From positions 1-64,000 of the forward strand of contig NZ_BCSR01000007.1 of assembly GCF_001570965.1 (NCBI RefSeq): a stretch of 64,000 nt of DNA, given 5' to 3'. The notes below the pieces were generated by a model, which made no database searches, was not told the origin of the DNA, and worked only from the letters and a program-made list of their open reading frames with translations. This document shows, in pieces, positions 1 to 64,000 of this stretch. Origin of the DNA: Janibacter corallicola NBRC 107790 (GTDB lineage: Bacteria > Actinomycetota > Actinomycetes > Actinomycetales > Dermatophilaceae). A program made the translations under genes and the position numbers. Each line of letters starts with the position of its first letter. Position 1 is the stretch's first letter.

Positions 1-639
1 GCCGAGCCATCGGCGGGGGTCGGGTCACGTCGGGGCCGACGCTGGCTCGTGCCCATCGGCGTCGGGATCCTGCTCGTCGTGCTGCTACGCGTCCTCGTCG
101 TCCAGTCCTACCGCGTGCCCACCTCCTCGATGGAGCCCGCGGTCGCGGCAGGGGACCGCGTGGCCGTGACGAAGATCGGCGCCGGGCAGCTCGAGCGGGG
201 CGACGTCATCGTCTTCGACGGCACCGAGGTCTTCGCCGACACCGAGCGCAGCCGCTTCCTGCCGGGTGGTGAGCTCGGCCGGGCCCTCGCCGCGGCGGCC
301 TCCACCTTCTCCATCGACCTCGGGGAGCAGGACTACCTCAAGCGCGTCGCGGCCACCGGCGGCGAGGTGGTCGCGTGCACCCCGAAGGGGGGACTGGTGG
401 TCGACGGCGACCCCGTCGCCGAGCCCTGGCTCCCGGAGGACGAGGCGCCCTGCTCCACCCCCTTCGAGGTGGAGGTCCCGCCGGACCACCTCTTCGTCCT
501 CGGGGACAACCGGTCGGAGTCGGCCGACTCCCGCTCCCACCTGGGTGATCCCGGCGGCGGGATGGTGCCGGTGGAGACCGTGATCGGCCACGTGTCCTGG
601 CGGTACTGGCCGCTCGACCGCTGGGGGAGCGTGGGCTGA
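1..639 (+). CDS. lepB: Signal peptidase I, first copy (5' end cut by window edge)
   Basis: Membrane-anchored serine protease that removes signal peptides from Sec/Tat-exported proteins. The frame is open from base 1, with an Arg-rich stretch before the GTG at 49, so the true start may lie upstream. A single membrane segment follows (codons after 49: PIGVGILLVVLLRVLVV). The catalytic Ser is in the TSSMEP motif (Ser codon about 127), the general-base Lys is in the LKRVAATGG motif, and the GDNRSESADSR box closes the active site. A second paralogue follows after 97 nt. Tandem SPase I genes beside rnhB are common in actinobacteria. Function is sure; the start is not. Confidence 0.93.
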   Translation, partial: AEPSAGVGSRRGRRWLVPIGVGILLVVLLRVLVVQSYRVPTSSMEPAVAAGDRVAVTKIGAGQLERGDVIVFDGTEVFADTERSRFLPGGELGRALAAAASTFSIDLGEQDYLKRVAATGGEVVACTPKGGLVVDGDPVAEPWLPEDEAPCSTPFEVEVPPDHLFVLGDNRSESADSRSHLGDPGGGMVPVETVIGHVSWRYWPLDRWGSVG

Positions 640-736
640 GGGACACGACCGAGCCGGACCGGTTGCACTCCTTCGGGCCGACGGGGGCGATACTTGGTGC
701 GGCAGTTCGTCGCCACCGGCGCAGCAGAGGAGACTT

Positions 737-1552
737 GTGGCACACGATCCTGATTCGGCCCACCGCGAGGCCGCGAACCACGGGCGCGCCCGGACCCGCT
801 CGGAGCGGCACCGGGGCAGTGGTGGTGGCGGCCGCGTCGTCGCGGGCTTCGCCGCCGGTGTCAAGGAGGTCGTCATCGTCCTCGCGATGGCGCTGGTCCT
901 CTCCTTCGTCGTCAAGACCTTCCTCGTGCAGGCCTTCTTCATCCCCAGCGAGTCGATGGAGGACACCCTCCTCGTCGGGGACCGGGTGGTCGTCTCGAAG
1001 CTGACGCCGGGCCCCTTCGACATCGACCGTGGGGACGTCGTCGTCTTCGACGACCCGGGCGGCTGGCTGAACCAACCGCCACCGGCGGACCGCGGGCCGC
1101 TCCTCGACGGACTGCACGACGGGCTCGTGTTCGTCGGCCTGCTGCCGGACACCTCCGAGGGCCACCTCATCAAGCGCGTCATCGGTCTTCCCGGTGACAA
1201 GGTCGAGTGCTGCGACGCCGAGGACCGTCTCCTCGTCAACGGCGAGCCCATCGACGAGACCTCCTACATCCGCCCCGGATCGAAGCCCAGCGAGGTGGAG
1301 TTCAACGTCGTCGTCCCCGAGGGGCACCTGTGGGTCATGGGTGACAACCGGGGCGAGTCCTCCGACTCCCGCTTCCACGACCCGGAGGGCACCGGCAAGG
1401 AGGGCTCGGTCCCGATGGACCTCGTCGTCGGCAAGGCCTTCGTCAAGATCTGGCCGCTGGACCGGATCTCGATGATCGACTCCCACGACACCGTCTTCTC
1501 CGACGTGCCGCCCGCCGGATCACAGGCCCTCGCGGAGACGGAGACGCGGTGA
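737..1552 (+). CDS. lepB: Signal peptidase I, second copy
   Basis: A 271-residue type I signal peptidase. A hydrophilic Arg/Gly-rich cytoplasmic tail of about 35 residues precedes one membrane helix (around residues 46-68). The catalytic Ser is in IPSESMEDT and the Lys in [11 protein letters not shown]; the C-terminal [12 protein letters not shown] box is intact. It has a longer loop between the Ser and Lys boxes than the first copy (a [13 protein letters not shown] segment), so substrate preference may differ. GTG start at 737, preceded by an AGAGGAGA ribosome-binding site. Its stop overlaps the rnhB start (GTGA). A GATACT hexamer near 689 could be its -10 box, but no good -35 is seen. Confidence 0.95.
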
Positions 1553-2316
1553 CACCGGCCCCGCGCACCACCCGCTCCTCGCGCCCCAGCCTGCGCCTGG
1601 AGCGGGAGCTGCAACGGCAGGGCCACCGGGTGCTTGCCGGCATGGACGAGGTCGGCCGTGGCGCACTCGCCGGCCCGGTCAGCGTCGGGGTCGTCGTCAT
1701 CGACGAGACCTGCCGCAGCGCCCCCACGGGGGTGCGCGACTCCAAGCTGCTCACGGCCACCGCACGCCGGGCCATGGTGCCGCGGCTGCGGCGCTGGGCC
1801 CTCGGGCACGCGGTCGGGCACGCGCAGCCGGCCGAGATCGACCGGATCGGGATCATGGCCGCCCTCCGGCTCGCGGGCACCCGCGCGCTGGCGCAGGTCG
1901 GCCTGCCCGTGGACCTGGTCATCCTCGACGGCAACCACGACTGGCTCACCGACCCGGAGCAGGTGGGCCTGCTCGCCGAGCTGGGGCAGGGCACTGCCGC
2001 CCCGCCGGTGCACACGGTGGTCAAGGCGGACATGCGGTGCAGCTCGGTGGCCGCCGCCTCGGTGCTGGCCAAGGTCGAGCGGGACACGATGATGATCGAG
2101 CTGTCCGCCTCCCACCCGCAGTACTCGTGGGAGGAGAACAAGGGCTACTCCGCGGCCGCCCACCTGGACGCCCTCGCCGAGCACGGCGCCTGCGAGCACC
2201 ACCGCCGATCCTGGTCCCTCCCGGGGGTCGGGGAGCCGGTGGCGAGGGTGGAGGATGGCCGTGAGCCGCTCGAGAGGCTCGTGGCCGCAGCGACCGCCGA
2301 AGGGAGGACCCGATGA
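1549..2316 (+). CDS. rnhB: Ribonuclease HII
   Basis: Cleaves the RNA strand of RNA-DNA hybrids and single ribonucleotides embedded in DNA. 255 residues. The active-site signature [13 protein letters not shown] (Asp33, Glu34) is followed by DSKLLT, a LDGNHDWL segment and [21 protein letters not shown], covering the DEDD metal-binding residues of the family. The first 25 residues are a basic extension before the fold. The GTG start overlaps the lepB stop and its own stop overlaps the next ATG, so translation is probably coupled through lepB-rnhB-DUF2469. Confidence 0.96.
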
Positions 2317-2627
2317 GCTCGGAGGACCTGGAGAAGTACGAGACCGAGATGGAGCTCGCGCTCTACCGCGAGTACCGCGACGTCGTGCACCTCTTCAGCC
2401 ACGTCGTGGAGACCGAGCGCCGGTTCTACCTCGCCAACAGCGTGGACGTGAGCGTCCGTGGCGAGGGTGCCGAGGTCTACTTCGAGGTGACGATGGAGGA
2501 CGCGTGGGTGTGGGACATCTACCGCCCCGCCCGCTTCGCCAGGCAGGTACGGGTCGTCACCTTCAAGGACGTCAACGTCGAGGAGCTCGCCCGGAACGAG
2601 CTGAAGGTGCCGGAGGGCCCGTTCTGA
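2313..2627 (+). CDS. DUF2469 family protein
   Basis: A 104-residue acidic protein of the DUF2469 family, found in actinobacteria directly downstream of rnhB; no biochemical role is established. It starts [15 protein letters not shown] and has a core rich in Tyr, Val and acidic residues ([21 protein letters not shown], then [14 protein letters not shown]). No membrane segment or signal peptide. ATG overlaps the rnhB stop (ATGA). Its last 56 nt overlap the end of the convergent TetR gene. The genomic position is the main clue, suggesting a housekeeping role linked to RNase HII or protein export. Confidence 0.88.
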
Positions 2628-3177
2628 CCCGCTGACGCACCCCGTCCAGGACGAGCGCCAGGCCGAGGTGGAAGTCGGACTCCTGCAGGACCTCGTCCTC
2701 GATCGCCCCCGCGCTGGCGGCCTGCAGGTGGGTCTGCTCCTCCATCGTGTGGCCGAGGACGAAGTGCAGCAGCGTGCGGGTGGCGACGCGGACCCCTTCG
2801 TCGTCCAGGCCGGAGCCGGCCAGGACGGCCGCGACGGCCTCCTCGGGGGCCCGGCCACCGGTGCCGAGGGCCCGGACGGTCGCGACGAGCTCCGCGCCGT
2901 CCCGGTGGGCGAGCAGCGCGTCCCGCAGCGAGGAGCAGGCGGCCGCGAGCTGCTCGTCCCAGCTGCCCCGCGTGGTGCCGCCGGCGCGGGGGCCCCGGAG
3001 GAGCAACGTGTCGGCGACCGCCCCGAGGAGTGCCTGCTTGTTCGGGAAGTGGTGGTAGAGCGCGCTCGGCCGCACGTCGAGCTCGGTGGCCAGACGGCGC
3101 ATCGTCAGGTCACCCAGGCCGTGGGCGTCGAGCACGGCCAGGGCACGGTCGATGACGTCGCCTCGGCGATTGACCAC
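2572..3177 (-). CDS. bioQ: TetR-family repressor of biotin transport, BioQ-like
   Basis: A 201-residue TetR regulator with an N-terminal helix-turn-helix (LTMRRLATELDVRPSALYHHFPNKQALL) and a TetR_C-type ligand domain. The GTG start at 3177 is chosen because AAGGAG lies 6 nt upstream; an ATG at 3225 in the same frame has no site, and farther upstream the frame runs through the operators. It is divergent from bioYMN, and the intergenic region carries two TGAAC-N3-GTTCA palindromes, close to the TGAAC-N3-GTTAC motif known for BioQ of Corynebacterium. It probably represses bioYMN and itself. Its end overlaps DUF2469 by 56 nt. Other ligand-binding TetR roles cannot be excluded. Confidence 0.78.
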   Translation of the reverse strand: MVNRRGDVIDRALAVLDAHGLGDLTMRRLATELDVRPSALYHHFPNKQALLGAVADTLLLRGPRAGGTTRGSWDEQLAAACSSLRDALLAHRDGAELVATVRALGTGGRAPEEAVAAVLAGSGLDDEGVRVATRTLLHFVLGHTMEEQTHLQAASAGAIEDEVLQESDFHLGLALVLDGVRQRVRTGPPAPSARSGRAPRR

Positions 3178-3201
3178 GCGATGCTCCTTGGTGAGGCATG
3201 T

Positions 3202-3260
3202 TTGACGGCGGGTGGGCTCCACCATAACCTGAACGCTGTTCATCTCCTGAACGCCGTTCA
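3202..3260. promoter_or_regulatory. Divergent bioQ/bioYMN promoter with two BioQ-type operators
   Basis: Rightward promoter: -35 TTGACG (3202-3207), 17-bp spacer, -10 TAACCT (3225-3230). Two perfect 13-bp palindromes follow, TGAACGCTGTTCA (3230-3242) and TGAACGCCGTTCA (3248-3260), with centres 18 bp apart, so two dimers could sit on nearly the same DNA face. The first overlaps the -10 box and predicted start site. On the other strand TATGGT (3226-3221) is a plausible -10 for the TetR gene with its -35 region inside operator 2. Repressor binding would block both genes. Confidence 0.8.
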
Positions 3261-3293
3261 GGCTCCCGTCGCCACCACCCACAGGAACCCCCC

Positions 3294-3920
3294 ATGGCTC
3301 TCGCCCGCCGCCGCTCCACCTCCACCGACCTCGCGCTCATCGCGGCCTTCGCCGCGCTCGTGGCGGTGGCGGCCATCCTGCCCGCGCTCAACGTCGCCGG
3401 CCCGGTACCCATCACCCTGCAGACCTTCGCCGTGCTGCTGTGCGGCGCGGTGCTGGGTGCCCGCCGTGGCTTCCTCGCGGTGCTGCTCTACGTCGTCGTC
3501 GGGGCCGCCGGACTGCCGGTCTTCTCCGGCGGGGCCGGGGGACTCGGCGTGCTGGCCGGGCCCACGGCGGGCTACCTCGTCGGCTTCCCCTTCGCCGCGG
3601 CCCTCTGCGGGTTCCTCGTCGAGCGAGTGCCCCGCCGCCTCGGGGCGCGGAGCATCCCCTTCGTCTTCCTCGCCGGCCTGGTCGGCAGCGCGGTCTTCAT
3701 CCACACCGCCGGGATGGCCGGGCTCGTCCTGCGCGCCGACATGACGTGGGCGCAGGCCTTCGACACCGACAAGGTCTTCTGGATCGGCGACATCATCAAG
3801 AACGTCGTCATGGCGCTGGTCGCGACCGCCGTCCACCGCGCCTTCCCCGACCTGCTGGACCGTCCGGTCGCCGCCGCGCCCGGGGCGGGCGCCGCGGTCG
3901 AGGAGCGCGCGGACGCGTGA
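3294..3920 (+). CDS. bioY: Biotin ECF transporter substrate-binding subunit BioY
   Basis: Membrane S-component of the biotin ECF transporter. 208 residues with about six hydrophobic segments. Family motifs PITLQTF (about residue 40) and GLPVFSGG (about residue 72) line the biotin site, and the conserved RRGF segment lies between. The C-terminus is a short Ala/Glu-rich cytoplasmic tail. ATG at 3294 lies 33 nt after the second operator. The stop overlaps the bioM start (GTGA), giving a three-gene operon with the ATPase and energy-coupling subunits. No biotin synthesis gene (bioA, B, D, F) is in the window, so this cluster serves uptake. Confidence 0.95.
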   Translation: MALARRRSTSTDLALIAAFAALVAVAAILPALNVAGPVPITLQTFAVLLCGAVLGARRGFLAVLLYVVVGAAGLPVFSGGAGGLGVLAGPTAGYLVGFPFAAALCGFLVERVPRRLGARSIPFVFLAGLVGSAVFIHTAGMAGLVLRADMTWAQAFDTDKVFWIGDIIKNVVMALVATAVHRAFPDLLDRPVAAAPGAGAAVEERADA

Positions 3921-4609
3921 GCCGGCTCGAGCTGCGCGCGGCCTCCTTCCGTCCCACGGCCGAGGGGCCGGTGGTCCTGCACCCCACGACGCTGGAGCTG
4001 ACCGAGCAGCGCGTCGCCCTCATCGGTGCCAACGGGTCCGGGAAGTCCACGCTCGCCCGGATGCTCAACGGGCTGGTCCCGGCGAGCAGCGGGCAGGTCC
4101 TCGTCGACGGCCTCGACGTCGCCCGCGAGGGCGGGAGCGTCCGGCGGCGGGTGGGCTTCGCCTTCTCCGACCCGTCGGCCCAGCTCGTCATGCCGACGGT
4201 CCTCGAGGACGTGGCGCTCTCCCTCCGGCGCACCCACCGGAACAAGAAGGAGCGGCGTGCCGCGGCCCTGGCGACCCTCGAGTCCTTCGGCCTCGGCGGG
4301 CGCGGTGACCAGAGCGTGCACACACTCTCCGGGGGCCAGCGCCAGCTGCTCGCGCTCGCCGGTGTCCTGGCCACCTCGCCTGCGGTGCTCGTGGCGGACG
4401 AGCCGACCACCCTGCTCGACCTGGGCAACAGCCTGCGCATCGGGGAGCTGCTCTTCTCCCTCGAGCAGCAGCTCGTGCTCGTCACCCACGACCTCGGTCT
4501 CGCCGCCCGGTGCGACCGGGCCCTCGTCATCGACGCCGGGCGGGTGGTCCACGACGGCCCGGCGCCCGCGGCGGTCGAGCACTACCGGGTGCTCGCGGGT
4601 GCGCGGTGA
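3917..4609 (+). CDS. bioM: Biotin ECF transporter ATPase BioM
   Basis: ATP-binding subunit that powers biotin import with BioN and BioY. About 230 residues. Walker A GANGSGKST, Q-loop region in the FSDPSAQLVMPT segment, ABC signature LSGGQRQ, Walker B VLVADEPTT and switch His in LVTHDLG are all present in order. The FSDPSAQLVMPTV stretch resembles the energy-coupling ATPases CbiO/EcfA. The GTG start at 3917 overlaps the bioY stop; the same frame runs open far upstream inside bioY but lacks family sequence there. The stop overlaps the bioN start. Confidence 0.94.
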   Translation: MSRLELRAASFRPTAEGPVVLHPTTLELTEQRVALIGANGSGKSTLARMLNGLVPASSGQVLVDGLDVAREGGSVRRRVGFAFSDPSAQLVMPTVLEDVALSLRRTHRNKKERRAAALATLESFGLGGRGDQSVHTLSGGQRQLLALAGVLATSPAVLVADEPTTLLDLGNSLRIGELLFSLEQQLVLVTHDLGLAARCDRALVIDAGRVVHDGPAPAAVEHYRVLAGAR

Positions 4610-5217
4610 GCGCCCCGGTCCTGCTCAGGGAGTATCGCCCCGGCACCACGTGGCTGCACCGGCTCGGCCCGGGCAGCAAGCTGCTCGGGCTGTGCGGGTG
4701 CGCGATCCTGCTCGTCGCGGTCCGCTGGCCCCCTCTCGCCGTGGCGGCCGTGCTCGTCGCGCTGGGCCTCGCGCTCGGCTCCGGCATCGGCTGGCGCGAG
4801 GCCGGCCGCACGCTGCGCGGAGTGATGATCGTGGCGGTCCTGCTCGGCGCCTGGCTCGTCTGGCAGCACGGGTGGGCCCGGGCGGTGGACTCCGTCGGTG
4901 ACCTGCTTGCGCTCGTCCTGCTCGCCTCGGTCCTGACCCGCACGACCTCCGTCGAGGACATGCTCGACACCGTGACGCGGGCGCTGGTGCCGCTGCGGCG
5001 CTTCGGGGCGGACCCGGAACGGGCGGCGCTGACCTTCTCGCTGATGATCCGGGCCATCCCGAGCACGCTCGAGGTCGCCGAGGAGACCCGGCAGGCGGCC
5101 CTGGCACGGGGCATGACGCGCAGCCCCCGGGCCCGCCTGGTTCCGCTCGTGATCCGGGTGGTCGCCCGCGCCCGGGCGACCGGGGAGGCGCTGCACGCCC
5201 GCGGCATCGACGACTGA
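4606..5217 (+). CDS. bioN: Biotin ECF transporter transmembrane subunit BioN
   Basis: Energy-coupling T-component (CbiQ/EcfT family), about 203 residues. Hydrophobic helices occupy roughly residues 25-65 and 75-110. The two coupling-helix signatures are degenerate Ala-Arg-Gly motifs: one AARG-like motif in QAALARGMTR and a second in EALHARGIDD at the extreme C-terminus. GTG start at 4606 is coupled to the bioM stop. A 135-nt gap separates it from yraN, so it probably ends the operon; no clear terminator is seen in the gap. Confidence 0.92.
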   Translation: MSAPVLLREYRPGTTWLHRLGPGSKLLGLCGCAILLVAVRWPPLAVAAVLVALGLALGSGIGWREAGRTLRGVMIVAVLLGAWLVWQHGWARAVDSVGDLLALVLLASVLTRTTSVEDMLDTVTRALVPLRRFGADPERAALTFSLMIRAIPSTLEVAEETRQAALARGMTRSPRARLVPLVIRVVARARATGEALHARGIDD

Positions 5218-5352
5218 GCCGGCTGCCACCCCCTTCGCGTCGGGAGTCCGTCGTCCACATCCTCTCGGTGCCCCGGGCGGTCCTCCACAGCCGGGACGAG
5301 CCGGTCCGCACCGGCCGTCGGCGACGCTTCACTGGTCGTGGAGGTGGTCGAG

Positions 5353-5718
5353 ATGACCGGGACACGGCCCACACGGATGGAGCTCGGGGCGCAGGGGGAG
5401 GAGCTCGCGCTGGAGCACCTGCAGCGGGCCGGCATGGAGCTGCTGGACCGCAACTGGCGCTGTCGTGCCGGCGAGATCGATCTCGTCATGCGCGACGGCG
5501 GGCAGGTCGTCGTGTGCGAGGTGAAGACCCGCACGAGCACCCGGTTCGGGGACCCCGTGGAGGCGGTCACCCCGACGAAGCACGCGCGGCTGCGCCGCCT
5601 CGCCGGCATGTGGGTGGCAGAGCACGCCAGTCCGGCTGGTGGGCTGCGGCTCGACGTCGTGGGGATGCTGTTCCACCCGGACGGCACCCACTCCGTCGAC
5701 CACCGGCGGGGGGTGTGA
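5353..5718 (+). CDS. yraN: YraN family (UPF0102) putative endonuclease
   Basis: A small restriction-endonuclease-like protein of the UPF0102 family, about 121 residues. It has the expected layout: N-terminal LGAQGEELALEHL, then the catalytic-type GEIDLVMRDGGQVVVCEVKTR (Asp, Glu and Lys as in PD-(D/E)XK nucleases), then the VEAVTPTKHARLRRLA helix. The ATG at 5353 is preferred over the GTG at 5338 because GGAGG lies 8 nt before it. Co-located with comM and dprA as in most actinobacteria, pointing to DNA uptake or processing. The stop overlaps the comM start. Confidence 0.9.
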   Translation: MTGTRPTRMELGAQGEELALEHLQRAGMELLDRNWRCRAGEIDLVMRDGGQVVVCEVKTRTSTRFGDPVEAVTPTKHARLRRLAGMWVAEHASPAGGLRLDVVGMLFHPDGTHSVDHRRGV

Positions 5719-7259
5719 CGGTGAGCATCGGCGTGACGAAGGGAGTCGCCCTCCGGGGCGTCACCGGGCACCTCGTGGAGATCGAGTGCCACGTCGGCCC
5801 GGGTCTGCCCGCCTTCGAGCTCGGCGGGCTGCCGGACCGGGCGCTGCGCCAGGCCCCGCAGCGGGTGCGTGCGGCGGCGCTCTCCGCCGGCGCCCCCATC
5901 GGGTCCCGGCAGATCACGATCAACCTCTCACCCGCCTCGATCCCCAAGCAGGGGACCGGCTTCGACCTGGGTCTGGCGATCGCGGTGTACGCGGCGGTCG
6001 ACGTCGTGCCGGCCACGGCGGTCCGCCCGGTGGCCCACCTGGCCGAGCTCGGACTGGACGGTCGGCTGCGGCACGTGACCGGCGTGCTGCCGGCGGTGCT
6101 GGCCGCACAGCGGGCCGGCTGCGAGCACGTGGTCGTCGCCCCGGAGGACGTGGCCGAGGCCGGCCTCGTCGACGGGATGCGCGTCTCGACCGCCGAGAGC
6201 CTCGGGGAGCTGGTCGCGGCCTACCGGGCGCTGCGCCGGGGAGGCCGGCTCGAGCCCGCTGCCGCACGTGCCGCACGAGGCGACGGGACGCCGTCGCCCG
6301 CCGTCGACCTGGCCGACGTCTCGGGCCAGCACGAGGCCCGCTCGGCGCTCATGCTCGCCGCCGCCGGCGGGCACCACCTGCTCCTCAACGGGCCACCGGG
6401 GTCGGGCAAGACGATGCTCGCGGAGCGCCTCGTGACGATCCTGCCGACGCTGACCCGGGAGCAGGCCCTGGAGTCCCTCGCCGTGCGCTCCCTGCTGGGT
6501 GAGGTCCCGACCACGGGCCTGGACCTGCAGCCGCCCTTCGTCGCGCCGCACCACTCCGCCAGCCTCGCCTCGCTCGTCGGCGGTGGCAGCGGCGCCGTCC
6601 TGCCGGGGGCGGTCTCCCAGGCCCACCACGGGGTCCTCTTCCTCGACGAGGCGGCCGAGTTCGGTGCCTCCGTGCTGCAGGCGCTGCGCCAGCCTCTGGA
6701 GTCCGGCCAGGTGGTCATCGCCAGGGCGCGCGAGCGAGTGGTCTACCCCGCCCGCGCCCAGCTGGTCCTCGCGGCGAACCCGTGCCCGTGCGGTGAGGGG
6801 TACGGCAAGGGGCTCTCCTGCACCTGCCGTCCCACCCAGCGCCGGGCGTACGCGGCCCGGTTGCGCGGCCCGCTCCTGGACCGGGTCGACATCCAGGTGC
6901 AGGTACCCAAGGTCAGTCTGGCCGACCTCAACGAGGCACCGCCGGACTCCAGCGCCGCCGTCGCCGAGCGCGTGCGGCAGGCACGGGAGGCCCAGCGCCG
7001 CCGGTGGGAGCCCCTCGGGTGGCAGCTCAACGGGCAGGTGCCGGGGCCGGTGCTCCGGCGGCGACCGTGGCGGCTGCCGTCGGCCGCGACCGCCTCGCTG
7101 GACCGTGCCCTCGAGCTGGGGCAGGTCACCGTCCGGGGGTACGACCGCGTGCTCCGGCTGGCATGGTCCTCCGCCGACCTGCACGGACGCACGGCGCCCG
7201 CGGCCGAGGACGTGGGCCTGGCCCTGATGTACCGCACCCAGGGGGCGGTGGCGGCATGA
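5715..7259 (+). CDS. comM: ComM/YifB family Mg chelatase-like AAA+ ATPase
   Basis: AAA+ helicase that promotes branch migration during natural transformation in proteobacteria; its actinobacterial role is less clear. 514 residues from the GTG at 5715, which overlaps the yraN stop; a GTG at 5721 is equally possible. The N-terminal Lon-type S5 fold includes ELGGLPDRALRQAPQRVRAA and PASIPKQGTGFDLGLA. The AAA+ core has Walker A NGPPGSGKTML, Walker B GVLFLDEAAEF and a Cys-rich NPCPCGEGYGKGLSCTC segment. The stop overlaps the dprA ATG. Confidence 0.94.
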   Translation: MTVSIGVTKGVALRGVTGHLVEIECHVGPGLPAFELGGLPDRALRQAPQRVRAAALSAGAPIGSRQITINLSPASIPKQGTGFDLGLAIAVYAAVDVVPATAVRPVAHLAELGLDGRLRHVTGVLPAVLAAQRAGCEHVVVAPEDVAEAGLVDGMRVSTAESLGELVAAYRALRRGGRLEPAAARAARGDGTPSPAVDLADVSGQHEARSALMLAAAGGHHLLLNGPPGSGKTMLAERLVTILPTLTREQALESLAVRSLLGEVPTTGLDLQPPFVAPHHSASLASLVGGGSGAVLPGAVSQAHHGVLFLDEAAEFGASVLQALRQPLESGQVVIARARERVVYPARAQLVLAANPCPCGEGYGKGLSCTCRPTQRRAYAARLRGPLLDRVDIQVQVPKVSLADLNEAPPDSSAAVAERVRQAREAQRRRWEPLGWQLNGQVPGPVLRRRPWRLPSAATASLDRALELGQVTVRGYDRVLRLAWSSADLHGRTAPAAEDVGLALMYRTQGAVAA

Positions 7260-8440
7260 GTGCCCAGAGTCCTCCCGCTCCCACCGCCGCCGAGCGCGCC
7301 CGCGCCCACGCCATGGTCGACGGGGACGAGCGCCGCGCCCGCATCGCCTGGTCCCGGGTGCTCGAACCCCGCCGTGAGCGTCCGGGGCTCCCGCTCACCC
7401 GACTCGAGGTCGCCCTCCACGAGATCGGGTACACGACCGCGTGGCACCGGCTCGTCGACGGCGACCTGCCCAGGGCCGAGAGCGCCCGGGCCCACGTGCC
7501 CGCCGTCGACGTCGACGCGGAGCTGTCGCGGGTCACCCGCTCGAGGGCACGCGTCGTCGTGCCGGGCGACGCGGACTGGCCCACCGCGCTGGACCATCCG
7601 CTCATCCGGCCGCACCTGATCCACGTGCGCGGTCAGGGGTGCCTCGCCGACCTGACGCAGCGGGCCGTCGCCGTCGTCGGGTCCCGCGCCGGCACCGGCT
7701 ACGGCGAGGCCGTGGCGCGGGAGCTCGGCTCCGGCATCGCCCGCTCGGGCTGGACGGTCGTCTCCGGGGCGGCCTTCGGCATCGACGCCGCCGCGCACCA
7801 GGGCGGCCTCGTCGTCGACGGGCCCGGCGTGGCCGTCCTGCCGTGCGGCCCGGACCGCACCTACCCCGTGAGCAACCAGCGTCTCGTCGACGCCGTCGCC
7901 GAGTCCGGGGCGGTGGTCACCGAGCTGGCCACCGGCACCGTCGCGCGCCGCCACCGCTTCCTCGCCCGCAATCGACTCATCGCCGCCCTCTCGCGGTGCT
8001 GCATCGTCGTCGAGGCCGGGCTGCGCTCCGGGTCGCTGAACACCGCGGGCTGGGCGGAGGCCCTCCACCTGCCGGTCGGTGCCGTGCCCGGACCCGTGAC
8101 GCAGATGTCCTCCGCGGGGTGCAACGAGTGGATCCAGAAGACGCGGGCGGGCCTCGTCGCCGACACCGGTGACGTCCTGGCGCTCGCCGGATCCGTCGGC
8201 GACGCCCCGGACGAGGTCGCCGAGCTCCTCGGACCGGCCCGCCCCCTGGACGCGCTCACCGCCGCCCAGCGCGGGGTGCACGACCTGCTCTCCCTCCGGC
8301 AGGAGAGCGCGGTCGGGGATCTCGCCACCGAGCTGGTCCTGCCCGTCGAGGAGGTCATCGCCATCCTCTCGGTGCTCCAGATCGAGGGGTGGGTCACGCA
8401 GGGGGAGTCCGGCGGGTGGTTGCGCACCCCCGCCGGGTGA
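7256..8440 (+). CDS. dprA: DNA processing protein DprA
   Basis: Loads RecA on incoming single-stranded DNA during transformation. 394 residues from the ATG at 7256 (ATGA overlap with comM). The Rossmann-like core includes VAVVGSRAGTGYGE, GWTVVSGAAFGIDAAAHQGGL, VAVLPCGPDRTYP and the FLARNRLIAALSRCCIVVEAGLRSGSLNTA segment that binds DNA. A C-terminal winged-helix region (LTAAQRGVHDLLSLRQESAVGDLATEL) is present. Whether this organism is naturally competent cannot be told from the window. xerC follows after 18 nt. Confidence 0.95.
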   Translation: MSAQSPPAPTAAERARAHAMVDGDERRARIAWSRVLEPRRERPGLPLTRLEVALHEIGYTTAWHRLVDGDLPRAESARAHVPAVDVDAELSRVTRSRARVVVPGDADWPTALDHPLIRPHLIHVRGQGCLADLTQRAVAVVGSRAGTGYGEAVARELGSGIARSGWTVVSGAAFGIDAAAHQGGLVVDGPGVAVLPCGPDRTYPVSNQRLVDAVAESGAVVTELATGTVARRHRFLARNRLIAALSRCCIVVEAGLRSGSLNTAGWAEALHLPVGAVPGPVTQMSSAGCNEWIQKTRAGLVADTGDVLALAGSVGDAPDEVAELLGPARPLDALTAAQRGVHDLLSLRQESAVGDLATELVLPVEEVIAILSVLQIEGWVTQGESGGWLRTPAG

Positions 8441-8458
8441 ACGTGCCACGGTAGGGGC

Positions 8459-9397
8459 ATGACCGATCGCGACGCGCCCGAGCCGCCCCCGGAGTGGGTC
8501 ACGGCCGTCGTCGCGGACTTCACCGGGCACCTCACCGCCGAGCGCGACCGCTCACCGCACACGATCCGCGCCTACCGCGGTGACGTCACCGCGGCCCTGA
8601 CCTGGTGCGCCCGGGACGGCAGCACCGGACCGGGTGACGTCACCCTCACCCAGCTGCGGGCATGGCTCGGCTCCCTCGCCGCCTCGGGAACGGCCCGGAC
8701 CACCCTCTCGCGCCGCTCGGCGAGCCTGCGCACGTTCTTCGCCTGGGCGAGGCGCACCTCCCGGGTGGACACCGACCCCGCCCTGCGGCTGGCCGCCCCG
8801 AAACGCACCCGGACCCTGCCCGACGTGCTCACCCGTGAGGGAGCCGGTGCGGTGCTCGACGTCGCCGCCGTCGCCGCGGACGACGAGGACCCCGTGCACC
8901 TGCGCAACCGCGCGGTCCTCGAGGTGCTCTACGCGACCGGGGTGCGCGTCGGCGAGCTCACCGGCCTGGACGTGGACGACGTCGACCGCGACCGCCGGGT
9001 CCTGCTCGTCCTCGGCAAGGGGCGCAAGGAGCGCACCGTCCCCTTCGGTCTGCCCGCGGACGAGGCCCTGACCGCGTGGCTGGAGCGGGGGCGACCCGCC
9101 CTCGCGACGGGGGAGTCCGGCCCGGCACTCTTCCTCGGGCGCCGTGGCCGGCGCATCGACCCCCGCCAGGTGCGCCAGGTCGTGCACGAGCTCCTCTCCC
9201 ACGTCCCGGACGCGCCGGACCTGGGGCCCCACGGCCTGCGGCACTCCGCCGCCACCCACCTGCTCGAGGGCGGGGCGGACCTGCGGATGGTCCAGGAGCT
9301 GCTCGGGCACGCCTCGCTCGCGACGACGCAGATCTACACCCACGTCTCGCTGGACCGGCTGCGCCGCAGCTATGAGCAGGCGCACCCCCGGGCCTGA
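8459..9397 (+). CDS. xerC: Tyrosine recombinase XerC
   Basis: Site-specific recombinase that resolves chromosome dimers at dif. 312 residues: N-terminal SAM-like core-binding domain ([23 protein letters not shown]) and a catalytic domain with Arg in [11 protein letters not shown], Lys in [38 protein letters not shown] and the nucleophilic Tyr in TTQIYTHVS. The size, the dprA neighbour and the housekeeping context point to XerC rather than a phage integrase. The ATG at 8459 lacks a clear ribosome-binding site; GGTAGGGG lies just upstream. Confidence 0.93.
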
Positions 9398-9418
9398 GCC
9401 GCCCGCCGGGCGCCCGTC

Positions 9419-9904
9419 TCACTCCATCGGCAGCAGGACCACCCGCCTCGGCCCGTCGAAGAAGGGCAGCGGGTCGCGGTAGCCCTCGTCGACCTTCGCC
9501 CCCAGGTGGAGGCACACCTTCGGCTCGCAGTGCCCGTCCTCGTCACCGATCCGGCCGATGACCTGCCCCTCCTGCACCCGGTCGCCGACGCTCAGCCGTG
9601 AGTCGACCGGCTCGTAGGTGCTGCGGATGCCGCTCTCGTGCAGCAACGTGATCGTGCCGCGCCCGGCGATCCGCCCCCGGTGGGTGACCCGTCCGTCGGC
9701 GACGGCCCGCACCACAGCGCCGGTCCTCGTGCCCAGGTCGATGCCCCTGTGGCCGGCACCCCACGTGCTCTCGGGTGCGCGGAAGGGGGCGGCGACCCAG
9801 GGGTGGTCACCGCCCCCCACCGGCCAGGACCACTGCGGTGTCGACGTGCCCGCCGGTGCCGTGACGGCGATCAGGAGGGTGATGGCGAGCCCGCTGAGAT
9901 CCAT
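9419..9904 (-). CDS. Secreted M23 (LytM-like) protein, probably degenerate peptidase
   Basis: A 161-residue exported protein. A short hydrophobic signal (LSGLAITLLIAVTAPAG) is followed by an M23 domain. The HxxxD zinc motif is present as GHRGIDLG (about residues 53-60), but the usual HLH motif reads CLHLGAK, so the last His is Gly, and the middle His of the family is not obvious in SGIRSTYEPV. It may be an amidase activator or structural factor rather than an endopeptidase. M23 genes next to rpsB are typical of actinobacteria. A CAGGCT hexamer 6 nt before the ATG suggests a leaderless transcript. Confidence 0.85.
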   Translation of the reverse strand: MDLSGLAITLLIAVTAPAGTSTPQWSWPVGGGDHPWVAAPFRAPESTWGAGHRGIDLGTRTGAVVRAVADGRVTHRGRIAGRGTITLLHESGIRSTYEPVDSRLSVGDRVQEGQVIGRIGDEDGHCEPKVCLHLGAKVDEGYRDPLPFFDGPRRVVLLPME

Positions 9905-9910
9905 GACCCG

Positions 9911-9916
9911 AGCCTG
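9911..9916 (-). promoter_or_regulatory. Leaderless -10 box of the M23 gene
   Basis: CAGGCT on the minus strand, 6 nt upstream of the ATG at 9904, with no ribosome-binding site between. No clear -35 element. Fits the leaderless pattern repeated across the window. Confidence 0.45.
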
Positions 9917-9994
9917 TCGCGGGGGAGCGCGGCCCGACAGCGATCGTCGCCGGCTGTGGACGAGCCGTGAGGTCGCCCGCAGGGTGTGGACGGC

Positions 9995-11146
9995 TCAGAG
10001 CCGGGCCAGCCGCCGGCAGGCCTCCTCCAGCACCGGCTCGCGCTTGCAGAAGGCGAAACGCACCAGCGATGCCGTTCTCGAGGGGTCGTCGCAGAAGACC
10101 GACACCGGCACGGCGACCACACCCACCCGCTCGGGCAGCTCGAGGCACCAGGAGGTCGCGTCGGTGACCCCGAGGGGCGCCGCGTCGGCGACGACGAAGT
10201 AGGTGCCCTCGGGGACCGAGACGTCCAGCCCGGCCCCGAGCAGGCCCTCGACCAGCAGGTCGCGGCGGGACTGCAGCGACGCGGTCAGCTCCTCGAGCGG
10301 AGCCGGCCCCATCGACAGGGCGCGGGCGACGGCGGGCTGGAAGGGCGCCCCCGAGGTGTACGTGAGGAACTGCTTGACCGTGCGCACCGCCGTGACCAGC
10401 TCCCGCGGCCCGCTGACCCAGCCGACCTTCCACCCGGTCACCGAGAAGGACTTGCCCGCCGAGCCGATCGTCACCGTCCGCTCCCACATCCCCGGCAGCG
10501 TCGCGATGGGCACGTGCCCGGCGCCGTCGAAGGTCATGTGCTCGTAGACCTCGTCGCTGATGACCCAGGCGTCGTGCCGGCGCGCGAGGTCCGCGACCAG
10601 CCCCAGCTCCTCCCGGGTGAGCACCCGGCCGGTCGGGTTGTGCGGGGTGTTGACCAGCACCGCCCGCGTCCGCTCGGAGAAGGCAGCGGTCAGTGCCTCC
10701 CGGTCCAGGGTGAGGTCACGGCGAAGGGGGACCGCCCGCCGGATGCCACCGGCCAGGGAGATCCCCGCGGCGTAGCTGTCGTAGTACGGCTCGATGACCA
10801 CGACCTCGTCCCCGGGCTCGACGAGGGCCAGCAGGGCGCTCGCGATGGCCTCGGTCGCGCCGGTGGTCACGAGCACCTCGCCGTCGGGGTCGACGCCCAG
10901 CCCGTAACGCTCCTGCTGGTGGCTCGCCACCGCCTCCCGCAGCGACGGGATCCCCGGGCCCGGCGGATACTGGTTGTGCCCGTCGCTGATCGCCTCCCGG
11001 GCCGCCTCGAGCACCTCGGCCGGACCGTCGGTGTCGGGGAATCCCTGGCCGAGGTTCACCGCGTCGTGCGCGGTCGCCAGGGCGGTCATCCGGGCGAAGA
11101 TCGTCTCCCCGTAGGGGCGCATCCGGCTCACGAGGGGCTGGTCCAT
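9995..11146 (-). CDS. Class I/II pyridoxal-phosphate aminotransferase (DapC/YbdL-like)
   Basis: A 383-residue fold-type I aminotransferase. Visible motifs: NLGQGFPDTDGP near the N-terminus, YPPGPGIPSLREA, NTPHNPTGRVLT, the Asp of WVISDEVYEH and the PLP lysine in SAGKSFSVTGWKVGW. These match the group containing Rv0858c (N-succinyldiaminopimelate aminotransferase), YbdL (methionine aminotransferase) and kynurenine aminotransferases; the exact substrate cannot be set from sequence. The ATG at 11146 is supported by a TATCGT -10 hexamer 6 nt upstream. The open frame beyond it is antisense to rpsB and is not coding. Confidence 0.9.
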   Translation of the reverse strand: MDQPLVSRMRPYGETIFARMTALATAHDAVNLGQGFPDTDGPAEVLEAAREAISDGHNQYPPGPGIPSLREAVASHQQERYGLGVDPDGEVLVTTGATEAIASALLALVEPGDEVVVIEPYYDSYAAGISLAGGIRRAVPLRRDLTLDREALTAAFSERTRAVLVNTPHNPTGRVLTREELGLVADLARRHDAWVISDEVYEHMTFDGAGHVPIATLPGMWERTVTIGSAGKSFSVTGWKVGWVSGPRELVTAVRTVKQFLTYTSGAPFQPAVARALSMGPAPLEELTASLQSRRDLLVEGLLGAGLDVSVPEGTYFVVADAAPLGVTDATSWCLELPERVGVVAVPVSVFCDDPSRTASLVRFAFCKREPVLEEACRRLARL

Positions 11147-11152
11147 GCCCCG

Positions 11153-11158
11153 ACGATA
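11153..11158 (-). promoter_or_regulatory. Leaderless -10 box of the aminotransferase gene
   Basis: TATCGT on the minus strand, 6 nt upstream of the ATG at 11146, with no Shine-Dalgarno sequence. Divergent from the rpsB promoter about 45 bp away. Confidence 0.6.
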
Positions 11159-11200
11159 GGTGCCGGGGCGGAGGATTTCCCCCTTCGCCCCCGGCGCGCG

Positions 11201-11206
11201 TAAGAT
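11201..11206 (+). promoter_or_regulatory. Probable rpsB -10 box
   Basis: TAAGAT at 11201-11206 is the best -10 match upstream of rpsB and lies just before the structured leader. The -35 region is C-rich and unconvincing. It would give a 5' leader of about 160 nt. Confidence 0.5.
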
Positions 11207-11216
11207 CGAGGGCACG

Positions 11217-11339
11217 CCCGGTGTGTCCGGGTGAATACGCGTGTTCCACACCGGGTGACGAGTTCCTCCGAATCCGGGGTCCACCACGGCAGTCCCGACC
11301 CGCAAGGATCGGGCGGGGTGGGCCGGGACACCAGGACCC
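11217..11339 (+). promoter_or_regulatory. Structured 5' leader of rpsB-tsf
   Basis: Two helices can be drawn in the untranslated leader. First: CCCGGTGTG (11217-11225) with CACACCGGG (11247-11255), 9 perfect pairs around a 21-nt loop. Second: nested GGGTCC/GGACCC (11277-11282 with 11334-11339) enclosing GTCCCG/CGGGAC (11292-11297 with 11324-11329), with a CCCGA/TCGGG hairpin inside. The ribosome-binding site CGAGGAGG follows at about 11356. Ribosomal protein S2 represses its own mRNA through leaders in other bacteria; that this one is an S2 or other autoregulatory site is inference. Confidence 0.6.
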
Positions 11340-11371
11340 AACTGACAACGAAAAACGAGGAGGACTTCGGC

Positions 11372-12352
11372 ATGGCCGTCGTCACCATGCGCCAGCTCCT
11401 GGAGAGCGGCGTCCACTTCGGGCACCAGACCCGTCGCTGGAACCCCAAGATGAAGCGCTTCATCATGACCGAGCGCAACGGCATCTACATCATCGACCTG
11501 CAGCAGTCGCTGACCTACATCAACGATGCCTACGACTTCGTCAAGCAGACCGTCTCCCACGGCGGCACCATCCTGTTCGTCGGCACCAAGAAGCAGGCCC
11601 AGGAGGCCATCGCCGAGCAGGCCACCCGCGTCGGGATGCCCTACGTCAACCACCGTTGGCTCGGCGGCATGCTCACCAACTTCGTCACGATCTCCAAGCG
11701 CCTCACCCGCCTGAAGGAGCTCGAGGAGATCGACTTCGACACCGTCGCCGGCTCCGGCTACACGAAGAAGGAGCTGCTCATCCTTCGCCGTGAGAAGGAC
11801 AAGCTGGAGAAGACCCTCGGCGGTATCCGCGACCTGACCAAGGTCCCCTCCGCGGTGTGGATCGTCGACACCAAGAAGGAGCACCTTGCCGTCGACGAGG
11901 CGCGCAAGCTCGGACTGCCGGTCATCGCGATCCTCGACACCAACTGCGACCCGGACGAGGTCGACTACAAGATCCCCGGCAACGACGACGCGATCCGCTC
12001 GGTCACCCTGCTGACCCGGGTCGTCGCCGACGCCGTGGCCGACGGCCTCATGGCCCGTGGTGGCGGCAACGCCTCCGGTGGCGCGCCGGCCGAGGCCGAG
12101 CCGATGGCCGAGTGGGAGCGCGAGCTGCTCGCCGGCGAGGGGGAGACCGCTGCCGCCGTCGAGCAGGCCCCGGCCGCCACCGTGCCGGACGCCGAGGCCA
12201 AGGCCGCGGCGACCGAGGCTGCGGCCGAGGTTCCCGCGACCACTGCTCCCGCCGAGTCCGAGACCCCGGCCGAGACCGCGGCCTCGGACGAGACCGCGAC
12301 CTCGCCCGAGACGGCCCCGGCGACGCCCGCCGAGGACACCCCCGAGGCCTGA
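11372..12352 (+). CDS. rpsB: 30S ribosomal protein S2
   Basis: Small-subunit ribosomal protein. 326 residues from the ATG at 11372, which has a GAGGAGG site 8 nt upstream; the frame is open earlier but runs through the structured leader. The S2 signature [24 protein letters not shown] opens the protein and [29 protein letters not shown] and [14 protein letters not shown] follow. After about residue 245 comes an 80-residue low-complexity tail of Ala, Glu, Thr and Pro, making the protein longer than the common 255-290 residues. Forms an operon with tsf. Confidence 0.97.
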
Positions 12353-12396
12353 GTCCACCCCACTGGTCCATCCCTGCGAAGGAGAACGGCACATAC

Positions 12397-13224
12397 ATGG
12401 CGAACTACACCGCCGCTGACATCAAGGCACTGCGCGAGTCCACCGGCGCGGGCATGCTCGACGTGAAGAAGGCGCTCGACGAGGCCGAAGGCGACAAGGC
12501 CCAGGCGACCGAGCTGCTGCGCATCAAGGGCCTCAAGGGCGTGACCAAGCGTGAGGGGCGCACCACCTCCAACGGTCTGGTCGTCGCCAAGGCGGGGGAG
12601 GGCGTCGGCACCCTCGTCGAGGTCCTCTGCGAGACCGACTTCGTGGCCAAGAACCCGAAGTTCGGCGAGCTCGCCGACCAGGTGCTCGCCGTCGCCGTCG
12701 AGACCGGCGCGGCGGACGCGGAGGCCCTGCTCGCCGCGACGGCTGACGGCAAGACCGTCCAGGAGCTGCTGGACGAGGCCAACGCCACCCTCGGCGAGAA
12801 GATCGAGATCAAGCGGGTCGCCCGTATCGAGGCCGCGACAGTGACCTCCTACCTGCACCGGACGAGCCCGGACCTCCCGGCGCAGATCGGCGTCCTCGTC
12901 GGCACCGAGGGGGGCGAGGAGCAGACGGCCCGCGACGTCGCGATGCACATCGCGGCGTTCAGCCCCTCGGTCCTCTCCCGTGAGGACGTCGACGCCGAGA
13001 CGGTCGCCAAGGAGCGTCGCATCGCCGAGGAGACCGCCCGCGAGGAGGGCAAGCCGGAGGCCGCGATGTCGAAGATCATCGAGGGTCGCGTCGGTGCCTT
13101 CTTCAAGGACAACGTGCTCCTCGACCAGCCCTTCGCCAAGGACTCCAAGAAGTCCGTCGGCACGGTCCTGGAGGAGGCCGGCGCGAAGGCCACCGCCTTC
13201 GCCCGCTTCCGCGTCGGCGCCTGA
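12397..13224 (+). CDS. tsf: Elongation factor Ts
   Basis: Guanine-nucleotide exchange factor for EF-Tu. 275 residues: N-terminal UBA-like helix bundle (TAADIKALRESTGAGMLDVKKALDEAEGD), then the conserved ETDFVAKNPKFGEL and the C-terminal KIIEGRVGAFFKDNVLLDQPFAKD. AAGGAG lies 13 nt before the ATG at 12397. It follows rpsB by 44 nt and is followed by a strong hairpin terminator. In most actinobacteria pyrH comes next; here it is displaced by about 3.2 kb. Confidence 0.97.
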   Translation: MANYTAADIKALRESTGAGMLDVKKALDEAEGDKAQATELLRIKGLKGVTKREGRTTSNGLVVAKAGEGVGTLVEVLCETDFVAKNPKFGELADQVLAVAVETGAADAEALLAATADGKTVQELLDEANATLGEKIEIKRVARIEAATVTSYLHRTSPDLPAQIGVLVGTEGGEEQTARDVAMHIAAFSPSVLSREDVDAETVAKERRIAEETAREEGKPEAAMSKIIEGRVGAFFKDNVLLDQPFAKDSKKSVGTVLEEAGAKATAFARFRVGA

Positions 13225-13240
13225 CCGACCCGGCCCACGT

Positions 13241-13281
13241 CGAAGGGGGCCGCCACCCACTGCGGGTGGCGGCCCCCTTCG
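13241..13281. terminator. Bidirectional hairpin terminator after tsf
   Basis: CGAAGGGGGCCGCCACCC (13241-13258) pairs perfectly over 18 bp with 13264-13281 around the 5-nt loop ACTGC. There is no T-tract, as is common in high-GC actinobacteria. It sits between convergent tsf and a lipoprotein gene and can serve both. Both arms end in the window's over-represented CGAAGGGG octamer. Confidence 0.88.
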
Positions 13282-13298
13282 TCATCCGGGCACGGAGC

Positions 13299-13985
13299 TC
13301 ACTCGCCCTGCGCGTAGTTCCTGCAGAGCTGCTCGTCGAGCCGGCCGTCGGGGAACATCTGCTCGAGGGTGGCCGCGTCGATCTCGGCGCAGGACGACCC
13401 GTCGGTGCCGGGGTCGCCCTCGGTGACGATCTGCGCCCCGGCGGCCGTGGTGCACGTCGTCGCCAGGCCGGTGCTGGCGAAGGACGCGGCCGAGGAGGTG
13501 GTGCAGTCCCACTCCCCGAGCCTGAGCTGTCCTCCGCTGCCCTGTCCCCGGGTCGGGACCTCCCGGTAGTAGGTGCTCAGCAGCTCTTCCGCGTCGCTGC
13601 ACGTGACCTCGCCCGCGACGATCCGCACGGTCACCGGGGTGCCGGGCACGGAGGTCACCGCGCCGCACTTCTGGGGACCGGTCGCCACGGCCGGCGTCGT
13701 GGACGTCGGTGGCGGGGTGGAGGTCGTCGAGGTGCCCGTCGGGCTCGGCGGGCTCGAGGCGGAGGAGGGGCTCGAGGTGGCCGACGGGGACGTCGGCGCG
13801 GTGCCCGAGGAGGTGCTCTTCTTCCTCGACGTGGACGACGTCGAGGAACTCGACCCCTGCGGGGAGGTCCGCTCCGTCGGGGGCCCGTCGCCGGCGTCGG
13901 TCTCCCGGTCCGCGCAGCCGACGAGTGCGAGCGCGAGGACGCTCACCGCGAGTGCGGGCCGGATCCGTGGTGCTGACATCCCCAT
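13299..13985 (-). CDS. Putative lipoprotein with Ser/Thr-rich linker
   Basis: Not assigned to a named family. 228 residues: signal peptide with lipobox LVGC at about residues 21-24, then an 80-residue Ser/Thr/Pro-rich linker (likely exported, perhaps glycosylated), then a C-terminal domain of about 120 residues with six Cys, including QKCGAV, EVTCSDA, WDCTTS, TTCTT, SSCAEI and QLCRNY, likely disulfide-bonded outside the membrane. ATG at 13985 has GGGGAG 6 nt upstream; an ATG at 13979 is also possible. It lies in the segment that separates tsf from pyrH. Confidence 0.8.
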   Translation of the reverse strand: MGMSAPRIRPALAVSVLALALVGCADRETDAGDGPPTERTSPQGSSSSTSSTSRKKSTSSGTAPTSPSATSSPSSASSPPSPTGTSTTSTPPPTSTTPAVATGPQKCGAVTSVPGTPVTVRIVAGEVTCSDAEELLSTYYREVPTRGQGSGGQLRLGEWDCTTSSAASFASTGLATTCTTAAGAQIVTEGDPGTDGSSCAEIDAATLEQMFPDGRLDEQLCRNYAQGE

Positions 13986-14062
13986 GGTGATCTCCCCTCA
14001 CCGGTTGCCGCGAGCACGGCAGGGACCCATGCTACTGCGGCGGCTGCCCGCGAGGGAGGAGC

Positions 14063-14632
14063 TCAGGAGTTGGCGTCGAGGATCGTCGCGACCATCCACG
14101 CGAGGTGCTCGGCGACCTCGTCGGGGGTGCCGGTCGGGTGCATCACCTGGGAGAGCGTGACCCGCACGATCACCTCGATCGTGGCCCCGATCCGCTGCTG
14201 CGGCACTGGCGGGTCGAAGGGGGCGACGAGCCCCGCCACCGTGGCGCTGGCCAGTTCCAGGAGCTGCTCCGGGCGGGTCGTCAGCAGCGGCAGCAGCTCG
14301 GTGTCGGCGCCGTGCGAGGCGCCGACCACCCCGCGCACGAGCGGGGAGTCGGCCGAACGCTGCAGCACTCCGCCCACCGAGCGGCGGATCGCCTGCGGGA
14401 TGTCGGTGGCCCCGTCGAACCCGTGTCGCACCTCCTCGAGGAAGGCCTCGACCTCGCGGATGACGAGCGACTCGGCCAGATCGGCCTTCGTGCCGATCTC
14501 GGTGTGCACGGTCTGCCGGCTCACCCCGACGGCGGCGGCCACCCGGCCCATCGAGACCGCGGACCAGCCGCCCCCGATCGCGAGGCCCGCGGCCGCGTCC
14601 AGGATCCGGTCCCGGAGCGGCGCGTCGGTCAT
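14063..14632 (-). CDS. alkX: TetR-family regulator of the alkane hydroxylase (AlkX-like)
   Basis: A 189-residue TetR repressor with a helix-turn-helix in SAVSMGRVAAAVGVSRQTVHTEIGTKADLAESL and a helical ligand domain. Its ATG overlaps the alkW stop (ATGA), so the two are co-translated. The same arrangement, an alkane hydroxylase-rubredoxin fusion followed by a TetR gene, is known in Dietzia (alkW1-alkX), where AlkX represses the operon and fatty acids relieve it. By analogy the palindrome upstream of alkW is its probable operator. The name is by context, not by sequence comparison. Confidence 0.78.
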   Translation of the reverse strand: MTDAPLRDRILDAAAGLAIGGGWSAVSMGRVAAAVGVSRQTVHTEIGTKADLAESLVIREVEAFLEEVRHGFDGATDIPQAIRRSVGGVLQRSADSPLVRGVVGASHGADTELLPLLTTRPEQLLELASATVAGLVAPFDPPVPQQRIGATIEVIVRVTLSQVMHPTGTPDEVAEHLAWMVATILDANS

Positions 14633-16104
14633 GTGGCCGCTTCCACGACGAAGTCACGCTTCTCCCGCACCCCGCAGTCGGGGCAGGGCCAGTCCCCGGG
14701 GATGTCCGTCCACGGCGTGCCCGCGGCGAAGCCCTCGTGCTCATCGCCCGCTGCGACCTCGTAGCGGTAGCCGCAGCCCGGGCACGTGGCGGCGTCGACG
14801 TCCGTCGCCTCCCGGACCTCGATCGTGGCCGTGGCGGCGGGCCCCCCGGCCGGCGCCACGGCGTGCGCGGCGAGGATCCGCTCCCGTTTGCGGGGGTCGA
14901 TGTTGGCCCGGGTGAGATCCCCCTCGAAGTGGGCGGCCACCCGCGGGTCCATGACACGCCGCCAGAGGGGAGGCAGCAGCGCGAGCACGATCATCCCGGC
15001 GTAACCGGTCGGCAGGACGGGTGCCTCGTCGAAGGTGCGCAGCGCCTGGTAGCGCCGGGTCGGGTTGGCGTGGTGGTCGCTGTGGCGCTGCAGGTGGTAG
15101 AGGAAGACGTTCGTGGCGATGTTGTTGGAGTTCCACGAGTGGCGCTGCAGCACCTTCTCGTAGCGCTCGACGTCGCCGTGGTGGACCTTCTCGCGCAGCA
15201 TCCCGTAGTGCTCGAGGTAGTTGACGACCTCCAGCAGGGACAGGCCGATGAAGCCCTGCAGCAGGAGGTAGGGCAGCAGGCCGGGGCCGAGCCACAGCAC
15301 GAGGGCGGCCCACAGCACGACGGTCATCGCCCACGCGTTGAGCAGGTCGTTGCCGAGGCGGAAGGGGTGCTGACCCCGTCGGGCGAGCCGCTTGGACTCC
15401 AGGCGCCAGGCGTTGCGCAGCGAGCCGATCACGGTGCGGGGCCAGAAGGCGTAGAAGCTCTCGCCCATCCGCGAGCTGGCCGGGTCCTCCGGCGTGGCCA
15501 CGCGGACGTGGTGGCCGCGGTTGTGCTCGATGAAGAAGTGTCCGTAGCCGCTCTGGGCGAGGGCGACCTTGGAGAGCCACTTCTCGTGCTTCGGTCGCTT
15601 GTGCCCCAGCTCGTGGGCCGTGTTGATGGCGATGCCGCCGACGCAGCCGATGGAGATCGCGGCACCGACCTTTTCCATCGTGGTCAGCTCGAAGGGGGTC
15701 CCCAGGCCGCCGGGCAGGTGGGCCGCGCCCCAGTCGGCCAGCCCGACCGAACCGAGGAAGTCCGCCAGCGGGTTGCCGCGGGCGATGAGATACATCGCAG
15801 CCAGGAAGCCGAGGTACTGGACGGGGATGTAGGCGTAGACGATCCACCGGTAGTAGGGGTCGGCCTCGAGTGCCTTGACCGCCTCCGCGGGAGGATTGTT
15901 CGGGTCCAACCCCAGCACGAGGTCGGCGAGGGGGATCACCCCGAGGATGAGGATCGGCCCGAGCCAGAGCCAGGCCGCCCACCCGGTGACGGCAAAGCCG
16001 AGGAAGGCGACGAAGGCGAGCGAGGGGACGACCAGCCCGATGAGCCAGAGGTACCTCTTGCCGTCCCGCCAGGTGGATTCGGTGGTCGCGGCGATCGACG
16101 CCAT
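14629..16104 (-). CDS. alkW: Alkane 1-monooxygenase fused to rubredoxin (AlkW type)
   Basis: Membrane di-iron enzyme that oxidises n-alkanes to 1-alkanols, carrying its own electron donor. 491 residues: several hydrophobic helices, with His boxes HELGHKR, EHNRGHH and LQRHSDHH plus the NYLEHYG motif of AlkB enzymes. Residues from about 439 form a rubredoxin with CPGCG (Cys441, Cys444) and CPDCG (Cys474, Cys477). GAGGAG lies 6 nt before the ATG at 16104. It is followed by alkX. No rubredoxin reductase is nearby. The pair sits between tsf and pyrH, a place where most relatives have no alkane genes. Confidence 0.94.
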   Translation of the reverse strand: MASIAATTESTWRDGKRYLWLIGLVVPSLAFVAFLGFAVTGWAAWLWLGPILILGVIPLADLVLGLDPNNPPAEAVKALEADPYYRWIVYAYIPVQYLGFLAAMYLIARGNPLADFLGSVGLADWGAAHLPGGLGTPFELTTMEKVGAAISIGCVGGIAINTAHELGHKRPKHEKWLSKVALAQSGYGHFFIEHNRGHHVRVATPEDPASSRMGESFYAFWPRTVIGSLRNAWRLESKRLARRGQHPFRLGNDLLNAWAMTVVLWAALVLWLGPGLLPYLLLQGFIGLSLLEVVNYLEHYGMLREKVHHGDVERYEKVLQRHSWNSNNIATNVFLYHLQRHSDHHANPTRRYQALRTFDEAPVLPTGYAGMIVLALLPPLWRRVMDPRVAAHFEGDLTRANIDPRKRERILAAHAVAPAGGPAATATIEVREATDVDAATCPGCGYRYEVAAGDEHEGFAAGTPWTDIPGDWPCPDCGVREKRDFVVEAAT

Positions 16105-16140
16105 GGCGAACTCCTCGTCGTTGAGTGATCGATGTCGGCG

Positions 16141-16190
16141 AGCGTAGTGACCCGCGAGTCACTTGACAACTGGTGACCGAATGTCAAGTG
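16141..16190 (-). promoter_or_regulatory. alkW promoter and palindromic operator
   Basis: CACTTGACA (16160-16168) and TGTCAAGTG (16182-16190) form a perfect 9-bp inverted repeat with a 13-nt spacer. For alkW (minus strand) a -35 TTGTCA (16169-16164) lies in one arm, with a 17-nt spacer to -10 TACGCT (16146-16141), giving a start site about 30 nt before the ATG. A regulator on the palindrome would cover the -35. AlkX is the obvious candidate. Confidence 0.7.
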
Positions 16191-16453
16191 GCGCGGGTCG
16201 GGCGCTCCGGCGGCCGACCACCGGCTCGTGACCCGCGCGTACTGCACCACGCTCAGCATCGGGCGAGGGGCGGATCCCCGGGGAGCCGCAGCAGTGCTCG
16301 TCCGGGTTTCGCGAGCATGGTGTAGTTCCCGCGGCCCAGTCCGTCTGACAAATATGCCGCGCGGCGCGATCGGGCGGTCAGTGGTTCCGCGAAGCGCGCC
16401 CACGTGTGGGAAGATCCACGACGAATCCTCATCCGATCCCAGGGAGCGCGACC
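16191..16453 (+). other. Intergenic region between alkW operator and pyrH
   Basis: No gene is seen. The region is GC-rich with short palindromes (CCGCGCGG near 16354). GAAGAT at 16410-16415, about 40 nt before the pyrH start, is a weak -10 candidate; no convincing -35. Since pyrH is cut off from tsf by the alkane insert, a promoter for pyrH-frr-cdsA must lie here. Confidence 0.4.
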
Positions 16454-17182
16454 GTGACCGAACAGACCACCCCCGAGGGACGACGCAGGGTCCTCCTCAA
16501 GCTCTCCGGCGAGGTCTTCGGTGGCGGCAAGGTGGGCGTGGCGCCGGATGTCGTTCGGGGCGTGGCCGACCAGATCGCCGCGGCCGTGCGTCACGGCGTG
16601 CAGGTTGCCATCGTCATCGGCGGCGGCAACTTCTTCCGTGGTGCCCAGCTCCAGGAGCAGGGCATGGACCGCACCCGGGCGGACTACATGGGCATGCTCG
16701 GCACCGTGATGAACTGCCTCGCGCTGCAGGACTTCCTCGAGAAGGTCGGTATCGACACCCGCGTGCAGACCGCGATCACCATGGGGCAGGTCGCCGAGCC
16801 CTACATCCCCCGCAAGGCGATCCGGCACCTCGAGAAGGGCCGGGTCGTCATCTTCGGTGCCGGCGCGGGCATGCCCTTCTTCTCCACGGACACCGTGAGT
16901 GCCCAGCGCGCGCTGGAGATCAAGTGCGATCAGGTGCTGATGTCCAAGAACGGCGTGGACGGGGTCTACGACGCCGACCCGCGCAAGGACGACCGGGCCC
17001 GGTTGCTGCACCGGATCACCTACGAGCAGGCCCTCCAGGAGGACCTGAAGGTCGTGGACGCGGCCGCCTTCAGCCTGTGCCGGGAGAACGGCCTGCCGAT
17101 GGTCGTCTTCGGCATGGAGGGCGAGGGCAATGTCACGCGAGCGCTGCGCGGCGAGCCCATCGGCACGCTCGTCACCTCCTGA
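16454..17182 (+). CDS. pyrH: UMP kinase
   Basis: Phosphorylates UMP to UDP in pyrimidine nucleotide synthesis. 242 residues of the amino acid kinase fold: [12 protein letters not shown] (phosphate binding), [27 protein letters not shown], and [16 protein letters not shown] near the ATP site. The GTG at 16454 is chosen because CAGGGAGCG lies just upstream and the family starts close to the RVLLKLSGE motif; an ATG at 16406 would add 16 residues without family support. frr follows after 83 nt. Confidence 0.96.
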
Positions 17183-17265
17183 GTGAGAGACTGCCCCCAG
17201 ACCGACGCGGCAGACCGCCGCACCAGCTGTGACGGCCGCAGGAGGCCGCAGAAGGAGCCAGCGAC

Positions 17266-17823
17266 ATGATCGAGGAAGCCCTGCTCGAGGCCGAGGAGAA
17301 GATGGACAAGGCCGTCGAGGTCCTCAAGGAGAACTTCGCGGGCATCCGCACCGGTCGGGTCAACCCCGGCCTCTTCGCGAAGGTGATGGTCGACTACTAC
17401 GGCGCTCCCACCCCGCTGCAGCAGCTGGCCTCCTTCCAGGCCCCGGAGGCCCGCACGCTGCTCATCACCCCCTACGACCAGTCCTCGATGACCGCGATCG
17501 AGTCGGCCCTGCGCGACTCCGACCTCGGGGCGAACCCGAGCAACGACGGCACCGTCATCCGGATCACGATGCCGGAGCTGACCGAGGAGCGCCGCAAGGA
17601 GTACGTCAAGCTGGCCAACTCCCAGGGTGAGGACGCCCGGATCTCCATCCGTCACGTGCGCCGCCACGCCAAGGACGTCATCGACAAGGCCGTCAAGGAC
17701 GGGGACGTCGGGGAGGACGAGGGCTCCCGCGGGGAGAAGGAGCTCGAGGACCTGACCAAGAAGTACGTCGAGACCGTCGACGGGATGCAGAAGTCCAAGG
17801 AAACCGAGCTCACCGAGGTCTGA
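17266..17823 (+). CDS. frr: Ribosome recycling factor
   Basis: Splits post-termination ribosomes together with EF-G. 185 residues, the usual length. The protein begins MIEEALLEAEEKMDKAVEVLKENF with the conserved IRTGRVNPGLF, and ends with the helical EGSRGEKELEDLTKKYVETVD bundle. GAAGGAG lies upstream of the ATG at 17266. cdsA starts 1 nt after its stop. Confidence 0.97.
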   Translation: MIEEALLEAEEKMDKAVEVLKENFAGIRTGRVNPGLFAKVMVDYYGAPTPLQQLASFQAPEARTLLITPYDQSSMTAIESALRDSDLGANPSNDGTVIRITMPELTEERRKEYVKLANSQGEDARISIRHVRRHAKDVIDKAVKDGDVGEDEGSRGEKELEDLTKKYVETVDGMQKSKETELTEV

Positions 17824-17824
17824 T

Positions 17825-18685
17825 GTGAGCGACCCCGAGGCAGCGAGGCACGCCGCCCCGGCCGCCTCGGGCGGTTCGGGGCGGGCCGGCCGCAACCTCC
17901 CCGTGGCCATTGCTGTTGGCGTGCTCCTCGGGGCCGTCGCCGTGTCCTGCCTCCTGATCCACCCGGTCGCCTTCGCCGGGCTGGTCGCGGTCGCGCTCGT
18001 GCTGGCGGTCTGGGAGATGCGCGAGGCGCTGGCGAAGGGGGACCTGCACGTCCCCTTCGTGCCGGTCCTCGTCGGTGCCCTCGGCATGGTGCTCGCGGGG
18101 CGCCTCGAGGGGGCCCAGGGGCTGGTCCTGGCCACCACGCTGGCCGTCGTCGCGGTCGTGGTCTGGCGGGTGGCCGAAGGGGTCACCAGCGCCCTGCGGG
18201 ACAGCGCCGCCGGTGCTCTCGTGCTGCTCTACCCGTGCTTCCTCGCCGGCTTCGCGGTCCTCATGGTCTCCGAACCGCAGGGGCGGTGGCGGATCTTCCT
18301 CTTCATCCTCGTCACGGTCTTCTCCGACATCGGCGGGTACGCCTTCGGCGTGCTCTTCGGCAAGCACCCGATGGCGCCGCGGCTCTCCCCGAAGAAGTCC
18401 TGGGAGGGCTTCGCCGGGTCGGTCCTGAGCTGCGCCGTGGTCGGGGCGATCGCCGTCCCCCTGGCCATCGACGGGCTCTGGTGGCAGGGCGCGCTGCTCG
18501 GCGCCGTGGTCGCCCCGGTGGCCACCATCGGCGACCTCATCGAGTCCAGCATCAAGCGCAACCTCGGGGTCAAGGACATGTCGAACCTCATCCCGGGGCA
18601 CGGCGGCCTCATGGACCGGCTCGACTCGCTCGTGCTGACCGCCCCGCTCGCCTGGTGGGTGCTGCGGCTCATCGCGCCGTACTGA
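17825..18685 (+). CDS. cdsA: Phosphatidate cytidylyltransferase
   Basis: Integral membrane enzyme making CDP-diacylglycerol for phospholipid synthesis. 286 residues with about eight hydrophobic segments after a 30-residue Ala/Gly-rich cytoplasmic N-terminus. The family signature near the C-terminus is clear: GDLIESSIKRNLGVKDMSN followed by LIPGHGGLMDRLDSLV. GTG at 17825 directly follows the frr stop, so the two are coupled. In relatives rlmN usually comes next; here a methyltransferase gene intervenes. Confidence 0.94.
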   Translation: MSDPEAARHAAPAASGGSGRAGRNLPVAIAVGVLLGAVAVSCLLIHPVAFAGLVAVALVLAVWEMREALAKGDLHVPFVPVLVGALGMVLAGRLEGAQGLVLATTLAVVAVVVWRVAEGVTSALRDSAAGALVLLYPCFLAGFAVLMVSEPQGRWRIFLFILVTVFSDIGGYAFGVLFGKHPMAPRLSPKKSWEGFAGSVLSCAVVGAIAVPLAIDGLWWQGALLGAVVAPVATIGDLIESSIKRNLGVKDMSNLIPGHGGLMDRLDSLVLTAPLAWWVLRLIAPY

Positions 18686-18699
18686 CTGTCCGGTGCGGA

Positions 18700-18705
18700 T
18701 ACCCT
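18700..18705 (+). promoter_or_regulatory. Leaderless -10 box of the methyltransferase gene
   Basis: TACCCT at 18700-18705, 6 nt before the GTG at 18712, with no Shine-Dalgarno sequence. No good -35 is seen. Confidence 0.55.
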
Positions 18706-18711
18706 GCTCTG

Positions 18712-19416
18712 GTGAGCTCCTACGAGGCCTTCGCGGACTCCTTCGCCGCCCATGCGGAGGACAGCGCGCACAACGCCCATTACGACCGCCCTGCCGTCCT
18801 CGAGCTCGTCGGCGATGTCGCGGGACGTCGGGTGCTCGACATCGGCTGCGGCTCCGGTCTGTACACGGAGGAGCTGGTGCGGCGCGGGGCAGACGTCGTC
18901 GCGTTTGACGCCAGCGCCAGGCTCGTGCACCACGCCAGACGGCGTGTGGCGGGTGTGGCGGACGTTCGGGTCCACGACCTGCGGGACCCGTTCGAGTGGC
19001 TGGCGGACGAGTCCTTCGACGACGCGGTCATGCCGCTCGTGCTCCACCACCTCGAGGATCCGGTACCGGCCTTGCGCGAGGTGCACCGGGTCCTTGGCCC
19101 GGGTGGGCGACTCGTGATCTCGACGGTGCACCCGATGCTCGACTGGCTTCAGCAAGGGGGGAGCTACTTCACCGACGAGACGATCGACGAGGTGTGGAAC
19201 GACGGCTGGGCGGTGCGTTTCCGAAGGGCGCCGTTGACGGCATGGTGTGCGGAGTTCTACGAGGTGGGGTTCGTCATCGAGCGCCTGGTCGAGCCGTTGC
19301 CGGCGGACTCGATGAAGGAGCGATACCCCGAGGTCTACGACAGGCTGTCCCGGCAGCCGTTCTTCATCAATTTCGTGCTCCGGAAGGCGCCGGCACAGGG
19401 CCCGTTCCGATCCTGA
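18712..19416 (+). CDS. Class I SAM-dependent methyltransferase
   Basis: Methyltransferase of unknown substrate, 234 residues. Motif I is [15 protein letters not shown], followed by the acidic Asp of [35 protein letters not shown] and [13 protein letters not shown]: a Methyltransf_11/25-type small-molecule fold. It separates cdsA from rlmN, genes usually adjacent or nearly so. Codons such as TTT, CAA, AAT and CGT appear more often than in its neighbours, and its GC looks lower, hinting at later acquisition. The start rests on the TACCCT hexamer 6 nt before the GTG. Confidence 0.85.
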
Positions 19417-19422
19417 GACAAT
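19417..19422 (+). promoter_or_regulatory. Leaderless -10 box of rlmN
   Basis: GACAAT at 19417-19422, 7 nt before the ATG at 19430. It overlaps an in-frame ATG at 19421, which argues that the downstream ATG is the real start. Confidence 0.6.
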
Positions 19423-19429
19423 GGCCCCG

Positions 19430-20638
19430 ATGACCGACCTGCCCGAACCCTCGACCACTCGACCGGCTCCCGGCCAGCTGACGATGACCGCGCCCCGGCG
19501 CGGCAAGCCGCCACGCCACCTGGCCGACCTCGACCTGCCCGGGAGGGTCGAGTGGGCCAAGGAGCTCGGGGTGCCGGGCTTCCGTGCCAAGCAGCTCTCG
19601 AGGCACTGGTTCACCCACCACACCGACGACCCGGGGCAGATGTCGGACCTGCCCGCGGCCGCTCGCGAGGAGCTGGCCGCCGCGATGCTGCCGCAGCTGC
19701 TCACGCCGGTGCGCACGATCTCGGCCGACCGGGGCGCGACCCTGAAGTCCGTCTGGCGGCTGCACGACGGCGCACTCGTGGAGTCGGTGGTCATGCGCTA
19801 CCCGCGGCGGGCGACGGTGTGCATCTCCAGCCAGGCCGGCTGCGGCATGAACTGCCCCTTCTGTGCCACCGGCCAGGGCGGCCTGACCCGCAACATGTCC
19901 ACCGCCGAGATCGTCGGCCAGGTGGTGGCCGCCAACCGGCTGCTCGCCGGCGCCGACGAGCTCGTGCTCGACGAAGGGGGCACCGTCGCCCTCGGCGAGG
20001 AGGCCGACGAGGGGGATGAGCCCCCAGCGCCCGGCGGGCGGCGGGTGACCAACGTCGTCTTCATGGGCATGGGGGAGGCGCTCGCCAACTATCGTGCTGC
20101 CATCGGAGCCATCCGGCGGATGGTCGACCCCTCGCCCGAGGGGCTCGGGATGAGTGCGCGTGGCATCACGATGTCCTCCGTCGGCCTGGTCACCGGCATC
20201 GACCGGCTGACGAAGGAGGGCATCCCCGTCACGCTGGCCCTCTCGCTGCACGCCCCCGACGACGAGCTGCGCGACGAGCTGGTGCCGATCAACACCCGCT
20301 TCAAGGTCGATGAGGCCATCGACGCGGCGTACCGGTACTTCGAGGCGACGGGCCGCCGGGTGAGCATCGAGTACGCCATGATCAAGGACATGAACGACCA
20401 GGCTTGGCGCGCAGACCTGCTCGCGGAGAAGCTGCTCGCCCGGGGCAAGGGGTGGGTGCACATCAACCCGATCCCGCTGAACCCGACACCGGGCTCGAAG
20501 TGGACCGCCTCCCGCCCGGGGGTGGAGCAGCAGTTCGTCGAGCGGCTGCGGGCCCACGGCATCCCGACGACGGTCCGGGACACCCGCGGCAGCGACATCG
20601 ACGGCGCGTGCGGCCAGCTCGCGGCGGCCACGGCGTGA
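19430..20638 (+). CDS. rlmN: Dual-specificity 23S rRNA/tRNA m2A methyltransferase RlmN
   Basis: Radical-SAM enzyme methylating A2503 of 23S rRNA and A37 of some tRNAs. About 402 residues. The Fe-S motif is [24 protein letters not shown] corresponds to the GEPL motif with Pro replaced by Ala; the methyl-carrying Cys is in [10 protein letters not shown] near the C-terminus. An acidic insertion of about 25 residues ([18 protein letters not shown]) precedes the GE(P/A)L motif, an unusual feature. The start at 19430 follows the leaderless -10 box. The stop overlaps the purU GTG. Confidence 0.94.
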
Positions 20639-21510
20639 GCGCGGCGACTCCGAGCAACCCCGGCCGCGAGGTGGTCCTCACCCTGTCGGGGCCGGACCGG
20701 CCCGGCATCGTGCACGCGGTGAGCGGGGCCATGCTCGACCTCGGGCTGAACATCCTGGACAGCCAGCAGTTCGGGGACCCCAGGACGGGGGAGTTCCACC
20801 TGCGGATGCACCTGCAGGGGGAGGGCGAGCTGGACCGGGCGCTCCTCGAGCGCGGTCGCGGCGCGCTGGCCCGCGACCTCGGAGCGGACGTGGCCATGCA
20901 CGACCCGCACGTGCCGCACCGGCTGCTCGTCATGGTCTCCCGGCAGGGGCACGTGCTCAACGACCTGCTCTTCCGCGTGCGTACCGGCCAGCTCAACGTC
21001 GAGGTGCCCGCCGTGGTGTCCAACCACGAGGACTTCCGCGCCGAGGTGGAGTGGCACGGCATCCCCTTCCACCACGTGCCCGTCACGAAGGAGACCAAGC
21101 CGCAGGCCGAGGTGAGGCTGCGGGAGATCATCACCGAGGAGCGCATCGAGACGGTCGCCCTCGCGCGCTACATGCAGGTGCTCTCCGAGGACCTGTGCGC
21201 CGACCTGCCCGGGCGGGTCATCAACATCCACCACTCGCTGCTGCCCTCCTTCAAGGGGGCGCGGCCCTACCACCAGGCGCACGACCGCGGCGTGAAGGTC
21301 ATCGGAGCGACGGCGCACTACGTGACCGCCGACCTGGACGAGGGGCCGATCATCGAGCAGGACTTCCGGCGCGTCGACCACCGGATGAGCCCCGAGCAGC
21401 TGGCCCGCACCGGCCAGGAGCTGGAGGCGATGGCCTTCGCCCGGGCGCTGCGCTGGCACGTCGAGCGTCGGGTCGTCCTGCGCGGTCGGCGCACGATCGT
21501 CTTCAGCTGA
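20635..21510 (+). CDS. purU: Formyltetrahydrofolate deformylase
   Basis: Hydrolyses 10-formyltetrahydrofolate to formate and tetrahydrofolate, balancing one-carbon pools. 291 residues: an N-terminal ACT domain ([32 protein letters not shown]) and a formyltransferase domain with [25 protein letters not shown], the catalytic [35 protein letters not shown] split over two motifs, and [17 protein letters not shown] start overlaps the rlmN stop (GTGA). It nearly abuts the convergent hydrolase gene. Confidence 0.95.
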
Positions 21511-21511
21511 G

Positions 21512-23203
21512 TCACCGGCCCTCCTGCTCCCAGTCGGTGGTCGCGGACCAGGTGTCCAGGTAGGACTCCGGGCCGCGGAGCAGGTCCTGCACGACCTGCT
21601 CGCCGTCCGCCCCGCCGATGGTGCGCATGTCCTGGACCCAGTCCGGGATCATCCCGTAGTGGGCGACGCCGTCGCGGTTGTAGTCCCAGATGCGCTTCCC
21701 GGTCACCTGCCGCTGGACGCTGCCCTTGCCGGTGACCGTCGGGAAGGGGTACTCCAGCGGGTTGCTCGCTGCGTCCTCCCGCGGCGGCGGCGTCCCGCCG
21801 AAGCCGTTCATGTCCATGCCGAAGCCGTAACCGACGTCGTACTTCTCGCGCAGCTCGTGCTGCGCGGCCCCCTCCTCGACGAAGCTGCGCGCATCGTTGC
21901 CGTACTGGGCTGCGAAGCCGCCCAGCCGGTAGACCCGATCGGTCAGGGAGGGGTCCATCCACGAGTGGCTGGAGGTGACACCGGGGTAGTCCTCGGCCTC
22001 GAGGATCTCGAGCGTGCGGTCGGCCGCCTTGACGCTCTGGTGGTCGATCTCGACCATGAGGCCGCGGTCGATCATCCCCTGCAGTGCGTACTCGCCCAGT
22101 CGGGTCAGGCCGCGCTTGTTGCAGTGCGGTCCCTTCGGGTACACCGGGAGCGCCTGCACCGGCACGAGCCGGGCGAGCTCCGGCGGTAGCACCCCGCCCT
22201 CGACGGTGTTGTCGTGGAGGGGACCGCGGCACTGCTCGACCTGCCAGAACTGACCGGTGTCGAGGAAGTTGCCGGCGTTGACCACCATGCCCTGCGTGCC
22301 GGGGTCGAAGCGCACCCCGCACAGCGCGTTGTCGAACTTGTGGCAGAGGAACATCGAGCGGATGCCCATCTCCTCGATCTCGTCCAAGCCGGCGTCGATG
22401 TCGGCCTTCGTACACTTGGGGAGGCCGAGGGCGGTGCCGCAGCCGAAGGGGTGGGAGACCTCCATCCCGAGGATGACGGCCATCTTGCCCTGCTCGATGT
22501 ATTCCCGCGCCTCCTGCGGAGTGCGGGCGATGCGGAACCATCCCTTGCCGGGTCCCCCGTGACGCTCGTCGATGAAGGCCTCGAGCCGCTCGGTCTGCTT
22601 CACCTGGCGGCGAACGGTGTCCATGTCGTTGCAGGAGTGCCGGTTCAGCTGCAGGGGCAGCGAGCAGAGCACGTTGTTGTTGACCGCGTCGGCGACCATG
22701 ATCCGCTGGCCGCCGCGCCAGGCGCGCTCGACCCAGCGGTAGTACATCTGCTGGTGGGTCAGCGAGGACCAGGCGGGCGCGTCCTGGAAGGTGGGCCACA
22801 GCTGCGTGGAGTGCGGGGCGAAGGGGCCCTTGCCCTCGAGGTTGGTCACGTTCTCCAGCAGGGCGGTGCGGCCGTCGTGACCGTGGCTGGCGCAGTCGGT
22901 CAGCGCTGCTGCGGCACCCGCCTCGTCGAAGGCCTCCCCGCAGACGATCTCCCCGCCGAAGCCCTCGTGGGACATCAGGTGGGTGTGGGCGTCGATGAGT
23001 CCTCGCACCTCACCGTCCGGGGTCGTGCCGGTCAGGGGCGCCCCCGTGACGTTGACCTCCGAGTCCGTGGCGAGCGGGTCGCTCTGCTCGTACCACGGCG
23101 GGGACGTGGCGGCGGATCCGGGCGCGGCGGCCACGAGGAAGGCGACCAGGGGGAGGGTGAGGAGGGCGAGGCGACGCCTGACGTGGCGTGATGAACGTGG
23201 CAC
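21512..23203 (-). CDS. Secreted amidohydrolase-like (M19-like) metal hydrolase
   Basis: Exported 563-residue protein. Signal peptide: Arg-rich start, hydrophobic LLTLPLVAFLVAAAPGSAA, cleavage near residue 32. The mature part starts with a metal-binding motif GLIDAHTHLMSHEGFGG and continues as a TIM-barrel-like hydrolase: VILGMEVSHPFG, GIRSMFLCHKFDN, VEIDHQSVKAADRTLEIL, GVTSSHSWMD and GYGFGMDMNGFGG, with His, Glu and Asp at barrel-strand ends as in the amidohydrolase/renal-dipeptidase group. Several Cys suggest disulfides. Substrate unknown; annotation as a peptidase would be by distant similarity only. Confidence 0.75.
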   Translation of the reverse strand: MPRSSRHVRRRLALLTLPLVAFLVAAAPGSAATSPPWYEQSDPLATDSEVNVTGAPLTGTTPDGEVRGLIDAHTHLMSHEGFGGEIVCGEAFDEAGAAAALTDCASHGHDGRTALLENVTNLEGKGPFAPHSTQLWPTFQDAPAWSSLTHQQMYYRWVERAWRGGQRIMVADAVNNNVLCSLPLQLNRHSCNDMDTVRRQVKQTERLEAFIDERHGGPGKGWFRIARTPQEAREYIEQGKMAVILGMEVSHPFGCGTALGLPKCTKADIDAGLDEIEEMGIRSMFLCHKFDNALCGVRFDPGTQGMVVNAGNFLDTGQFWQVEQCRGPLHDNTVEGGVLPPELARLVPVQALPVYPKGPHCNKRGLTRLGEYALQGMIDRGLMVEIDHQSVKAADRTLEILEAEDYPGVTSSHSWMDPSLTDRVYRLGGFAAQYGNDARSFVEEGAAQHELREKYDVGYGFGMDMNGFGGTPPPREDAASNPLEYPFPTVTGKGSVQRQVTGKRIWDYNRDGVAHYGMIPDWVQDMRTIGGADGEQVVQDLLRGPESYLDTWSATTDWEQEGR

Positions 23204-23289
23204 TGATGGCTCCTGGTGGGTGTGGCGAAGGAGACATCCGTGATGTTACTAGTGAGTAGGATTTTGTGCAGGACGAGCGGTGACCGGCC

Positions 23290-24374
23290 TCAGCGACGAC
23301 GGAGCACGATATCGGCGGCCTCCTCCGGGGTCGTCTCGCTCCAGTGCCTTCGGCCGACGAGCACCGCGGTGGGAGCGGCTCCGTCTCCTCGGCGTAGTAC
23401 AACGGCGTGGCCGCCTGGAAGATCTCCTGCACCGTGCCCGCTGCCCCCGGCAGCACGATGATGCCCCCGGCGCTCGAGGCGAGCAGGATGTCCTCGCGCA
23501 GGGCGTTGGAGAAGTACTTGGCGATGCCGTCGCAGAAGACGTTCGGCGGCTCGTGGCCGTAGAACCACGTCGGGATGCCGACGCTGCGCACCTCGTCATC
23601 GTGGGTGTCGAGTCGCTCCCGCGCCTGCAGGGCGACCGTGGCCCACTCCTCGGTGGAGGGGGCGAAGTCGGGGACGGTCGAGAGCGTGGCCAGTGCCCGT
23701 TCCAGCGCCTCCTCGGAGCGGGCGAACGCGCCGAGGTTGGCCGCCTCCATCGCGCCGGGGCCGCCGCCGGTGAGCACGACCCGGCCCGCGGCCGCCAGCC
23801 TGGCCCCGAGCTCGGCGGCATCGGCGAAGCCGCTCGAGTCCCGGGCCAGGGCGTGCCCGCCCATGATCCCGACGACGTCGCGCTCGTGCAGCAGCTCGAC
23901 GAGGGCGTCCTGCACGGCGTCGTCGTGCATGGCCCGCAGCAGCGTGGCCCACGCGTCGTGCCGGGTCCGCGCCGACCGGCTCCACGCGTAGGCGCGGGCG
24001 TCGGTCATGGCGGCGTAACCGGAGTCCGCCAGCTCGTCGTAGAGCTCGAAGGGGGTGTACAGCCGCGCCCTGAAGGGGTCCACCGGGCACTCCGGGTCCT
24101 CCGGCAGGATCACCGCGCCGCCGGCGACGAGGGTGCGGGCGAGGTCCTCGGGGACCTTGCCGCCGAGCACGACGAGCCCCTGCACGTCGGCGCGGGAGAG
24201 GGGCTCCGCGTGCGGGGTGAGGTCGAGGTCCTGCAGTCGCCAGCCGCCGAGTGGGGTGTCCGCCTCGGTGAGGGCGCGCAGCGTCTCGGCGTCGTGCACC
24301 TCCCTGTGGGCGGGGTGGCGCCCCCGGGGGTGCGCGGGGTCGTGCACGGGGTGGCGGCGCATCTCCCTCGTCAT
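23290..24374 (-). pseudogene. LOG family (TIGR00730-like) nucleotide hydrolase, apparent frameshift near the C-terminus
   Basis: Resembles the LOG/lysine-decarboxylase-like family of nucleoside-monophosphate hydrolases: GIMGGHALARDS, VLTGGGPGAMEAANLGAF, the catalytic-type RED of FSNALREDILLASSAGGIIVLPGAAGTVQEIFQA. The reading frame is consistent to TEPLPP near 23377, then jumps: the natural ending AVLVGRRHWSETTPEEAADIVLRRR with a stop at 23290 lies in another frame. Adding one C to the CTCCC run (minus strand, near 23371-23376) restores one continuous protein of about 361 residues. Either a genuine inactivating deletion or a sequencing error. Leaderless ATG at 24374. Confidence 0.78.
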
Positions 24375-24380
24375 CCCGCC

Positions 24381-24386
24381 AACCTA
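24381..24386 (-). promoter_or_regulatory. Leaderless -10 box of the LOG gene
   Basis: TAGGTT on the minus strand, 6 nt before the ATG at 24374, no ribosome-binding site between. Confidence 0.55.
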
Positions 24387-24445
24387 GTCAGCCGGCCACG
24401 ACCGTGTGCGGACCGTCGGGGAACGGTATGGATTCCTTCCGGATT

Positions 24446-24525
24446 CGAGGCTTGACGGAGCCTCGGGCGATCTTCGTCGCTCCGCCTGATCGACGACAAG
24501 AATCGCGCCAAATACGCTGTGGCGC
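24446..24525. other. Two hairpins in the region upstream of the subtilisin-like gene
   Basis: The 276-bp gap between the LOG gene and the protease contains CGAGGCT-N6-AGCCTCG (24446-24465) and GCGCCA-N9-TGGCGC (24505-24525). They lie upstream of the protease promoter, so they are candidate operators or remnants of a repeat. No gene is seen here. Confidence 0.4.
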
Positions 24526-24573
24526 ACCAGTGTTTACCGTCCGTTGACGCATTCGGGGGACCCGCGTCTTCCG

Positions 24574-24602
24574 TGGACACCCCCGTGGCGCGCTCGTAGT
24601 GT
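24574..24602 (+). promoter_or_regulatory. Promoter of the subtilisin-like protease
   Basis: -35 TGGACA (24574-24579), 17-nt spacer, -10 TAGTGT (24597-24602). The transcript would start near 24609, about 42 nt before the ATG, leaving room for the AAAGGA ribosome-binding site at about 24641. Confidence 0.7.
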
Positions 24603-24650
24603 CCGGCAGCAGTCGCCCCGAAATCCGGGTCGGCCGGACGAAAGGAACCC

Positions 24651-25829
<1,179 letters not shown>

Positions 25830-25842
25830 GTCCCTTGATCCG

Positions 25843-25880
25843 CGGTTCCTGAGGAGGCCGTCCGCGGCCGTCTCGAAGGG
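25843..25880 (-). repeat. REP-like palindromic element, single copy
   Basis: A 38-bp element starting CGGTTCCTGAGG and ending TCTCGAAGGG, with an internal GGCCG/CGGCC stem (25856-25869). It shares both end motifs with the two units at 32913-33010. It lies immediately after the protease gene and 1 nt before the terminator. Confidence 0.7.
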
Positions 25881-25881
25881 A

Positions 25882-25917
25882 CGGGCCCGCTCCCTTCGTC
25901 CGAAGGGGGCGGGCCCG
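25882..25917. terminator. Bidirectional hairpin terminator
   Basis: The arm CGGGCCCGCTCCCTTCG (25882-25898) pairs with 25901-25917 with one G-T type mismatch; the practical loop is about 4 nt. It separates the protease gene from the convergent aminotransferase. Again the stem tip is built from CCCTTCG/CGAAGGG. Confidence 0.82.
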
Positions 25918-25938
25918 GCCACGTGCGGTGTGGTGACC

Positions 25939-27330
25939 TCAGATGTGCTTGCTCGCCTCCGACAGGACCGACCGCAGCCGCTGCTCGATGTCGTCGAACT
26001 CGGCCTGGCCGATCGTCAGCGGCGGCGCGAGCTGGATGACGGGGTCGCCGCGGTCGTCGGCGCGGCAGTACAGGCCGGCCTCGAAGAGGCCCTTGTCGAT
26101 GTGGCCGCGCAGCAGCGTCTCGGCCTCCTCGTCGGAGAAGGTCTCCCGGGTGGTCTTGTCCTTGACCAGCTCGATCCCGTAGAAGAACCCCTCGCCGCGC
26201 ACATCACCGACGATCGGCAGGTCGAGCAGCTTCTCCAGGGTCTTGCGGAAGGCGGGGGCGTTCTCGTGGACGTGGTCGTTCAGGCCCTCGCGCTCGAAGA
26301 TGTCCAGGTTGGCCAGGGCGACGGCCGAGCTGACCGGGTGGCCGCCGAAGGTGTACCCGTGCAGGAAGGAGTTCGTCCCCTTCTTGTACGGCTCGAAGAG
26401 CCGGTCGCTGGCGATCATCGCGCCGATGGGGGAGTAGCCGGAGGTCATCCCCTTCGCGCAGGTGATGATGTCGGGGGTGAAGCCGAAGTCGATCGAGGCG
26501 AACATCGAACCGATCCGGCCGAAGGCGCAGATGACCTCGTCGGCGACGAGCAGCACGTCGTACTCGTCGCAGATCTCGCGGACCCGCTCGAAGTACCCGG
26601 GGGGCGGCGGGAAGCAGCCGCCGGCATTCTGCACCGGCTCGAGGAAGACCGCGGCGACGGTGTCGGGGCCCTCGAACTCGATGGCCTCGGCGATGCGGTC
26701 GGCGGCCCAGCGACCGAAGGCCTTCGGGTCCTCGCGCAGGTCCTCGGCGGCCCGGTAGATGTTGGTGTTCGGGACCTTGTGGGCACCGGGCACGAGCGGC
26801 TCGAAGTCGGCCTTCAGCGGGGGCAGGCCGGTGATCGACAGGGCGCCCTGGGGAGTGCCGTGGTAGGCGACGGCGCGGGAGATGACCTTGTGCTTGTGCG
26901 GCTTGCCGGTCAGCTTGAAGTACTGCTTGGCCAGCTTCCACGCGGACTCCACGGCCTCGCCGCCGCCGGTGGTGAAGAAGACCCGGTTCAGGTCACCGGG
27001 AGCGCCGGCGGCCAGCCGCTCGGCCAGCTCGATGGCGCTCGGGTGGGCGTAGGACCAGATCGGGAAGAAGGCGAGCTGCTCGGCCTGCTTCCGGGCGGCC
27101 TCGGCCAGCTCGGTGCGGCCGTGGCCGACCTGGACGACGAAGAGCCCGGCCAGGCCGTCGATGTACTCCTTGCCGGTGTCGTCCCAGATCCTGTGGCCCT
27201 CACCGCGGACGATGGTCGGGATGCGGGCACCCTTCTCGTAGGCGCCGTGGCGGGTGAAGTGCATCCACAGGTGGTCACGGGCGGCATCCTGCATCGGGGT
27301 GCCGAGGCTGGTCGTGGACTGGTCGTTCAT
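25939..27330 (-). CDS. Class III omega-aminotransferase, probable putrescine-pyruvate type
   Basis: PLP aminotransferase of 463 residues. Motifs: DGLAGLFVVQVGHGR, FFTTGGGEAVESAWKLAKQY, SRAVAYHGTPQGALS, VAAVFLEPVQNAGGC, LLVADEVICAFGRIG and the PLP lysine in ITCAKGMTSGY. This matches SpuC-like putrescine or other omega-amino acid transaminases using pyruvate. It is coupled to an Lrp regulator (ATGA) and divergent from an aminobutyraldehyde-type dehydrogenase; together they would convert putrescine to 4-aminobutyrate. Substrate is inferred from the neighbours. Confidence 0.87.
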   Translation of the reverse strand: MNDQSTTSLGTPMQDAARDHLWMHFTRHGAYEKGARIPTIVRGEGHRIWDDTGKEYIDGLAGLFVVQVGHGRTELAEAARKQAEQLAFFPIWSYAHPSAIELAERLAAGAPGDLNRVFFTTGGGEAVESAWKLAKQYFKLTGKPHKHKVISRAVAYHGTPQGALSITGLPPLKADFEPLVPGAHKVPNTNIYRAAEDLREDPKAFGRWAADRIAEAIEFEGPDTVAAVFLEPVQNAGGCFPPPPGYFERVREICDEYDVLLVADEVICAFGRIGSMFASIDFGFTPDIITCAKGMTSGYSPIGAMIASDRLFEPYKKGTNSFLHGYTFGGHPVSSAVALANLDIFEREGLNDHVHENAPAFRKTLEKLLDLPIVGDVRGEGFFYGIELVKDKTTRETFSDEEAETLLRGHIDKGLFEAGLYCRADDRGDPVIQLAPPLTIGQAEFDDIEQRLRSVLSEASKHI

Positions 27331-27797
27331 CTGGTCCCCCAGTTGTAGTGCTGCTTGTTGAGTTTCAGGTAGACGAAGGTCTCCGTCGTGCGCACCCCGG
27401 GGAGGGTGCGGATCCGGTCGCTGAGGAGGGTCAGCAGGTCGTCGTCGTCCTCGCAGACGACCTCGGCGAGCAGGTCGAAGCTGCCGGCCGTGGTCACCAC
27501 GTAGGCGACCTCGTCCATGGCGGCGAGTGCGTCACCGACGGGGGCGATGTCGCCCTCGACGGTCAGGCCGATCATCGCCTGGCGCCGGAACCCCACCTGG
27601 AGGGGATCGGTGACGGCCACGATCTGCACGACCTCGGCGTCGAGCATGCGCTGGACCCGCTGCCGGACGGCTGCCTCGGACAGGCCGATCGAGCGGCCGA
27701 TCGTCGCGTACGAGCGGCGACCGTCCTCCTGCAGCTGTTCGATGATCTGCTTGCTCACGTCATCGATCCTCGGCGACGAACCCACGCCTCCCATCAT
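27327..27797 (-). CDS. Lrp/AsnC family transcriptional regulator
   Basis: 156-residue regulator: N-terminal winged helix (IDDVSKQIIEQLQEDGRRSYATIGRSIGLSEAAVRQRVQRML) and C-terminal RAM/ACT domain (GVRTTETFVYLKL). It is co-translated with the omega-aminotransferase and divergent from the aldehyde dehydrogenase, so it probably controls both in response to an amine or amino acid. The start at 27797 is uncertain; a GTG closer to DVSKQII is possible. The intergenic AACGG...CCGTT repeat near 27816-27842 is a candidate site. Confidence 0.9.
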   Translation of the reverse strand: MMGGVGSSPRIDDVSKQIIEQLQEDGRRSYATIGRSIGLSEAAVRQRVQRMLDAEVVQIVAVTDPLQVGFRRQAMIGLTVEGDIAPVGDALAAMDEVAYVVTTAGSFDLLAEVVCEDDDDLLTLLSDRIRTLPGVRTTETFVYLKLNKQHYNWGTR

Positions 27798-27973
27798 GTC
27801 GCTGATTCAGTGGCTTTGCAAACGGTCGACGACGGAATCCGTTCCTGATGCAAGACGAAACCGCTTATTCCGTCCAGATCAATCGGTGCGGGGACTGTTC
27901 TGCGGAGGGCGCGACGACTAGAGTGGCGCTCACAGTCAGACAGTGCCGTCGACCCATGTCAGGAGAACCTCCG

Positions 27974-29428
27974 TTGACCGCCAACCCAGCTGCCCCGCGC
28001 CCGCTCCGGAACTTCATCGGAGGTGACTATCTCGAGTCCGCCGCCGACGAGCGCATGGACATCGTCGACCCCTCCAGCGGATCGGTCGTCGCCAGCGCCC
28101 CGGTGAGCGGCCAGGCGGACGTCGACCGCGCCTACGCCGCCGCGGACAAGGCCTTCGGCACGTGGGGGGCGACCACCCCCGGCGAACGGCAGACGGCCCT
28201 GCTGAAGTTCGCCGACGCCCTCGAGGCGCGCTCCGAGGAGCTCATCCGGCTCGAGTCGGAGAACACCGGCAAGCCCCGCGCCCTCACCGCCAGCGAAGAG
28301 ATCCCGATGATGCTGGACCAGCTGCGCTTCTTCGCCGGCGCCGCGCGCGTCCTCGAGGGCAAGTCGGCCGGGGAGTACATGCGGGGTTTCGAGAGCTGGG
28401 TGCGCCGGGAACCCCTCGGCGTCGTCGGCCAGGTGACCCCGTGGAACTACCCGATGATGATGGCCACGTGGAAGGTCGCCCCCGCGCTCGCCGCCGGCGA
28501 CACAATCGTGCTCAAGCCCAGTGACACCACCCCCGAGACCACCCTGCTCATGGCGGAGATCGCCTCGGAGTTCCTCCCCGAGGGCACCTTCAACGTCGTC
28601 GTCGGCGATCGCGACACCGGCCGCCGGGTCGTCGAGCACGACAGCCCGGCGATGGTCGCGATCACCGGGTCGGTCCGCGCCGGGGTGGAGGTCGCCACGT
28701 CCGCCGCGAAGAACCTCAAGCGGGCCCACCTCGAGCTGGGCGGCAAGGCCCCGGTGGTCGTCTTCGACGACGCCGACATCGAGGCAGCCGTCGCCGGGAT
28801 CGGTGAGGCCGGGTACTTCAACGCCGGTCAGGACTGCACCGCCGCCACCCGGGTGCTCGCCGGCCCGGGCATCCACGACGACTTCGTCGCGGCGCTGTCC
28901 GAGTACGCGAGGAACGAGGCGAAGGTGGGGCTGCCGGGTGACGAGGACGCGCTCCTGGGCCCGGTGAACAACCGCGACCAGCTGGCGAAGGTCAGCGGCT
29001 TCCTCGAGCGCCTGCCGGACCACGCGGACCTCGCCGCGGGCGGCACCCGCGTCACGGAACTCGGCGAGGGCTTCTACCTCTCACCGGCGGTCGTCTCCGG
29101 CCTGCGCCAGGACGACGAGGCGATCCAGAACGAGATCTTCGGTCCGGTCATCACGGTGCAGAAGTTCTCCGACGAGGACCAGGCCGCGGCCTGGGCCAAC
29201 GGCGTCCAGTACGGCCTCGCCTCCAGCGTCTGGACCAAGGACTTCGGTCGGGCGATGCGGATGAGTCGGCGGCTGGACTTCGGGTGCGTGTGGATCAACT
29301 GCCACATCCCGCTCGTCGCCGAGATGCCGCACGGGGGCTTCAAGCACTCCGGACACGGCAAGGACCTGTCGATGTACGGATTCGAGGAGTACACCCGCGT
29401 CAAGCACGTGATGGCCAGCCTCGACTGA
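27974..29428 (+). CDS. Aldehyde dehydrogenase, probable gamma-aminobutyraldehyde dehydrogenase
   Basis: NAD(P)-dependent aldehyde dehydrogenase, 484 residues. NFIGGDYLESA at the start, VTPWNYPMMMATWK, Glu in LELGGKAPV, and catalytic Cys in FNAGQDCTAATR, a form typical of PatD/PuuC-type aminobutyraldehyde dehydrogenases. The TTG at 27974 is chosen because AGGAG sits 8 nt upstream, while an ATG at 27956 has no site and would include the site itself as coding. TAGAGT at 27919-27924 is a possible -10 box. It completes a putrescine-to-GABA route with the divergent transaminase; a gabD-type gene at 34.5 kb could continue it. Confidence 0.9.
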   Translation: MTANPAAPRPLRNFIGGDYLESAADERMDIVDPSSGSVVASAPVSGQADVDRAYAAADKAFGTWGATTPGERQTALLKFADALEARSEELIRLESENTGKPRALTASEEIPMMLDQLRFFAGAARVLEGKSAGEYMRGFESWVRREPLGVVGQVTPWNYPMMMATWKVAPALAAGDTIVLKPSDTTPETTLLMAEIASEFLPEGTFNVVVGDRDTGRRVVEHDSPAMVAITGSVRAGVEVATSAAKNLKRAHLELGGKAPVVVFDDADIEAAVAGIGEAGYFNAGQDCTAATRVLAGPGIHDDFVAALSEYARNEAKVGLPGDEDALLGPVNNRDQLAKVSGFLERLPDHADLAAGGTRVTELGEGFYLSPAVVSGLRQDDEAIQNEIFGPVITVQKFSDEDQAAAWANGVQYGLASSVWTKDFGRAMRMSRRLDFGCVWINCHIPLVAEMPHGGFKHSGHGKDLSMYGFEEYTRVKHVMASLD

Positions 29429-29435
29429 GCCGGGT

Positions 29436-30398
29436 TCAGCTCGCGATCCGGTCGCGATCGCCCTCGTCGCGGGGGTCGATCCTGCCGGGTCGCGGGGCGC
29501 TCGGGGCGACCCACGTGTGCGGCTCCCCGATCCGGATCGAGGGCCGGGGCGGTCGCCGCGGCGGCGCCGGACGTCCCGGGGCCGCCCCCTTCGCCGGTCG
29601 TGCCGGTGAGGAGCTGGTGCGCACGACCGCCGCGGGAGCCTCCCCGGCCGGTCGCGGGACCCGCGCGGCCTGGGCAGGTGGCAGGTGGAGGATCGACGGG
29701 ACGATCTTGTCCAGCCGGATCCCGTAGTAGGTGCGCCTGGTCGCGATCGCACGGTCGCCGTCGACGATGAGGCGCAGCACGAGTGCCCCGGCGATCACGC
29801 CGGCGAGCAGGTCGCTCGGCCAGTGGAAGCCCAGGTAGAAGGAGACGACGAGGGCGTTGGCGGTGACGAGCGCGACGATCCAGTTCAGCCGGCGGTGGAT
29901 GCGCCAGTCCGGCTCGGCATAGGTGCGCAACAGGTAGGCCGCCGCGCCGTAGATCAGGATGGCCTCCGCGGCGTGCCCGGAGGGGTAGGAGATGCCGTGC
30001 GCGCCGTGCTCGATCATGCCTCCGGCCCAGAAGTGGCCGTTGCCGGCGGTTGGGTAGCTGCGGGCGAGCACGAACTTCAGCGTCCCGATGCCGCCGTAGA
30101 AGCCGACCTCGGCGGCCACGACGATGGCCAGCGGGTGCCAGGTGCGGTGCTTGCGCGCCAGCCACAGCGCTACCGCGAGCAGGATCGGCAGGCAGACCGC
30201 CTGGCCGGCGAGGGCGTTGGGGGCCGCGTCCAGGAAGTCTGCCCAGTTCGGGGTGTAGCGCTTGGCCCAGTAGCCCTGCAACGCCTTGTCGACCGGCACG
30301 AGGGGCCCGGCGACGAGCAGCGTGAGCACGATGAAGGTGCCGGCGAGTGCGGGCGCACTGGTCAGCGGCGATCGCGTGATGCTCTTCGGGGTGCTCAC
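29436..30398 (-). CDS. PAP2-family membrane phosphatase
   Basis: Integral membrane phosphatase, 320 residues. Several membrane helices in residues 15-230 with the three PAP2 motifs: KFVLARSYP, ISYPSGHAAE and SFYLGFHWPSDLLAG (Lys, Arg, His, His and Asp present). The last 85 residues are a Pro/Arg/Ala-rich disordered cytoplasmic tail. Likely acts on lipid phosphates or undecaprenyl pyrophosphate at the outer face. GTG start at 30398; TAGCCT at 30413-30408 (minus) is a plausible -10 with a G-rich stretch before the start. Confidence 0.88.
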   Translation of the reverse strand: MSTPKSITRSPLTSAPALAGTFIVLTLLVAGPLVPVDKALQGYWAKRYTPNWADFLDAAPNALAGQAVCLPILLAVALWLARKHRTWHPLAIVVAAEVGFYGGIGTLKFVLARSYPTAGNGHFWAGGMIEHGAHGISYPSGHAAEAILIYGAAAYLLRTYAEPDWRIHRRLNWIVALVTANALVVSFYLGFHWPSDLLAGVIAGALVLRLIVDGDRAIATRRTYYGIRLDKIVPSILHLPPAQAARVPRPAGEAPAAVVRTSSSPARPAKGAAPGRPAPPRRPPRPSIRIGEPHTWVAPSAPRPGRIDPRDEGDRDRIAS

Positions 30399-30463
30399 TA
30401 CCCCCCTAGGCTACCGCGTGCGCCTGACAGCGTGCTGTGCATGTGGCGGGACGCACGAAATGT

Positions 30464-31549
30464 TCACCGGCTGGTCATCTCCGTGCGGACGGCCTCGGCG
30501 AAGGCGTCGACGTCGGCCTCGGTCGTGTCCCAGGCGCACATCCACCGGACCTGGCCGGTCGTCTCGTCCCAGAAGTAGAAGCGGAAGCGCTCCATGAGCC
30601 GCTCGCTCGCGACGCGGGGGAGGATGGGGAAGACCGCATTGGCCTCGACCCGGGTCACCAGCCGCACCCCCTCGATGCCGGCCACGGCGTCGGAGAGCCG
30701 GCGGGCCATCGCATTGGCGTGCAGGGCGTTGCGCCGCCACAGGTCCCCCTCGAAGAGGGCGATGAGCTGGGCGGAGATGAAGCGCATCTTGCTCGCCAGC
30801 TGCATCGACTGCATGCGCAGCCAGACGAGGCCCGCGACCCGCTCGGGGGAGAGGACGACGACCGCCTCGGCGAGCATAGCGCCGATCTTCGTGCCGCCGA
30901 GGGAGAGGATGTCGACCCCGACGTCGGTGGTCAGCTCGCGCAGCCCGACGCCCAGGGCGGCAGCGGCGTTGGACAGGCGGGAGCCGTCCAGGTGCAGCAC
31001 CCAGCCACGCTCGTGGACCGCATCGGCGACCGCACGGATCTCGGCCGGGGTGTAGACCGTGCCGACCTCGGTGGAGTTGGTGATCGAGACGATCCCGATC
31101 TGGGCGAAGTGCTCGTCGCCGGTCCGGTCGGGGTAGGCGGCGATGAGCTCGGGTGTGAGCTTGCCGTCCGGGGTGTCGATGACGTTGACCCGCAGCCCGC
31201 CGATCCGCTCCGGAGCGCCGGCCTCGTCGGCGTGGATGTGGGCGGTCGAGGTGGCCAGCACCGACGCCCAGCGGGGCGTGGCCGCCTGCAGGGCGAGGAC
31301 ATTGGCCCCGGTGCCGTTGAAGACCGGGTAGACCTCCACCGCCGCGCCGAAGACCTCACCGAGCACCTCGTTCAGGCGGGCGGTGTACACGTCCTCGCCG
31401 TAGGCGACCTGGTGCCCGCCGTTGGCGGCGACGATCGCCGCGAGCACCTCGGGGTGGATCCCGGCGTAGTTGTCGCTGGCGAAACCCCGCTCGGCGGGGT
31501 CGTGGATCGGAGCGAAGGGGGTGGGCTCGGTCGTGGTCGTGTCGGTCAC
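30464..31549 (-). CDS. Low-specificity L-threonine aldolase / beta-eliminating lyase family
   Basis: PLP enzyme splitting threonine (or allo-threonine) to glycine and acetaldehyde. 361 residues: FASDNYAGIHPEVL, YGEDVYTARLNEVLGEVF, NGTGANVLALQA, AHIHADEAGAPE, LHLDGSRLSNAAAALG and the PLP lysine in DILSLGGTKIGAML. The GTG at 31549 overlaps the stop of the upstream DUF6421-like gene (GTGA), so the two are coupled. The same frame is open upstream, antisense to nothing and in another frame of the neighbour, and is not coding. Confidence 0.9.
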   Translation of the reverse strand: MTDTTTTEPTPFAPIHDPAERGFASDNYAGIHPEVLAAIVAANGGHQVAYGEDVYTARLNEVLGEVFGAAVEVYPVFNGTGANVLALQAATPRWASVLATSTAHIHADEAGAPERIGGLRVNVIDTPDGKLTPELIAAYPDRTGDEHFAQIGIVSITNSTEVGTVYTPAEIRAVADAVHERGWVLHLDGSRLSNAAAALGVGLRELTTDVGVDILSLGGTKIGAMLAEAVVVLSPERVAGLVWLRMQSMQLASKMRFISAQLIALFEGDLWRRNALHANAMARRLSDAVAGIEGVRLVTRVEANAVFPILPRVASERLMERFRFYFWDETTGQVRWMCAWDTTEADVDAFAEAVRTEMTSR

Positions 31550-33777
31550 GCCGACATCCTGCCTTCCTGCTCGAGGGAGCGGGAGTCCGCCCCGGACTCC
31601 TCGGCCCGCGGGTCGTGGGTGCCGGTGAGGCCCCGGGTGGAGTCGATGACGGGGGCGAGCTTCTTGCGCAGCGCCTCGAAGAAGACGTTGAGCGGGAACT
31701 CGTCGGGCAGCACGGCGTCGTTCAGGCCCTTGCGGGGACCGTCGAGGGGGAGGCCGGCGGCCCCCTTCGCCCAGGCGGACGCCGGGTGCGGCGCGACGTA
31801 CCGGCTGATGAACTCGTGGGCGGCCATCCAGTGGCCCACCTTCGAGCGGTCGATGCCGTCGCGGTAGAGCCGCTCCACCTCGTCGGAGAGGGCGACCACG
31901 GTCTGCGGCACCCGGCTCCAGTCGAAGGTCAGGCGGTTGTCGGTCCAGCGCAGCGCGTCGTGCTGGTGCAGCCACGCGAAGAGCAGCTGGCCGCCGAGGC
32001 CGTCGTAGTTGCGGTGGCGCTCGCCGGTGACGGGGAAGCGGAAGCCCCGGTCGAAGATGATCGCCAGCTGCACCGCGCGGGCGTAGGGGTGGCCCTCCTC
32101 GGCGAGCCGCACGCACTGCCGGAAGGTGTTCAGGTCGCAGCGCAGCTCCTCCAGCGCGTACATCCAGTACGGCATCCGCTGCTTGATCATGAAGGGGTCG
32201 AAGGGCAGGTCCCCGTGGCTGTGGGTGCGGTCGTGCACGAGGTCCCACATGGCGAAGGCGGACTGCGCCAGCTCCTGGGAGGCCACGAGCCGCTCGCCCT
32301 CCGGCGGCAGCTCGAGGTCGAGGATCTCCGCGGCCGCGGCGGTGACCCGGCGGAAGCGGGCGGCCTCGCGGTCGGAGAAGATTGCCCCCCAGTGGAAGGT
32401 CGGCACCTCGCGCACCGCCACCGTCTCGGGGAAGAGCACCGCGGAGTTGGTGTCGTAGCCGGGGGTGTGGTCGAGGAACTGCACCGAGAGGAACATCGGG
32501 TTCTCGAAGTCGGCCTCGACACCCGCGAGCCAGTCCGGCCAGAAGGTGGAGAGGAGCACGGCCTCGAAGACACGGTCCGGGTTGCCGTTCTGGGTGTACA
32601 TCGGGAAGAGGACGAGGTGCTCGGCGCCGTCGACGCGGTGGCGGTCGGGCCGGAAGGCCTGCAGACTCATCAGGAAGTCGGGCACGCCGAAGCCGCCGTC
32701 GACCCAGCGCTGCAGGTCGACCGGCAGCGCGGCGAGGTAGTCCGCGTCGTGCGGGAAGCGCGGGGCGAGCTCGCCGACCCGCGCGATCATCTCGGCCACG
32801 AGTGCCGCGGCCCGCTCCCGGTCCGCCTCGGGGCGAAGGGAGCCGTCCGTCGCCTGGAGCAGGCGCAGCTCCTCCACGGCGGCCTTGAGCGCGTGCCACT
32901 CCTCGGGGACCGCCCTTCGAGGCTCAGCGCCGGGGGCGCTTCGCACCTCAGGGACCGCCCCCGAACCGGTTGCTGAGGTGCGAAGGCCGCCTCCGGCCGG
33001 AGCCTCGAAGCGCCGGGACCCGTTCCCTGCCCACGTGATCAGGTTGACCCAGAACTCCTCGTGGTCCAGCTCGCCGATGGAGTCATCGCCCACGAGGTCG
33101 GAGTCGGCGAGCACGACGACGCGTCCCTGCCCGTGCTCGAGGGTGACGGCCAACGGCTGGCCGGCGGGGTGGGCGGTGCCGCTGGTGCGGGCGAGGACGC
33201 GGGCTGTCGGTGCACCGGAGGTGTCGATCGTGCCGGCGCGGTAGAAGCAGAGCTCCTCGATCCCGGCCATGACGCCCTGGCCGGGGCCGGCGTCGGTCTC
33301 GGCGAGGACCCAGGTGGCGTTGGCGTGGTGGCGGTGCCCGCCGTCGCGGGACTCGTGGACGAGGGTGGAGACGAGGTGCAGACCGAAGCGCGCGAGCACC
33401 TCGCCGATGTTGTTGCCGTGCGAGTCCTGGTCGCACTCCCCGAGGACGACGAGCCCGCCGCCGGCGACCACGTGCTCGGTCACGGCATCGATCTCGGCGG
33501 GGCTCAGGACCGGGGGCAGGTCGCCGGCCACCCGCTCGCTCGCCGCCGCGGCGAGGTGGGGGAGGACGAGGACGTCGACACCCGCGAGCGCCTCCGGGGT
33601 CAGCTCACCGCTCTCGTGGGCGCGCACGTCGCTGCCCCGCTCGCGCAGCACGGCGACCGAGCGCGCGAGGCTGGCATCGGCCGGGTTGGCGGGGTTCATC
33701 CGCTCGGCGACCGCGGGGTCGATGGACCAGGCGCTGCTGTGCGCCTGGTCGAGCAGGACATGGGTGAACGGGGACAC
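31546..33777 (-). CDS. Large two-domain protein: N-terminal GATase/DUF4350-like, C-terminal DUF6421-like
   Basis: A 743-residue cytosolic protein. The first 270 residues look like a glutamine-amidotransferase-type Rossmann fold (VLLDQAHSSAW, DVLVLPHLAA, GGGLVVLGE, GRVVVLADSDLVGDD), as in DUF4350 proteins. From about 330 the sequence matches my memory of actinobacterial DUF6421 (HLVLFPMYTQNGNPDR, DHTPGYDTNSAVLFPE, LVHDRTHSHGDLPFDPFMIKQRMPYWMYALEELRCDL, His/Asp-rich, possibly metal-binding). Function unknown. The linker of about 33 residues is encoded by two REP-like elements. GTG at 33777 is chosen from GGAGG 9 nt upstream. Coupled to the threonine aldolase. Confidence 0.72.
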   Translation of the reverse strand: MSPFTHVLLDQAHSSAWSIDPAVAERMNPANPADASLARSVAVLRERGSDVRAHESGELTPEALAGVDVLVLPHLAAAASERVAGDLPPVLSPAEIDAVTEHVVAGGGLVVLGECDQDSHGNNIGEVLARFGLHLVSTLVHESRDGGHRHHANATWVLAETDAGPGQGVMAGIEELCFYRAGTIDTSGAPTARVLARTSGTAHPAGQPLAVTLEHGQGRVVVLADSDLVGDDSIGELDHEEFWVNLITWAGNGSRRFEAPAGGGLRTSATGSGAVPEVRSAPGAEPRRAVPEEWHALKAAVEELRLLQATDGSLRPEADRERAAALVAEMIARVGELAPRFPHDADYLAALPVDLQRWVDGGFGVPDFLMSLQAFRPDRHRVDGAEHLVLFPMYTQNGNPDRVFEAVLLSTFWPDWLAGVEADFENPMFLSVQFLDHTPGYDTNSAVLFPETVAVREVPTFHWGAIFSDREAARFRRVTAAAAEILDLELPPEGERLVASQELAQSAFAMWDLVHDRTHSHGDLPFDPFMIKQRMPYWMYALEELRCDLNTFRQCVRLAEEGHPYARAVQLAIIFDRGFRFPVTGERHRNYDGLGGQLLFAWLHQHDALRWTDNRLTFDWSRVPQTVVALSDEVERLYRDGIDRSKVGHWMAAHEFISRYVAPHPASAWAKGAAGLPLDGPRKGLNDAVLPDEFPLNVFFEALRKKLAPVIDSTRGLTGTHDPRAEESGADSRSLEQEGRMSA
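32913..33010. repeat. Head-to-head pair of REP-like elements inside a coding sequence
   Basis: Unit A (32913-32957) starts CCCTTCGAGGCT and ends CCTCAGGGACCG; unit B (32967-33010) is inverted, CGGTTGCTGAGG to GCCTCGAAG. Perfect arms: CTTCGCACCTCAG (32939-32951) with 32973-32985, and CTTCGAGGCT (32915-32924) with 33001-33010. The pair is in frame and encodes a Gly/Ala/Pro/Ser-rich linker of the surrounding gene. It shares end motifs with the single unit at 25843-25880. Confidence 0.8.
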
Positions 33778-33881
33778 GGGGACCACCCTCCAGGACGAGA
33801 TGCGGGATTTCCGGCACCTTCAGGATCTCAGAACAGGATGATCTTCGCCAGTTTCCGCCTGGCCATGCAGGATTTGTGACG

Positions 33882-34430
33882 TCAGCAGCTCGGAACGTCG
33901 GGGTATTCCGGAGAACCGGGCAGGCCGAGGGTGCCGAACTCCCACTCCTCCAGGGTGTCGTTCCACGAGGCCCAGCCGGCCATGTGCACCGGTTCACCGC
34001 CCGCCTCGCCCTGCAGCAGGTAGCAGGGACCGTGCACGCCGTCCTCGGTCCACCGGGCGCCCTCGAAGTCCCAGTCCGCGCCCTCGAAGATCCGCAGGCT
34101 CTTGTCCACGATGCTCTGGTCCTCGGGCGTCGGCGCGTAGAGGACGTCCGCGACCGCGGCGCGGTCGCCGGAGCCCATCGCCTCGGCGAAGGAGCGCAGC
34201 GCCTCGTTGGCCTTGCGGTCCTCGCCCTCGACCTGCGGCTTCGGCTTCTTCAGCGAGTACTTCTTCACCACCGACGGCGGTCCCGGCTCGGAGGCCTCGG
34301 CGGAGGACGGCGAGGAATTGCCGCCCCCGTCGGCCGACTCCGAGGAGCCCCCGCCGGAGCAGGCCGTGAGGGCCAGGGCGAGGCCGGCCACTCCTGAACC
34401 GAGGCGAAGGGCCCATCGTCGGTCGCGCAT
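33882..34430 (-). CDS. Putative lipoprotein
   Basis: Not assigned to a family. 182 residues from the ATG at 34430 (GGAG 7 nt upstream). Signal peptide with lipobox LTAC near residue 23, a Ser/Gly-rich linker, then a domain of about 110 residues with a helical stretch (ANEALRSFAEAMGSGDRAAVADVLYAPTPEDQ split across two helices) and C-terminal Trp-rich strands (EGARWTEDGV, AGWASWNDTLEEWEFG) resembling small extracytoplasmic NTF2-like or binding domains. Two Cys could pair. The gene stands alone, divergent from gabD. Confidence 0.75.
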   Translation of the reverse strand: MRDRRWALRLGSGVAGLALALTACSGGGSSESADGGGNSSPSSAEASEPGPPSVVKKYSLKKPKPQVEGEDRKANEALRSFAEAMGSGDRAAVADVLYAPTPEDQSIVDKSLRIFEGADWDFEGARWTEDGVHGPCYLLQGEAGGEPVHMAGWASWNDTLEEWEFGTLGLPGSPEYPDVPSC

Positions 34431-34530
34431 GTACTGTCTCCGCCTTCTGCTCGTCTCGGCCGGGTCACCGCAAACGGTACGTGCCACGGGGGAGGGTCGA
34501 AACTCGAGCGGCGGTGGCACGCGCCGAGGG

Positions 34531-34559
34531 TGACCGTCGTCACCGTCACCCTCTACCGT
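34531..34559 (+). promoter_or_regulatory. Leaderless promoter of gabD
   Basis: -35 TGACCG (34531-34536), 17-nt spacer, -10 TACCGT (34554-34559), then 7 nt to the ATG at 34567. No ribosome-binding site. One of the best examples of the leaderless pattern here. Confidence 0.68.
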
Positions 34560-34566
34560 GTGCTCC

Positions 34567-36030
34567 ATGCCAGCCGTGACGCAGAAGTCCGCACTCGAAT
34601 TCGCCCCCACGGGCCTCTATGTCGACGGGCGGTGGCGCCCGGCGACGGGCGGGGCCACCTTCGCCGTCCACGACCCCGCCACCGGGCGCACCCTCACCGA
34701 GGTCGCCGATGCCTCCGTCGAGGACGGCAGGGCCGCCCTGGACGCGGCGGTCGCGGCCCAGGCGGACTGGGCCGCGACGGATCCGCGCGAGCGCTCGGAG
34801 ATCCTGCGCCGGGCCTTCGAGCTGCTCACCGGGCGGGCCGAGACCTTCGCGATGTTGATGACCCTCGAGATGGGCAAGTCGCTGGCCGAGTCCCGTGGCG
34901 AGGTCACCTACGGGGCGGAGTTCTTCCGGTGGTTCGCCGAGGAGGCGGTGCGCATCCACGGCCGCTACGCCGTGGCCCCGAGCGGTGGCACCCGGCTGGT
35001 GACCATGCGCCAGCCGGTCGGCCCGGTCATGGCGATCACGCCGTGGAACTTCCCGCTCGCGATGGGCACCCGCAAGGTCGGCCCGGCGCTCGCGGCCGGG
35101 TGCACGGTGGTGCTCAAGCCCGCCGGCGAGACCCCGCTGACCACCCTCGCCCTGGCCCGCGTGCTCGAGGAGGCCGGACTGCCCGCCGGCGTGCTCAACG
35201 TCATCACGACGAGCCGGACCGCCGAGGTCAGCGAGCCGATCATCCGCGACCCGCGGCTGCGCAAGCTGACCTTCACCGGCTCCACCGGCGTCGGCCGCAC
35301 CCTCGTCGGGCAGTCCGCGGACCAGCTGCTGCGGGTCTCCATGGAGCTCGGCGGCAATGCCCCCTTCCTCGTCTTCGAGGACGCCGACCTGGAGCGGGCG
35401 GTCGACGGCGCGATGCTGGCGAAGATGCGCAACATCGGCGAGGCGTGCACCGCGGCCAACCGCTTCATCGTCCACGAGTCGGTCGCCGAGGAGTTCTCCG
35501 CCCGGCTGGCCGAGCGCATGGGCGCCCTGACCGTCGGCAAGGGCACGGCGAAGGGGGCCGAGGTCGGCCCCCTCATCACCGAGGCGGCCCGTGGCAACGT
35601 CGCCGAACTGGTCGAGGACGCCGTCACGAAGGGGGCCACCGTGCTCACCGGAGGCGAGGTGCCGACCGGCAAGGGCTGGTTCTACCCGCCGACCGTGCTC
35701 GCCGACGTGCCCGAGGGGGCCCGGGTGCTGCGGGAGGAGATCTTCGGCCCGGTCGCGCCGATCACCACGTTCACGAGCGAGGAGGAGGCGATCCGGCTGG
35801 CCAACTCCAGCGAGTACGGGCTCGTCGCCTACGCCTTCACCGAGGACGGCGCCCGCACCCTGCGGGTGAGCGAGGCCCTCGAGTTCGGGATGGTCGGGAT
35901 CAACCAGGGCGTCGTGTCCAACCCGGCGGCCCCCTTCGGCGGGGTCAAGCACTCCGGCTTCGGGCGCGAGGGCGGCTTCGAGGGGATCGAGGAGTACCTC
36001 GAGACGAAGTATGTCGGCATCGCGCCCTGA
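34567..36030 (+). CDS. gabD: Succinate-semialdehyde dehydrogenase (aldehyde dehydrogenase family)
   Basis: Oxidises succinate semialdehyde to succinate, the last step of the GABA shunt. About 487 residues: LYVDGRWRPATGG, ITPWNFPLAMGTRKVGPALAAGC, FTGSTGVGRTL, Glu in SMELGGNAPF and catalytic Cys in IGEACTAANRF, then INQGVVSNPAAPFGGVKHSG, which is typical of GabD. The ATG at 34567 follows a leaderless promoter; an upstream GTG at 34558 would overlap the -10 box. Its last 20 nt overlap the RNase gene. With the putrescine genes at 26-29 kb a full putrescine-to-succinate route is possible, except that no GABA transaminase is seen. Confidence 0.88.
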   Translation: MPAVTQKSALEFAPTGLYVDGRWRPATGGATFAVHDPATGRTLTEVADASVEDGRAALDAAVAAQADWAATDPRERSEILRRAFELLTGRAETFAMLMTLEMGKSLAESRGEVTYGAEFFRWFAEEAVRIHGRYAVAPSGGTRLVTMRQPVGPVMAITPWNFPLAMGTRKVGPALAAGCTVVLKPAGETPLTTLALARVLEEAGLPAGVLNVITTSRTAEVSEPIIRDPRLRKLTFTGSTGVGRTLVGQSADQLLRVSMELGGNAPFLVFEDADLERAVDGAMLAKMRNIGEACTAANRFIVHESVAEEFSARLAERMGALTVGKGTAKGAEVGPLITEAARGNVAELVEDAVTKGATVLTGGEVPTGKGWFYPPTVLADVPEGARVLREEIFGPVAPITTFTSEEEAIRLANSSEYGLVAYAFTEDGARTLRVSEALEFGMVGINQGVVSNPAAPFGGVKHSGFGREGGFEGIEEYLETKYVGIAP

Positions 36031-36478
36031 GCCGCGCGGGTGGCGCCGGTGGATCCGGATCGGCGGTGGAGTCTTCCTCCTGCTGGTCGTGGCGTGGATC
36101 CTGCTCACCGGGGGAGACCCCCGCGGGATCGGCCGCGGTCCGAACCCGCCCGACACCTCGAGCAGCGCCTCGGCAGGGTCGACCCCGGACTCCGGGCTGG
36201 CGACCGTCCCGGCCTCCGAGCTGCCGCCGGAGGGCCGGGAGACCCTGGAGCTGATCCACGACGGCGGGCCCTTCCCCCACGACCGGGACGGGATCACCTT
36301 CGAGAACAGGGAGGGGATCCTGCCCGAGGAGGAGCGCGGCTACTACAGCGAGTACACCGTGCCCACCCCCGGCGAGGACGACCGCGGTGCCCGACGCATC
36401 GTCAGCGGTGAGGACGGCGACAGCTACTACACGGACGACCACTACGCGAGCTTCCGGCAGATCGAGGAGGGACAGTGA
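36011..36478 (+). CDS. Barnase-like guanyl-specific ribonuclease with N-terminal membrane segment
   Basis: 155-residue exported or membrane-anchored RNase of the barnase/RNase T1-N1 group. Residues 1-16 are basic, 18-33 hydrophobic (signal peptide or anchor), then a 35-residue linker, then the catalytic domain: LPPEGRETLELIHDGGPFPH, NREGILPEEERGYYSEYTV with catalytic Glu114, RGARRI (Arg near 128) and TDDHYASF with His144. It starts inside the end of gabD (20-nt overlap) and its stop overlaps the barstar GTG. Secreted RNases can scavenge RNA or act against competitors; the coupled inhibitor would protect the producer. Confidence 0.88.
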   Translation: MSASRPEPRGWRRWIRIGGGVFLLLVVAWILLTGGDPRGIGRGPNPPDTSSSASAGSTPDSGLATVPASELPPEGRETLELIHDGGPFPHDRDGITFENREGILPEEERGYYSEYTVPTPGEDDRGARRIVSGEDGDSYYTDDHYASFRQIEEGQ

Positions 36479-36810
36479 TCCATATCGACTCCGAGGGCGT
36501 CGACGGGCTGCTCGCCCGCGCCCGCGCGGGCACCGACCGGGTCCACGTCGTCGACGGCGGCACCACGCGCGCGGAGGTGCTCGCCCGCTTCGCCGACGTG
36601 CTGGACTTCCCGGAGTGGTTCGGGGGCAACCTCGATGCCCTCATGGACTGCCTGCGCGACGTGGCCGACCGGCACGAGGGCCCGTGGACCCTCGTCTGGG
36701 CCCCCGGTGACACCGAGCCGGACGGCGGGGCCGACCCGGGGGTGCTCGGCGTGCTCTCCTCGCTGGAGGAGGAGTACCCGGGGGTCAGCGTCGTCGTGGC
36801 CGACCGCTGA
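36475..36810 (+). CDS. Barstar-family ribonuclease inhibitor
   Basis: 111-residue cytosolic inhibitor. The barstar signature is clear: AEVLARFADVLDFPEWFGGNLDALMDCL (aromatic and Asp residues that plug the barnase active site), followed by a WTLVWAPG strand and the C-terminal VSVVVADR strand. No signal peptide, as expected for an inhibitor that protects the cytoplasm. GTG at 36475 overlaps the RNase stop, so the pair is made together. The two read as a matched barnase-barstar module. Confidence 0.92.
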   Translation: MIHIDSEGVDGLLARARAGTDRVHVVDGGTTRAEVLARFADVLDFPEWFGGNLDALMDCLRDVADRHEGPWTLVWAPGDTEPDGGADPGVLGVLSSLEEEYPGVSVVVADR

Positions 36811-36842
36811 GTGCCGGGCGGGCGTTTTGGGAGGATGACCGG

Positions 36843-37343
36843 GTGACCACACCCACCGACACCCGCATCACCCTCTCCCGAGTCATGTCCAATGCCGAGG
36901 CCAACCTCCTGGGCACGGTGCACGGCGGCAACATCATGAAGATGGTCGACGACACCGCCGGGGTCTCGGCCAACCGCTTCGCCCAAGGGCCGGCCGTCAC
37001 GGCGGCGATGGACGAGATGGCCTTCCACAACCCCGTCCGGGTCGGGGACGTGCTGCACGTGAGCGCCCAGGTCAACTGGGCCGGGCAGACCTCCATGGAG
37101 GTGGGCGTGCGTGCCGAGGTCGACCGGTGGGACGCGGTCACCGACCGGGTGCACGTCGCCAGCGCCTACCTGGTCTTCGTGGCCGTGGACGGCGAAGGGG
37201 GACCCCGCTCCGTCCCCGAGCTGGCACCGGAGACGCCGGAGGAGCGGCGCCGCTTCCACGAGGCCGAGATCCGCCGGGAGAACCGGCTGGCGAGGCGAAC
37301 GGCCATCAGCTCCTCCCGCGCCGAGGGGCGGGTGCAGGCATGA
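36843..37343 (+). CDS. Acyl-CoA thioesterase, hotdog fold (YciA/BACH type)
   Basis: Hydrolyses acyl-CoA. 166 residues: ITLSRVMSNAEANLLGTVHGGNIMKMVDDTAG (hotdog helix with Asn and the catalytic-type Asp), FHNPVRVGDVLHVSAQVNW and VASAYLVFVAVD. The C-terminus is a charged helix (EERRRFHEAEIRRENRLARR). GTG at 36843 is preceded by GGGAGG. The stop overlaps the dxr ATG, so it is the first gene of the thioesterase-dxr-rseP-ispG run. Confidence 0.9.
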   Translation: MTTPTDTRITLSRVMSNAEANLLGTVHGGNIMKMVDDTAGVSANRFAQGPAVTAAMDEMAFHNPVRVGDVLHVSAQVNWAGQTSMEVGVRAEVDRWDAVTDRVHVASAYLVFVAVDGEGGPRSVPELAPETPEERRRFHEAEIRRENRLARRTAISSSRAEGRVQA

Positions 37344-38530
37344 GTACCCGGGTCACGCTGCTCGGGTCGACCGGCTCGATCGGGACCCAGGGGCTGCAGG
37401 TCATCGGCGGGCACCCCGACCGGTTCGAGGTGGCGGCGATCTCCGGGGGGTCCAACACCGGCCTGCTGGCCAAGCAGGCCGCCCGCTTCCGGCCGGACGT
37501 CGTCGCGGCGGCGACCGGGACGGCGGAGGAGCTGCGCGCCGCGGTGGCCACCGCGGCCGACGATGCAGGGGCCACCGGCTACGCCCCGGAGGTCCTCGTC
37601 GGCCCGGAGGCGGCCACGGAGGTCGCCGCGAGGGAGACCGACGTCGTGCTCAACGGCATCACCGGCGCCATCGGGCTGCGGCCGACCCTGGCCGCGCTCC
37701 GCTCGGGCGCGCGGCTGGCGCTGGCGAACAAGGAGTCGCTGATCATCGGCGGCCCGCTCGTGCGGGCCGCCGCGGGGCCCGGTCAGATCGTGCCGGTGGA
37801 CTCCGAGCACTCCGCGATCGCGCAGAGCCTGCGGTCGGGGTCCCACGAGGAGGTGCGCCGGCTCGTCGTGACCGCGAGCGGTGGCCCCTTCCGCGGGATG
37901 AGCGTGGACGAGCTCGCCGAGGTGACCCCGGAGGCGGCGCTGCAGCACCCGAACTTCGCGATGGGTCGGGTCATCACGACGAACAGCGCCACCCTGGTGA
38001 ACAAGGGGTTGGAGCTGATCGAGGCGCACCTGCTCTTCGACGTCCCGATGGACTCGATCGAGGCGGTCGTGCACTCGCAGCAGATCATCCACTCGATGGT
38101 CGAGTTCCACGACGGCGCCGTCGTCGCCCAGCTCGGGTTGCCGACGATGCTCGTGCCGATCGCGCTCGGGCTCGCCTGGCCGGAGCGACTGGTCGACGTC
38201 GAGACGCCCGTGGACTGGACGCAGGCGGCCGACTGGCGCTTCGAGCCCGTCGACCACTCGGCCTTCCCCGCGGTGCGCCTCGCCCAGGAGGTCGGGGCCG
38301 CCGGGGGGAGCCGGCCGGCGGTCTACAACGCCGCCAACGAGGTCGCGGTGGACGCCTTCCACGAGGGCCGCTGCGGCTTCCTCGACATCGTCGGCACGGT
38401 CGCCGAGGTGGTCCAGCGCCACGACCCGGACGAGCACGACTCCGACACGGTCGAAGGGGTCTTCGCGGCCGATGCGTGGGCTCGCCGCGAGGCCACCGTG
38501 GTGCTGGGGGGCGTCCCCGGCCGACAATGA
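37340..38530 (+). CDS. dxr: 1-deoxy-D-xylulose 5-phosphate reductoisomerase
   Basis: Second step of the non-mevalonate isoprenoid pathway, giving MEP. 396 residues: NADPH-binding LLGSTGSIGTQGLQV, LALANKESLIIGG, metal/substrate motif PVDSEHSAIAQSL, TASGGPFRG, and VYNAANEVAVDAFHEGR. The ATG at 37340 overlaps the thioesterase stop. ispG of the same pathway lies 1.4 kb downstream beyond rseP, the standard actinobacterial order. Confidence 0.96.
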   Translation: MSTRVTLLGSTGSIGTQGLQVIGGHPDRFEVAAISGGSNTGLLAKQAARFRPDVVAAATGTAEELRAAVATAADDAGATGYAPEVLVGPEAATEVAARETDVVLNGITGAIGLRPTLAALRSGARLALANKESLIIGGPLVRAAAGPGQIVPVDSEHSAIAQSLRSGSHEEVRRLVVTASGGPFRGMSVDELAEVTPEAALQHPNFAMGRVITTNSATLVNKGLELIEAHLLFDVPMDSIEAVVHSQQIIHSMVEFHDGAVVAQLGLPTMLVPIALGLAWPERLVDVETPVDWTQAADWRFEPVDHSAFPAVRLAQEVGAAGGSRPAVYNAANEVAVDAFHEGRCGFLDIVGTVAEVVQRHDPDEHDSDTVEGVFAADAWARREATVVLGGVPGRQ

Positions 38531-38536
38531 GACGAT
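38531..38536 (+). promoter_or_regulatory. Possible leaderless -10 box of rseP
   Basis: GACGAT at 38531-38536, 6 nt before the ATG at 38543; a GACAAT 8 nt farther upstream is an alternative. No Shine-Dalgarno sequence in the 12-nt gap after dxr. Confidence 0.45.
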
Positions 38537-38542
38537 GACCCC

Positions 38543-39880
38543 ATGCTGCTGTACGCACTCGGGGTCGTGCTGGCCTTCCTCGGGGTCTCGTTGTCGATCG
38601 CGTTGCACGAGGTGGGCCACCTCGTGCCTGCCAAGAAGTTCGGCGTGCGCGTGACCCAGTACATGGTCGGCTTCGGACCGACCATCTTCTCGCGTCGCCG
38701 CGGGGAGACCGAGTACGGCGTCAAGGCGGTGCCGCTCGGCGGCTACATCCGGATGATCGGGATGTTCCCGCCCGCCCCCGGGCAGGACCCGATGCGGACG
38801 CGGGCCTCGAGCACCGGCCGCTTCGGTCAGCTCATCGACGAGGCCCGGCAGCAGAGCCTCGAGGAGGTGCGTCCCGGCGACGACGGGCGGATGTTCTACC
38901 AGCTGCCGGTGTGGAAGCGGGTCGTCATCATGTTCGGCGGGCCGGTGATGAACCTGCTCATCGCCCTGGTCCTCTTCACCGGGATCTTCACGCTCCACGG
39001 GATCGCCGTGACCACGCCGCAGGTCTCCTCGGTGAGCCAGTGCGTCGACATCTCCCAGGTGGGGCAGTCCTCCAAGGACACGTGCACCTCGGACATGCCG
39101 GTCGCCCCGGCCAACGCGGCGGGCATCAAGCCGGGGGACACCATCACGGCGATCAACGGCCACTCGATCTCGACGTGGGACGACGTCAGCCAGGCGATCC
39201 GCGGCAACTTGGGCAAGCAGCTGCACATCACCGTCGACCGGGACGGGCGGGCCAAGCAGCTGACCGCGGACCCCATCGTCATGCAGATGCCGGTCTACGA
39301 CGAGGACGGCAAGGTCGAGCACGAGGCCGACGGGTCGATCCGCAGCGAGCGGGCCGGCTTCCTCGGTGTCTCCGGCACCCGGGAGGTGCAGCCGCAGCCG
39401 CTCACGGCCGTGCCCGGTCTCTTCGGCGACGCCCTCGGGGACACCTACGAGCTGCTCGTGAAGATCCCTCAGAAGCTCGTCGGGGTCTCCCAGGCGGCCT
39501 TCGGCGACGCGCAACGTGACCCCAACGGGCCGATGTCGGTCGTCGGCGTGGGCCGGGTCGCCGGTGAGGTCGCGAGCTCCGACGTCTTCGGCGACACCTC
39601 GGACAAGGCGATCCTGCTCGTCAGCCTGCTCGGCTCGCTCAACCTCGTCCTCTTCGCCTTCAACACCATCCCCCTGCTGCCGCTCGACGGCGGGCACATC
39701 GCCGGGGCGCTCTGGGAGGCGGTCAAGCGCGGCTGGGCCCGGGCGCGGCGGCGCCCCGACCCCGGCCCGGTCGACGTGGCCAAGGCGCTGCCGCTCGCCT
39801 ACGTGGTGGCCCTCGCCTTCATCGGCATGACGCTGCTGCTCGTCTACGCCGACATCGTCTCACCGGTGCGCCTGACCTGA
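38543..39880 (+). CDS. rseP: Site-2 protease RseP (M50 family)
   Basis: Intramembrane zinc metalloprotease that cleaves anti-sigma factors and other membrane proteins. 445 residues: first membrane helix carries HEVGH (His22, Glu23, His26); a PDZ domain lies at about residues 180-250 ([23 protein letters not shown] split around the binding groove); the last helices contain [13 protein letters not shown] with the third metal ligand. Mycobacterial homologues (Rip1) control cell-envelope sigma factors. Sits between dxr and ispG as in other actinobacteria. Confidence 0.95.
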
Positions 39881-39896
39881 TCCCGGGAGCGGGAGC

Positions 39897-39902
39897 CATA
39901 AT
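39897..39902 (+). promoter_or_regulatory. Leaderless -10 box of ispG
   Basis: CATAAT at 39897-39902, 7 nt before the ATG at 39910. The element overlaps an in-frame ATG at 39901, so the second ATG is the likely start. TGACCT at 39873-39878 may act as -35 with an 18-nt spacer. Confidence 0.68.
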
Positions 39903-39909
39903 GGGGGCC

Positions 39910-41067
39910 ATGAACGTCTCCCTGGGAATGCCGAAGGCCCCCGACCCGGTGCTCGCCCCTCGCCGCCGGACCCGCCAGATCAAGGTGGGCTCGGTCGGTG
40001 TCGGCAGCGAGAGCCCGATCTCGGTGCAGTCGATGACCACGACCAACACCACGGACGTCAACGCGACGCTGCAGCAGATCGCGGAGCTGACCGCGGCCGG
40101 GTGCGACATCGTGCGCGTCGCGTGCCCGAGCGCCGACGACGCCGAGGCGCTGCCGGCGATCGCCCGGCACAGCCAGATCCCGGTGATCGCGGACATCCAC
40201 TTCCAGCCGAAGTACGTCTACGCCGCGATCGAGGCCGGCTGCGCGGCGGTGCGGGTCAACCCCGGCAACATCCGCAAGTTCGACGACCAGGTCAAGGAGA
40301 TCGCCCAGGCCGCCAAGGACCACGGCACCTCCATCCGGATCGGCGTCAACGCCGGTTCCCTCGACAAGCGGCTGCTCGAGAAGTACGGCAAGGCCACCCC
40401 CGAGGCGCTCGTCGAGTCCGCCGTGTGGGAGGCCTCGCTCTTCGAGGAGCACGACTTCCACGACTTCAAGATCTCGGTCAAGCACAACGACCCGGTGACG
40501 ATGGTGCGCGCGTACGAGCTGCTCGCCGAGGCGGGCGACTGGCCGCTGCACCTGGGCGTCACCGAGGCCGGTCCGGCCTTCCAGGGGACCATCAAGTCCG
40601 CCACCGCCTTCGGTGCCCTTCTCTCGAAGGGGATCGGCGACACCATCCGCGTCTCGCTCTCCGCCCCGCCGGTGGAGGAGGTCAAGGTCGGCCAGCAGAT
40701 CCTGCAGGGCCTCGGGCTGCGTCCGAGGAAGCTGGAGATCGTCTCCTGCCCGAGCTGCGGCCGGGCCCAGGTCGACGTCTACAAGCTGGCCGACGAGGTG
40801 ACCGCAGGGCTGGAGGGGCTGACCGTCCCCCTTCGTGTCGCGGTCATGGGCTGCGTCGTCAACGGGCCGGGGGAGGCCCGCGAGGCCGACCTCGGGGTCG
40901 CCTCCGGCAACGGCAAGGGGCAGATCTTCGTCAAGGGTGAGGTCATCAAGACCGTGCCCGAGTCCCAGATCGTCGAGACCCTCATCGAGGAGGCCAGCCG
41001 GATCGCCGAGGAGATGGGTGAGCCGGTGGACGGGGAGACCGCGGGCGCACAGGTGAGCGTCGGCTGA
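39910..41067 (+). CDS. ispG: 4-hydroxy-3-methylbut-2-enyl diphosphate synthase (IspG)
   Basis: Iron-sulfur enzyme of the MEP pathway. About 385 residues: [27 protein letters not shown] start motif, [35 protein letters not shown], then the 4Fe-4S ligands in [14 protein letters not shown] and [17 protein letters not shown]. Start at 39910 follows a leaderless -10 box. The GNAT gene follows after 14 nt with its own -10 box. Confidence 0.96.
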
Positions 41068-41069
41068 CC

Positions 41070-41075
41070 TAGGCT
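41070..41075 (+). promoter_or_regulatory. Leaderless -10 box of the GNAT gene
   Basis: TAGGCT at 41070-41075, 6 nt before the GTG at 41082, directly after the ispG stop. No clear -35. Confidence 0.6.
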
Positions 41076-41081
41076 GAGAGG

Positions 41082-41930
41082 GTGCTGCGCACCCGCAACC
41101 AACCGATCCGGCTCCTGGGCGTCGACGACGTCGACGATGCCCTGGACCTGTGCGCGGCGGACCCGGCGGCCAATGTCTTCGTCGCCAGCAGGATCCTCGA
41201 CGGCGGTCTGGGGCACGGCTCCTCCGCCGCCCACGGGTACTTCCGCGAGGGGCAGCTGTCCTCGCTGATCTGGACCGTCGCCAACGTCATCCCGGTCGGC
41301 ACCGACGTGCAGAGCCGGCTGGCGCTCTCGGAGAAGGTGCGCCGGATGCGGCGCCGGTGCGCCTCCTTCCTCGGTCCGCGGGATCAGGTCCTCGGCCTGT
41401 GGCAGGAGGTCGGCGGGAGCTACCCCGCGCCGCGCTCGTTGCGCGCCGAGCAGCCGCTGCTGGGCACCCGCACGCCGCCCTCGGTGCTCGGGGTCGAGCT
41501 CGACCCGCGGGTGCGTCCGGCCACCCTCGACGAGGTCGACCTCGTCCTCCCGGCGGCCGAGCACATGTTCACCGAGGAGATCGGCTACCGGCCCTACACC
41601 GGCAGCCCGGCCTTCTACCGGGACTCCATCTGGCGGCTCATCCGCGCCGGGCGCACCTATGTCGCCGTCGAGGACGGCCGGGTGATCTTCAAGGCCGACG
41701 TCGGGTCGGTCGCGCTGGGGGCCTGCCAGATCCAGGGCGTGTGGTTGGCGCCCGAGCTGCGGGGCCGCGGCATGGCGCCCGCGCTCATGGCCTCGGCGCT
41801 GGAGCAGACCCTGGCCGAGCACGCCCCCTTCGCCACGCTCTACGTCAACGACTACAACGCCCCCGCCCTGGCCACCTACCGGCGCGTGGGCATGGAGCAG
41901 ATCGGGACTTTCGCGACGATCCTCTTCTGA
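41082..41930 (+). CDS. GNAT acetyltransferase with N-terminal DUF4081-type domain
   Basis: 282-residue protein found next to ispG in many actinobacteria. The N-terminal half (PIRLLGVDDVDDALDLCAADPAANVFVASRI) is DUF4081-like; the C-terminal half is a GNAT fold with IQGVWLAPELRGRGMAPALMASAL (acetyl-CoA pyrophosphate loop RGRGMA) and LYVNDYNAPALATYRRVGM. Substrate unknown. Its stop lies in a small hairpin shared with the convergent reductase gene. Confidence 0.88.
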   Translation: MLRTRNQPIRLLGVDDVDDALDLCAADPAANVFVASRILDGGLGHGSSAAHGYFREGQLSSLIWTVANVIPVGTDVQSRLALSEKVRRMRRRCASFLGPRDQVLGLWQEVGGSYPAPRSLRAEQPLLGTRTPPSVLGVELDPRVRPATLDEVDLVLPAAEHMFTEEIGYRPYTGSPAFYRDSIWRLIRAGRTYVAVEDGRVIFKADVGSVALGACQIQGVWLAPELRGRGMAPALMASALEQTLAEHAPFATLYVNDYNAPALATYRRVGMEQIGTFATILF

Positions 41931-41943
41931 GGCACTCCTCAGA
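41926..41943. terminator. Short hairpin holding both convergent stop codons
   Basis: TCTGAGG (41926-41932) pairs with CCTCAGA (41937-41943) around CACT. The TGA of the GNAT gene lies in one arm and the TGA of the opposite reductase gene in the other. Only 7 bp and without a T-tract, so termination is uncertain. Confidence 0.45.
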
Positions 41944-42907
41944 GCGTGAAGACGATCTTCCCGACCTGGTCCCCGGACTCCATCGCCGCGAACCCCTCGC
42001 GGGCGGACTCCAGGGGCAGCGTGCGGTCCACGAGCGGGCGGGTCCCGGTGGACTCGAGGAAGCGCACGAGGTCACCCAGCTCCCCCTTCGTGCCCATCGT
42101 GGAGCCGATGACGCTCAACTGGAGGAAGAAGATCCTGGTCAGCTGGGCGTCGTCGGGCTTCGGGCCGCTCGTGTGCCCGCACACGACGAGCCGCCCGCCC
42201 GGGCGCAGCGAGCGGATCGAGTGCGACCACGTGGCCTGCCCGACCGACTCCATGACGGCGTCGACCTTCTCCGGGAGGCGTTCACCGCTCGGGACGGCCA
42301 GGTGGGCACCCAGCTCGCGGGCGCGCCCGAGCTTCTCCTCGCTGCGCGAGGTGGCGATCACGCGCAGGCCGGCGGCGCTCGCGAGGGTGATCAGGGCGGT
42401 CGCGACGCCGCCCCCGACGCCCTGGACCAGGACGGTCTCGCCGGGGCGCATCGCGCCGCGCACGAAGAGCATCCGGTAGGCGGTCAGCCACGCGGTCGGC
42501 AGGCAGGCGGCCTCGACCATCGAGAGGGACTGCGGCTTGGGCACGACGTTGCCCTTCGGCACGACCACCGTGTCGGCGAAGGTGCCCTGGTGCTTCTCGG
42601 AGAGCAACGAGCGGCGCGGGTCGGTCGTCTCGTCGCCGGTGAAGCCGGGGGAGGGGATCACCGAGTGGACGAGGACCTCGCGCCCCTCCTCGTCGAGCCC
42701 GGCGGCGTCGCAGCCGAGGATCATCGGCAGCCGCTCCTCGCCGAGGCCCACCCCGCGGAGCGAGAAGAGGTCGTGGTGGTTCAGCGCCGCGGCCTGCACC
42801 CGCACCCTCGCCCAACCATCGGGGACCTCCGGCTCGGGACGCTCACCGACCACCAGGCCGGCCAGCGGGTTCTCGGGATTGATGGTCTCGGCGTAGACGG
42901 CGCGCAC
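41939..42907 (-). CDS. MDR-superfamily quinone oxidoreductase-like protein
   Basis: Medium-chain dehydrogenase/reductase, 322 residues. N-terminal GroES-like domain (WARVRVQAAALNHHDLFSLRG, MILGCDAAG), NADPH-binding Rossmann domain with VLVQGVGGGVATALITLASAAGLRVIATSRS in two parts and GGRLVVCGHTSG. The GTG at 42907 has AAAGGAG 5 nt upstream. Zinc-site cysteines are not complete, so this is probably a zinc-independent NADPH:quinone or enone reductase; the substrate is not known. TAGAGT at 42947-42942 (minus) could be its -10 box. Confidence 0.85.
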   Translation of the reverse strand: MRAVYAETINPENPLAGLVVGERPEPEVPDGWARVRVQAAALNHHDLFSLRGVGLGEERLPMILGCDAAGLDEEGREVLVHSVIPSPGFTGDETTDPRRSLLSEKHQGTFADTVVVPKGNVVPKPQSLSMVEAACLPTAWLTAYRMLFVRGAMRPGETVLVQGVGGGVATALITLASAAGLRVIATSRSEEKLGRARELGAHLAVPSGERLPEKVDAVMESVGQATWSHSIRSLRPGGRLVVCGHTSGPKPDDAQLTRIFFLQLSVIGSTMGTKGELGDLVRFLESTGTRPLVDRTLPLESAREGFAAMESGDQVGKIVFTL

Positions 42908-43025
42908 GTGAACTCCTTTGGTCGGGGCGTTGATCTCCCTCACTCTAGGAGGATCCGGGGGGCGCCCGCCCGGGCCGGACCGGATAGCGTGACGGGAAAC
43001 TTCCGAGCAGCGAGGAGCAGGCCCC

Positions 43026-44750
43026 ATGCCCACAATCGCGGACAACGTCATCGCCACCCTGCGGGCCAACGGGATCAGCCACGCCTACGGGGTGCCCGGC
43101 GACTCGCTCAACGGCTTCACCGAGGCGATGCGTCGGGACGGGAACTTCGGCTGGACGTTGGTCCGTCACGAGGAGTCCGCCGCCTTCGCAGCCGGCGCGG
43201 AGGCGGAGCTGACCGGCCAGATGACCGTCTGCCTGGGCAGCTGCGGCCCGGGGAACCTGCACCTGATCAACGGTCTCTTCGACGCCCAGCGCTCCCGGGT
43301 ACCGGTGCTCGCGATCGCCGCGCAGATCCCGAGCGCGGAGATCGGCAGCGGATACTTCCAGGAGACCCACCCGCAGAACCTCTTCCAGGAGTGCAGCGTC
43401 TACTGCGAGATGGTCTCCTCCGCCGACCAGATGCCGCGGATGCTGCAGACCGCGATGCGGGCGGCCATCCAGCAGCGTGGCGTGGCGGTGCTCGTCGTCC
43501 CCGGTGACGTCGCCCAGGCCGAGGCGGTCGACAACCGGGTCACCGTCATCGAGCGGGCGCGGGCCCGGACGCTTCCCGAGGCCGACCAGCTGCAGGCGGC
43601 CGCCGACCTGCTCAACGGGTCCAAGCGCACCACCATGCTCGTCGGCGTCGGCGCCGAGGGGGCCAAGGAGGCGGTCCTCGAACTGGCCGACACCCTCGCC
43701 GCGCCGGTGGTGCACTCGCTGCGGGGCAAGCAGCACGTGGAGGGGGACAACCCGTTCGACGTCGGGCTGACCGGGCTGCTCGGCTTCGCCTCCGGGTACC
43801 GGGCGATGGAGAAGGCCGACACGATCCTCATGCTCGGCACGGACTTCCCCTACCGGCAGTTCTACCCCGAGCACGCGAGGATCATCCAGGTCGACCTGCG
43901 CGGGGAGCAGCTGGGCAAACGCACCCCGCTCGACCTGGGGCTCGTCGGGGACGTGCGCGAGACCGTGGGCGCACTCCTGCCCATGCTGAAGAGGAACCGG
44001 AGCCGCGGTCACCTCGAGGAGTCGGTCAAGCACTACGTGCGCACCCGCAAGGACCTGGACGACCTGGCGGTGCCCGCCAAGCGGCGCCGGGCCATCCACC
44101 CGCAGTACGTCGCGCGGGTGCTCGACGAGCTCGCCAACGACGATGCCGTCTTCATCCCCGACGTCGGCTCCCCGGTCGTCTACGCCTCCCGCTACCTGGA
44201 GTGCCGCGGCGACCGGCGCATCATCGGCTCCTTCGTGCACGGCTCGATGGCGGGCGCGGTGCCGCAGGCAGTTGGCGCCCAGACCGCCTTCCCGAAGCGC
44301 CAGGTCGTCACCCTCAGCGGCGACGGCGGCCTGACGATGCTCCTGGGCGAGCTGTTGACGGTCAAGCAGCACGACCTGCCGGTGAAGATCGTCGTCTTCA
44401 ACAACTCCTCGCTGAACTTCGTCGAGCTGGAGATGAAGGCTGCGGGCCTGCCGGACTTCGGCACCGGTCTGGACAACCCCGACTTCTCCACCCTCGCGGA
44501 GTCGATGGGCATCAAGGGCTGGCGGGTCACCGAGTCCAAGGACGTGAAGAAGTCGTTGGGCGAGGCTCTGTCGCACGACGGTCCGGCGGTCGTGGACATC
44601 GTCACCGAGCGCCAGGAGCTGACCATCCCGCCGGCGATCTCGGCCGAGCAGATCAAGGGCTTCACCCTCTACGCGCTGCGCACGGTGATGTCCGGGCGCG
44701 GGGACGAGCTGCTCGACCTCTCCCGGGCGAACCTGCGGCAGATCTTCTGA
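43026..44750 (+). CDS. poxB: Pyruvate dehydrogenase (quinone) / pyruvate oxidase, TPP-dependent
   Basis: Peripheral membrane flavoprotein that decarboxylates pyruvate to acetate and passes electrons to quinone. 574 residues of the TPP enzyme fold: HAYGVPGDSLNGF, catalytic Glu in VRHEESAAFAAGAEAELTG, GSCGPGNLHLINGLFDA, and the TPP-Mg motif SGDGGLTMLLGELLTVKQHDLPVKIVVFNNSSLNF (GDG...NN). The C-terminus ends with a helical EQIKGFTLYALRTVMSG stretch as in lipid-activated PoxB. GAGGAGC precedes the ATG. The FAD-binding middle domain could also fit an acetolactate-type relative. Confidence 0.9.
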   Translation: MPTIADNVIATLRANGISHAYGVPGDSLNGFTEAMRRDGNFGWTLVRHEESAAFAAGAEAELTGQMTVCLGSCGPGNLHLINGLFDAQRSRVPVLAIAAQIPSAEIGSGYFQETHPQNLFQECSVYCEMVSSADQMPRMLQTAMRAAIQQRGVAVLVVPGDVAQAEAVDNRVTVIERARARTLPEADQLQAAADLLNGSKRTTMLVGVGAEGAKEAVLELADTLAAPVVHSLRGKQHVEGDNPFDVGLTGLLGFASGYRAMEKADTILMLGTDFPYRQFYPEHARIIQVDLRGEQLGKRTPLDLGLVGDVRETVGALLPMLKRNRSRGHLEESVKHYVRTRKDLDDLAVPAKRRRAIHPQYVARVLDELANDDAVFIPDVGSPVVYASRYLECRGDRRIIGSFVHGSMAGAVPQAVGAQTAFPKRQVVTLSGDGGLTMLLGELLTVKQHDLPVKIVVFNNSSLNFVELEMKAAGLPDFGTGLDNPDFSTLAESMGIKGWRVTESKDVKKSLGEALSHDGPAVVDIVTERQELTIPPAISAEQIKGFTLYALRTVMSGRGDELLDLSRANLRQIF

Positions 44751-44760
44751 AAGGAGCGGC

Positions 44761-45171
44761 ATGACCCGAGACACGGACCTGCCCACCGGGCTGCTCTCCG
44801 GCCTCTTCCTGGCCTCCGGGACGCTGCACCTGGTCCGTCCGCGGACCTTCGAGCCGATCATCCCCGGCCCGCTGCGCGAGCACGATCGCGCCCTGGTCCG
44901 GGCCTCCGGCGTGGCCGAGGTCGCTTGTGGGGCAGGGCTGCTCGTCCCGGCGACCCGACCGCTGGCGGGCGCGAGCAGCGTCGCGCTGCTGGCGGCGGTG
45001 TTCCCCGCGAACGTGCAGATGAGCATCGACGCCGTGCGGCGCGCGCAGCGACGCCGCACCCCGAAGTCCCTCGGACTCCTCGCGGGCACCGTGGCACGCC
45101 TCCCGCTGCAGTGGCCGATGATCCGGACCGCGGCCCGGGCCGCCGGCTGGGGGCGAAGGGGGCCGGCGTGA
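44761..45171 (+). CDS. Small DoxX-like membrane protein
   Basis: 136 residues with about four hydrophobic segments (LLSGLFLASGTLHLV, SGVAEVACGAGLLVPA, ASSVALLAAVFPANVQM, and a weak last one). The pattern resembles DoxX/DUF4267-type small quinone-associated membrane proteins, and its place 10 nt after a quinone-dependent pyruvate oxidase fits that. AAGGAG precedes the ATG. The stop overlaps the sirtuin GTG. Confidence 0.7.
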   Translation: MTRDTDLPTGLLSGLFLASGTLHLVRPRTFEPIIPGPLREHDRALVRASGVAEVACGAGLLVPATRPLAGASSVALLAAVFPANVQMSIDAVRRAQRRRTPKSLGLLAGTVARLPLQWPMIRTAARAAGWGRRGPA

Positions 45172-45941
45172 CCGGGGCGGAGGAGCACCCGCTCCCCGCG
45201 GAGGTGCTCGCCGCGGTGCGGGAGGCCCGGCGCATCCTCGTGCTCACCGGGGCGGGGATGAGCGCGGAGTCAGGGATCGCGACCTTCCGGGACGCGCAGA
45301 CCGGGCTGTGGGAGGAGTTCGACCCCATGCGGCTCGCGACCCCCGAGGCGTGGGCGGAGGACCCGGCCTTCGTCTGGGCCTGGTACGCGTGGCGGATGCA
45401 TCTCGTGCGGGCCGTGGAGCCCAACGCCGGTCACCGGGCGATCGCCGAGCTGGGCCGGCTGCGCGAGGTGAGCATCGCGACGCAGAACGTCGACGACCTG
45501 CACGAGCGCGCCGGCTCGTCGGTGGCCGCGCACGTGCACGGGTCGATCTTCGACCTGCGCTGCAGCGACTGCGGGGCCCCCTTCGTCGGGGAGCCGGAGC
45601 TGCCCGAGGAGCCGGTGGAGCGCCTCGACCCGCCGACCTGCCCCGAGTGCGGTGGTGACGTGCGGCCGGGCGTCGTCTGGTTCGGCGAGATGCTGCCCGA
45701 GGATGCGGTGGCCGCGACCGAGGCGGCGCTCGAGGCGCTGGAGCCGGGCGACGTCTGCCTCGTCGTGGGTACCTCCGGCCTCGTCTTCCCCGCGGCGGGC
45801 TACCCGGCGATGGCCCGGTCCGAGGGGGCCACCGTGATCGAGGTCAACCCCGTCGAGACCGAGATCTCCGACATGTGCCACCACGTCGTCCGGGGGAGCG
45901 CGGCGCAGGTGCTGCCGCGGATCGTCGCGGCGCTGGGCTGA
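45168..45941 (+). CDS. NAD-dependent protein deacylase, SIRT5-like sirtuin
   Basis: Removes acyl groups from protein lysines using NAD. 257 residues: [32 protein letters not shown], the catalytic His in [13 protein letters not shown], zinc-binding CSDC and CPECGG pairs, and [15 protein letters not shown]. The WYAWRM segment gives the Tyr-x-x-Arg pair that marks desuccinylases/demalonylases of the SIRT5 class. GTG at 45168 overlaps the DoxX-like stop. This protein is also called CobB in other bacteria but is unrelated to the cobalamin cobB farther right. Confidence 0.92.
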
Positions 45942-46045
45942 CACGGGGCCGGGTCCGCTCGCGCACGTCGGTGCCGCGGCTGGGGACCGGCCCGGCAGAT
46001 AGGCTGGGGGCCAGTTCCCCCACCCCCTCCCCAGGAGTCGCCCCC

Positions 46046-47842
46046 GTGGTCACGCGCATGTCCTCCCTCTTCCTCCGTACCCTCCGGGAGGACCCGGCGG
46101 ATGCGGAGCTGCCGGGCCACAAGCTGCTCGTGCGGGCCGGGTACGTGCGCCGGGCCGCCCCCGGCATCTACACCTGGCTGCCGCTCGGCCTGCGGGTGCT
46201 GCGTCGGGTCGAGGCGATCGTGCGGGAGGAGATGGAGGCCATCGGCGGGCAGGAGCTCTCCTTCCCCGCGCTCCTGCCGAAGGAGCCCTACGAGGCGACC
46301 GGCCGGTGGACCGAGTACGGCGACAACCTCTTCCGGCTCGTGGACCGCAAGGAGGTCGACATGCTGCTCGGCCCCACCCACGAGGAGATGTTCTGCCTGA
46401 CGGTCAAGGACATGTACAACTCCTACAAGGAGCTGCCGCTCACCCTCTTCCAGATCCAGAACAAGTACCGCGACGAGGCCCGCCCGCGCGCCGGCATCCT
46501 GCGCGGTCGCGAGTTCATCATGAAGGACAGCTACTCCTTCGACGTCGACGCGGCCGGGCTGGAACGCTCCTACGCCGCCCACCGTGGGGCCTACGTCCGC
46601 ATCTTCGACCGGCTCGGCTTCGAGTACGTCGTCGTCCAGGCCGACTCCGGCGCCATGGGTGGCAGCGCGAGCGAGGAGTTCCTCGCGGTCAGCCCCAATG
46701 GCGAGGACACCTTCGTTCGCGACGGGTCCGGCTACGCGGCCAATGTCGAGGCCGTCGAGGTGCCCCAGGCGCCGCCGGTCGAGGTGACCGCCGGGCCGGC
46801 GCACGTCGAGGACACACCGGACACCCCGACGATCGAGACCCTCGTGGCCGGGCTCAACGCCGACCACCCCCGTACCGACGGCCGGGAGTGGACGGCGGCG
46901 GACACGCTGAAGAACGTGCTCGTCACCCTGGTCCACCCTGCCGACGCGGAGCACCCGCAGGGTCGGCGCGAGCCGCTCGCGATCGGCGTCCCCGGTGACC
47001 GGGAGGTCGACGACAAACGCCTCGAGGCCCAGGTCTCGCCCGCCGAGGTGGTCCCCTTCGAGGAGGCGGACTTCGCCGCCCACCCGAGCCTGGCCAAGGG
47101 CTACATCGGCCCGGGCGTCCTCGGCCTGGAGAACACCTCGGCCATCCGCTACCTCCTCGACCCGTCCATCGCCGAGGGCAGCGCCTGGGTCACCGGCGCG
47201 GACGAGCACGGGCGGCACGTCATCGACCTCGTCCACGGCCGGGACTTCACCGCCGACGGCACGATCCAGGCCGCCGAGATCCGCGAGGGCGACCCGAGCC
47301 CGAGCGGCTCCGGCACCCTCACCCTCGCGCGGGGCATCGAGATGGGCCACATCTTCCAGCTCGGCACGAAGTACGCCGAGGCGCTCGGCCTGCAGGTCCT
47401 CGACGAGAACGGCAAGCTCGCCACCGTCACGATGGGCTCCTACGGCATCGGGGTCACCCGCGCCGTCGGTGTCATCGCCGAGGACAACCACGACGACGCC
47501 GGCCTCGTGTGGCCGCGGGAAGTCGCCCCCTTCGACGTGCACGTGGTGGCGGCGGGCAAGGGCGAGGAGATCTTCGCCGCCGCCGCCGACCTCGCCGGCG
47601 CGCTCGAGGGGCAGGGGCTCGACGTCCTCTACGACGACCGGGCGGGCAAGGTCAGCCCCGGTGTGAAGTTCAAGGACGCCGAGCTCGTCGGTGTCCCGAC
47701 GATCGTCGTGGTCGGCAAGCGCCTCGCCGACGGCGTCGTCGAGATCAAGGACCGCCGCACCGGCGAAAGCCGCGAGGTGGCGGTCGCGGACGCCGCCGCC
47801 GAGGTGCTCGCCGAGGCGGGGGGCGCCGGAGGAACGTCATGA
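46046..47842 (+). CDS. proS: Prolyl-tRNA synthetase (bacterial type)
   Basis: Charges tRNA-Pro. 598 residues from the GTG at 46046, with AGGAG 8 nt upstream; an ATG at 46058 is possible. Class II motif 1 and 2 in [21 protein letters not shown]-like and [25 protein letters not shown] segments, an editing (INS) domain at about residues 220-400 with [12 protein letters not shown] and the [10 protein letters not shown] loop, and motif 3 plus anticodon-binding domain at the end. TAGGCT at 46000-46005 may be the -10 box. The stop overlaps the HAD ATG. Confidence 0.96.
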
Positions 47843-48642
47843 CGGCCGAGGAGATGCGACACCCCCTGACCGTGCACGAGCGCCCGGAGGCGGGCGCGGT
47901 GGAGGCGGTCGTCTTCGACTGGGGCGGAACCCTCACCCCGTGGCACACGATCGACCTCGGTCAGCAGTGGCGGGTCTTCGCCCGTGAGGTGCACGGCATC
48001 CCGCTGGACTCCGCGGACGTGCCGGAGGAGGACCTGCGCCGGGCGTGGCAGCTCGCCGAGCGGATCAACGAGGCCGAGACGAGCGCCTGGCGACGAGGCC
48101 GGGAGGACCAGCGCAGCGCGCACCTGGACGACATCCTGCGCGAGGCCGGGGTCGACCCGCGCGACGACCGGCACCACGTGGCGCTCGCGGCGTACCGGCG
48201 CTTCTGGGAACCACACACCCACACCGATCCCGACGTGCGTCCCCTCTTCGAGGGGCTGCGGTCCCGTCGGCTCAAGGTCGGGGTCCTCTCGAACACGATC
48301 TGGAGCCGGGAGTACCACCGCGAGATCTTCGCGCGGGACGGCGTGCTGGACCTGATCGACGGGGACGTGTACTCGTCCGAGATCCACGTGGTCAAGCCGC
48401 ACGCGAAGGCCTTCGAGACCATCTGCCACGAGCTCGGGGTGGAGCCGACGAATGCCGTCTACGTCGGTGACCGGCTCTTCGAGGACGTCCTCGGGCCGCA
48501 GGAGGTCGGCATGCGCGCTATCTGGGTGCCGCACAGCGACATCCCCACCGAGCAGCAGGTGACGGTGGAGGTCACGCCCGACGCCGTCGCCGAGGAGCTG
48601 CTGGACGTGCTCGACTTCGTCGACGGCTGGCTCGGGCGCTAG
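47839..48642 (+). CDS. HAD-superfamily hydrolase-like protein
   Basis: 267 residues. Motif I is [11 protein letters not shown]: the nucleophile Asp is present but the second Asp (general acid of phosphatases) is Gly. Motif II is GVLSNTIWS, motif III Lys in [10 protein letters not shown] and motif IV in [14 protein letters not shown] helical cap of about 100 residues follows motif I. The Gly variant occurs in a HAD subgroup and may mean weak or non-phosphatase activity. It is coupled to proS (ATGA); its TAG stop shares the CTAG palindrome with the stop of the convergent M50 gene. Confidence 0.88.
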
Positions 48643-49334
48643 AGCAGCGCGAGCACCTCGGCGACGACCAGCCAGCTCGCGGCGGCGAGGACGAGCACGA
48701 ATCCGGCCAGCCACAGCCCCGCCGGGACACCGGTGAGCCGTGCCAGCTCGTCGGGGTCGCTGCCCGGCGAGGGCCGGCTGAGCACCGCGCCGAGGTGGCG
48801 CCAGGCGCCGACGAGCAGGACGACGCCGGCACCGAGCAGGACCTGCTGCTGGAGCGCGTCGTCACGCCACCACCACAGGGCCGCGAGGCCTGCGCCGCTG
48901 GTCAGCACCACGAGTGCGGTCAGCCCCGAGCGGACCCGGACCAGCGACACCAGCAACCCGAGCAGCAGCAGGCCGAGCAGCGGAGCCGCCCAGCCCCTGG
49001 CGCTCACCCACACCGCGAGCGCCCCGAGCAGCGCCGGCGCCGGGTAGCCGGCCCAGGCGGTGGCCACGGCGCCGGGGCCACGGGCAGGGCCGACGGTGAC
49101 GGCGTGCCCCGACATGTCCGAGCGCAGCACGAAGCCGGTGAATCGTCGGCCCGAGAGCACTGCGACGACCGCGTGGCCGAGCTCGTGGACGAGCGTGACG
49201 ACCAGGCGCAGCACTCGCCAGGCCGGCCACCACCCGACGAGCACCGCGGCGAGGGCGAGCACGACGAGGGCCCCGGCGCCGGTGAGGTCGGGCGCGGCGG
49301 CCGGGGCGAGGCGGCGGAGGATCTCCTCGAGCAC
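48639..49334 (-). CDS. M50-like membrane metalloprotease
   Basis: 231-residue integral membrane protein with about six hydrophobic helices. The zinc motif VHELGHAVVAVLSGRRF (His50, Glu51, His54) lies in the second helix; the following RSDMSGHAVT stretch resembles M50B-type peptidases of actinobacteria. A clear third metal ligand was not identified. The GTG at 49334 has a TACCGT -10 hexamer 6 nt upstream and no ribosome-binding site. It is divergent from cobK with about 60 bp between. Confidence 0.82.
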   Translation of the reverse strand: MLEEILRRLAPAAAPDLTGAGALVVLALAAVLVGWWPAWRVLRLVVTLVHELGHAVVAVLSGRRFTGFVLRSDMSGHAVTVGPARGPGAVATAWAGYPAPALLGALAVWVSARGWAAPLLGLLLLGLLVSLVRVRSGLTALVVLTSGAGLAALWWWRDDALQQQVLLGAGVVLLVGAWRHLGAVLSRPSPGSDPDELARLTGVPAGLWLAGFVLVLAAASWLVVAEVLALL

Positions 49335-49340
49335 AGGCTC

Positions 49341-49346
49341 ACGGTA
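49341..49346 (-). promoter_or_regulatory. Leaderless -10 box of the M50 gene
   Basis: TACCGT on the minus strand, 6 nt before the GTG at 49334. Same hexamer as for gabD. No Shine-Dalgarno sequence. Confidence 0.62.
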
Positions 49347-49397
49347 GAGGGAGGTGGTGCGGGCCGGCCGCGGGGGCATGACAGGCTGACAGTCGTC

Positions 49398-50141
49398 ATG
49401 ACCCACGTCCTCATCCTCGGCGGCACCGCCGAAGCCCGCGACCTCGCCGCCCACCTCGTGGCGCAGGGGGTCCCCGTCACCTCCTCCCTCGCGGGCCGCG
49501 TCTCCCGGCCCCGGCTGCCGGAGGGTCCGGTGCGGGTGGGCGGCTTCGGGGGCGTCGGCGGGCTCGCCGCCTGGCTGACGGAGCACGACGTGACCGCTGT
49601 GGTCGACGCGACGCACCCCTTCGCCGGGACGATGGGCAACCATGCGGCGCAAGCCTGCTCGCGGTTGGGACTGCCGCTGTTGCGGTTGGCCAGGCCCGGG
49701 TGGCAGGACCACCCGGACGCCGGGGACTGGACCTGGGTCACGGACCACGTGGCCGCCCGGGACGTGGCGGACGCGCTCGGGGGGACCCCCTTCGTCACGA
49801 CGGGTCGGCAGACCCTGCACCACCACACCGGTGCGTGGGCCGGGCGCGAGGTGGTCGTGCGGCTCGTCGAGCCGCCCGCGGATCCGCTGCCCGCGGCCTG
49901 GACCGTGCTGCGTTCCCGGGGGCCCTACGACGTGGCCGGCGAACGTGAGCTGATGCGCACCCACGGGATCGGCGTGCTGCTCACCAAGGACTCCGGTGGT
50001 CGATACACCGAGGCCAAGCTCGCTGCGGCCCGCGACCTCGGCGTCCCCGTGGTGGTCGTCTCCCGTCCGCCCCGGCCCGAGGGCGTCACCGCGGTCGAGG
50101 ACGCGACCGCTGCGGCGGCCTGGGTCGCCTCCCTCGGGTGA
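49398..50141 (+). CDS. cobK: Precorrin-6A reductase
   Basis: NADPH-dependent reductase of the corrin ring pathway. 247 residues: VLILGGTAEARDLAAHLV start motif, VDATHPFAGTMGNHAAQAC, FVTTGRQTLHH, VLRSRGPYDVAGE and LLTKDSGGRYTEAKLAAARDLGVPVVVVSRP in two motifs. The ATG at 49398 has no strong ribosome-binding site; CAGGCT and GACAGT hexamers lie just upstream. It is transcribed rightward, apart from the leftward cob operon, and its last 56 nt overlap the end of cobD. Confidence 0.94.
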   Translation: MTHVLILGGTAEARDLAAHLVAQGVPVTSSLAGRVSRPRLPEGPVRVGGFGGVGGLAAWLTEHDVTAVVDATHPFAGTMGNHAAQACSRLGLPLLRLARPGWQDHPDAGDWTWVTDHVAARDVADALGGTPFVTTGRQTLHHHTGAWAGREVVVRLVEPPADPLPAAWTVLRSRGPYDVAGERELMRTHGIGVLLTKDSGGRYTEAKLAAARDLGVPVVVVSRPPRPEGVTAVEDATAAAAWVASLG

Positions 50142-51066
50142 CGCCGGCGAGGACGCGCAGGCCGACGGCGCCGACCAGCGAGATCGTGCCCACCCGGCGG
50201 GAGAGCGCCACGGCCCGGGGCAGGTCGGCGGACGTGGTCGCGCCGCCGGTGCCCAGCACGGCCCGGTCCTCCGCGCCGCTGGCGTAGACGGTGCGTCCGC
50301 CGAGCCGCAGCCCCAGGGCGGCGGCGAAGCCGGCCTCCACCGGTCCGGCGTTCGGACTCGGGTGACGGCGCCCGTCCCGCCGTGCGGTGCGCACCACCTC
50401 ACCGGCGCGAAGGGGGCGGGCCACCGCCGTCGCGAGCACGGTGACCCGCGCGGGCAGCCAGCCGAGCACGTCGTCGAGCCGGGCGGCCGCCCAGCCGAAG
50501 CGGGCGTAGCGCGCCGAGCGGTGGCCGTGCATCGCATCGAGGGTGTTGACGGCGCGGTGCACCACGACCCCGGTCGGCCCGAGCAGGGCTCCCCAGACGA
50601 GGGTGCCGACGACGGCATCGGAGGTGTTCTCGGCGATCGATTCGACCGCGGCGCGGGCGATGTCGTCGGCGGTGAGGTCGTCGGTGACCCGCCCCACGAG
50701 GTGCGCCACCCTCCGTCGGGCGGCCGCGAGGTCATCGGCGACGAGCAGGTCGTGCACGCCCGTGCCCTCCCGCCGCAGGCTGGTGCCGCCGAGGGCCGCC
50801 CAGGTCAGGGCCGCCGTCGCGACGGCCCGGCCCGCGGGCGGCAGCCGGGAGGCGGCGACGCCGAGACCCAGCACCGGGGCGAGCACGATGGTCTCGGTGA
50901 GGACCCCGGCGGCCCGCGAGTCGCGGTGGGTTCGGGACTCCACGAGGGCCGCCCAGGAACCGAAGAGCGCCACCGGGTGCCCCCGTCGCGGGTCGGCGAG
51001 GACGCGGTCGGCCAGCCAGCCCCCGAGGAGCCCGATCGCCTCCGGGCTGATCGGCGCGGGACTCAC
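50086..51066 (-). CDS. cobD: Adenosylcobinamide-phosphate synthase
   Basis: Membrane enzyme attaching the aminopropanol arm to adenosylcobyric acid. About 326 residues: GLLGGWLADRVLADPRRGHPVALFG, VGRVTDDLTADDIARAAVESIAENTSDAVVGTLVWG (the CbiB family core, in two motifs), RAVNTLDAMHGHRSARYARFGWAAARLDD and SPNAGPVEAGFAAALGLRLGG. GTG at 51066 overlaps the cobU stop. Last gene of the riboswitch operon. Its 3' end runs convergently 56 nt into cobK. Confidence 0.94.
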   Translation of the reverse strand: MSPAPISPEAIGLLGGWLADRVLADPRRGHPVALFGSWAALVESRTHRDSRAAGVLTETIVLAPVLGLGVAASRLPPAGRAVATAALTWAALGGTSLRREGTGVHDLLVADDLAAARRRVAHLVGRVTDDLTADDIARAAVESIAENTSDAVVGTLVWGALLGPTGVVVHRAVNTLDAMHGHRSARYARFGWAAARLDDVLGWLPARVTVLATAVARPLRAGEVVRTARRDGRRHPSPNAGPVEAGFAAALGLRLGGRTVYASGAEDRAVLGTGGATTSADLPRAVALSRRVGTISLVGAVGLRVLAGVTRGRRPRPPQRSRPRPR

Positions 51067-51632
51067 GGTCCGGCCGCCGCCCCGTCGTCCTTGACGGTGA
51101 GCACCTGCCCGGAGACGACGAGCAGCACCCGGTCCGAGGCGGCGGCGATGCGCTGGTTGAGCAGGCCGAGCCGGTCGGCGAAGACGCGCCCCGAGCGGTG
51201 GGCGGGCACGACACCCCAACCGACCTCGTTCGTCACCGCGACGACGTGCGCCGCCTCGCGCCATGCCGCCTCGAGGTCGGCCACCCGGGAGTCCAGCTCC
51301 GGTCCCCAGGTCTGCTCGGGCGCTTCCCAGGCGCCCAGCTGGTCCAGCTGGGCGGTCAGCCAGGTGCCGAGGCAGTCCAACAGCACCGGTCCGGTCGCTG
51401 CGCGCAGCGCCCGCGCCGCATCCGTGCTCTCCACCGTGGACCACGAGGTCGGCCGGCGCTCGCGGTGGCGGGCCACCCGCAGCGCCCAGTCCGCGTCGTC
51501 GCGCTGCGGACCACACGCGAGATAGCTCACGGGGGAGTCGAGCGGCAGGTTCGGGGGCAGCAGCAGGGACTCGGCGTGCCGGGACTTGCCCGAGCGCACG
51601 CCGCCGGTGACGAGGGTCCGCACGGCGCTCAC
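51063..51632 (-). CDS. cobU: Adenosylcobinamide kinase / guanylyltransferase
   Basis: Bifunctional enzyme of nucleotide-loop assembly: phosphorylates adenosylcobinamide, then adds GMP. About 189 residues: P-loop TGGVRSGKSRHAE, YLACGPQRDDADWALRVARHRERRP, LLDCLGTWL, VTNEVGWGVVPAHRSGRVFADRLGLLNQRIA. Start at the GTG at 51632 (GTGA overlap with cobS) or the adjacent GTG at 51635. Confidence 0.94.
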   Translation of the reverse strand: MSAVRTLVTGGVRSGKSRHAESLLLPPNLPLDSPVSYLACGPQRDDADWALRVARHRERRPTSWSTVESTDAARALRAATGPVLLDCLGTWLTAQLDQLGAWEAPEQTWGPELDSRVADLEAAWREAAHVVAVTNEVGWGVVPAHRSGRVFADRLGLLNQRIAAASDRVLLVVSGQVLTVKDDGAAAGP

Positions 51633-52399
51633 CACGCCACCGTCAGGCAGACGAGCGTGACGGTCAGCGCGACCTCGACGGCGGCACCGATGGCGTCACC
51701 GCCCACGCCCCCGAGACCCCGGATCACCTGCCGGCGCAGCCACAGCGCGGCGACGAGGGCGGCGAGCGCGGCGAGGACCGTGACGACGGGGGCGGCGAGG
51801 CCGTGGACGAGGCCGGCCGCTGCCAGGGCGATGGTGAGCGTCATGAAGAGGCAGGTCGCGGCGAAGGGGGGCACCGTCCCCACGAAGGCCGCCCCGAGGC
51901 GCGATCCCTCCGCCGCCGGGGTCCCGTGCGCGCACACGACGGCCGGGACCGCCCGCGAGAGGAGGACCGCCACCGCGAAGAGCAGCCCTCCCGGCCACCC
52001 GTGGCGCAACAGGTCGGCCAGGGCCGCGGCCTGCAGCAGCAGGACGAGCACGAGAGCGATCGCCCCCATCGGGCCGACGTCGCCACGGCGCATGACCTCC
52101 AGCGCGCGGGCCCGACCCGCTGCCGAGGCGCCGAGCCCGTCGACGACGTCGGCGAGACCGTCGAGGTGCATGCCGCGGGACCCGTGCGCCAGGACCACGA
52201 GCGCCAGGCCGGCGGCGACCAGGGGCGGGAGCCGCAGCTCGACGAGTGCGGCGACCAGACCGGCGAGGACGGCCAGCGGCAGCACCGCGACGGGGGCGAG
52301 CAGGAGAGCCGACCGGGCGCTCGCGGGGCTGGTGTCCACGCGGCCGCTGGGGATCCGCGTGAAGGTCCCCACCGCCAGTCGCAGCCCGCTCGTCGTCAT
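51629..52399 (-). CDS. cobS: Adenosylcobinamide-GDP ribazoletransferase (cobalamin synthase)
   Basis: Polytopic membrane enzyme joining adenosylcobinamide-GDP and alpha-ribazole. 256 residues, about seven hydrophobic helices. Family motif SRGMHLDGLADVVDGLGASAAGRARALEVMRRGDVGPMGA (in two parts) carries the metal-binding Asp residues, and GGVGGDAIGAAVE lies near the end. ATG at 52399 overlaps the cobA stop. Confidence 0.94.
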   Translation of the reverse strand: MTTSGLRLAVGTFTRIPSGRVDTSPASARSALLLAPVAVLPLAVLAGLVAALVELRLPPLVAAGLALVVLAHGSRGMHLDGLADVVDGLGASAAGRARALEVMRRGDVGPMGAIALVLVLLLQAAALADLLRHGWPGGLLFAVAVLLSRAVPAVVCAHGTPAAEGSRLGAAFVGTVPPFAATCLFMTLTIALAAAGLVHGLAAPVVTVLAALAALVAALWLRRQVIRGLGGVGGDAIGAAVEVALTVTLVCLTVAW

Positions 52400-53148
52400 G
52401 CCGGGGTCTCCTCCAGGGCTGCCACGACCGGTCCGATGACGGTGATCGCGGGCGGGGCTATGCCCCCTTCGTCCGCGGCGGAGGCGATGCCGGTCAACGG
52501 GGCCCGCACCACCCGCTGCTGCGGTGTCGCCCCGTCGGCGATGCTGGCGGCCGGGGTGTCGGCGGGCAGCCCGGCGGCGAGGAGCGCCTCGGCGATCGCC
52601 CCGAGCGTGGCCACCCCCATGAGCACCACGATCGTCAGTCCGGAGGTCGCCAGACCCGCCCAGTCCACCTCGCTGCGCGGGTCGTCGGGGGTGACGTGCC
52701 CGGAGACGATCGCCACCCCCTGGGAGAGCCCGCGATGGGTGGTGGGGATGCCGGCGAGGGCGGGCACGGACAGGGCCGAGGAGACGCCGGGAACGACCTC
52801 GACGGGGATGCCGGCCGCGGTGCAGGCCTGCCACTCCTCGCCGCCACGACCGAAGAGGTAGCCGTCACCACCCTTGAGGCGCACCACCGTCCGGCCGGCG
52901 CGGGCGTGCTCGAGGAGCAGCTCGTGGATGCGTTCCTGCGGGGTGAAGGTACCGCGGGGGATCTTGCCGACGTGGACGACCTCGGCCCGGGGCGCGTGCT
53001 CGTCGATGGCCGTGAGCGGCACGAGCCGGTCGGTGACGACGACGTCGGCCGCGGCGAGGGCGTCCCGGGCCGCGAGGGTCAGCAGTCGGGGGTCGCCGGG
53101 GCCGGCCCCGACGAGGAGGACCCGTCCGGTGGTGTTCGTGGTGGTCAT
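52396..53148 (-). CDS. cobA: Uroporphyrinogen-III C-methyltransferase (SUMT)
   Basis: Adds two methyl groups to uroporphyrinogen III to give precorrin-2. 250 residues: LVGAGPGDPRLLTLAARDAL, VVTDRLV, VHVGKIPRGTFTPQERIHELL, LKGGDGYLFGRGGEEW (a variant of the GGDP(F/Y) motif) and EVVPGVSSALSVPALAGIPTTHR in two motifs. No fused siroheme or HemD domain, so it is a stand-alone SUMT serving this cluster. ATG at 53148 overlaps the cobB-cobC stop. Confidence 0.94.
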   Translation of the reverse strand: MTTTNTTGRVLLVGAGPGDPRLLTLAARDALAAADVVVTDRLVPLTAIDEHAPRAEVVHVGKIPRGTFTPQERIHELLLEHARAGRTVVRLKGGDGYLFGRGGEEWQACTAAGIPVEVVPGVSSALSVPALAGIPTTHRGLSQGVAIVSGHVTPDDPRSEVDWAGLATSGLTIVVLMGVATLGAIAEALLAAGLPADTPAASIADGATPQQRVVRAPLTGIASAADEGGIAPPAITVIGPVVAALEETPA

Positions 53149-55634
53149 GCGCTCCGTGGCTCCTCGTGGCGGATCCGGGCCAGTGCCCGCAGCAGCCCGT
53201 CGATGGTGTGGGGGTCGGCGGCGGCGATGCGGACCCAGTCCGCACCGAGGCCGGGGAAGGTGTCGCCGCGGCGCACCGCCCAGCCTGCCGCACGCAGCTC
53301 CTCGCGTGCTCCGGCCCCGGGACGGGCGAGGACGAAGGGAGCGACGCCCGCCACCGCGGGCACGCCGAGGTCCTGCAGGCCGGTCGCGAGGTGCTCCCGC
53401 CACCGCAGGAGCTCCTCGGCGGCCCGGCCGGCCTCGGTGAGGGCGTGCGGGGCGGCGGTCTCGGTCATCACGCGCAACGCCAGGGAGCCGACCGACCAGT
53501 GGGGCTGCTGCTGCCCGCACCGGGCGACCAGGTCCGGGTCGCCGGCGAGGTAGCCGGCCCGGACACCGGCGACCGCCCAGGTCTTGGTGAGCGAACGGAC
53601 GACGAGCACACCGGAGAGGTCGCCGCCGAGGAGCGAGCCGGGTTCGCCGGAGACGGCGTCCATGAAGGCCTCGTCGACGACGAGGACCCGCCCCGGCCGG
53701 ACGAGGGCGCGCAGCCGCTCGGCCGGGTGCAGGACCCCCGTCGGGTTGGTCGGGTTGCCGATGACGACGAGGTCGGCGTCGCCGATCTCGTCGACGGCGG
53801 TGTCGGTCAGCGCGAAGCCGTCCTCGGCCCGCAGCAGCACCCGGCGCACGGAGTGCCCGGCGGTGGTCAGCGCGACCTCCGGCTCGGTGAACTGGGGGTG
53901 CACGACCACCGGGTCGCGGACGTCGAGCGCCCGGGCCAGGAGGGTGAAGGCCTCGGCGCCGCCGCTGGTGGGCAGCACCTGTTCGCGGGGGAGGGCGTGC
54001 CGCGCGGCGATCGCCTCCCGTGCCGGGCTGGGATCGGGGTAGGCCGCGAGGCCGGCCAGCTCGTCCGTGAGGGCATCGGCCAGCCAGCGCGGCGGCCGGT
54101 CCAGCCGGATGTTGACCGCGAGGTCGATGAGGCCGTCGCCGGCTTCGGTGTCCCCGTGGTGGCGAAGGGGGTCGGCCGCGTCACCCGGAGGCAGGGGCGA
54201 GAAGGGCAGCCCTTGAGTCGCGGCACTCCCTCCTCGCCCCTGCCTCCAGCCGGCCCAGGTGCGGGCCGCGTCGACGAACGACACCGCGACCTCGGGGGAG
54301 CCGGCCCAGTGGGTGTGCAGGTAGGAGGCGACGACGGTCGCGCGGCCGGTGCCGGCGGGGTCGAGGGCGAAACCCTCGCGGCGCCCGCCCAGGTCCCACG
54401 CCCCCGGGGTGCCGGAGGGGGGATCGGTCACCGTGCGGTGGAACTCGTGTCCCGTCACCCGGGTACCGGCCGGCCCGAGGACGGAGTCGACGAGAGAGGT
54501 CGCCTCGCGGTAGCCGAGGGTGAGGCGCCTGCCCATGGCGGCACGTGCCGGCAGCGCTGCGACCATCGGGTGCCCGTCGAGTGCCTCGGCGAGGTAGAGC
54601 ATCCCGGCGCACTCGGCGATGGTCGGCGTGCCGCCGGCGACGGCCTCGCGGATCTGCTGCACGAGAGGGAGATTCGTCGCGAGTGTGCGCGCGTGGACCT
54701 CGGGGAAGCCGCCGCCGAGCCACAGGCCCCGGGTGCCCTCGGGCAGCGACTCGTCCCGGACCGGGTCGAACTCCACGACCCGTGCGCCCGCCGCCTCGAG
54801 CAGCTCGACGGTCTCCGGGTAGCGGAAGGTGAAGGCGCGCCCGCCCGCGACCGCGACGACGGGGGAGTCGCTCCTGGCGCCGGCCTCGCTCCCGAGGGCC
54901 TCCTCGGGTGACCAGGGGGCCGCGGCCGGGTCCGGCGCGGTGCCGGCCGCGGTGAGCAGCGCGTCGAGGTCGATGTGCTCCTCCGCGACCGCGGCGATGT
55001 GGTCCAGGGACGCTGCGGCGGACGGACGCTCGGCCGCCGGGACGAGTCCCAGGTGGCGCGAGGGCACGTGCATGGCCGCGTCACGGGGGAGGACGCCCAA
55101 CACGGGGACGCCGACGGTCTCGACCGCCCGTCGCGCCTCCTCGCCGTGCCGGGGCGTGCCCGCCTTGTTGAGCACGACACCGACGACGTCGATCCCCGGG
55201 TCGATCGTGGCCAGGCCGCGGACGGTCGCCGCCACGGTGCGGGAGGTCGAGGAGATGTCGACGACGAGCACCACCGGGGTGCGGGTGAGCGTCGCGACGT
55301 GGGCGCTCGAGGCGAAGCCGCCGGTCCCGAGCCGCCCGTCGAGCAGCCCCATGACCCCCTCGAGCACCGCGACGTCCGCGGGCGAGGGGTGGCTGGCCCC
55401 CCGCAGCAGCAGCGGGGCCACGAGCTCCTCGCCGACGAGCCACGGGTCGAGGGTGCGACTCGGCCTGCCGGTGGCCAGCGCGTGGTACCCGGGGTCGATG
55501 TAGTCCGGACCGACCTTCGCCGGCGCGACCGTGAGGCCGCGATGGGCGAGCGCGGCCATGATCCCGACCGCGACCGTCGTCTTGCCGTGCCCGGATGCGG
55601 GCGCCGCGACGAGCAGGCGGGGGAGCACGCTCAC
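53145..55634 (-). CDS. cobB-cobC: Fusion of cobyrinic acid a,c-diamide synthase (CobB) and CobC-like aminotransferase
   Basis: 829 residues. Residues 1 to about 460 are CobB/CbiA: P-loop VAAPASGHGKTTVAVG, KVGPDYIDPGYH, VLEGVMGLLDG and a class I glutaminase-like domain with LWLGGGFPEVHA, IAECAGMLYLAEAL and catalytic Cys, then HTHWAGSPE. A Gly/Pro-rich linker (about 470-500) leads to residues 500-829, a PLP enzyme related to L-threonine-phosphate decarboxylase/CobC: PTSGGAEAFTLLARAL, IGNPTNPTGVLHP, and PLP lysine in VRSLTKTWAVAGVRAGY. The fusion joins side-chain amidation and aminopropanol supply. GTG at 55634; stop overlaps cobA. Confidence 0.93.
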   Translation of the reverse strand: MSVLPRLLVAAPASGHGKTTVAVGIMAALAHRGLTVAPAKVGPDYIDPGYHALATGRPSRTLDPWLVGEELVAPLLLRGASHPSPADVAVLEGVMGLLDGRLGTGGFASSAHVATLTRTPVVLVVDISSTSRTVAATVRGLATIDPGIDVVGVVLNKAGTPRHGEEARRAVETVGVPVLGVLPRDAAMHVPSRHLGLVPAAERPSAAASLDHIAAVAEEHIDLDALLTAAGTAPDPAAAPWSPEEALGSEAGARSDSPVVAVAGGRAFTFRYPETVELLEAAGARVVEFDPVRDESLPEGTRGLWLGGGFPEVHARTLATNLPLVQQIREAVAGGTPTIAECAGMLYLAEALDGHPMVAALPARAAMGRRLTLGYREATSLVDSVLGPAGTRVTGHEFHRTVTDPPSGTPGAWDLGGRREGFALDPAGTGRATVVASYLHTHWAGSPEVAVSFVDAARTWAGWRQGRGGSAATQGLPFSPLPPGDAADPLRHHGDTEAGDGLIDLAVNIRLDRPPRWLADALTDELAGLAAYPDPSPAREAIAARHALPREQVLPTSGGAEAFTLLARALDVRDPVVVHPQFTEPEVALTTAGHSVRRVLLRAEDGFALTDTAVDEIGDADLVVIGNPTNPTGVLHPAERLRALVRPGRVLVVDEAFMDAVSGEPGSLLGGDLSGVLVVRSLTKTWAVAGVRAGYLAGDPDLVARCGQQQPHWSVGSLALRVMTETAAPHALTEAGRAAEELLRWREHLATGLQDLGVPAVAGVAPFVLARPGAGAREELRAAGWAVRRGDTFPGLGADWVRIAAADPHTIDGLLRALARIRHEEPRSA

Positions 55635-55641
55635 GGGCGGA

Positions 55642-56256
55642 TCACCACTCGATCCCCTTCTGCCCCTTCTGACCCCGGTCGAAGGGGTGGCGGATCTTGG
55701 TCATCTCCGTCGCGACGTCGGCGATCTCGAGCAGCCGCGGGTGCGGGTCGCGCCCGGTGATCACGACGTGCTGGTAGCCGGGGCGGTTCGTCAGCGTCTC
55801 GACGACGTCTTCGACGTCGACCCAGCCCCACTTGAGGACGTAGGTGAACTCGTCGAGCACGTACACCGTGTGGGTCTGCTCGGCGAGACGGCGCTTGATC
55901 TCCTGCCAGCCCTCGAGCGCGTCGGCGGCGTGGTCCTCCTCGGTGCCGGCCTTGCGCGACCAGGACCAGCCGGAGCCCATCTTGTGCCACTCGACGGGGC
56001 CCCCTTCGCCGGTCTCCTCGTGCAGCCGTCCGAGGGTGGTGAAGACCTGCTCCTCGCCGATCTTCCACTTCGCGGACTTCACGAACTGGAAGATGCCGAT
56101 CGGCCAGCCCTGGTTCCACCCCCGGAGGGCCAGCCCGAAGGCGGCGGTGGACTTGCCCTTCCCGGTGCCGCCGTGGACCACGACGAGGGGGGAGTGGCGG
56201 CGCTGGCGCGTGGTCAGTCCGTCGTCCGGGGTGACGGGCGTCTTTCCCTGGGCCAT
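55642..56256 (-). CDS. cobO: Cob(I)yrinic acid a,c-diamide adenosyltransferase
   Basis: Transfers the adenosyl group from ATP to cobalt (CobA/BtuR/CobO family). 204 residues: P-loop VVHGGTGKGKSTAAFGLALRGWNQGW, FVKSAKWKIGEE, MGSGWSWSRK, VYVLDEFTYVLKWGWV and VITGRDPHPRLLEIADVATEM. The ATG overlaps the stop of the upstream chelatase gene by one base (TGATG). Standard neighbour of cobB in aerobic-type pathways. Confidence 0.95.
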   Translation of the reverse strand: MAQGKTPVTPDDGLTTRQRRHSPLVVVHGGTGKGKSTAAFGLALRGWNQGWPIGIFQFVKSAKWKIGEEQVFTTLGRLHEETGEGGPVEWHKMGSGWSWSRKAGTEEDHAADALEGWQEIKRRLAEQTHTVYVLDEFTYVLKWGWVDVEDVVETLTNRPGYQHVVITGRDPHPRLLEIADVATEMTKIRHPFDRGQKGQKGIEW

Positions 56257-58373
56257 CAGGCGGCGCTCCTTCGGGGGCTGGTGCGGTCGGTGACGATCTC
56301 GACGAGGCCGCTCGCGGCGACCTGCTCGAGGGGGATGTGCTCGGCGCCCATGCGCGCAGCGAGGTCGGCGGCCAGCCCCATGCGGAAGCGGCCGGACTCG
56401 CAGTCGACGAGGACGGTCTCCGCGGTGTGGCCCCAGGCATCGGCGATGGCCTGCGCGCGGGCGAGGGCGTCCGGTCCCGCGGTCGCCCGGCCGTCCGTGA
56501 CGAGGACGACGAGGGCGCGCTGGTTGCGGTCGCGGATGCGTTCTCTCGCAACGACCCTGGCGACCTCGGTCAGCCCCTCGGCCAGTGGGGTGCGGCCACC
56601 GTGGGGCAGCTCCGCCAGCCGCGCGGCGGCGGCGTCGACGGATGAGGTCGGTGGGAGCGCGATCTCGGCCCCCTGACCGCGGAAGGTGACCAGACCGACC
56701 CGGTCACGGCGCTGGTAGGCATCGAGCAGCAGCGACAGGACGGCCGTCTTGACCTCCCCCATGCGCTTGCGGGCGGCCATCGACCCCGAGGCGTCGACGG
56801 CGAGCAGCACGAGGTTGGACTCCCGCCCGCGGGTGACCGAGTGCCGCAGGTCGGCGGGGGCGATCCGTCGGTCGGGGTCCAGACCGGAGGCCCGTCGGGC
56901 AGCGCCGGCACGAAGGGTGCCGGTCACGTGGATCGGGGCACCGCCCGGCTCGCGGCCGGCCGGGTGGATGCCGATGGTGCGTCCGCGGGGGCTGAGCGCG
57001 GGCGAGCGCCGACCGCTCGGCCCGGCGCCCACCCCGGCCAGCTCGAGGCGGCGGGTGCGGTACGGCGTGGTGGCGCTGGCCGTGGCCTCGGGCGCCGCTC
57101 CGGCGCCGGTCGCTGGCGTCGGGTCCTCTTCGGGTGCTGGTGGGTCGGCGGGGTCCCGGTCTGCCTGGTCCGACGGACCCTGCGGAGGTGGCTCGGCGGA
57201 GCCGTCCTCGGGTGATCCACCTGACGGGTCAGGACCGGAGGAGTCCCCACCCTGGTCCTCGGAGCCGTCCTCGTCGGAGCCGTCCTCGTCGGAGCCGCCG
57301 TCGTCGTCGGAGCCGCCGCCGGGCGGGTCGTCGTCCGGGTCCTCCTCGTCGAGCAACGCGTCGAGCAGGTCCTCGTCGAGGCCCGGCGCATCGAAGGGGT
57401 TGCGCCGCCGCCGGTGCGGCAGCGCCAGCAGCGCCGCTGCCCGGATGTCCTCCCGCAGCACCTCCGCCCCGCCCCGCCAGGCGGCGTGGGCCACGGCCGT
57501 CCGGGCGGTGACGATGTCGGCCCTCATGCCGTCGACGTCGAAACCGGCGCACACCCGGGTGATCGTGCGCAGCGCCCGGTCGTCCAGCTCCACCTGCGGC
57601 AGCAGCTCGCGGGCGGCGGCGATGCGTGCGGTGAGCACGGCCTCCTGGTCGGCGAATCGCTGCGCCAACCCGACCGGGTCGGCGTCGGCCTCGAGGCGCC
57701 GTCGCACCACCTCGGCCCGCTCGTGGGGGTCCCGGCTGGCGGCCACGTGCACGGTCAGGCCGAAGCGGTCGAGCAGCTGCGGACGCAGCTCGCCCTCCTC
57801 GGGGTTCATCGTCCCGACGAGGGTGATCCGCGCCGGGTGGGAGATCGAGAGGCCGTCCCGCTCGACGCTGTTGCGGCCCATGGCCGCCGCGTCGAGGAGC
57901 ACGTCGACGAGGTGGTCCTGCAGGAGGTTGACCTCGTCGACGTAGAGGATGCCCCGGTGGGCCTCCGCCAGCAGCCCCGGCTGGTAGGCGGTCTCGCCGT
58001 CGCCGAGCGCCTTGCGCAGGTCGAGCGAGCCGACGACCCGGTCCTCCGTGGCGCCGACCGGCAGCTCGACGAGCCGGGCCGGACGCGTCGCGGGCGAACC
58101 GGTGTGGGGTGCGTCGGGGCAGCCCTCGGCACGGTCGGGGTCGCAGCCGAAGCGGCACCCGGGGCTCACCCGCTGGTCGGGCAGCACCGCGGCCAGCGCG
58201 CGCACGGCGGTGGACTTCGCGGTGCCCTTCTCGCCGCGGACGAGCACGCCGCCGATGCCGGGGGAGATGGCGCTCAGCAGCAGCGCGCTCGTCAGGTCAT
58301 CGGCGCCGACGAGGGCCGTGAAGGGCAGGGCAGGAGTGGTGGTGGCCGCCGTTGCGGCGGTGGGGACGCTCAT
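56256..58373 (-). CDS. Fused magnesium chelatase-type ChlI-ChlD protein, probable cobaltochelatase partner
   Basis: 705-residue AAA+ / vWA protein. N-terminal ChlI-like ATPase: LVRGEKGTAKSTAVRALA (Walker A), YVDEVNLLQDHLVDVLLDAAA (Walker B), TMNPEEGELRPQLLDRFGL. An acidic Asp/Glu/Gly/Pro linker of about 130 residues (rich in DDDGGSDED-type repeats) leads to a vWA domain with MIDAS motif LAVDASGSMAARKRMGEVK and VTDGRATAGPDALA. Such proteins work with CobN to insert cobalt, replacing CobS/CobT; CobN is not in this window. ATG at 58373 has AGGAGG 6 nt upstream. First gene after the riboswitch. Confidence 0.9.
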   Translation of the reverse strand: MSVPTAATAATTTPALPFTALVGADDLTSALLLSAISPGIGGVLVRGEKGTAKSTAVRALAAVLPDQRVSPGCRFGCDPDRAEGCPDAPHTGSPATRPARLVELPVGATEDRVVGSLDLRKALGDGETAYQPGLLAEAHRGILYVDEVNLLQDHLVDVLLDAAAMGRNSVERDGLSISHPARITLVGTMNPEEGELRPQLLDRFGLTVHVAASRDPHERAEVVRRRLEADADPVGLAQRFADQEAVLTARIAAARELLPQVELDDRALRTITRVCAGFDVDGMRADIVTARTAVAHAAWRGGAEVLREDIRAAALLALPHRRRRNPFDAPGLDEDLLDALLDEEDPDDDPPGGGSDDDGGSDEDGSDEDGSEDQGGDSSGPDPSGGSPEDGSAEPPPQGPSDQADRDPADPPAPEEDPTPATGAGAAPEATASATTPYRTRRLELAGVGAGPSGRRSPALSPRGRTIGIHPAGREPGGAPIHVTGTLRAGAARRASGLDPDRRIAPADLRHSVTRGRESNLVLLAVDASGSMAARKRMGEVKTAVLSLLLDAYQRRDRVGLVTFRGQGAEIALPPTSSVDAAAARLAELPHGGRTPLAEGLTEVARVVARERIRDRNQRALVVLVTDGRATAGPDALARAQAIADAWGHTAETVLVDCESGRFRMGLAADLAARMGAEHIPLEQVAASGLVEIVTDRTSPRRSAA

Positions 58374-58526
58374 CTCGTGCCTCCTGGCGAGTGTCCGCGC
58401 TCGCCGTCGGTGACATCGGTGCGGGTTCGCACCGACGGACACGGCCGATGTCCTGGCTCGCGACGACTCGTCGCTCACAGTGGCGGGACCGCTCCGGATT
58501 CGCACCGGAATTCCTCAGCCCGTGTC
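58374..58526 (-). promoter_or_regulatory. Cobalamin riboswitch (AdoCbl) controlling the cob operon
   Basis: On the minus strand the aptamer spans 58526 to 58438: outer helix CCGTGTC/GACACGG (58438-58444 with 58520-58526), GGTGCGAATCCGGAGCGG, GCCACTG (58484-58478) and the B12 box AGCCAGGACAT (58458-58448), all standard for this RNA. Expression platform: a hairpin GGCGAG/CTCGCC (58400-58405 with 58386-58391) abuts the AGGAGG site (58385-58380). The aptamer strand 58436-58442 can alternatively pair with 58391-58397, part of that hairpin. This suggests translational control by vitamin B12. Confidence 0.93.
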
Positions 58527-58557
58527 GAGGGTCAGCATGCCACACCGCCCGTGGGCC

Positions 58558-58563
58558 TAGTCT
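58558..58563 (+). promoter_or_regulatory. Possible -10 box of cobL
   Basis: TAGTCT at 58558-58563, 8 nt before the GTG at 58572, no ribosome-binding site. cobL would thus be leaderless and outside direct riboswitch control. Confidence 0.45.
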
Positions 58564-58571
58564 TGGCGTCC

Positions 58572-59807
58572 GTGATCGACGTCGTGGGTATCGGGGACGA
58601 CGGCTGGGCCGGCCTGGACGAAGGGAGGCGCGGCTTCGTCGGCGCGGCGCGCACCCTCATCGGGGGCCGGCGGCACCTGACGATGGCGGCCGGGCACGTC
58701 GGCGAGGACGTGCGCCTCCTCCCGTGGCCGAGCCCGCTGCGCGAGGGGCTCCCGGCGCTGTTGGAGCAGGCCGGGGACGAGGGCGTCGTCGTCCTCGCGA
58801 GCGGCGACCCCCTTCGCTCCGGGGTCGCGACGACGCTGGTCGACCTGCTCGGCCCGGACGCCGTCCGGGTCCACCCGGCGGTGGCCGCGGACACCCTCGC
58901 CCGCGCCCGTCAGGGGTGGTCGGCCGAGGAGACCACGGTCGTCACCGCGGTCGGGCGCGACCTGCGGTCGATCCGTCCCCACCTGGCGCCCGGTGCCCGC
59001 CTCGTCGTGCTCTGCTCCGACGGTCACGGCCCCCATGAGCTCGCGACCATCCTCACCGAGAGCGGCTGGGGCGCAACGCTGCTCACCGCACGATGGCACC
59101 TCGGCGGTCCCGAGGAGGGAGCGCGCGCCGACCGGGCGGACCACTTCACCGACGAGACGCCGGACCTCGTGGTGTGCTGCCTCGAGGTCAACGCCGACCA
59201 CCCGGCCGCGGTCGCCACGACGGCCGGCCCGACCCCGGGACGTCCCGAGGACTTCATCGACCACGACGGCCAGCTGACCAAGCGGGACCTGCGCGCCTCC
59301 GCCCTCGCCCGGCTGCGGCCCACCCCCGGCGCCCACCTGTGGGACCTCGGCGCCGGCAACGGGTCCGTCGCGCTCGAGTGGTGTCTCGCGGCCGAGCGGG
59401 CCACCGCCACCTGCGTCGAGCGGGACGGCACGAGGGCGTGGCGCATCCGCGAGAACGCGGCCGCCCTCGGCCTCGCAGCCCGCGTCGAGGTGCTCGAGGG
59501 CGACACGACCGGCACCGACCTGCGCCGCCTGGCCACTCCTGACGCGGTCTTCGTCGGAGGTGGTCTGACCGGCGACGTGCTCGAGGCGACCTGGTCCTCC
59601 CTCCGCCCCGGTGGTCGCCTCGTGGCGCACGCGGTGACACTGGAGGGGGAGGCCGCGCTCGCAGCCGCCCGCGGCAGCACCGGGGGGGAGCTGACCCGGC
59701 TCGCCGTCGAGCGGGCCGTGCCCCTCGGGAGGTATCTCTCCTGGACCCCCGCCCGCGCAGTCGTCCAGCTCGCCGCCATCCGACCCACCGAACCGGGAGC
59801 AGCATGA
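58572..59807 (+). CDS. cobL: Precorrin-6B methyltransferase, decarboxylating (CobL, CbiE-CbiT fusion)
   Basis: Methylates C5 and C15 and decarboxylates the C12 side chain. About 411 residues. The N-terminal CbiE half has VVGIGDDGW, RRHLTMAAGH, VVVLASGDPLRSGVATTL and LCSDGHGPHELATIL; the C-terminal CbiT half has LTKRDLRASALARLRPTPGAHLWDLGAGNGSVALEW (in two motifs) with the SAM-binding GAGNGS. GTG at 58572; the frame is open far upstream, antisense to the chelatase gene, without family sequence. Overlaps cobM (ATGA). Confidence 0.92.
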   Translation: MIDVVGIGDDGWAGLDEGRRGFVGAARTLIGGRRHLTMAAGHVGEDVRLLPWPSPLREGLPALLEQAGDEGVVVLASGDPLRSGVATTLVDLLGPDAVRVHPAVAADTLARARQGWSAEETTVVTAVGRDLRSIRPHLAPGARLVVLCSDGHGPHELATILTESGWGATLLTARWHLGGPEEGARADRADHFTDETPDLVVCCLEVNADHPAAVATTAGPTPGRPEDFIDHDGQLTKRDLRASALARLRPTPGAHLWDLGAGNGSVALEWCLAAERATATCVERDGTRAWRIRENAAALGLAARVEVLEGDTTGTDLRRLATPDAVFVGGGLTGDVLEATWSSLRPGGRLVAHAVTLEGEAALAAARGSTGGELTRLAVERAVPLGRYLSWTPARAVVQLAAIRPTEPGAA

Positions 59808-60577
59808 CCGTCCACTTCATCGGCGCCGGCCCCGGCGCCGCCGACCTGCTCACCGTGCGCGCCACGCGGCTGCTCGCCGCCAGCCCGGTCTGCCTCTACG
59901 CCGGCACCTACCTGGACGCCGACGTCCTCGAGCACTGCCCCGAGGGTGTGCGACTGGTCGACACCCAGGGCCTCGACCTGGCCGCCATCACCGCCGAGTG
60001 CGTCGCTGCCCACGAGCGCGGCGAGGACGTCGCCCGGCTGTGCTCCGGCGACCCGAGCGTCTACTCCGCGATCGCCGAGCAGGCCCGCCGGCTCGATGCG
60101 GCGGGTGTGCCGTGGGACGTCACACCGGGGGTGGCGGCCTACGCGGCGACCGCCGCACGGCTCGGGCGCGAGCTGACCGTGCCCGAGGTCGCCCAGTCCG
60201 TCGTGCTCACCCGCGCCCAGCGGGACTCGACGGCGATGCCGTCGGGGGAGTCGCTGGAGAATTTCGCCGCGACCGGCGCCACGCTCGTGCTGCACCTGGC
60301 GATCCGCCGCACCCGCGAGCTCGCCGAGCGCCTGGCGGAGCACTACGGCGCCGACTGCCCCGTCGCCGTCGCCTACCGCGTCGAGCAGCCCGAGGAGATC
60401 CTCCTGCGCGGCACGCTCGCCGACATCGCCGAGCAGGTCGAGGCCCACGACCTGCGGCAGGCCGCGATCATCGTCGTCGGCTGGGCGCTCCGGGCGGAGG
60501 ATTTCGTCGAGTCCCACCTCTACTCGTGCCGCCGGGTCGCAGCGCTCGATGCCACTCAGGGACCACCCTCGGCGTAG
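59804..60577 (+). CDS. cobM: Precorrin-4 C11-methyltransferase
   Basis: SAM-dependent methylation at C11. 257 residues of the tetrapyrrole methylase fold: VHFIGAGPGAADLLTVRATRLL, VCLYAGTYLDADVLEHCPEG, VARLCSGDPSVYSAIAEQARRL, DVTPGVAAYAATAARLGRELTVPE and QSVVLTRAQRDSTAMPSGESL. ATG at 59804 overlaps the cobL stop. Its end overlaps the convergent reductase gene by 22 nt. Confidence 0.95.
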   Translation: MTVHFIGAGPGAADLLTVRATRLLAASPVCLYAGTYLDADVLEHCPEGVRLVDTQGLDLAAITAECVAAHERGEDVARLCSGDPSVYSAIAEQARRLDAAGVPWDVTPGVAAYAATAARLGRELTVPEVAQSVVLTRAQRDSTAMPSGESLENFAATGATLVLHLAIRRTRELAERLAEHYGADCPVAVAYRVEQPEEILLRGTLADIAEQVEAHDLRQAAIIVVGWALRAEDFVESHLYSCRRVAALDATQGPPSA

Positions 60578-61179
60578 ACCTCGGCCGCGCCGTCCACGTC
60601 CCCGTCGCGCCGCGGCTCCGGCCCGACCACGTCGAAGAGCATCGCGGTGAACTGACCGTCGCGCTCGATCCGCTCACGGTGCAGCCGCAGCCGGCGGGGG
60701 AGGAGCGGCTTGCCCGCGCCGAGGGTCACGGGGTTGAGGTGGACCCAGACTTTGTCGAGCAGGCCGACGTCGGCGAACTGCCCGGCGAGGTCACCGCCAC
60801 CGACGACCCAGAGATCCTTGCCCGCGGCCGCCTCGGTCATCACCGCGTGCAGGTCGCGCACGTCTCCGGCGAAGGCCCGCACCCCGTCCGGCAGGTCGAG
60901 GTCGCGGTGGGTGACGACCCACGACGGCTGCTCGTAGGGCCAGACGAAGTCCTGCCCGTCGGCCGTCAGCTCGCGGTGGACCCACGCGTAGGTGCTGGCC
61001 CCGCACACGAGGGCCCCGACGGTCGGGAGGAACTGGTCGAAGTCCAGGCTCTCCCCGTCGCCGTACCGGCCCTGCGGGTCCGTGTCGTGGCCGGGCGTCG
61101 CGAAGAGCCAGGAGAGGCTCTCCCCGTCGTCGGCGATGTAGCCGTCGAGGCTCGTCGCGGTGCAGTAGATCGTCGCCAT
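60556..61179 (-). CDS. RibD C-terminal/dihydrofolate reductase-like protein
   Basis: 207-residue reductase-fold protein (YwjB/YyaP-type group). ATIYCTATSLDGYIADDGES is the family start; LVCGASTYAWVHREL, LWVVGGGDLAGQFADVGLLDKVWVHLNPVTLGAGKPLLP follow in separate motifs. No nucleotide deaminase domain, so it is not a complete RibD; substrate unknown. The ATG at 61179 has CACGCT 6 nt upstream. It lies among cobalamin genes but in the opposite direction to its neighbours; a link to B12 or flavin (lower ligand) metabolism is only a guess. Confidence 0.86.
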   Translation of the reverse strand: MATIYCTATSLDGYIADDGESLSWLFATPGHDTDPQGRYGDGESLDFDQFLPTVGALVCGASTYAWVHRELTADGQDFVWPYEQPSWVVTHRDLDLPDGVRAFAGDVRDLHAVMTEAAAGKDLWVVGGGDLAGQFADVGLLDKVWVHLNPVTLGAGKPLLPRRLRLHRERIERDGQFTAMLFDVVGPEPRRDGDVDGAAEVYAEGGP

Positions 61180-61185
61180 GGGCCC

Positions 61186-61191
61186 AGCGTG
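61186..61191 (-). promoter_or_regulatory. Possible leaderless -10 box of the reductase-like gene
   Basis: CACGCT on the minus strand, 6 nt before the ATG at 61179; weaker hexamer than the others. Confidence 0.38.
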
Positions 61192-61201
61192 CCAGCGGGT
61201 G

Positions 61202-61230
61202 CCGACAGCGGTCACGCGTCGGGTTACCCT
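61202..61230 (+). promoter_or_regulatory. Promoter of the thioesterase gene
   Basis: CCGACA (61202-61207), 17-nt spacer, TACCCT (61225-61230). The start site would be near 61237, about 32 nt before the ATG at 61269, which has GAAGGA upstream. Confidence 0.5.
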
Positions 61231-61268
61231 TCGGTAGCACGTTTCGTCACCTGTCGAAGGACCGCCTC

Positions 61269-61826
61269 ATGAACCGTTCCGCGCGCGTCGTCTGGACCGC
61301 CCTGACCGCACGCCGCCGCGGCCGCGTCGGCACCGGTGACGTGGCCGTGCTCCCGCTGCGGGTGCTGCCCAACGACATCGACTTCGCCGGGCACATGAAC
61401 AACGGCGTCTACCTCACGATGGCCGACCTGGGACGTATCGACCTGGCCTTCCGCTCCGGGTGGGTCCCGCGGCAGGTGCGCCACCGCGTCGCACCCGTCG
61501 TCATGCAGGAGACGATCACCTTCCGCACCTCGCTCCAGCCGTTGCAGGCCTATGAGCTGCACACCCACCTCGTCGGGTGGGACCGGATCAGCATCTTCTA
61601 CGAGCAGCGGTTCGTCGTCGATGGCCAGGTCTGCGCCCAGGCCATGGTGCGCACGCGCTTCCTGCAGCGCGGCAGGGGAGTCGACACCGAGCGGCTGTGG
61701 GAGATGCTGCGTATCGACCCACCCCCGAGCAGCGTGCCCGAGTGGGCGAAGGGGTGGGGAGAGGGGACGCGGCTGCCTTCGCCCCGCGCGGACGCACCTG
61801 CGGACCCGGCTCCCTTCTGGCGCTGA
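61269..61826 (+). CDS. Thioesterase-like hotdog protein (4HBT_2/THEM6 type)
   Basis: 185 residues. LRVLPNDIDFAGHMNNGVYLTMADLGRIDLAFRSG is the start of the 4-hydroxybenzoyl-CoA thioesterase-like fold (NDIDFAGHMNN motif in place of the usual DxxxHxxN), followed by MQETITFRTSLQPLQAYEL and DRISIFYEQRFVVDGQVCAQAMVRTRFL. The last 40 residues are a Pro/Ala-rich tail. Substrate unknown. The gene stands alone between cob genes and is convergent with cobIJ. Confidence 0.86.
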   Translation: MNRSARVVWTALTARRRGRVGTGDVAVLPLRVLPNDIDFAGHMNNGVYLTMADLGRIDLAFRSGWVPRQVRHRVAPVVMQETITFRTSLQPLQAYELHTHLVGWDRISIFYEQRFVVDGQVCAQAMVRTRFLQRGRGVDTERLWEMLRIDPPPSSVPEWAKGWGEGTRLPSPRADAPADPAPFWR

Positions 61827-61847
61827 GCCGCGGGAGCTCGGACGGAC

Positions 61848-63407
61848 TCAGCCGACCGACCGCGGCGTCCAGACCCAGCCGTCGTCGGTGACCCGGGTGC
61901 TCGAGGCGCCGATGACGACGAGGCAGCCCATGTCGACCGACTCCACGTCCAGCTCGCCGAGCGTGGTGACGACGACGGACTCCTCTGCCCGGCCGACGTG
62001 CCGGGCGACGACGACGAGCCGGTCAGGTCCGACCGCGTCGACGAGGAGGTCACGCGCCCGGCCGAGGGTCTCGGGGCGCGAGCGGGAGCGCGGGTTGTAG
62101 AGCGCGACGACGACGTCGCGGGTGACCAGGGCGGTGAGCCGGTCGGCGAGGACCTCCCAGGGCTTGAGGTTGTCGGAGAGGTTGACCAGGGCGTGGTCGC
62201 CGCCGAGCACCGCGCCGACGAGGGCGCTGGCGGCGTGAGCGGCGGTCACCCCGGGCAGCACCCGCACGGGTACCTCCGCGTAGCCGGGGTCGTCGACGAG
62301 CGCGGCCTTCCGGGACTCGAAGAGCGCCGTCGCCATCCCGAAGACCCCCGCGTCGCCGCCCGAGACGAGTGCGACGTCCTCACCGCCGCGCGCCAGGTCG
62401 AGCGCGAGGCGCCCCCGGTCCAGCTCGACGGTGTTGCCGGAGGAGTGGCGGGTCAGGCCCTCGCGCTGCGGCACCCGCGCGACGTAGGGCGCGTAGCCGA
62501 CGACGTGTCCGACCCGGCCGAGGACCTCGCGGGCCTCGGCCGTGAGCCAGCGCTCCGGCCCCGGGCCCAGCCCGACGACGTGGACCGTGCCGACCGACGA
62601 AGGGGGCGGGACCTCCCCTTCGTCGGTGGTCGCCGTGAGCCGGGCGAAGTCCGCCGCCCGCCCCGCGGCGTCGTCGCGCAGCCCGAGCCCGGGCACGACG
62701 ACGAGCGACATGTACGGCACGCGGCCCTCGTCGACCTCGGCCGCTGGCAAGACGAGCTGTGATGTGCCGGAGGCGCGTTCGACGTACACGGCACGCTCCA
62801 ACATGCCGGCCTGCCGGAGTGCCTCGCGCACGCCGGCGAAGGTGCGGCCGAGCTTCATGATGATCGCCGCGTCGGTGTCGGCGAGGCGCCGGGCGAGCTC
62901 GGGGGCGGCCAGCGTGCCCGGCAGCACGGTGAGCGTGTCCTCGTGCCGGCACAGCCCGGTCGCGACGGCCGCGGTGGCCGCCGACAGCGAGGTGATGCCG
63001 GGCACGACCTCGGTGGGGTAGCGGGGGCTGAGCCGGTCGTGGACGTACATGAAGGACCCGAAGAAGAGCGGGTCGCCGACGGCGAGCACGACGACGGTCC
63101 GGCCAGCGGCGAGGTGGGCCTCCAGCCGCTGCGAGCACTCGTCGTAGAAGTCGGCCAGCGCCCCGTAGTACCCGCGCGGGTGGTCGGTGAAGCCGGTCGT
63201 CACGGGGTAGCGCAGCTCCTCCTCGAGGACCCCGTCGGGGATGAGGTCGGCGGCGACCGAGCGCGCCATCGACTGTTTGCCGGTGCCCGCGTGGTAGGCG
63301 ACGACGTCGGCCTCGCCGATGATCCGGGCGGCCTTGAGCGTGACGAGCTCCGGGTCCCCGGGTCCGACGCCCACACCGTAGAAGCGCCCGATCGCGTTGT
63401 CGCTCAT
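61848..63407 (-). CDS. cobIJ: Fused precorrin-2 C20- and precorrin-3B C17-methyltransferase (CobIJ)
   Basis: 519 residues. Residues 1-245 are CobI: FYGVGVGPGDPELVTLKAARII, VVVLAVGDPLFFGSFMYVHDRL, VVPGITSLSAATAAVATGLCRHEDTL. Residues about 275-519 are CobJ: TVHVVGLGPGPERWLTAEAREVL, VGYAPYVARV, VALVSGGDAGVFGMATALFE, RVLPGVTAAHAASALVGAVLGGDHALVNLSD and VVVARHVGRAEESVVVTTL. The same fusion is known in mycobacteria. ATG at 63407 overlaps the cobH stop (ATGA). Confidence 0.95.
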   Translation of the reverse strand: MSDNAIGRFYGVGVGPGDPELVTLKAARIIGEADVVAYHAGTGKQSMARSVAADLIPDGVLEEELRYPVTTGFTDHPRGYYGALADFYDECSQRLEAHLAAGRTVVVLAVGDPLFFGSFMYVHDRLSPRYPTEVVPGITSLSAATAAVATGLCRHEDTLTVLPGTLAAPELARRLADTDAAIIMKLGRTFAGVREALRQAGMLERAVYVERASGTSQLVLPAAEVDEGRVPYMSLVVVPGLGLRDDAAGRAADFARLTATTDEGEVPPPSSVGTVHVVGLGPGPERWLTAEAREVLGRVGHVVGYAPYVARVPQREGLTRHSSGNTVELDRGRLALDLARGGEDVALVSGGDAGVFGMATALFESRKAALVDDPGYAEVPVRVLPGVTAAHAASALVGAVLGGDHALVNLSDNLKPWEVLADRLTALVTRDVVVALYNPRSRSRPETLGRARDLLVDAVGPDRLVVVARHVGRAEESVVVTTLGELDVESVDMGCLVVIGASSTRVTDDGWVWTPRSVG

Positions 63408-64000
63408 GCCAGCTCGTCCCGGTTGGCGAGGGCGTTGATCGTCGCGGCGGCCATCGCGGACCCGCCCCGGCGGCCGTGGACGAGCACCCACGGCACCGGG
63501 CCCCCGGGCAGGTCGTGCTCGGCGAGGGCGATCTTGGACTCCGCCGACCCGACGAAGCCGACGGGCATGCCGATGATGGCCGCGGGCCGTGGCGCGCCGT
63601 CGTGGAGCATCTCGAGCAGGTGGAAGAGCGCCGTCGGGGCATTGCCGATCGCGACGACCGCGCCCTCGAGCCGGTCGGTCCACAGGGACGCCGCGGCCGC
63701 GGCGCGGGTCGTGCCCCACTCACGGGCCAGGTCCGGCACGGAAGTCTCGCGCAGCGTGCAGACCACCTCGTTGTCGGCCGGCAGCCGCCGCCGGGTGACC
63801 CCCTTCGCGAGCATGTTGCTGTCGGTGAGGATCGGTGCTCCCGCGACCAGTGCGGCGTGGGCCGCCCGGGCCACGTCGGGGTGCCCGGCGATCTCGCTCG
63901 TGATCGCGACGTCTCCGGCGGCGTGGATGATCCGCACCGCGGCACCGCGCAGGTCGGCAGGCAGGCCGGAGAGGTCCGCCTCGTCACGGATCGTGGCGAA
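63404..64000 (-). CDS. cobH: Precorrin-8X methylmutase (5' end beyond window)
   Basis: Moves the methyl group from C11 to C12 to form hydrogenobyrinic acid. The frame is open to base 64000 (first visible residues FATIRDEADLSGLP), so the start lies outside. Motifs: VRIIHAAGDVAITSEI with the catalytic His, ILTDSNMLAKGV, VAIGNAPTALFHLLEML, PAAIIGMPVGFVGSAESKIAL and VHGRRGGSAMAAATINALA. The missing part is only about 15 residues by family length. Coupled to cobIJ; cobG and cobN are likely candidates beyond the edge. Confidence 0.95.
   Translation of the reverse strand, partial: FATIRDEADLSGLPADLRGAAVRIIHAAGDVAITSEIAGHPDVARAAHAALVAGAPILTDSNMLAKGVTRRRLPADNEVVCTLRETSVPDLAREWGTTRAAAAASLWTDRLEGAVVAIGNAPTALFHLLEMLHDGAPRPAAIIGMPVGFVGSAESKIALAEHDLPGGPVPWVLVHGRRGGSAMAAATINALANRDELA

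What the first reader, a model, noticed from the sequence alone, without database searches (positions are those of the whole stretch)
32913..33010. REP pair captured in frame as a protein linker
The 98-bp pair lies within the DUF6421-like gene without breaking it and encodes a Gly/Ala/Pro linker exactly between two domains. Coding REP insertions are rare, and here one may have helped to create or tolerate a domain fusion.
Basis: seen in the sequence. Interest (0 to 1): 0.6.

Follow-up and report, generated by a model that had tools for sequence, protein, structure and literature searches.

The report
Palindromic repeat pair inside protein linker
A pair of short repeated palindromes, normally found between genes, sits in frame in the floppy link between two halves of an enzyme-like protein; the two halves were joined long before, and related species carry different repeats at the same spot, so this is a good example of a known but little-studied way in which repeats lengthen proteins.

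Summary
Window 32913-33012 carries two inverted ~45-bp REP units, from a family with 20 sampled sites in this genome. They lie in frame in a 746-aa minus-strand gene and encode residues 259-292. AlphaFold2 leaves 260-290 at pLDDT below 50 between two folded domains: a ThuA/IFT52-like N-domain and a DUF6421 (PolE-like) domain.

The fusion idea fails. The same two domains are joined in 48 of 62 matched family genomes and in 50 of the 80 best named loci. None of 66 such genes outside the genus shows this REP family in its linker.

What is real is recurrent REP decoration. Seven of 15 same-genus linkers carry a REP signature, in both orientations and three frames. All seven matches of 12 bits or more among 81 genes lie in linkers. 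Genes with 97-98% identical flanks carry different REPs. REPs also sit in frame in MenE, RecC, XdhC and CobBC.

Intragenic REPs in flexible linkers are described (PMC3733652), as are Rickettsia palindromic elements. This is a new member of that kind, in an actinobacterial genus without a detectable Y1 (RAYT/IS200-type) transposase.

The parts
31546..33786 (-). Host gene, 746 aa: ThuA/IFT52-like N-domain + linker + DUF6421 (PolE-like) domain
   Evidence: Open ORF; Pfam PF19985 705 bits, PF14258 27.5 bits (below its cut-off); AlphaFold2 pTM 0.86; Foldseek to PolE and IFT52 N-domain
33037..33507 (-). N-terminal domain core (residues 94-250), DUF4350/ABC_transp_aux/ThuA/IFT52-like
   Evidence: weak, below cut-off; 5fmr, 5fms; Foldseek E 9e-11 to 1e-9
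32890..33027 (-). Inter-domain linker (residues 254-299), 46 aa here; 19-37 aa in 65 of 66 fused genes scanned outside the genus
   Evidence: pLDDT below 50 at 260-290
32913..32957 (-). REP unit B, forward on the coding strand, encodes AVPEVRSAPGAEPRRA
   Evidence: REP HMM 36.5 bits, model made without this site
32958..32967 (.). 10-bp spacer between the two inverted units
32968..33012 (+). REP unit A, reversed relative to the coding strand, encodes RFEAPAGGGLRTSAT
   Evidence: REP HMM 37.8 bits
31618..32901 (-). DUF6421 domain (residues 296-723)
   Evidence: PF19985 E 4e-212; PolE crystal structures 9j3g, 9j2e
32149..32235 (-). HDRTH-X23-E, fits the HE/DXXHX(21-23)E metal motif of the PolE/DUF6421 family (residues 518-546)
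   Evidence: motif as given in PMC12614342 (passages)

Best explanation
An inverted pair of REP units, from a family dispersed through this actinobacterial genus, sits in the coding sequence for a disordered linker between two anciently fused domains (ThuA/IFT52-like, and the PolE-like DUF6421 domain). It stays because most REP frames lack stops (3-6 of 6 frames open per unit, 5 in 9 of 14 units), because the net length change kept the frame, and because a flexible Gly/Ala/Pro/Arg-rich stretch of varying length is harmless there. The linker is a recurrent REP site in the genus: units have been gained, lost or exchanged among close species while the domains evolve under purifying selection. The same decoration occurs in MenE, RecC, XdhC and CobBC. 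Shown: family identity, frame, position, variation between orthologues, purifying selection on the flanks. Inferred: that the insert is neutral and that it arrived by insertion. Unknown: what moves the units.
For: REP family copies in the own genome and matches in 14 of 16 genus genomes. HMM hits of 12 bits or more among 81 fused genes: 7 in linkers (6,663 nt), 0 elsewhere (163,962 nt). 7 of 15 genus linkers beat all 200 shuffles each. Different orientations and frames at one site. G007 and G012 have 97-98% identical flanks, but linkers with different REPs: 50% identical over the longer one, 80% over aligned bases. Linker at pLDDT 30-34 in AlphaFold2, neighbouring blocks 78 and 83 and then 97 and 94. 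Flank dN below dS. A clean 45-nt in-frame REP insertion in MenE in G005 and G013, absent from the 12 other readable orthologues. The fusion is far wider spread than the REP.
Against: No protein or transcript data. In the own genome only 1 of 20 sampled sites is coding. The nearest relatives in the gene tree (G001, G004, G005, G013) are only about 80-82% identical at protein level, so the exact insertion event here cannot be read. No mobilising enzyme was found. G005 and G013 linkers show only weak REP likeness (4.2 and 3.9 bits; 2 and 1 of 200 shuffles do as well). Not every REP-less linker is slow: G009/G011 linkers are 94% identical with flanks at 89-91%, but G001/G004 linkers are 80% with flanks at 91-93%. 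Poor alignment over the insert may by itself lower pLDDT (not checked).
Confidence: 0.85

Rival explanations
1. The REP pair helped to create the fusion of the two domains, for example by recombination between REPs flanking two separate genes.
For: The REP lies between the domains. Loci matched only in the DUF6421 part exist: 14 of 62 family genomes and 30 of the 80 best named loci; whether these have a diverged N-domain was not tested.
Against: Both domains in 48 of 62 family genomes and 50 of 80 named loci; no linker match to this REP family in 66 of 66 fused genes outside the genus, nor in G001, G002, G004, G009, G010 and G011 inside it.
Confidence: 0.02
2. The stretch is an ordinary fast-evolving low-complexity linker that resembles a REP by chance because the genome is G+C rich.
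For: Linker length varies in other genera too, and one Nonomuraea linker is expanded by a tandem repeat.
Against: 0 of 200 shuffles reach the score in 7 species; 79% identity over 111 bp to a copy elsewhere in the genome, E 4.5e-21.
Confidence: 0.02
3. The pair has a selected function at the RNA level: the long mRNA hairpin at the domain boundary slows the ribosome so that the N-domain folds first, and REPs are kept at such boundaries for that reason.
For: Very stable hairpin at a domain boundary; REPs also lie between the domains of XdhC and CobBC.
Against: 8 of 15 genus orthologues have no clear REP there, and REP-bearing ones differ in units, orientation and frame; RecC and MenE inserts fall inside Pfam domain matches, not between domains.
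Confidence: 0.06
4. One REP insertion in the genus ancestor, with all differences now seen due to decay and deletion, rather than repeated insertion or exchange.
For: Window, G003 and G007 units share orientation and frame (FEAP) across both main clades; the G005/G013 linker aligns with the second G007 unit and its tail (by eye); the window unit B and the G015 unit share orientation and frame.
Against: G012, G008 and G006 units belong to another subfamily read in another frame, and the G012 gene is 97-98% identical to that of G007 on both flanks; decay alone does not turn one subfamily into a full copy of another.
Confidence: 0.3

Closest known systems
Intragenic REPs of the GTAG and CGTC superfamilies (PMC3733652; section 15 and the first part of section 17 read, further passages)
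   Same: Short palindromes, often dimers or groups encoding 20-30 aa, in frame in genes, proposed to be tolerated in flexible linkers or loops; recBCD among their targets; different REPs at about the same site of recB in two Xanthomonas species.
   Different: Units here lack the GTAG tag and carry CGTC only in some cases and internally; actinobacterial host. The main text of the paper does not contain the word Actinobacteria.
Rickettsia palindromic elements, RPE (PMC10969869, passages read)
   Same: Repeat palindromes inserted in frame in unrelated genes.
   Different: RPEs are given there as about 150 bp with a conserved encoded peptide; here ~45-bp units are read in at least three frames.
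RAYT-associated REPs / REPINs / BIMEs (search listings and abstract starts only)
   Same: Inverted pairs of dispersed REP units, mostly outside genes.
   Different: No Y1 transposase (PF01797) match in 16 of 16 genus genomes, whereas the control search found it in E. coli.

Membership tests
REP family (dispersed short palindromes) | Many dispersed copies of a 20-50 bp imperfect palindrome, mostly between genes | tested here: met
   20 sampled sites in G000, 19 of them not scored as coding; matches in 14 of 16 genus genomes
GTAG/CGTC REP superfamilies | GTAG or CGTC tag at one end of the unit | tested here: not met
   GTAG/CTAC in 0 of 14 units; CGTC/GACG in 4 of 14 (L161, L164, L165, L166), internal. 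Units were tested as cut by the seed; some lack their first bases (alignment)
RAYT-associated REPs | A Y1 transposase (PF01797) in the genome | tested here: not met
   0 of 16 genus genomes; control positive in 5 of 14 named genomes, E. coli among them
Rickettsia palindromic elements | Conserved reading frame and peptide in coding copies | tested here: not met
   FEAP, LRDA and VPEV frames at one linker
Intragenic (protein-decorating) REP | REP wholly inside an intact gene, in frame, absent from some orthologues | tested here: met
DUF6421 / PolE family | PF19985 match and HE/DXXHX(21-23)E motif | tested here: met
   705 bits against a cut-off of 25; HDRTH-X23-E
DUF6421 / PolE family | Fe/pterin-dependent amino-acid oxidase activity | not testable with these tools
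   Reported for PolE (PMC12614342, passages read)

The most novel reading that the evidence does not exclude
In this genus REPs act as a standing generator of linker diversity: certain permissive loops and linkers (DUF6421 and RecC above all) are continually rewritten by REP gain and exchange between species whose flanking coding sequence is up to 97-98% identical, by a mobiliser other than the known Y1 transposases.
Probability: 0.2. Interest if true: 0.65.

Novelty: new member of a known kind. Interest (0 to 1): 0.42.

Why it matters
It extends protein decoration by palindromic repeats to an actinobacterial genus and gives a comparative series at one site: the same linker with no REP match, one REP, an inverted pair, another subfamily and other frames. 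RecC and MenE add further cases, MenE with a clean 45-nt empty/filled comparison. The questions of how often such repeats enter genes, what moves them without a detectable Y1 transposase, and whether the added linker matters become directly testable. It also shows that the domain fusion is not the REP's doing.

Tried and rejected
Rejected: REP as the cause of the fusion. Rejected: chance palindrome. No support for a Y1 transposase as mobiliser; other kinds of transposase were not searched. Considered: a short insertion target in MenE. The empty site in several orthologues already reads CCCTTCG, the first bases of the REP in that orientation, but this is one case and no target duplication was established.

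Led nowhere: the organism's name. The search for related loci returned nothing that I could tie to the window's genus (its note says records near the window may be left out). A contig of another genus of the family (G090) has the same length as a Marihabitans asiaticum record (L043), so the window's genus belongs to the family of Marihabitans. My guess of Janibacter is recalled and untested. The class-level spread of the fusion (Conexibacter and Patulibacter being outside Actinomycetes) is recalled taxonomy.

Rows dropped or limits. My first linker parser misplaced linkers in many genes and was replaced by alignment columns. Scripts 16 and 29 ended with errors (16 after printing 13 linkers). 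In one search some rows were read in a wrong frame or in part: RecC G001 and G002, MenE G006 and G014, six XdhC loci, CobBC G006. They are not in my counts from that call; re-examined the XdhC and CobBC loci whole. The survey of REP sites covers sites from thresholded and partly cut tables of four genomes. The seven stretches (exact matches to an 11-base end, examined only) are not among the 83. 'Coding' there means a codon-usage score above 10 on both flanks, trained on the window's ORFs. The G012 total includes the DUF6421 linker and two sites in one kinase frame. One G013 site (L228) was found only in the re-scan. Weaker sites (an SRAP gene and a kinase in G004, and own-genome REPs in the open 5' part of PhoX, NAD-synthase and acetyltransferase frames) are not counted. 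The named collection returned the best 80 of 577 relatives.

Full report
Observation. The window holds an ORF on the minus strand, 31546-33786, 746 aa. Inside it lie two nested exact arm pairs in a stretch that folds with z -5.95 against shuffles. BLAST of 116 bases around it against the window's own genome (3.1 Mb, 92 contigs) gives 33 matches at E 0.001 or better, two of them the site itself, the best other place at 79% over 111 bases. I collected 14 REP units from other places of this genome. They run CGGTCCCTGAGGTGCGA - inner GC-rich stem - GAGCCTCGAAGGGC, about 45 bp. An HMM of these 14 units, built without the window site, finds two units here on opposite strands: 32968-33012 at 37.8 bits and 32913-32957 at 36.5 bits.

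Host protein. Pfam gives DUF6421 (PF19985, 705 bits) from residue 296 and weak DUF4350/ABC_transp_aux/ThuA signals before residue 250, all below Pfam cut-offs. A profile of 35 relatives matches PolE crystal structures and the IFT52 N-domain, and Foldseek with the AlphaFold2 model agrees (PolE 9j3g E 1.5e-13; IFT52 5fmr E 8.8e-11). The protein has HDRTH-X23-E, which fits the motif reported for the DUF6421 family; one member, PolE, is reported as an Fe/pterin-dependent isoleucine desaturase (PMC12614342, passages read). The REP codes for residues 259-292. AlphaFold2 (mean pLDDT 85.3, pTM 0.86) falls below 50 at 260-290; the neighbouring ten-residue blocks are at 78 and 83 and the next at 97 and 94. 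Poor alignment over the insert may contribute to the drop.

Age of the fusion. A match was found in 15 of 16 genus genomes and 62 of 186 family genomes. Of the 62, 48 match in both domains (two of them, G013 and G019, in two pieces) and 14 only in the DUF6421 part. In a named collection, 50 of the 80 best loci match from residue 2-9 onwards and 30 only from residue 250-296 onwards; 577 relatives were found in all. The fused loci include Tsukamurella, Nonomuraea, Streptosporangium, Conexibacter and Patulibacter. A tree of 31 fused proteins, built without the linker, puts the window in a five-member clade of its genus. Linkers are 19-37 aa in 65 of 66 fused genes outside the genus; the exception, a Nonomuraea gene, has 73 aa through a tandem repeat. 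Genus linkers are 25-46 aa. The fusion is thus far more widespread than the REP, and I infer that it is older.

REPs in the same linker of relatives. I scanned 81 fused genes (15 of the genus, 66 outside) with the REP HMM. Seven matches reach 12 bits, all in linkers (window twice, G007, G012, G003, G015, G006); none lies in the other 163,962 nt. At 10 bits one match outside a linker appears. Against 200 dinucleotide shuffles per linker, seven of 15 genus linkers stand out: those six species plus G008 at 7.3 bits. G005 and G013 are weak (2 and 1 shuffles reach the score). G001, G002, G004, G009, G010 and G011 have no match of 3 bits or more. By BLAST the window REP also hits the linkers of G007 and G003, and the G012 linker holds a unit of another subfamily with many copies, for example 51 matches in G006. 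This HMM would not find unrelated REP families of other genera.

Turnover. The units are read in different ways: FEAP frame (window unit A, G003, G007), LRDA frame (G012, G008, and by its shared tail G006), and opposite orientation VPEV/LPEV (window unit B, G015). G007 and G012 have 97-98% identical flanks; their linkers are 50% identical over the longer one and 80% over the aligned bases. For comparison, the REP-less linkers of G009/G011 are 94% identical with flanks at 89-91%, but those of G001/G004 are 80% with flanks at 91-93%, so REP-less linkers can also run ahead of their flanks. A shared tail between the G005/G013 linker and the second G007 unit suggests that some REP-derived sequence is ancestral (judged by eye). 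I think that an old REP-bearing linker has been repeatedly rewritten. Single gain with decay keeps a probability of about 0.3.

Selection. Pairwise dN/dS of the window gene with five genus orthologues is 0.30-0.40 in the N-domain and 0.22-0.36 in the DUF6421 domain (computed). The gene is constrained on both sides of the insert.

Generality. I fetched stretches around listed REP sites in four genomes. After merging duplicates, 83 sites were scored (84 with the G007 linker; stretches left out). Coding flanks on both sides were found at 1 of 20 in the window's genome, 3 of 29 in G004, 4 of 13 in G012 (two in one frame) and 5 of 21 in G013. REPs are thus mainly outside genes, but coding copies are not exceptional in the genus. 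MenE has a clean 45-nt insertion in G005 and G013 and none in the 12 other readable orthologues. A stretch of RecC has REP matches of 10 bits or more in 8 of 13 readable orthologues, with different units per species; nine of the 13 beat all 200 mononucleotide shuffles, and the window's own RecC has no match. XdhC has a REP between its two Pfam domains in G012 and a match of 12 bits or more in none of the 15 other loci fetched; most of those loci are only about 57-75% identical and some may be paralogues. A CobBC fusion protein has a REP between its CobB and CobC parts in G013 (34.4 bits). Among the 16 loci fetched the only other match of 12 bits or more is in G003, outside the linker by my reading of its position, although the linker varies in length throughout. 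REP units leave 3 to 6 of 6 frames open, 5 in 9 of 14, which makes such insertions survivable.

Mechanism. The best-supported account is tolerated in-frame repeats in a disordered linker, with recurrent gain, loss or exchange. What moves the units is unknown: no PF01797 transposase was matched in 16 of 16 genus genomes, while the same search found it in E. coli. A role of the hairpin in pausing translation at the domain boundary is not excluded but is not supported by conservation.

Known work. PMC3733652 (section 15 and the first part of section 17 read; passages) describes REPs inside genes of several species, more than half of the inserts being dimers or groups that encode 20-30 residues. 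It names flexible linkers or loops as places where insertions may be neutral, notes recBCD as targets, and reports different REPs at about the same recB site in two Xanthomonas species. The review PMC10969869 (passages) describes in-frame Rickettsia palindromic elements. RepRanger (PMC12306157, passages) lists actinobacterial genomes; the words intragenic, within coding and coding sequence do not occur in its main text. Searches combining REP terms with Actinobacteria, Janibacter and intragenic, on palindromic elements in genes and for DUF6421 showed no report of this case in the listings that I saw; most subscription journals are not held. I file it as a new member of a known kind.

Noticed in passing
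RecC orthologues L247-L261; MenE L279-L293; XdhC L263; CobBC L231: Other genes of the genus carry in-frame REPs; RecC has different ones in most readable species, MenE a clean 45-nt one in G005 and G013.
   Followed up: partly
L022/L024 (G013:C1:1078672-1080788): The G013 DUF6421 gene matches in two overlapping pieces in different frames within the N-domain, as by a frameshift or a sequencing error.
   Followed up: no
L070 (Nonomuraea sp. PA05), gene residues about 240-310: The same linker is expanded to 73 aa by a tandem GAARDEAH-like repeat, an independent lengthening by another kind of repeat.
   Followed up: partly
L179 and L194 (G012 and G004): REPs at the end of the kinase domain of a histidine kinase in two species; in G012 the same open frame continues into a DUF4153 domain.
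   Followed up: no
L155, L157, L159, L161, L164: REPs of the window's genome overlap the 3' end of predicted coding frames, so the repeat would supply the last codons.
   Followed up: no
window 30464-31546 (-): The frame directly downstream of the DUF6421 gene looks like a low-specificity threonine aldolase (recalled from its sequence, not tested); many PolE relatives are reported to lie near amino-acid-modifying enzymes (PMC12614342, passage).
   Followed up: no
L023 (G002): The G002 gene, assigned to the window's genus, groups with genes of the Marihabitans-containing genus in the tree, and its genome gave no match to either REP query.
   Followed up: no
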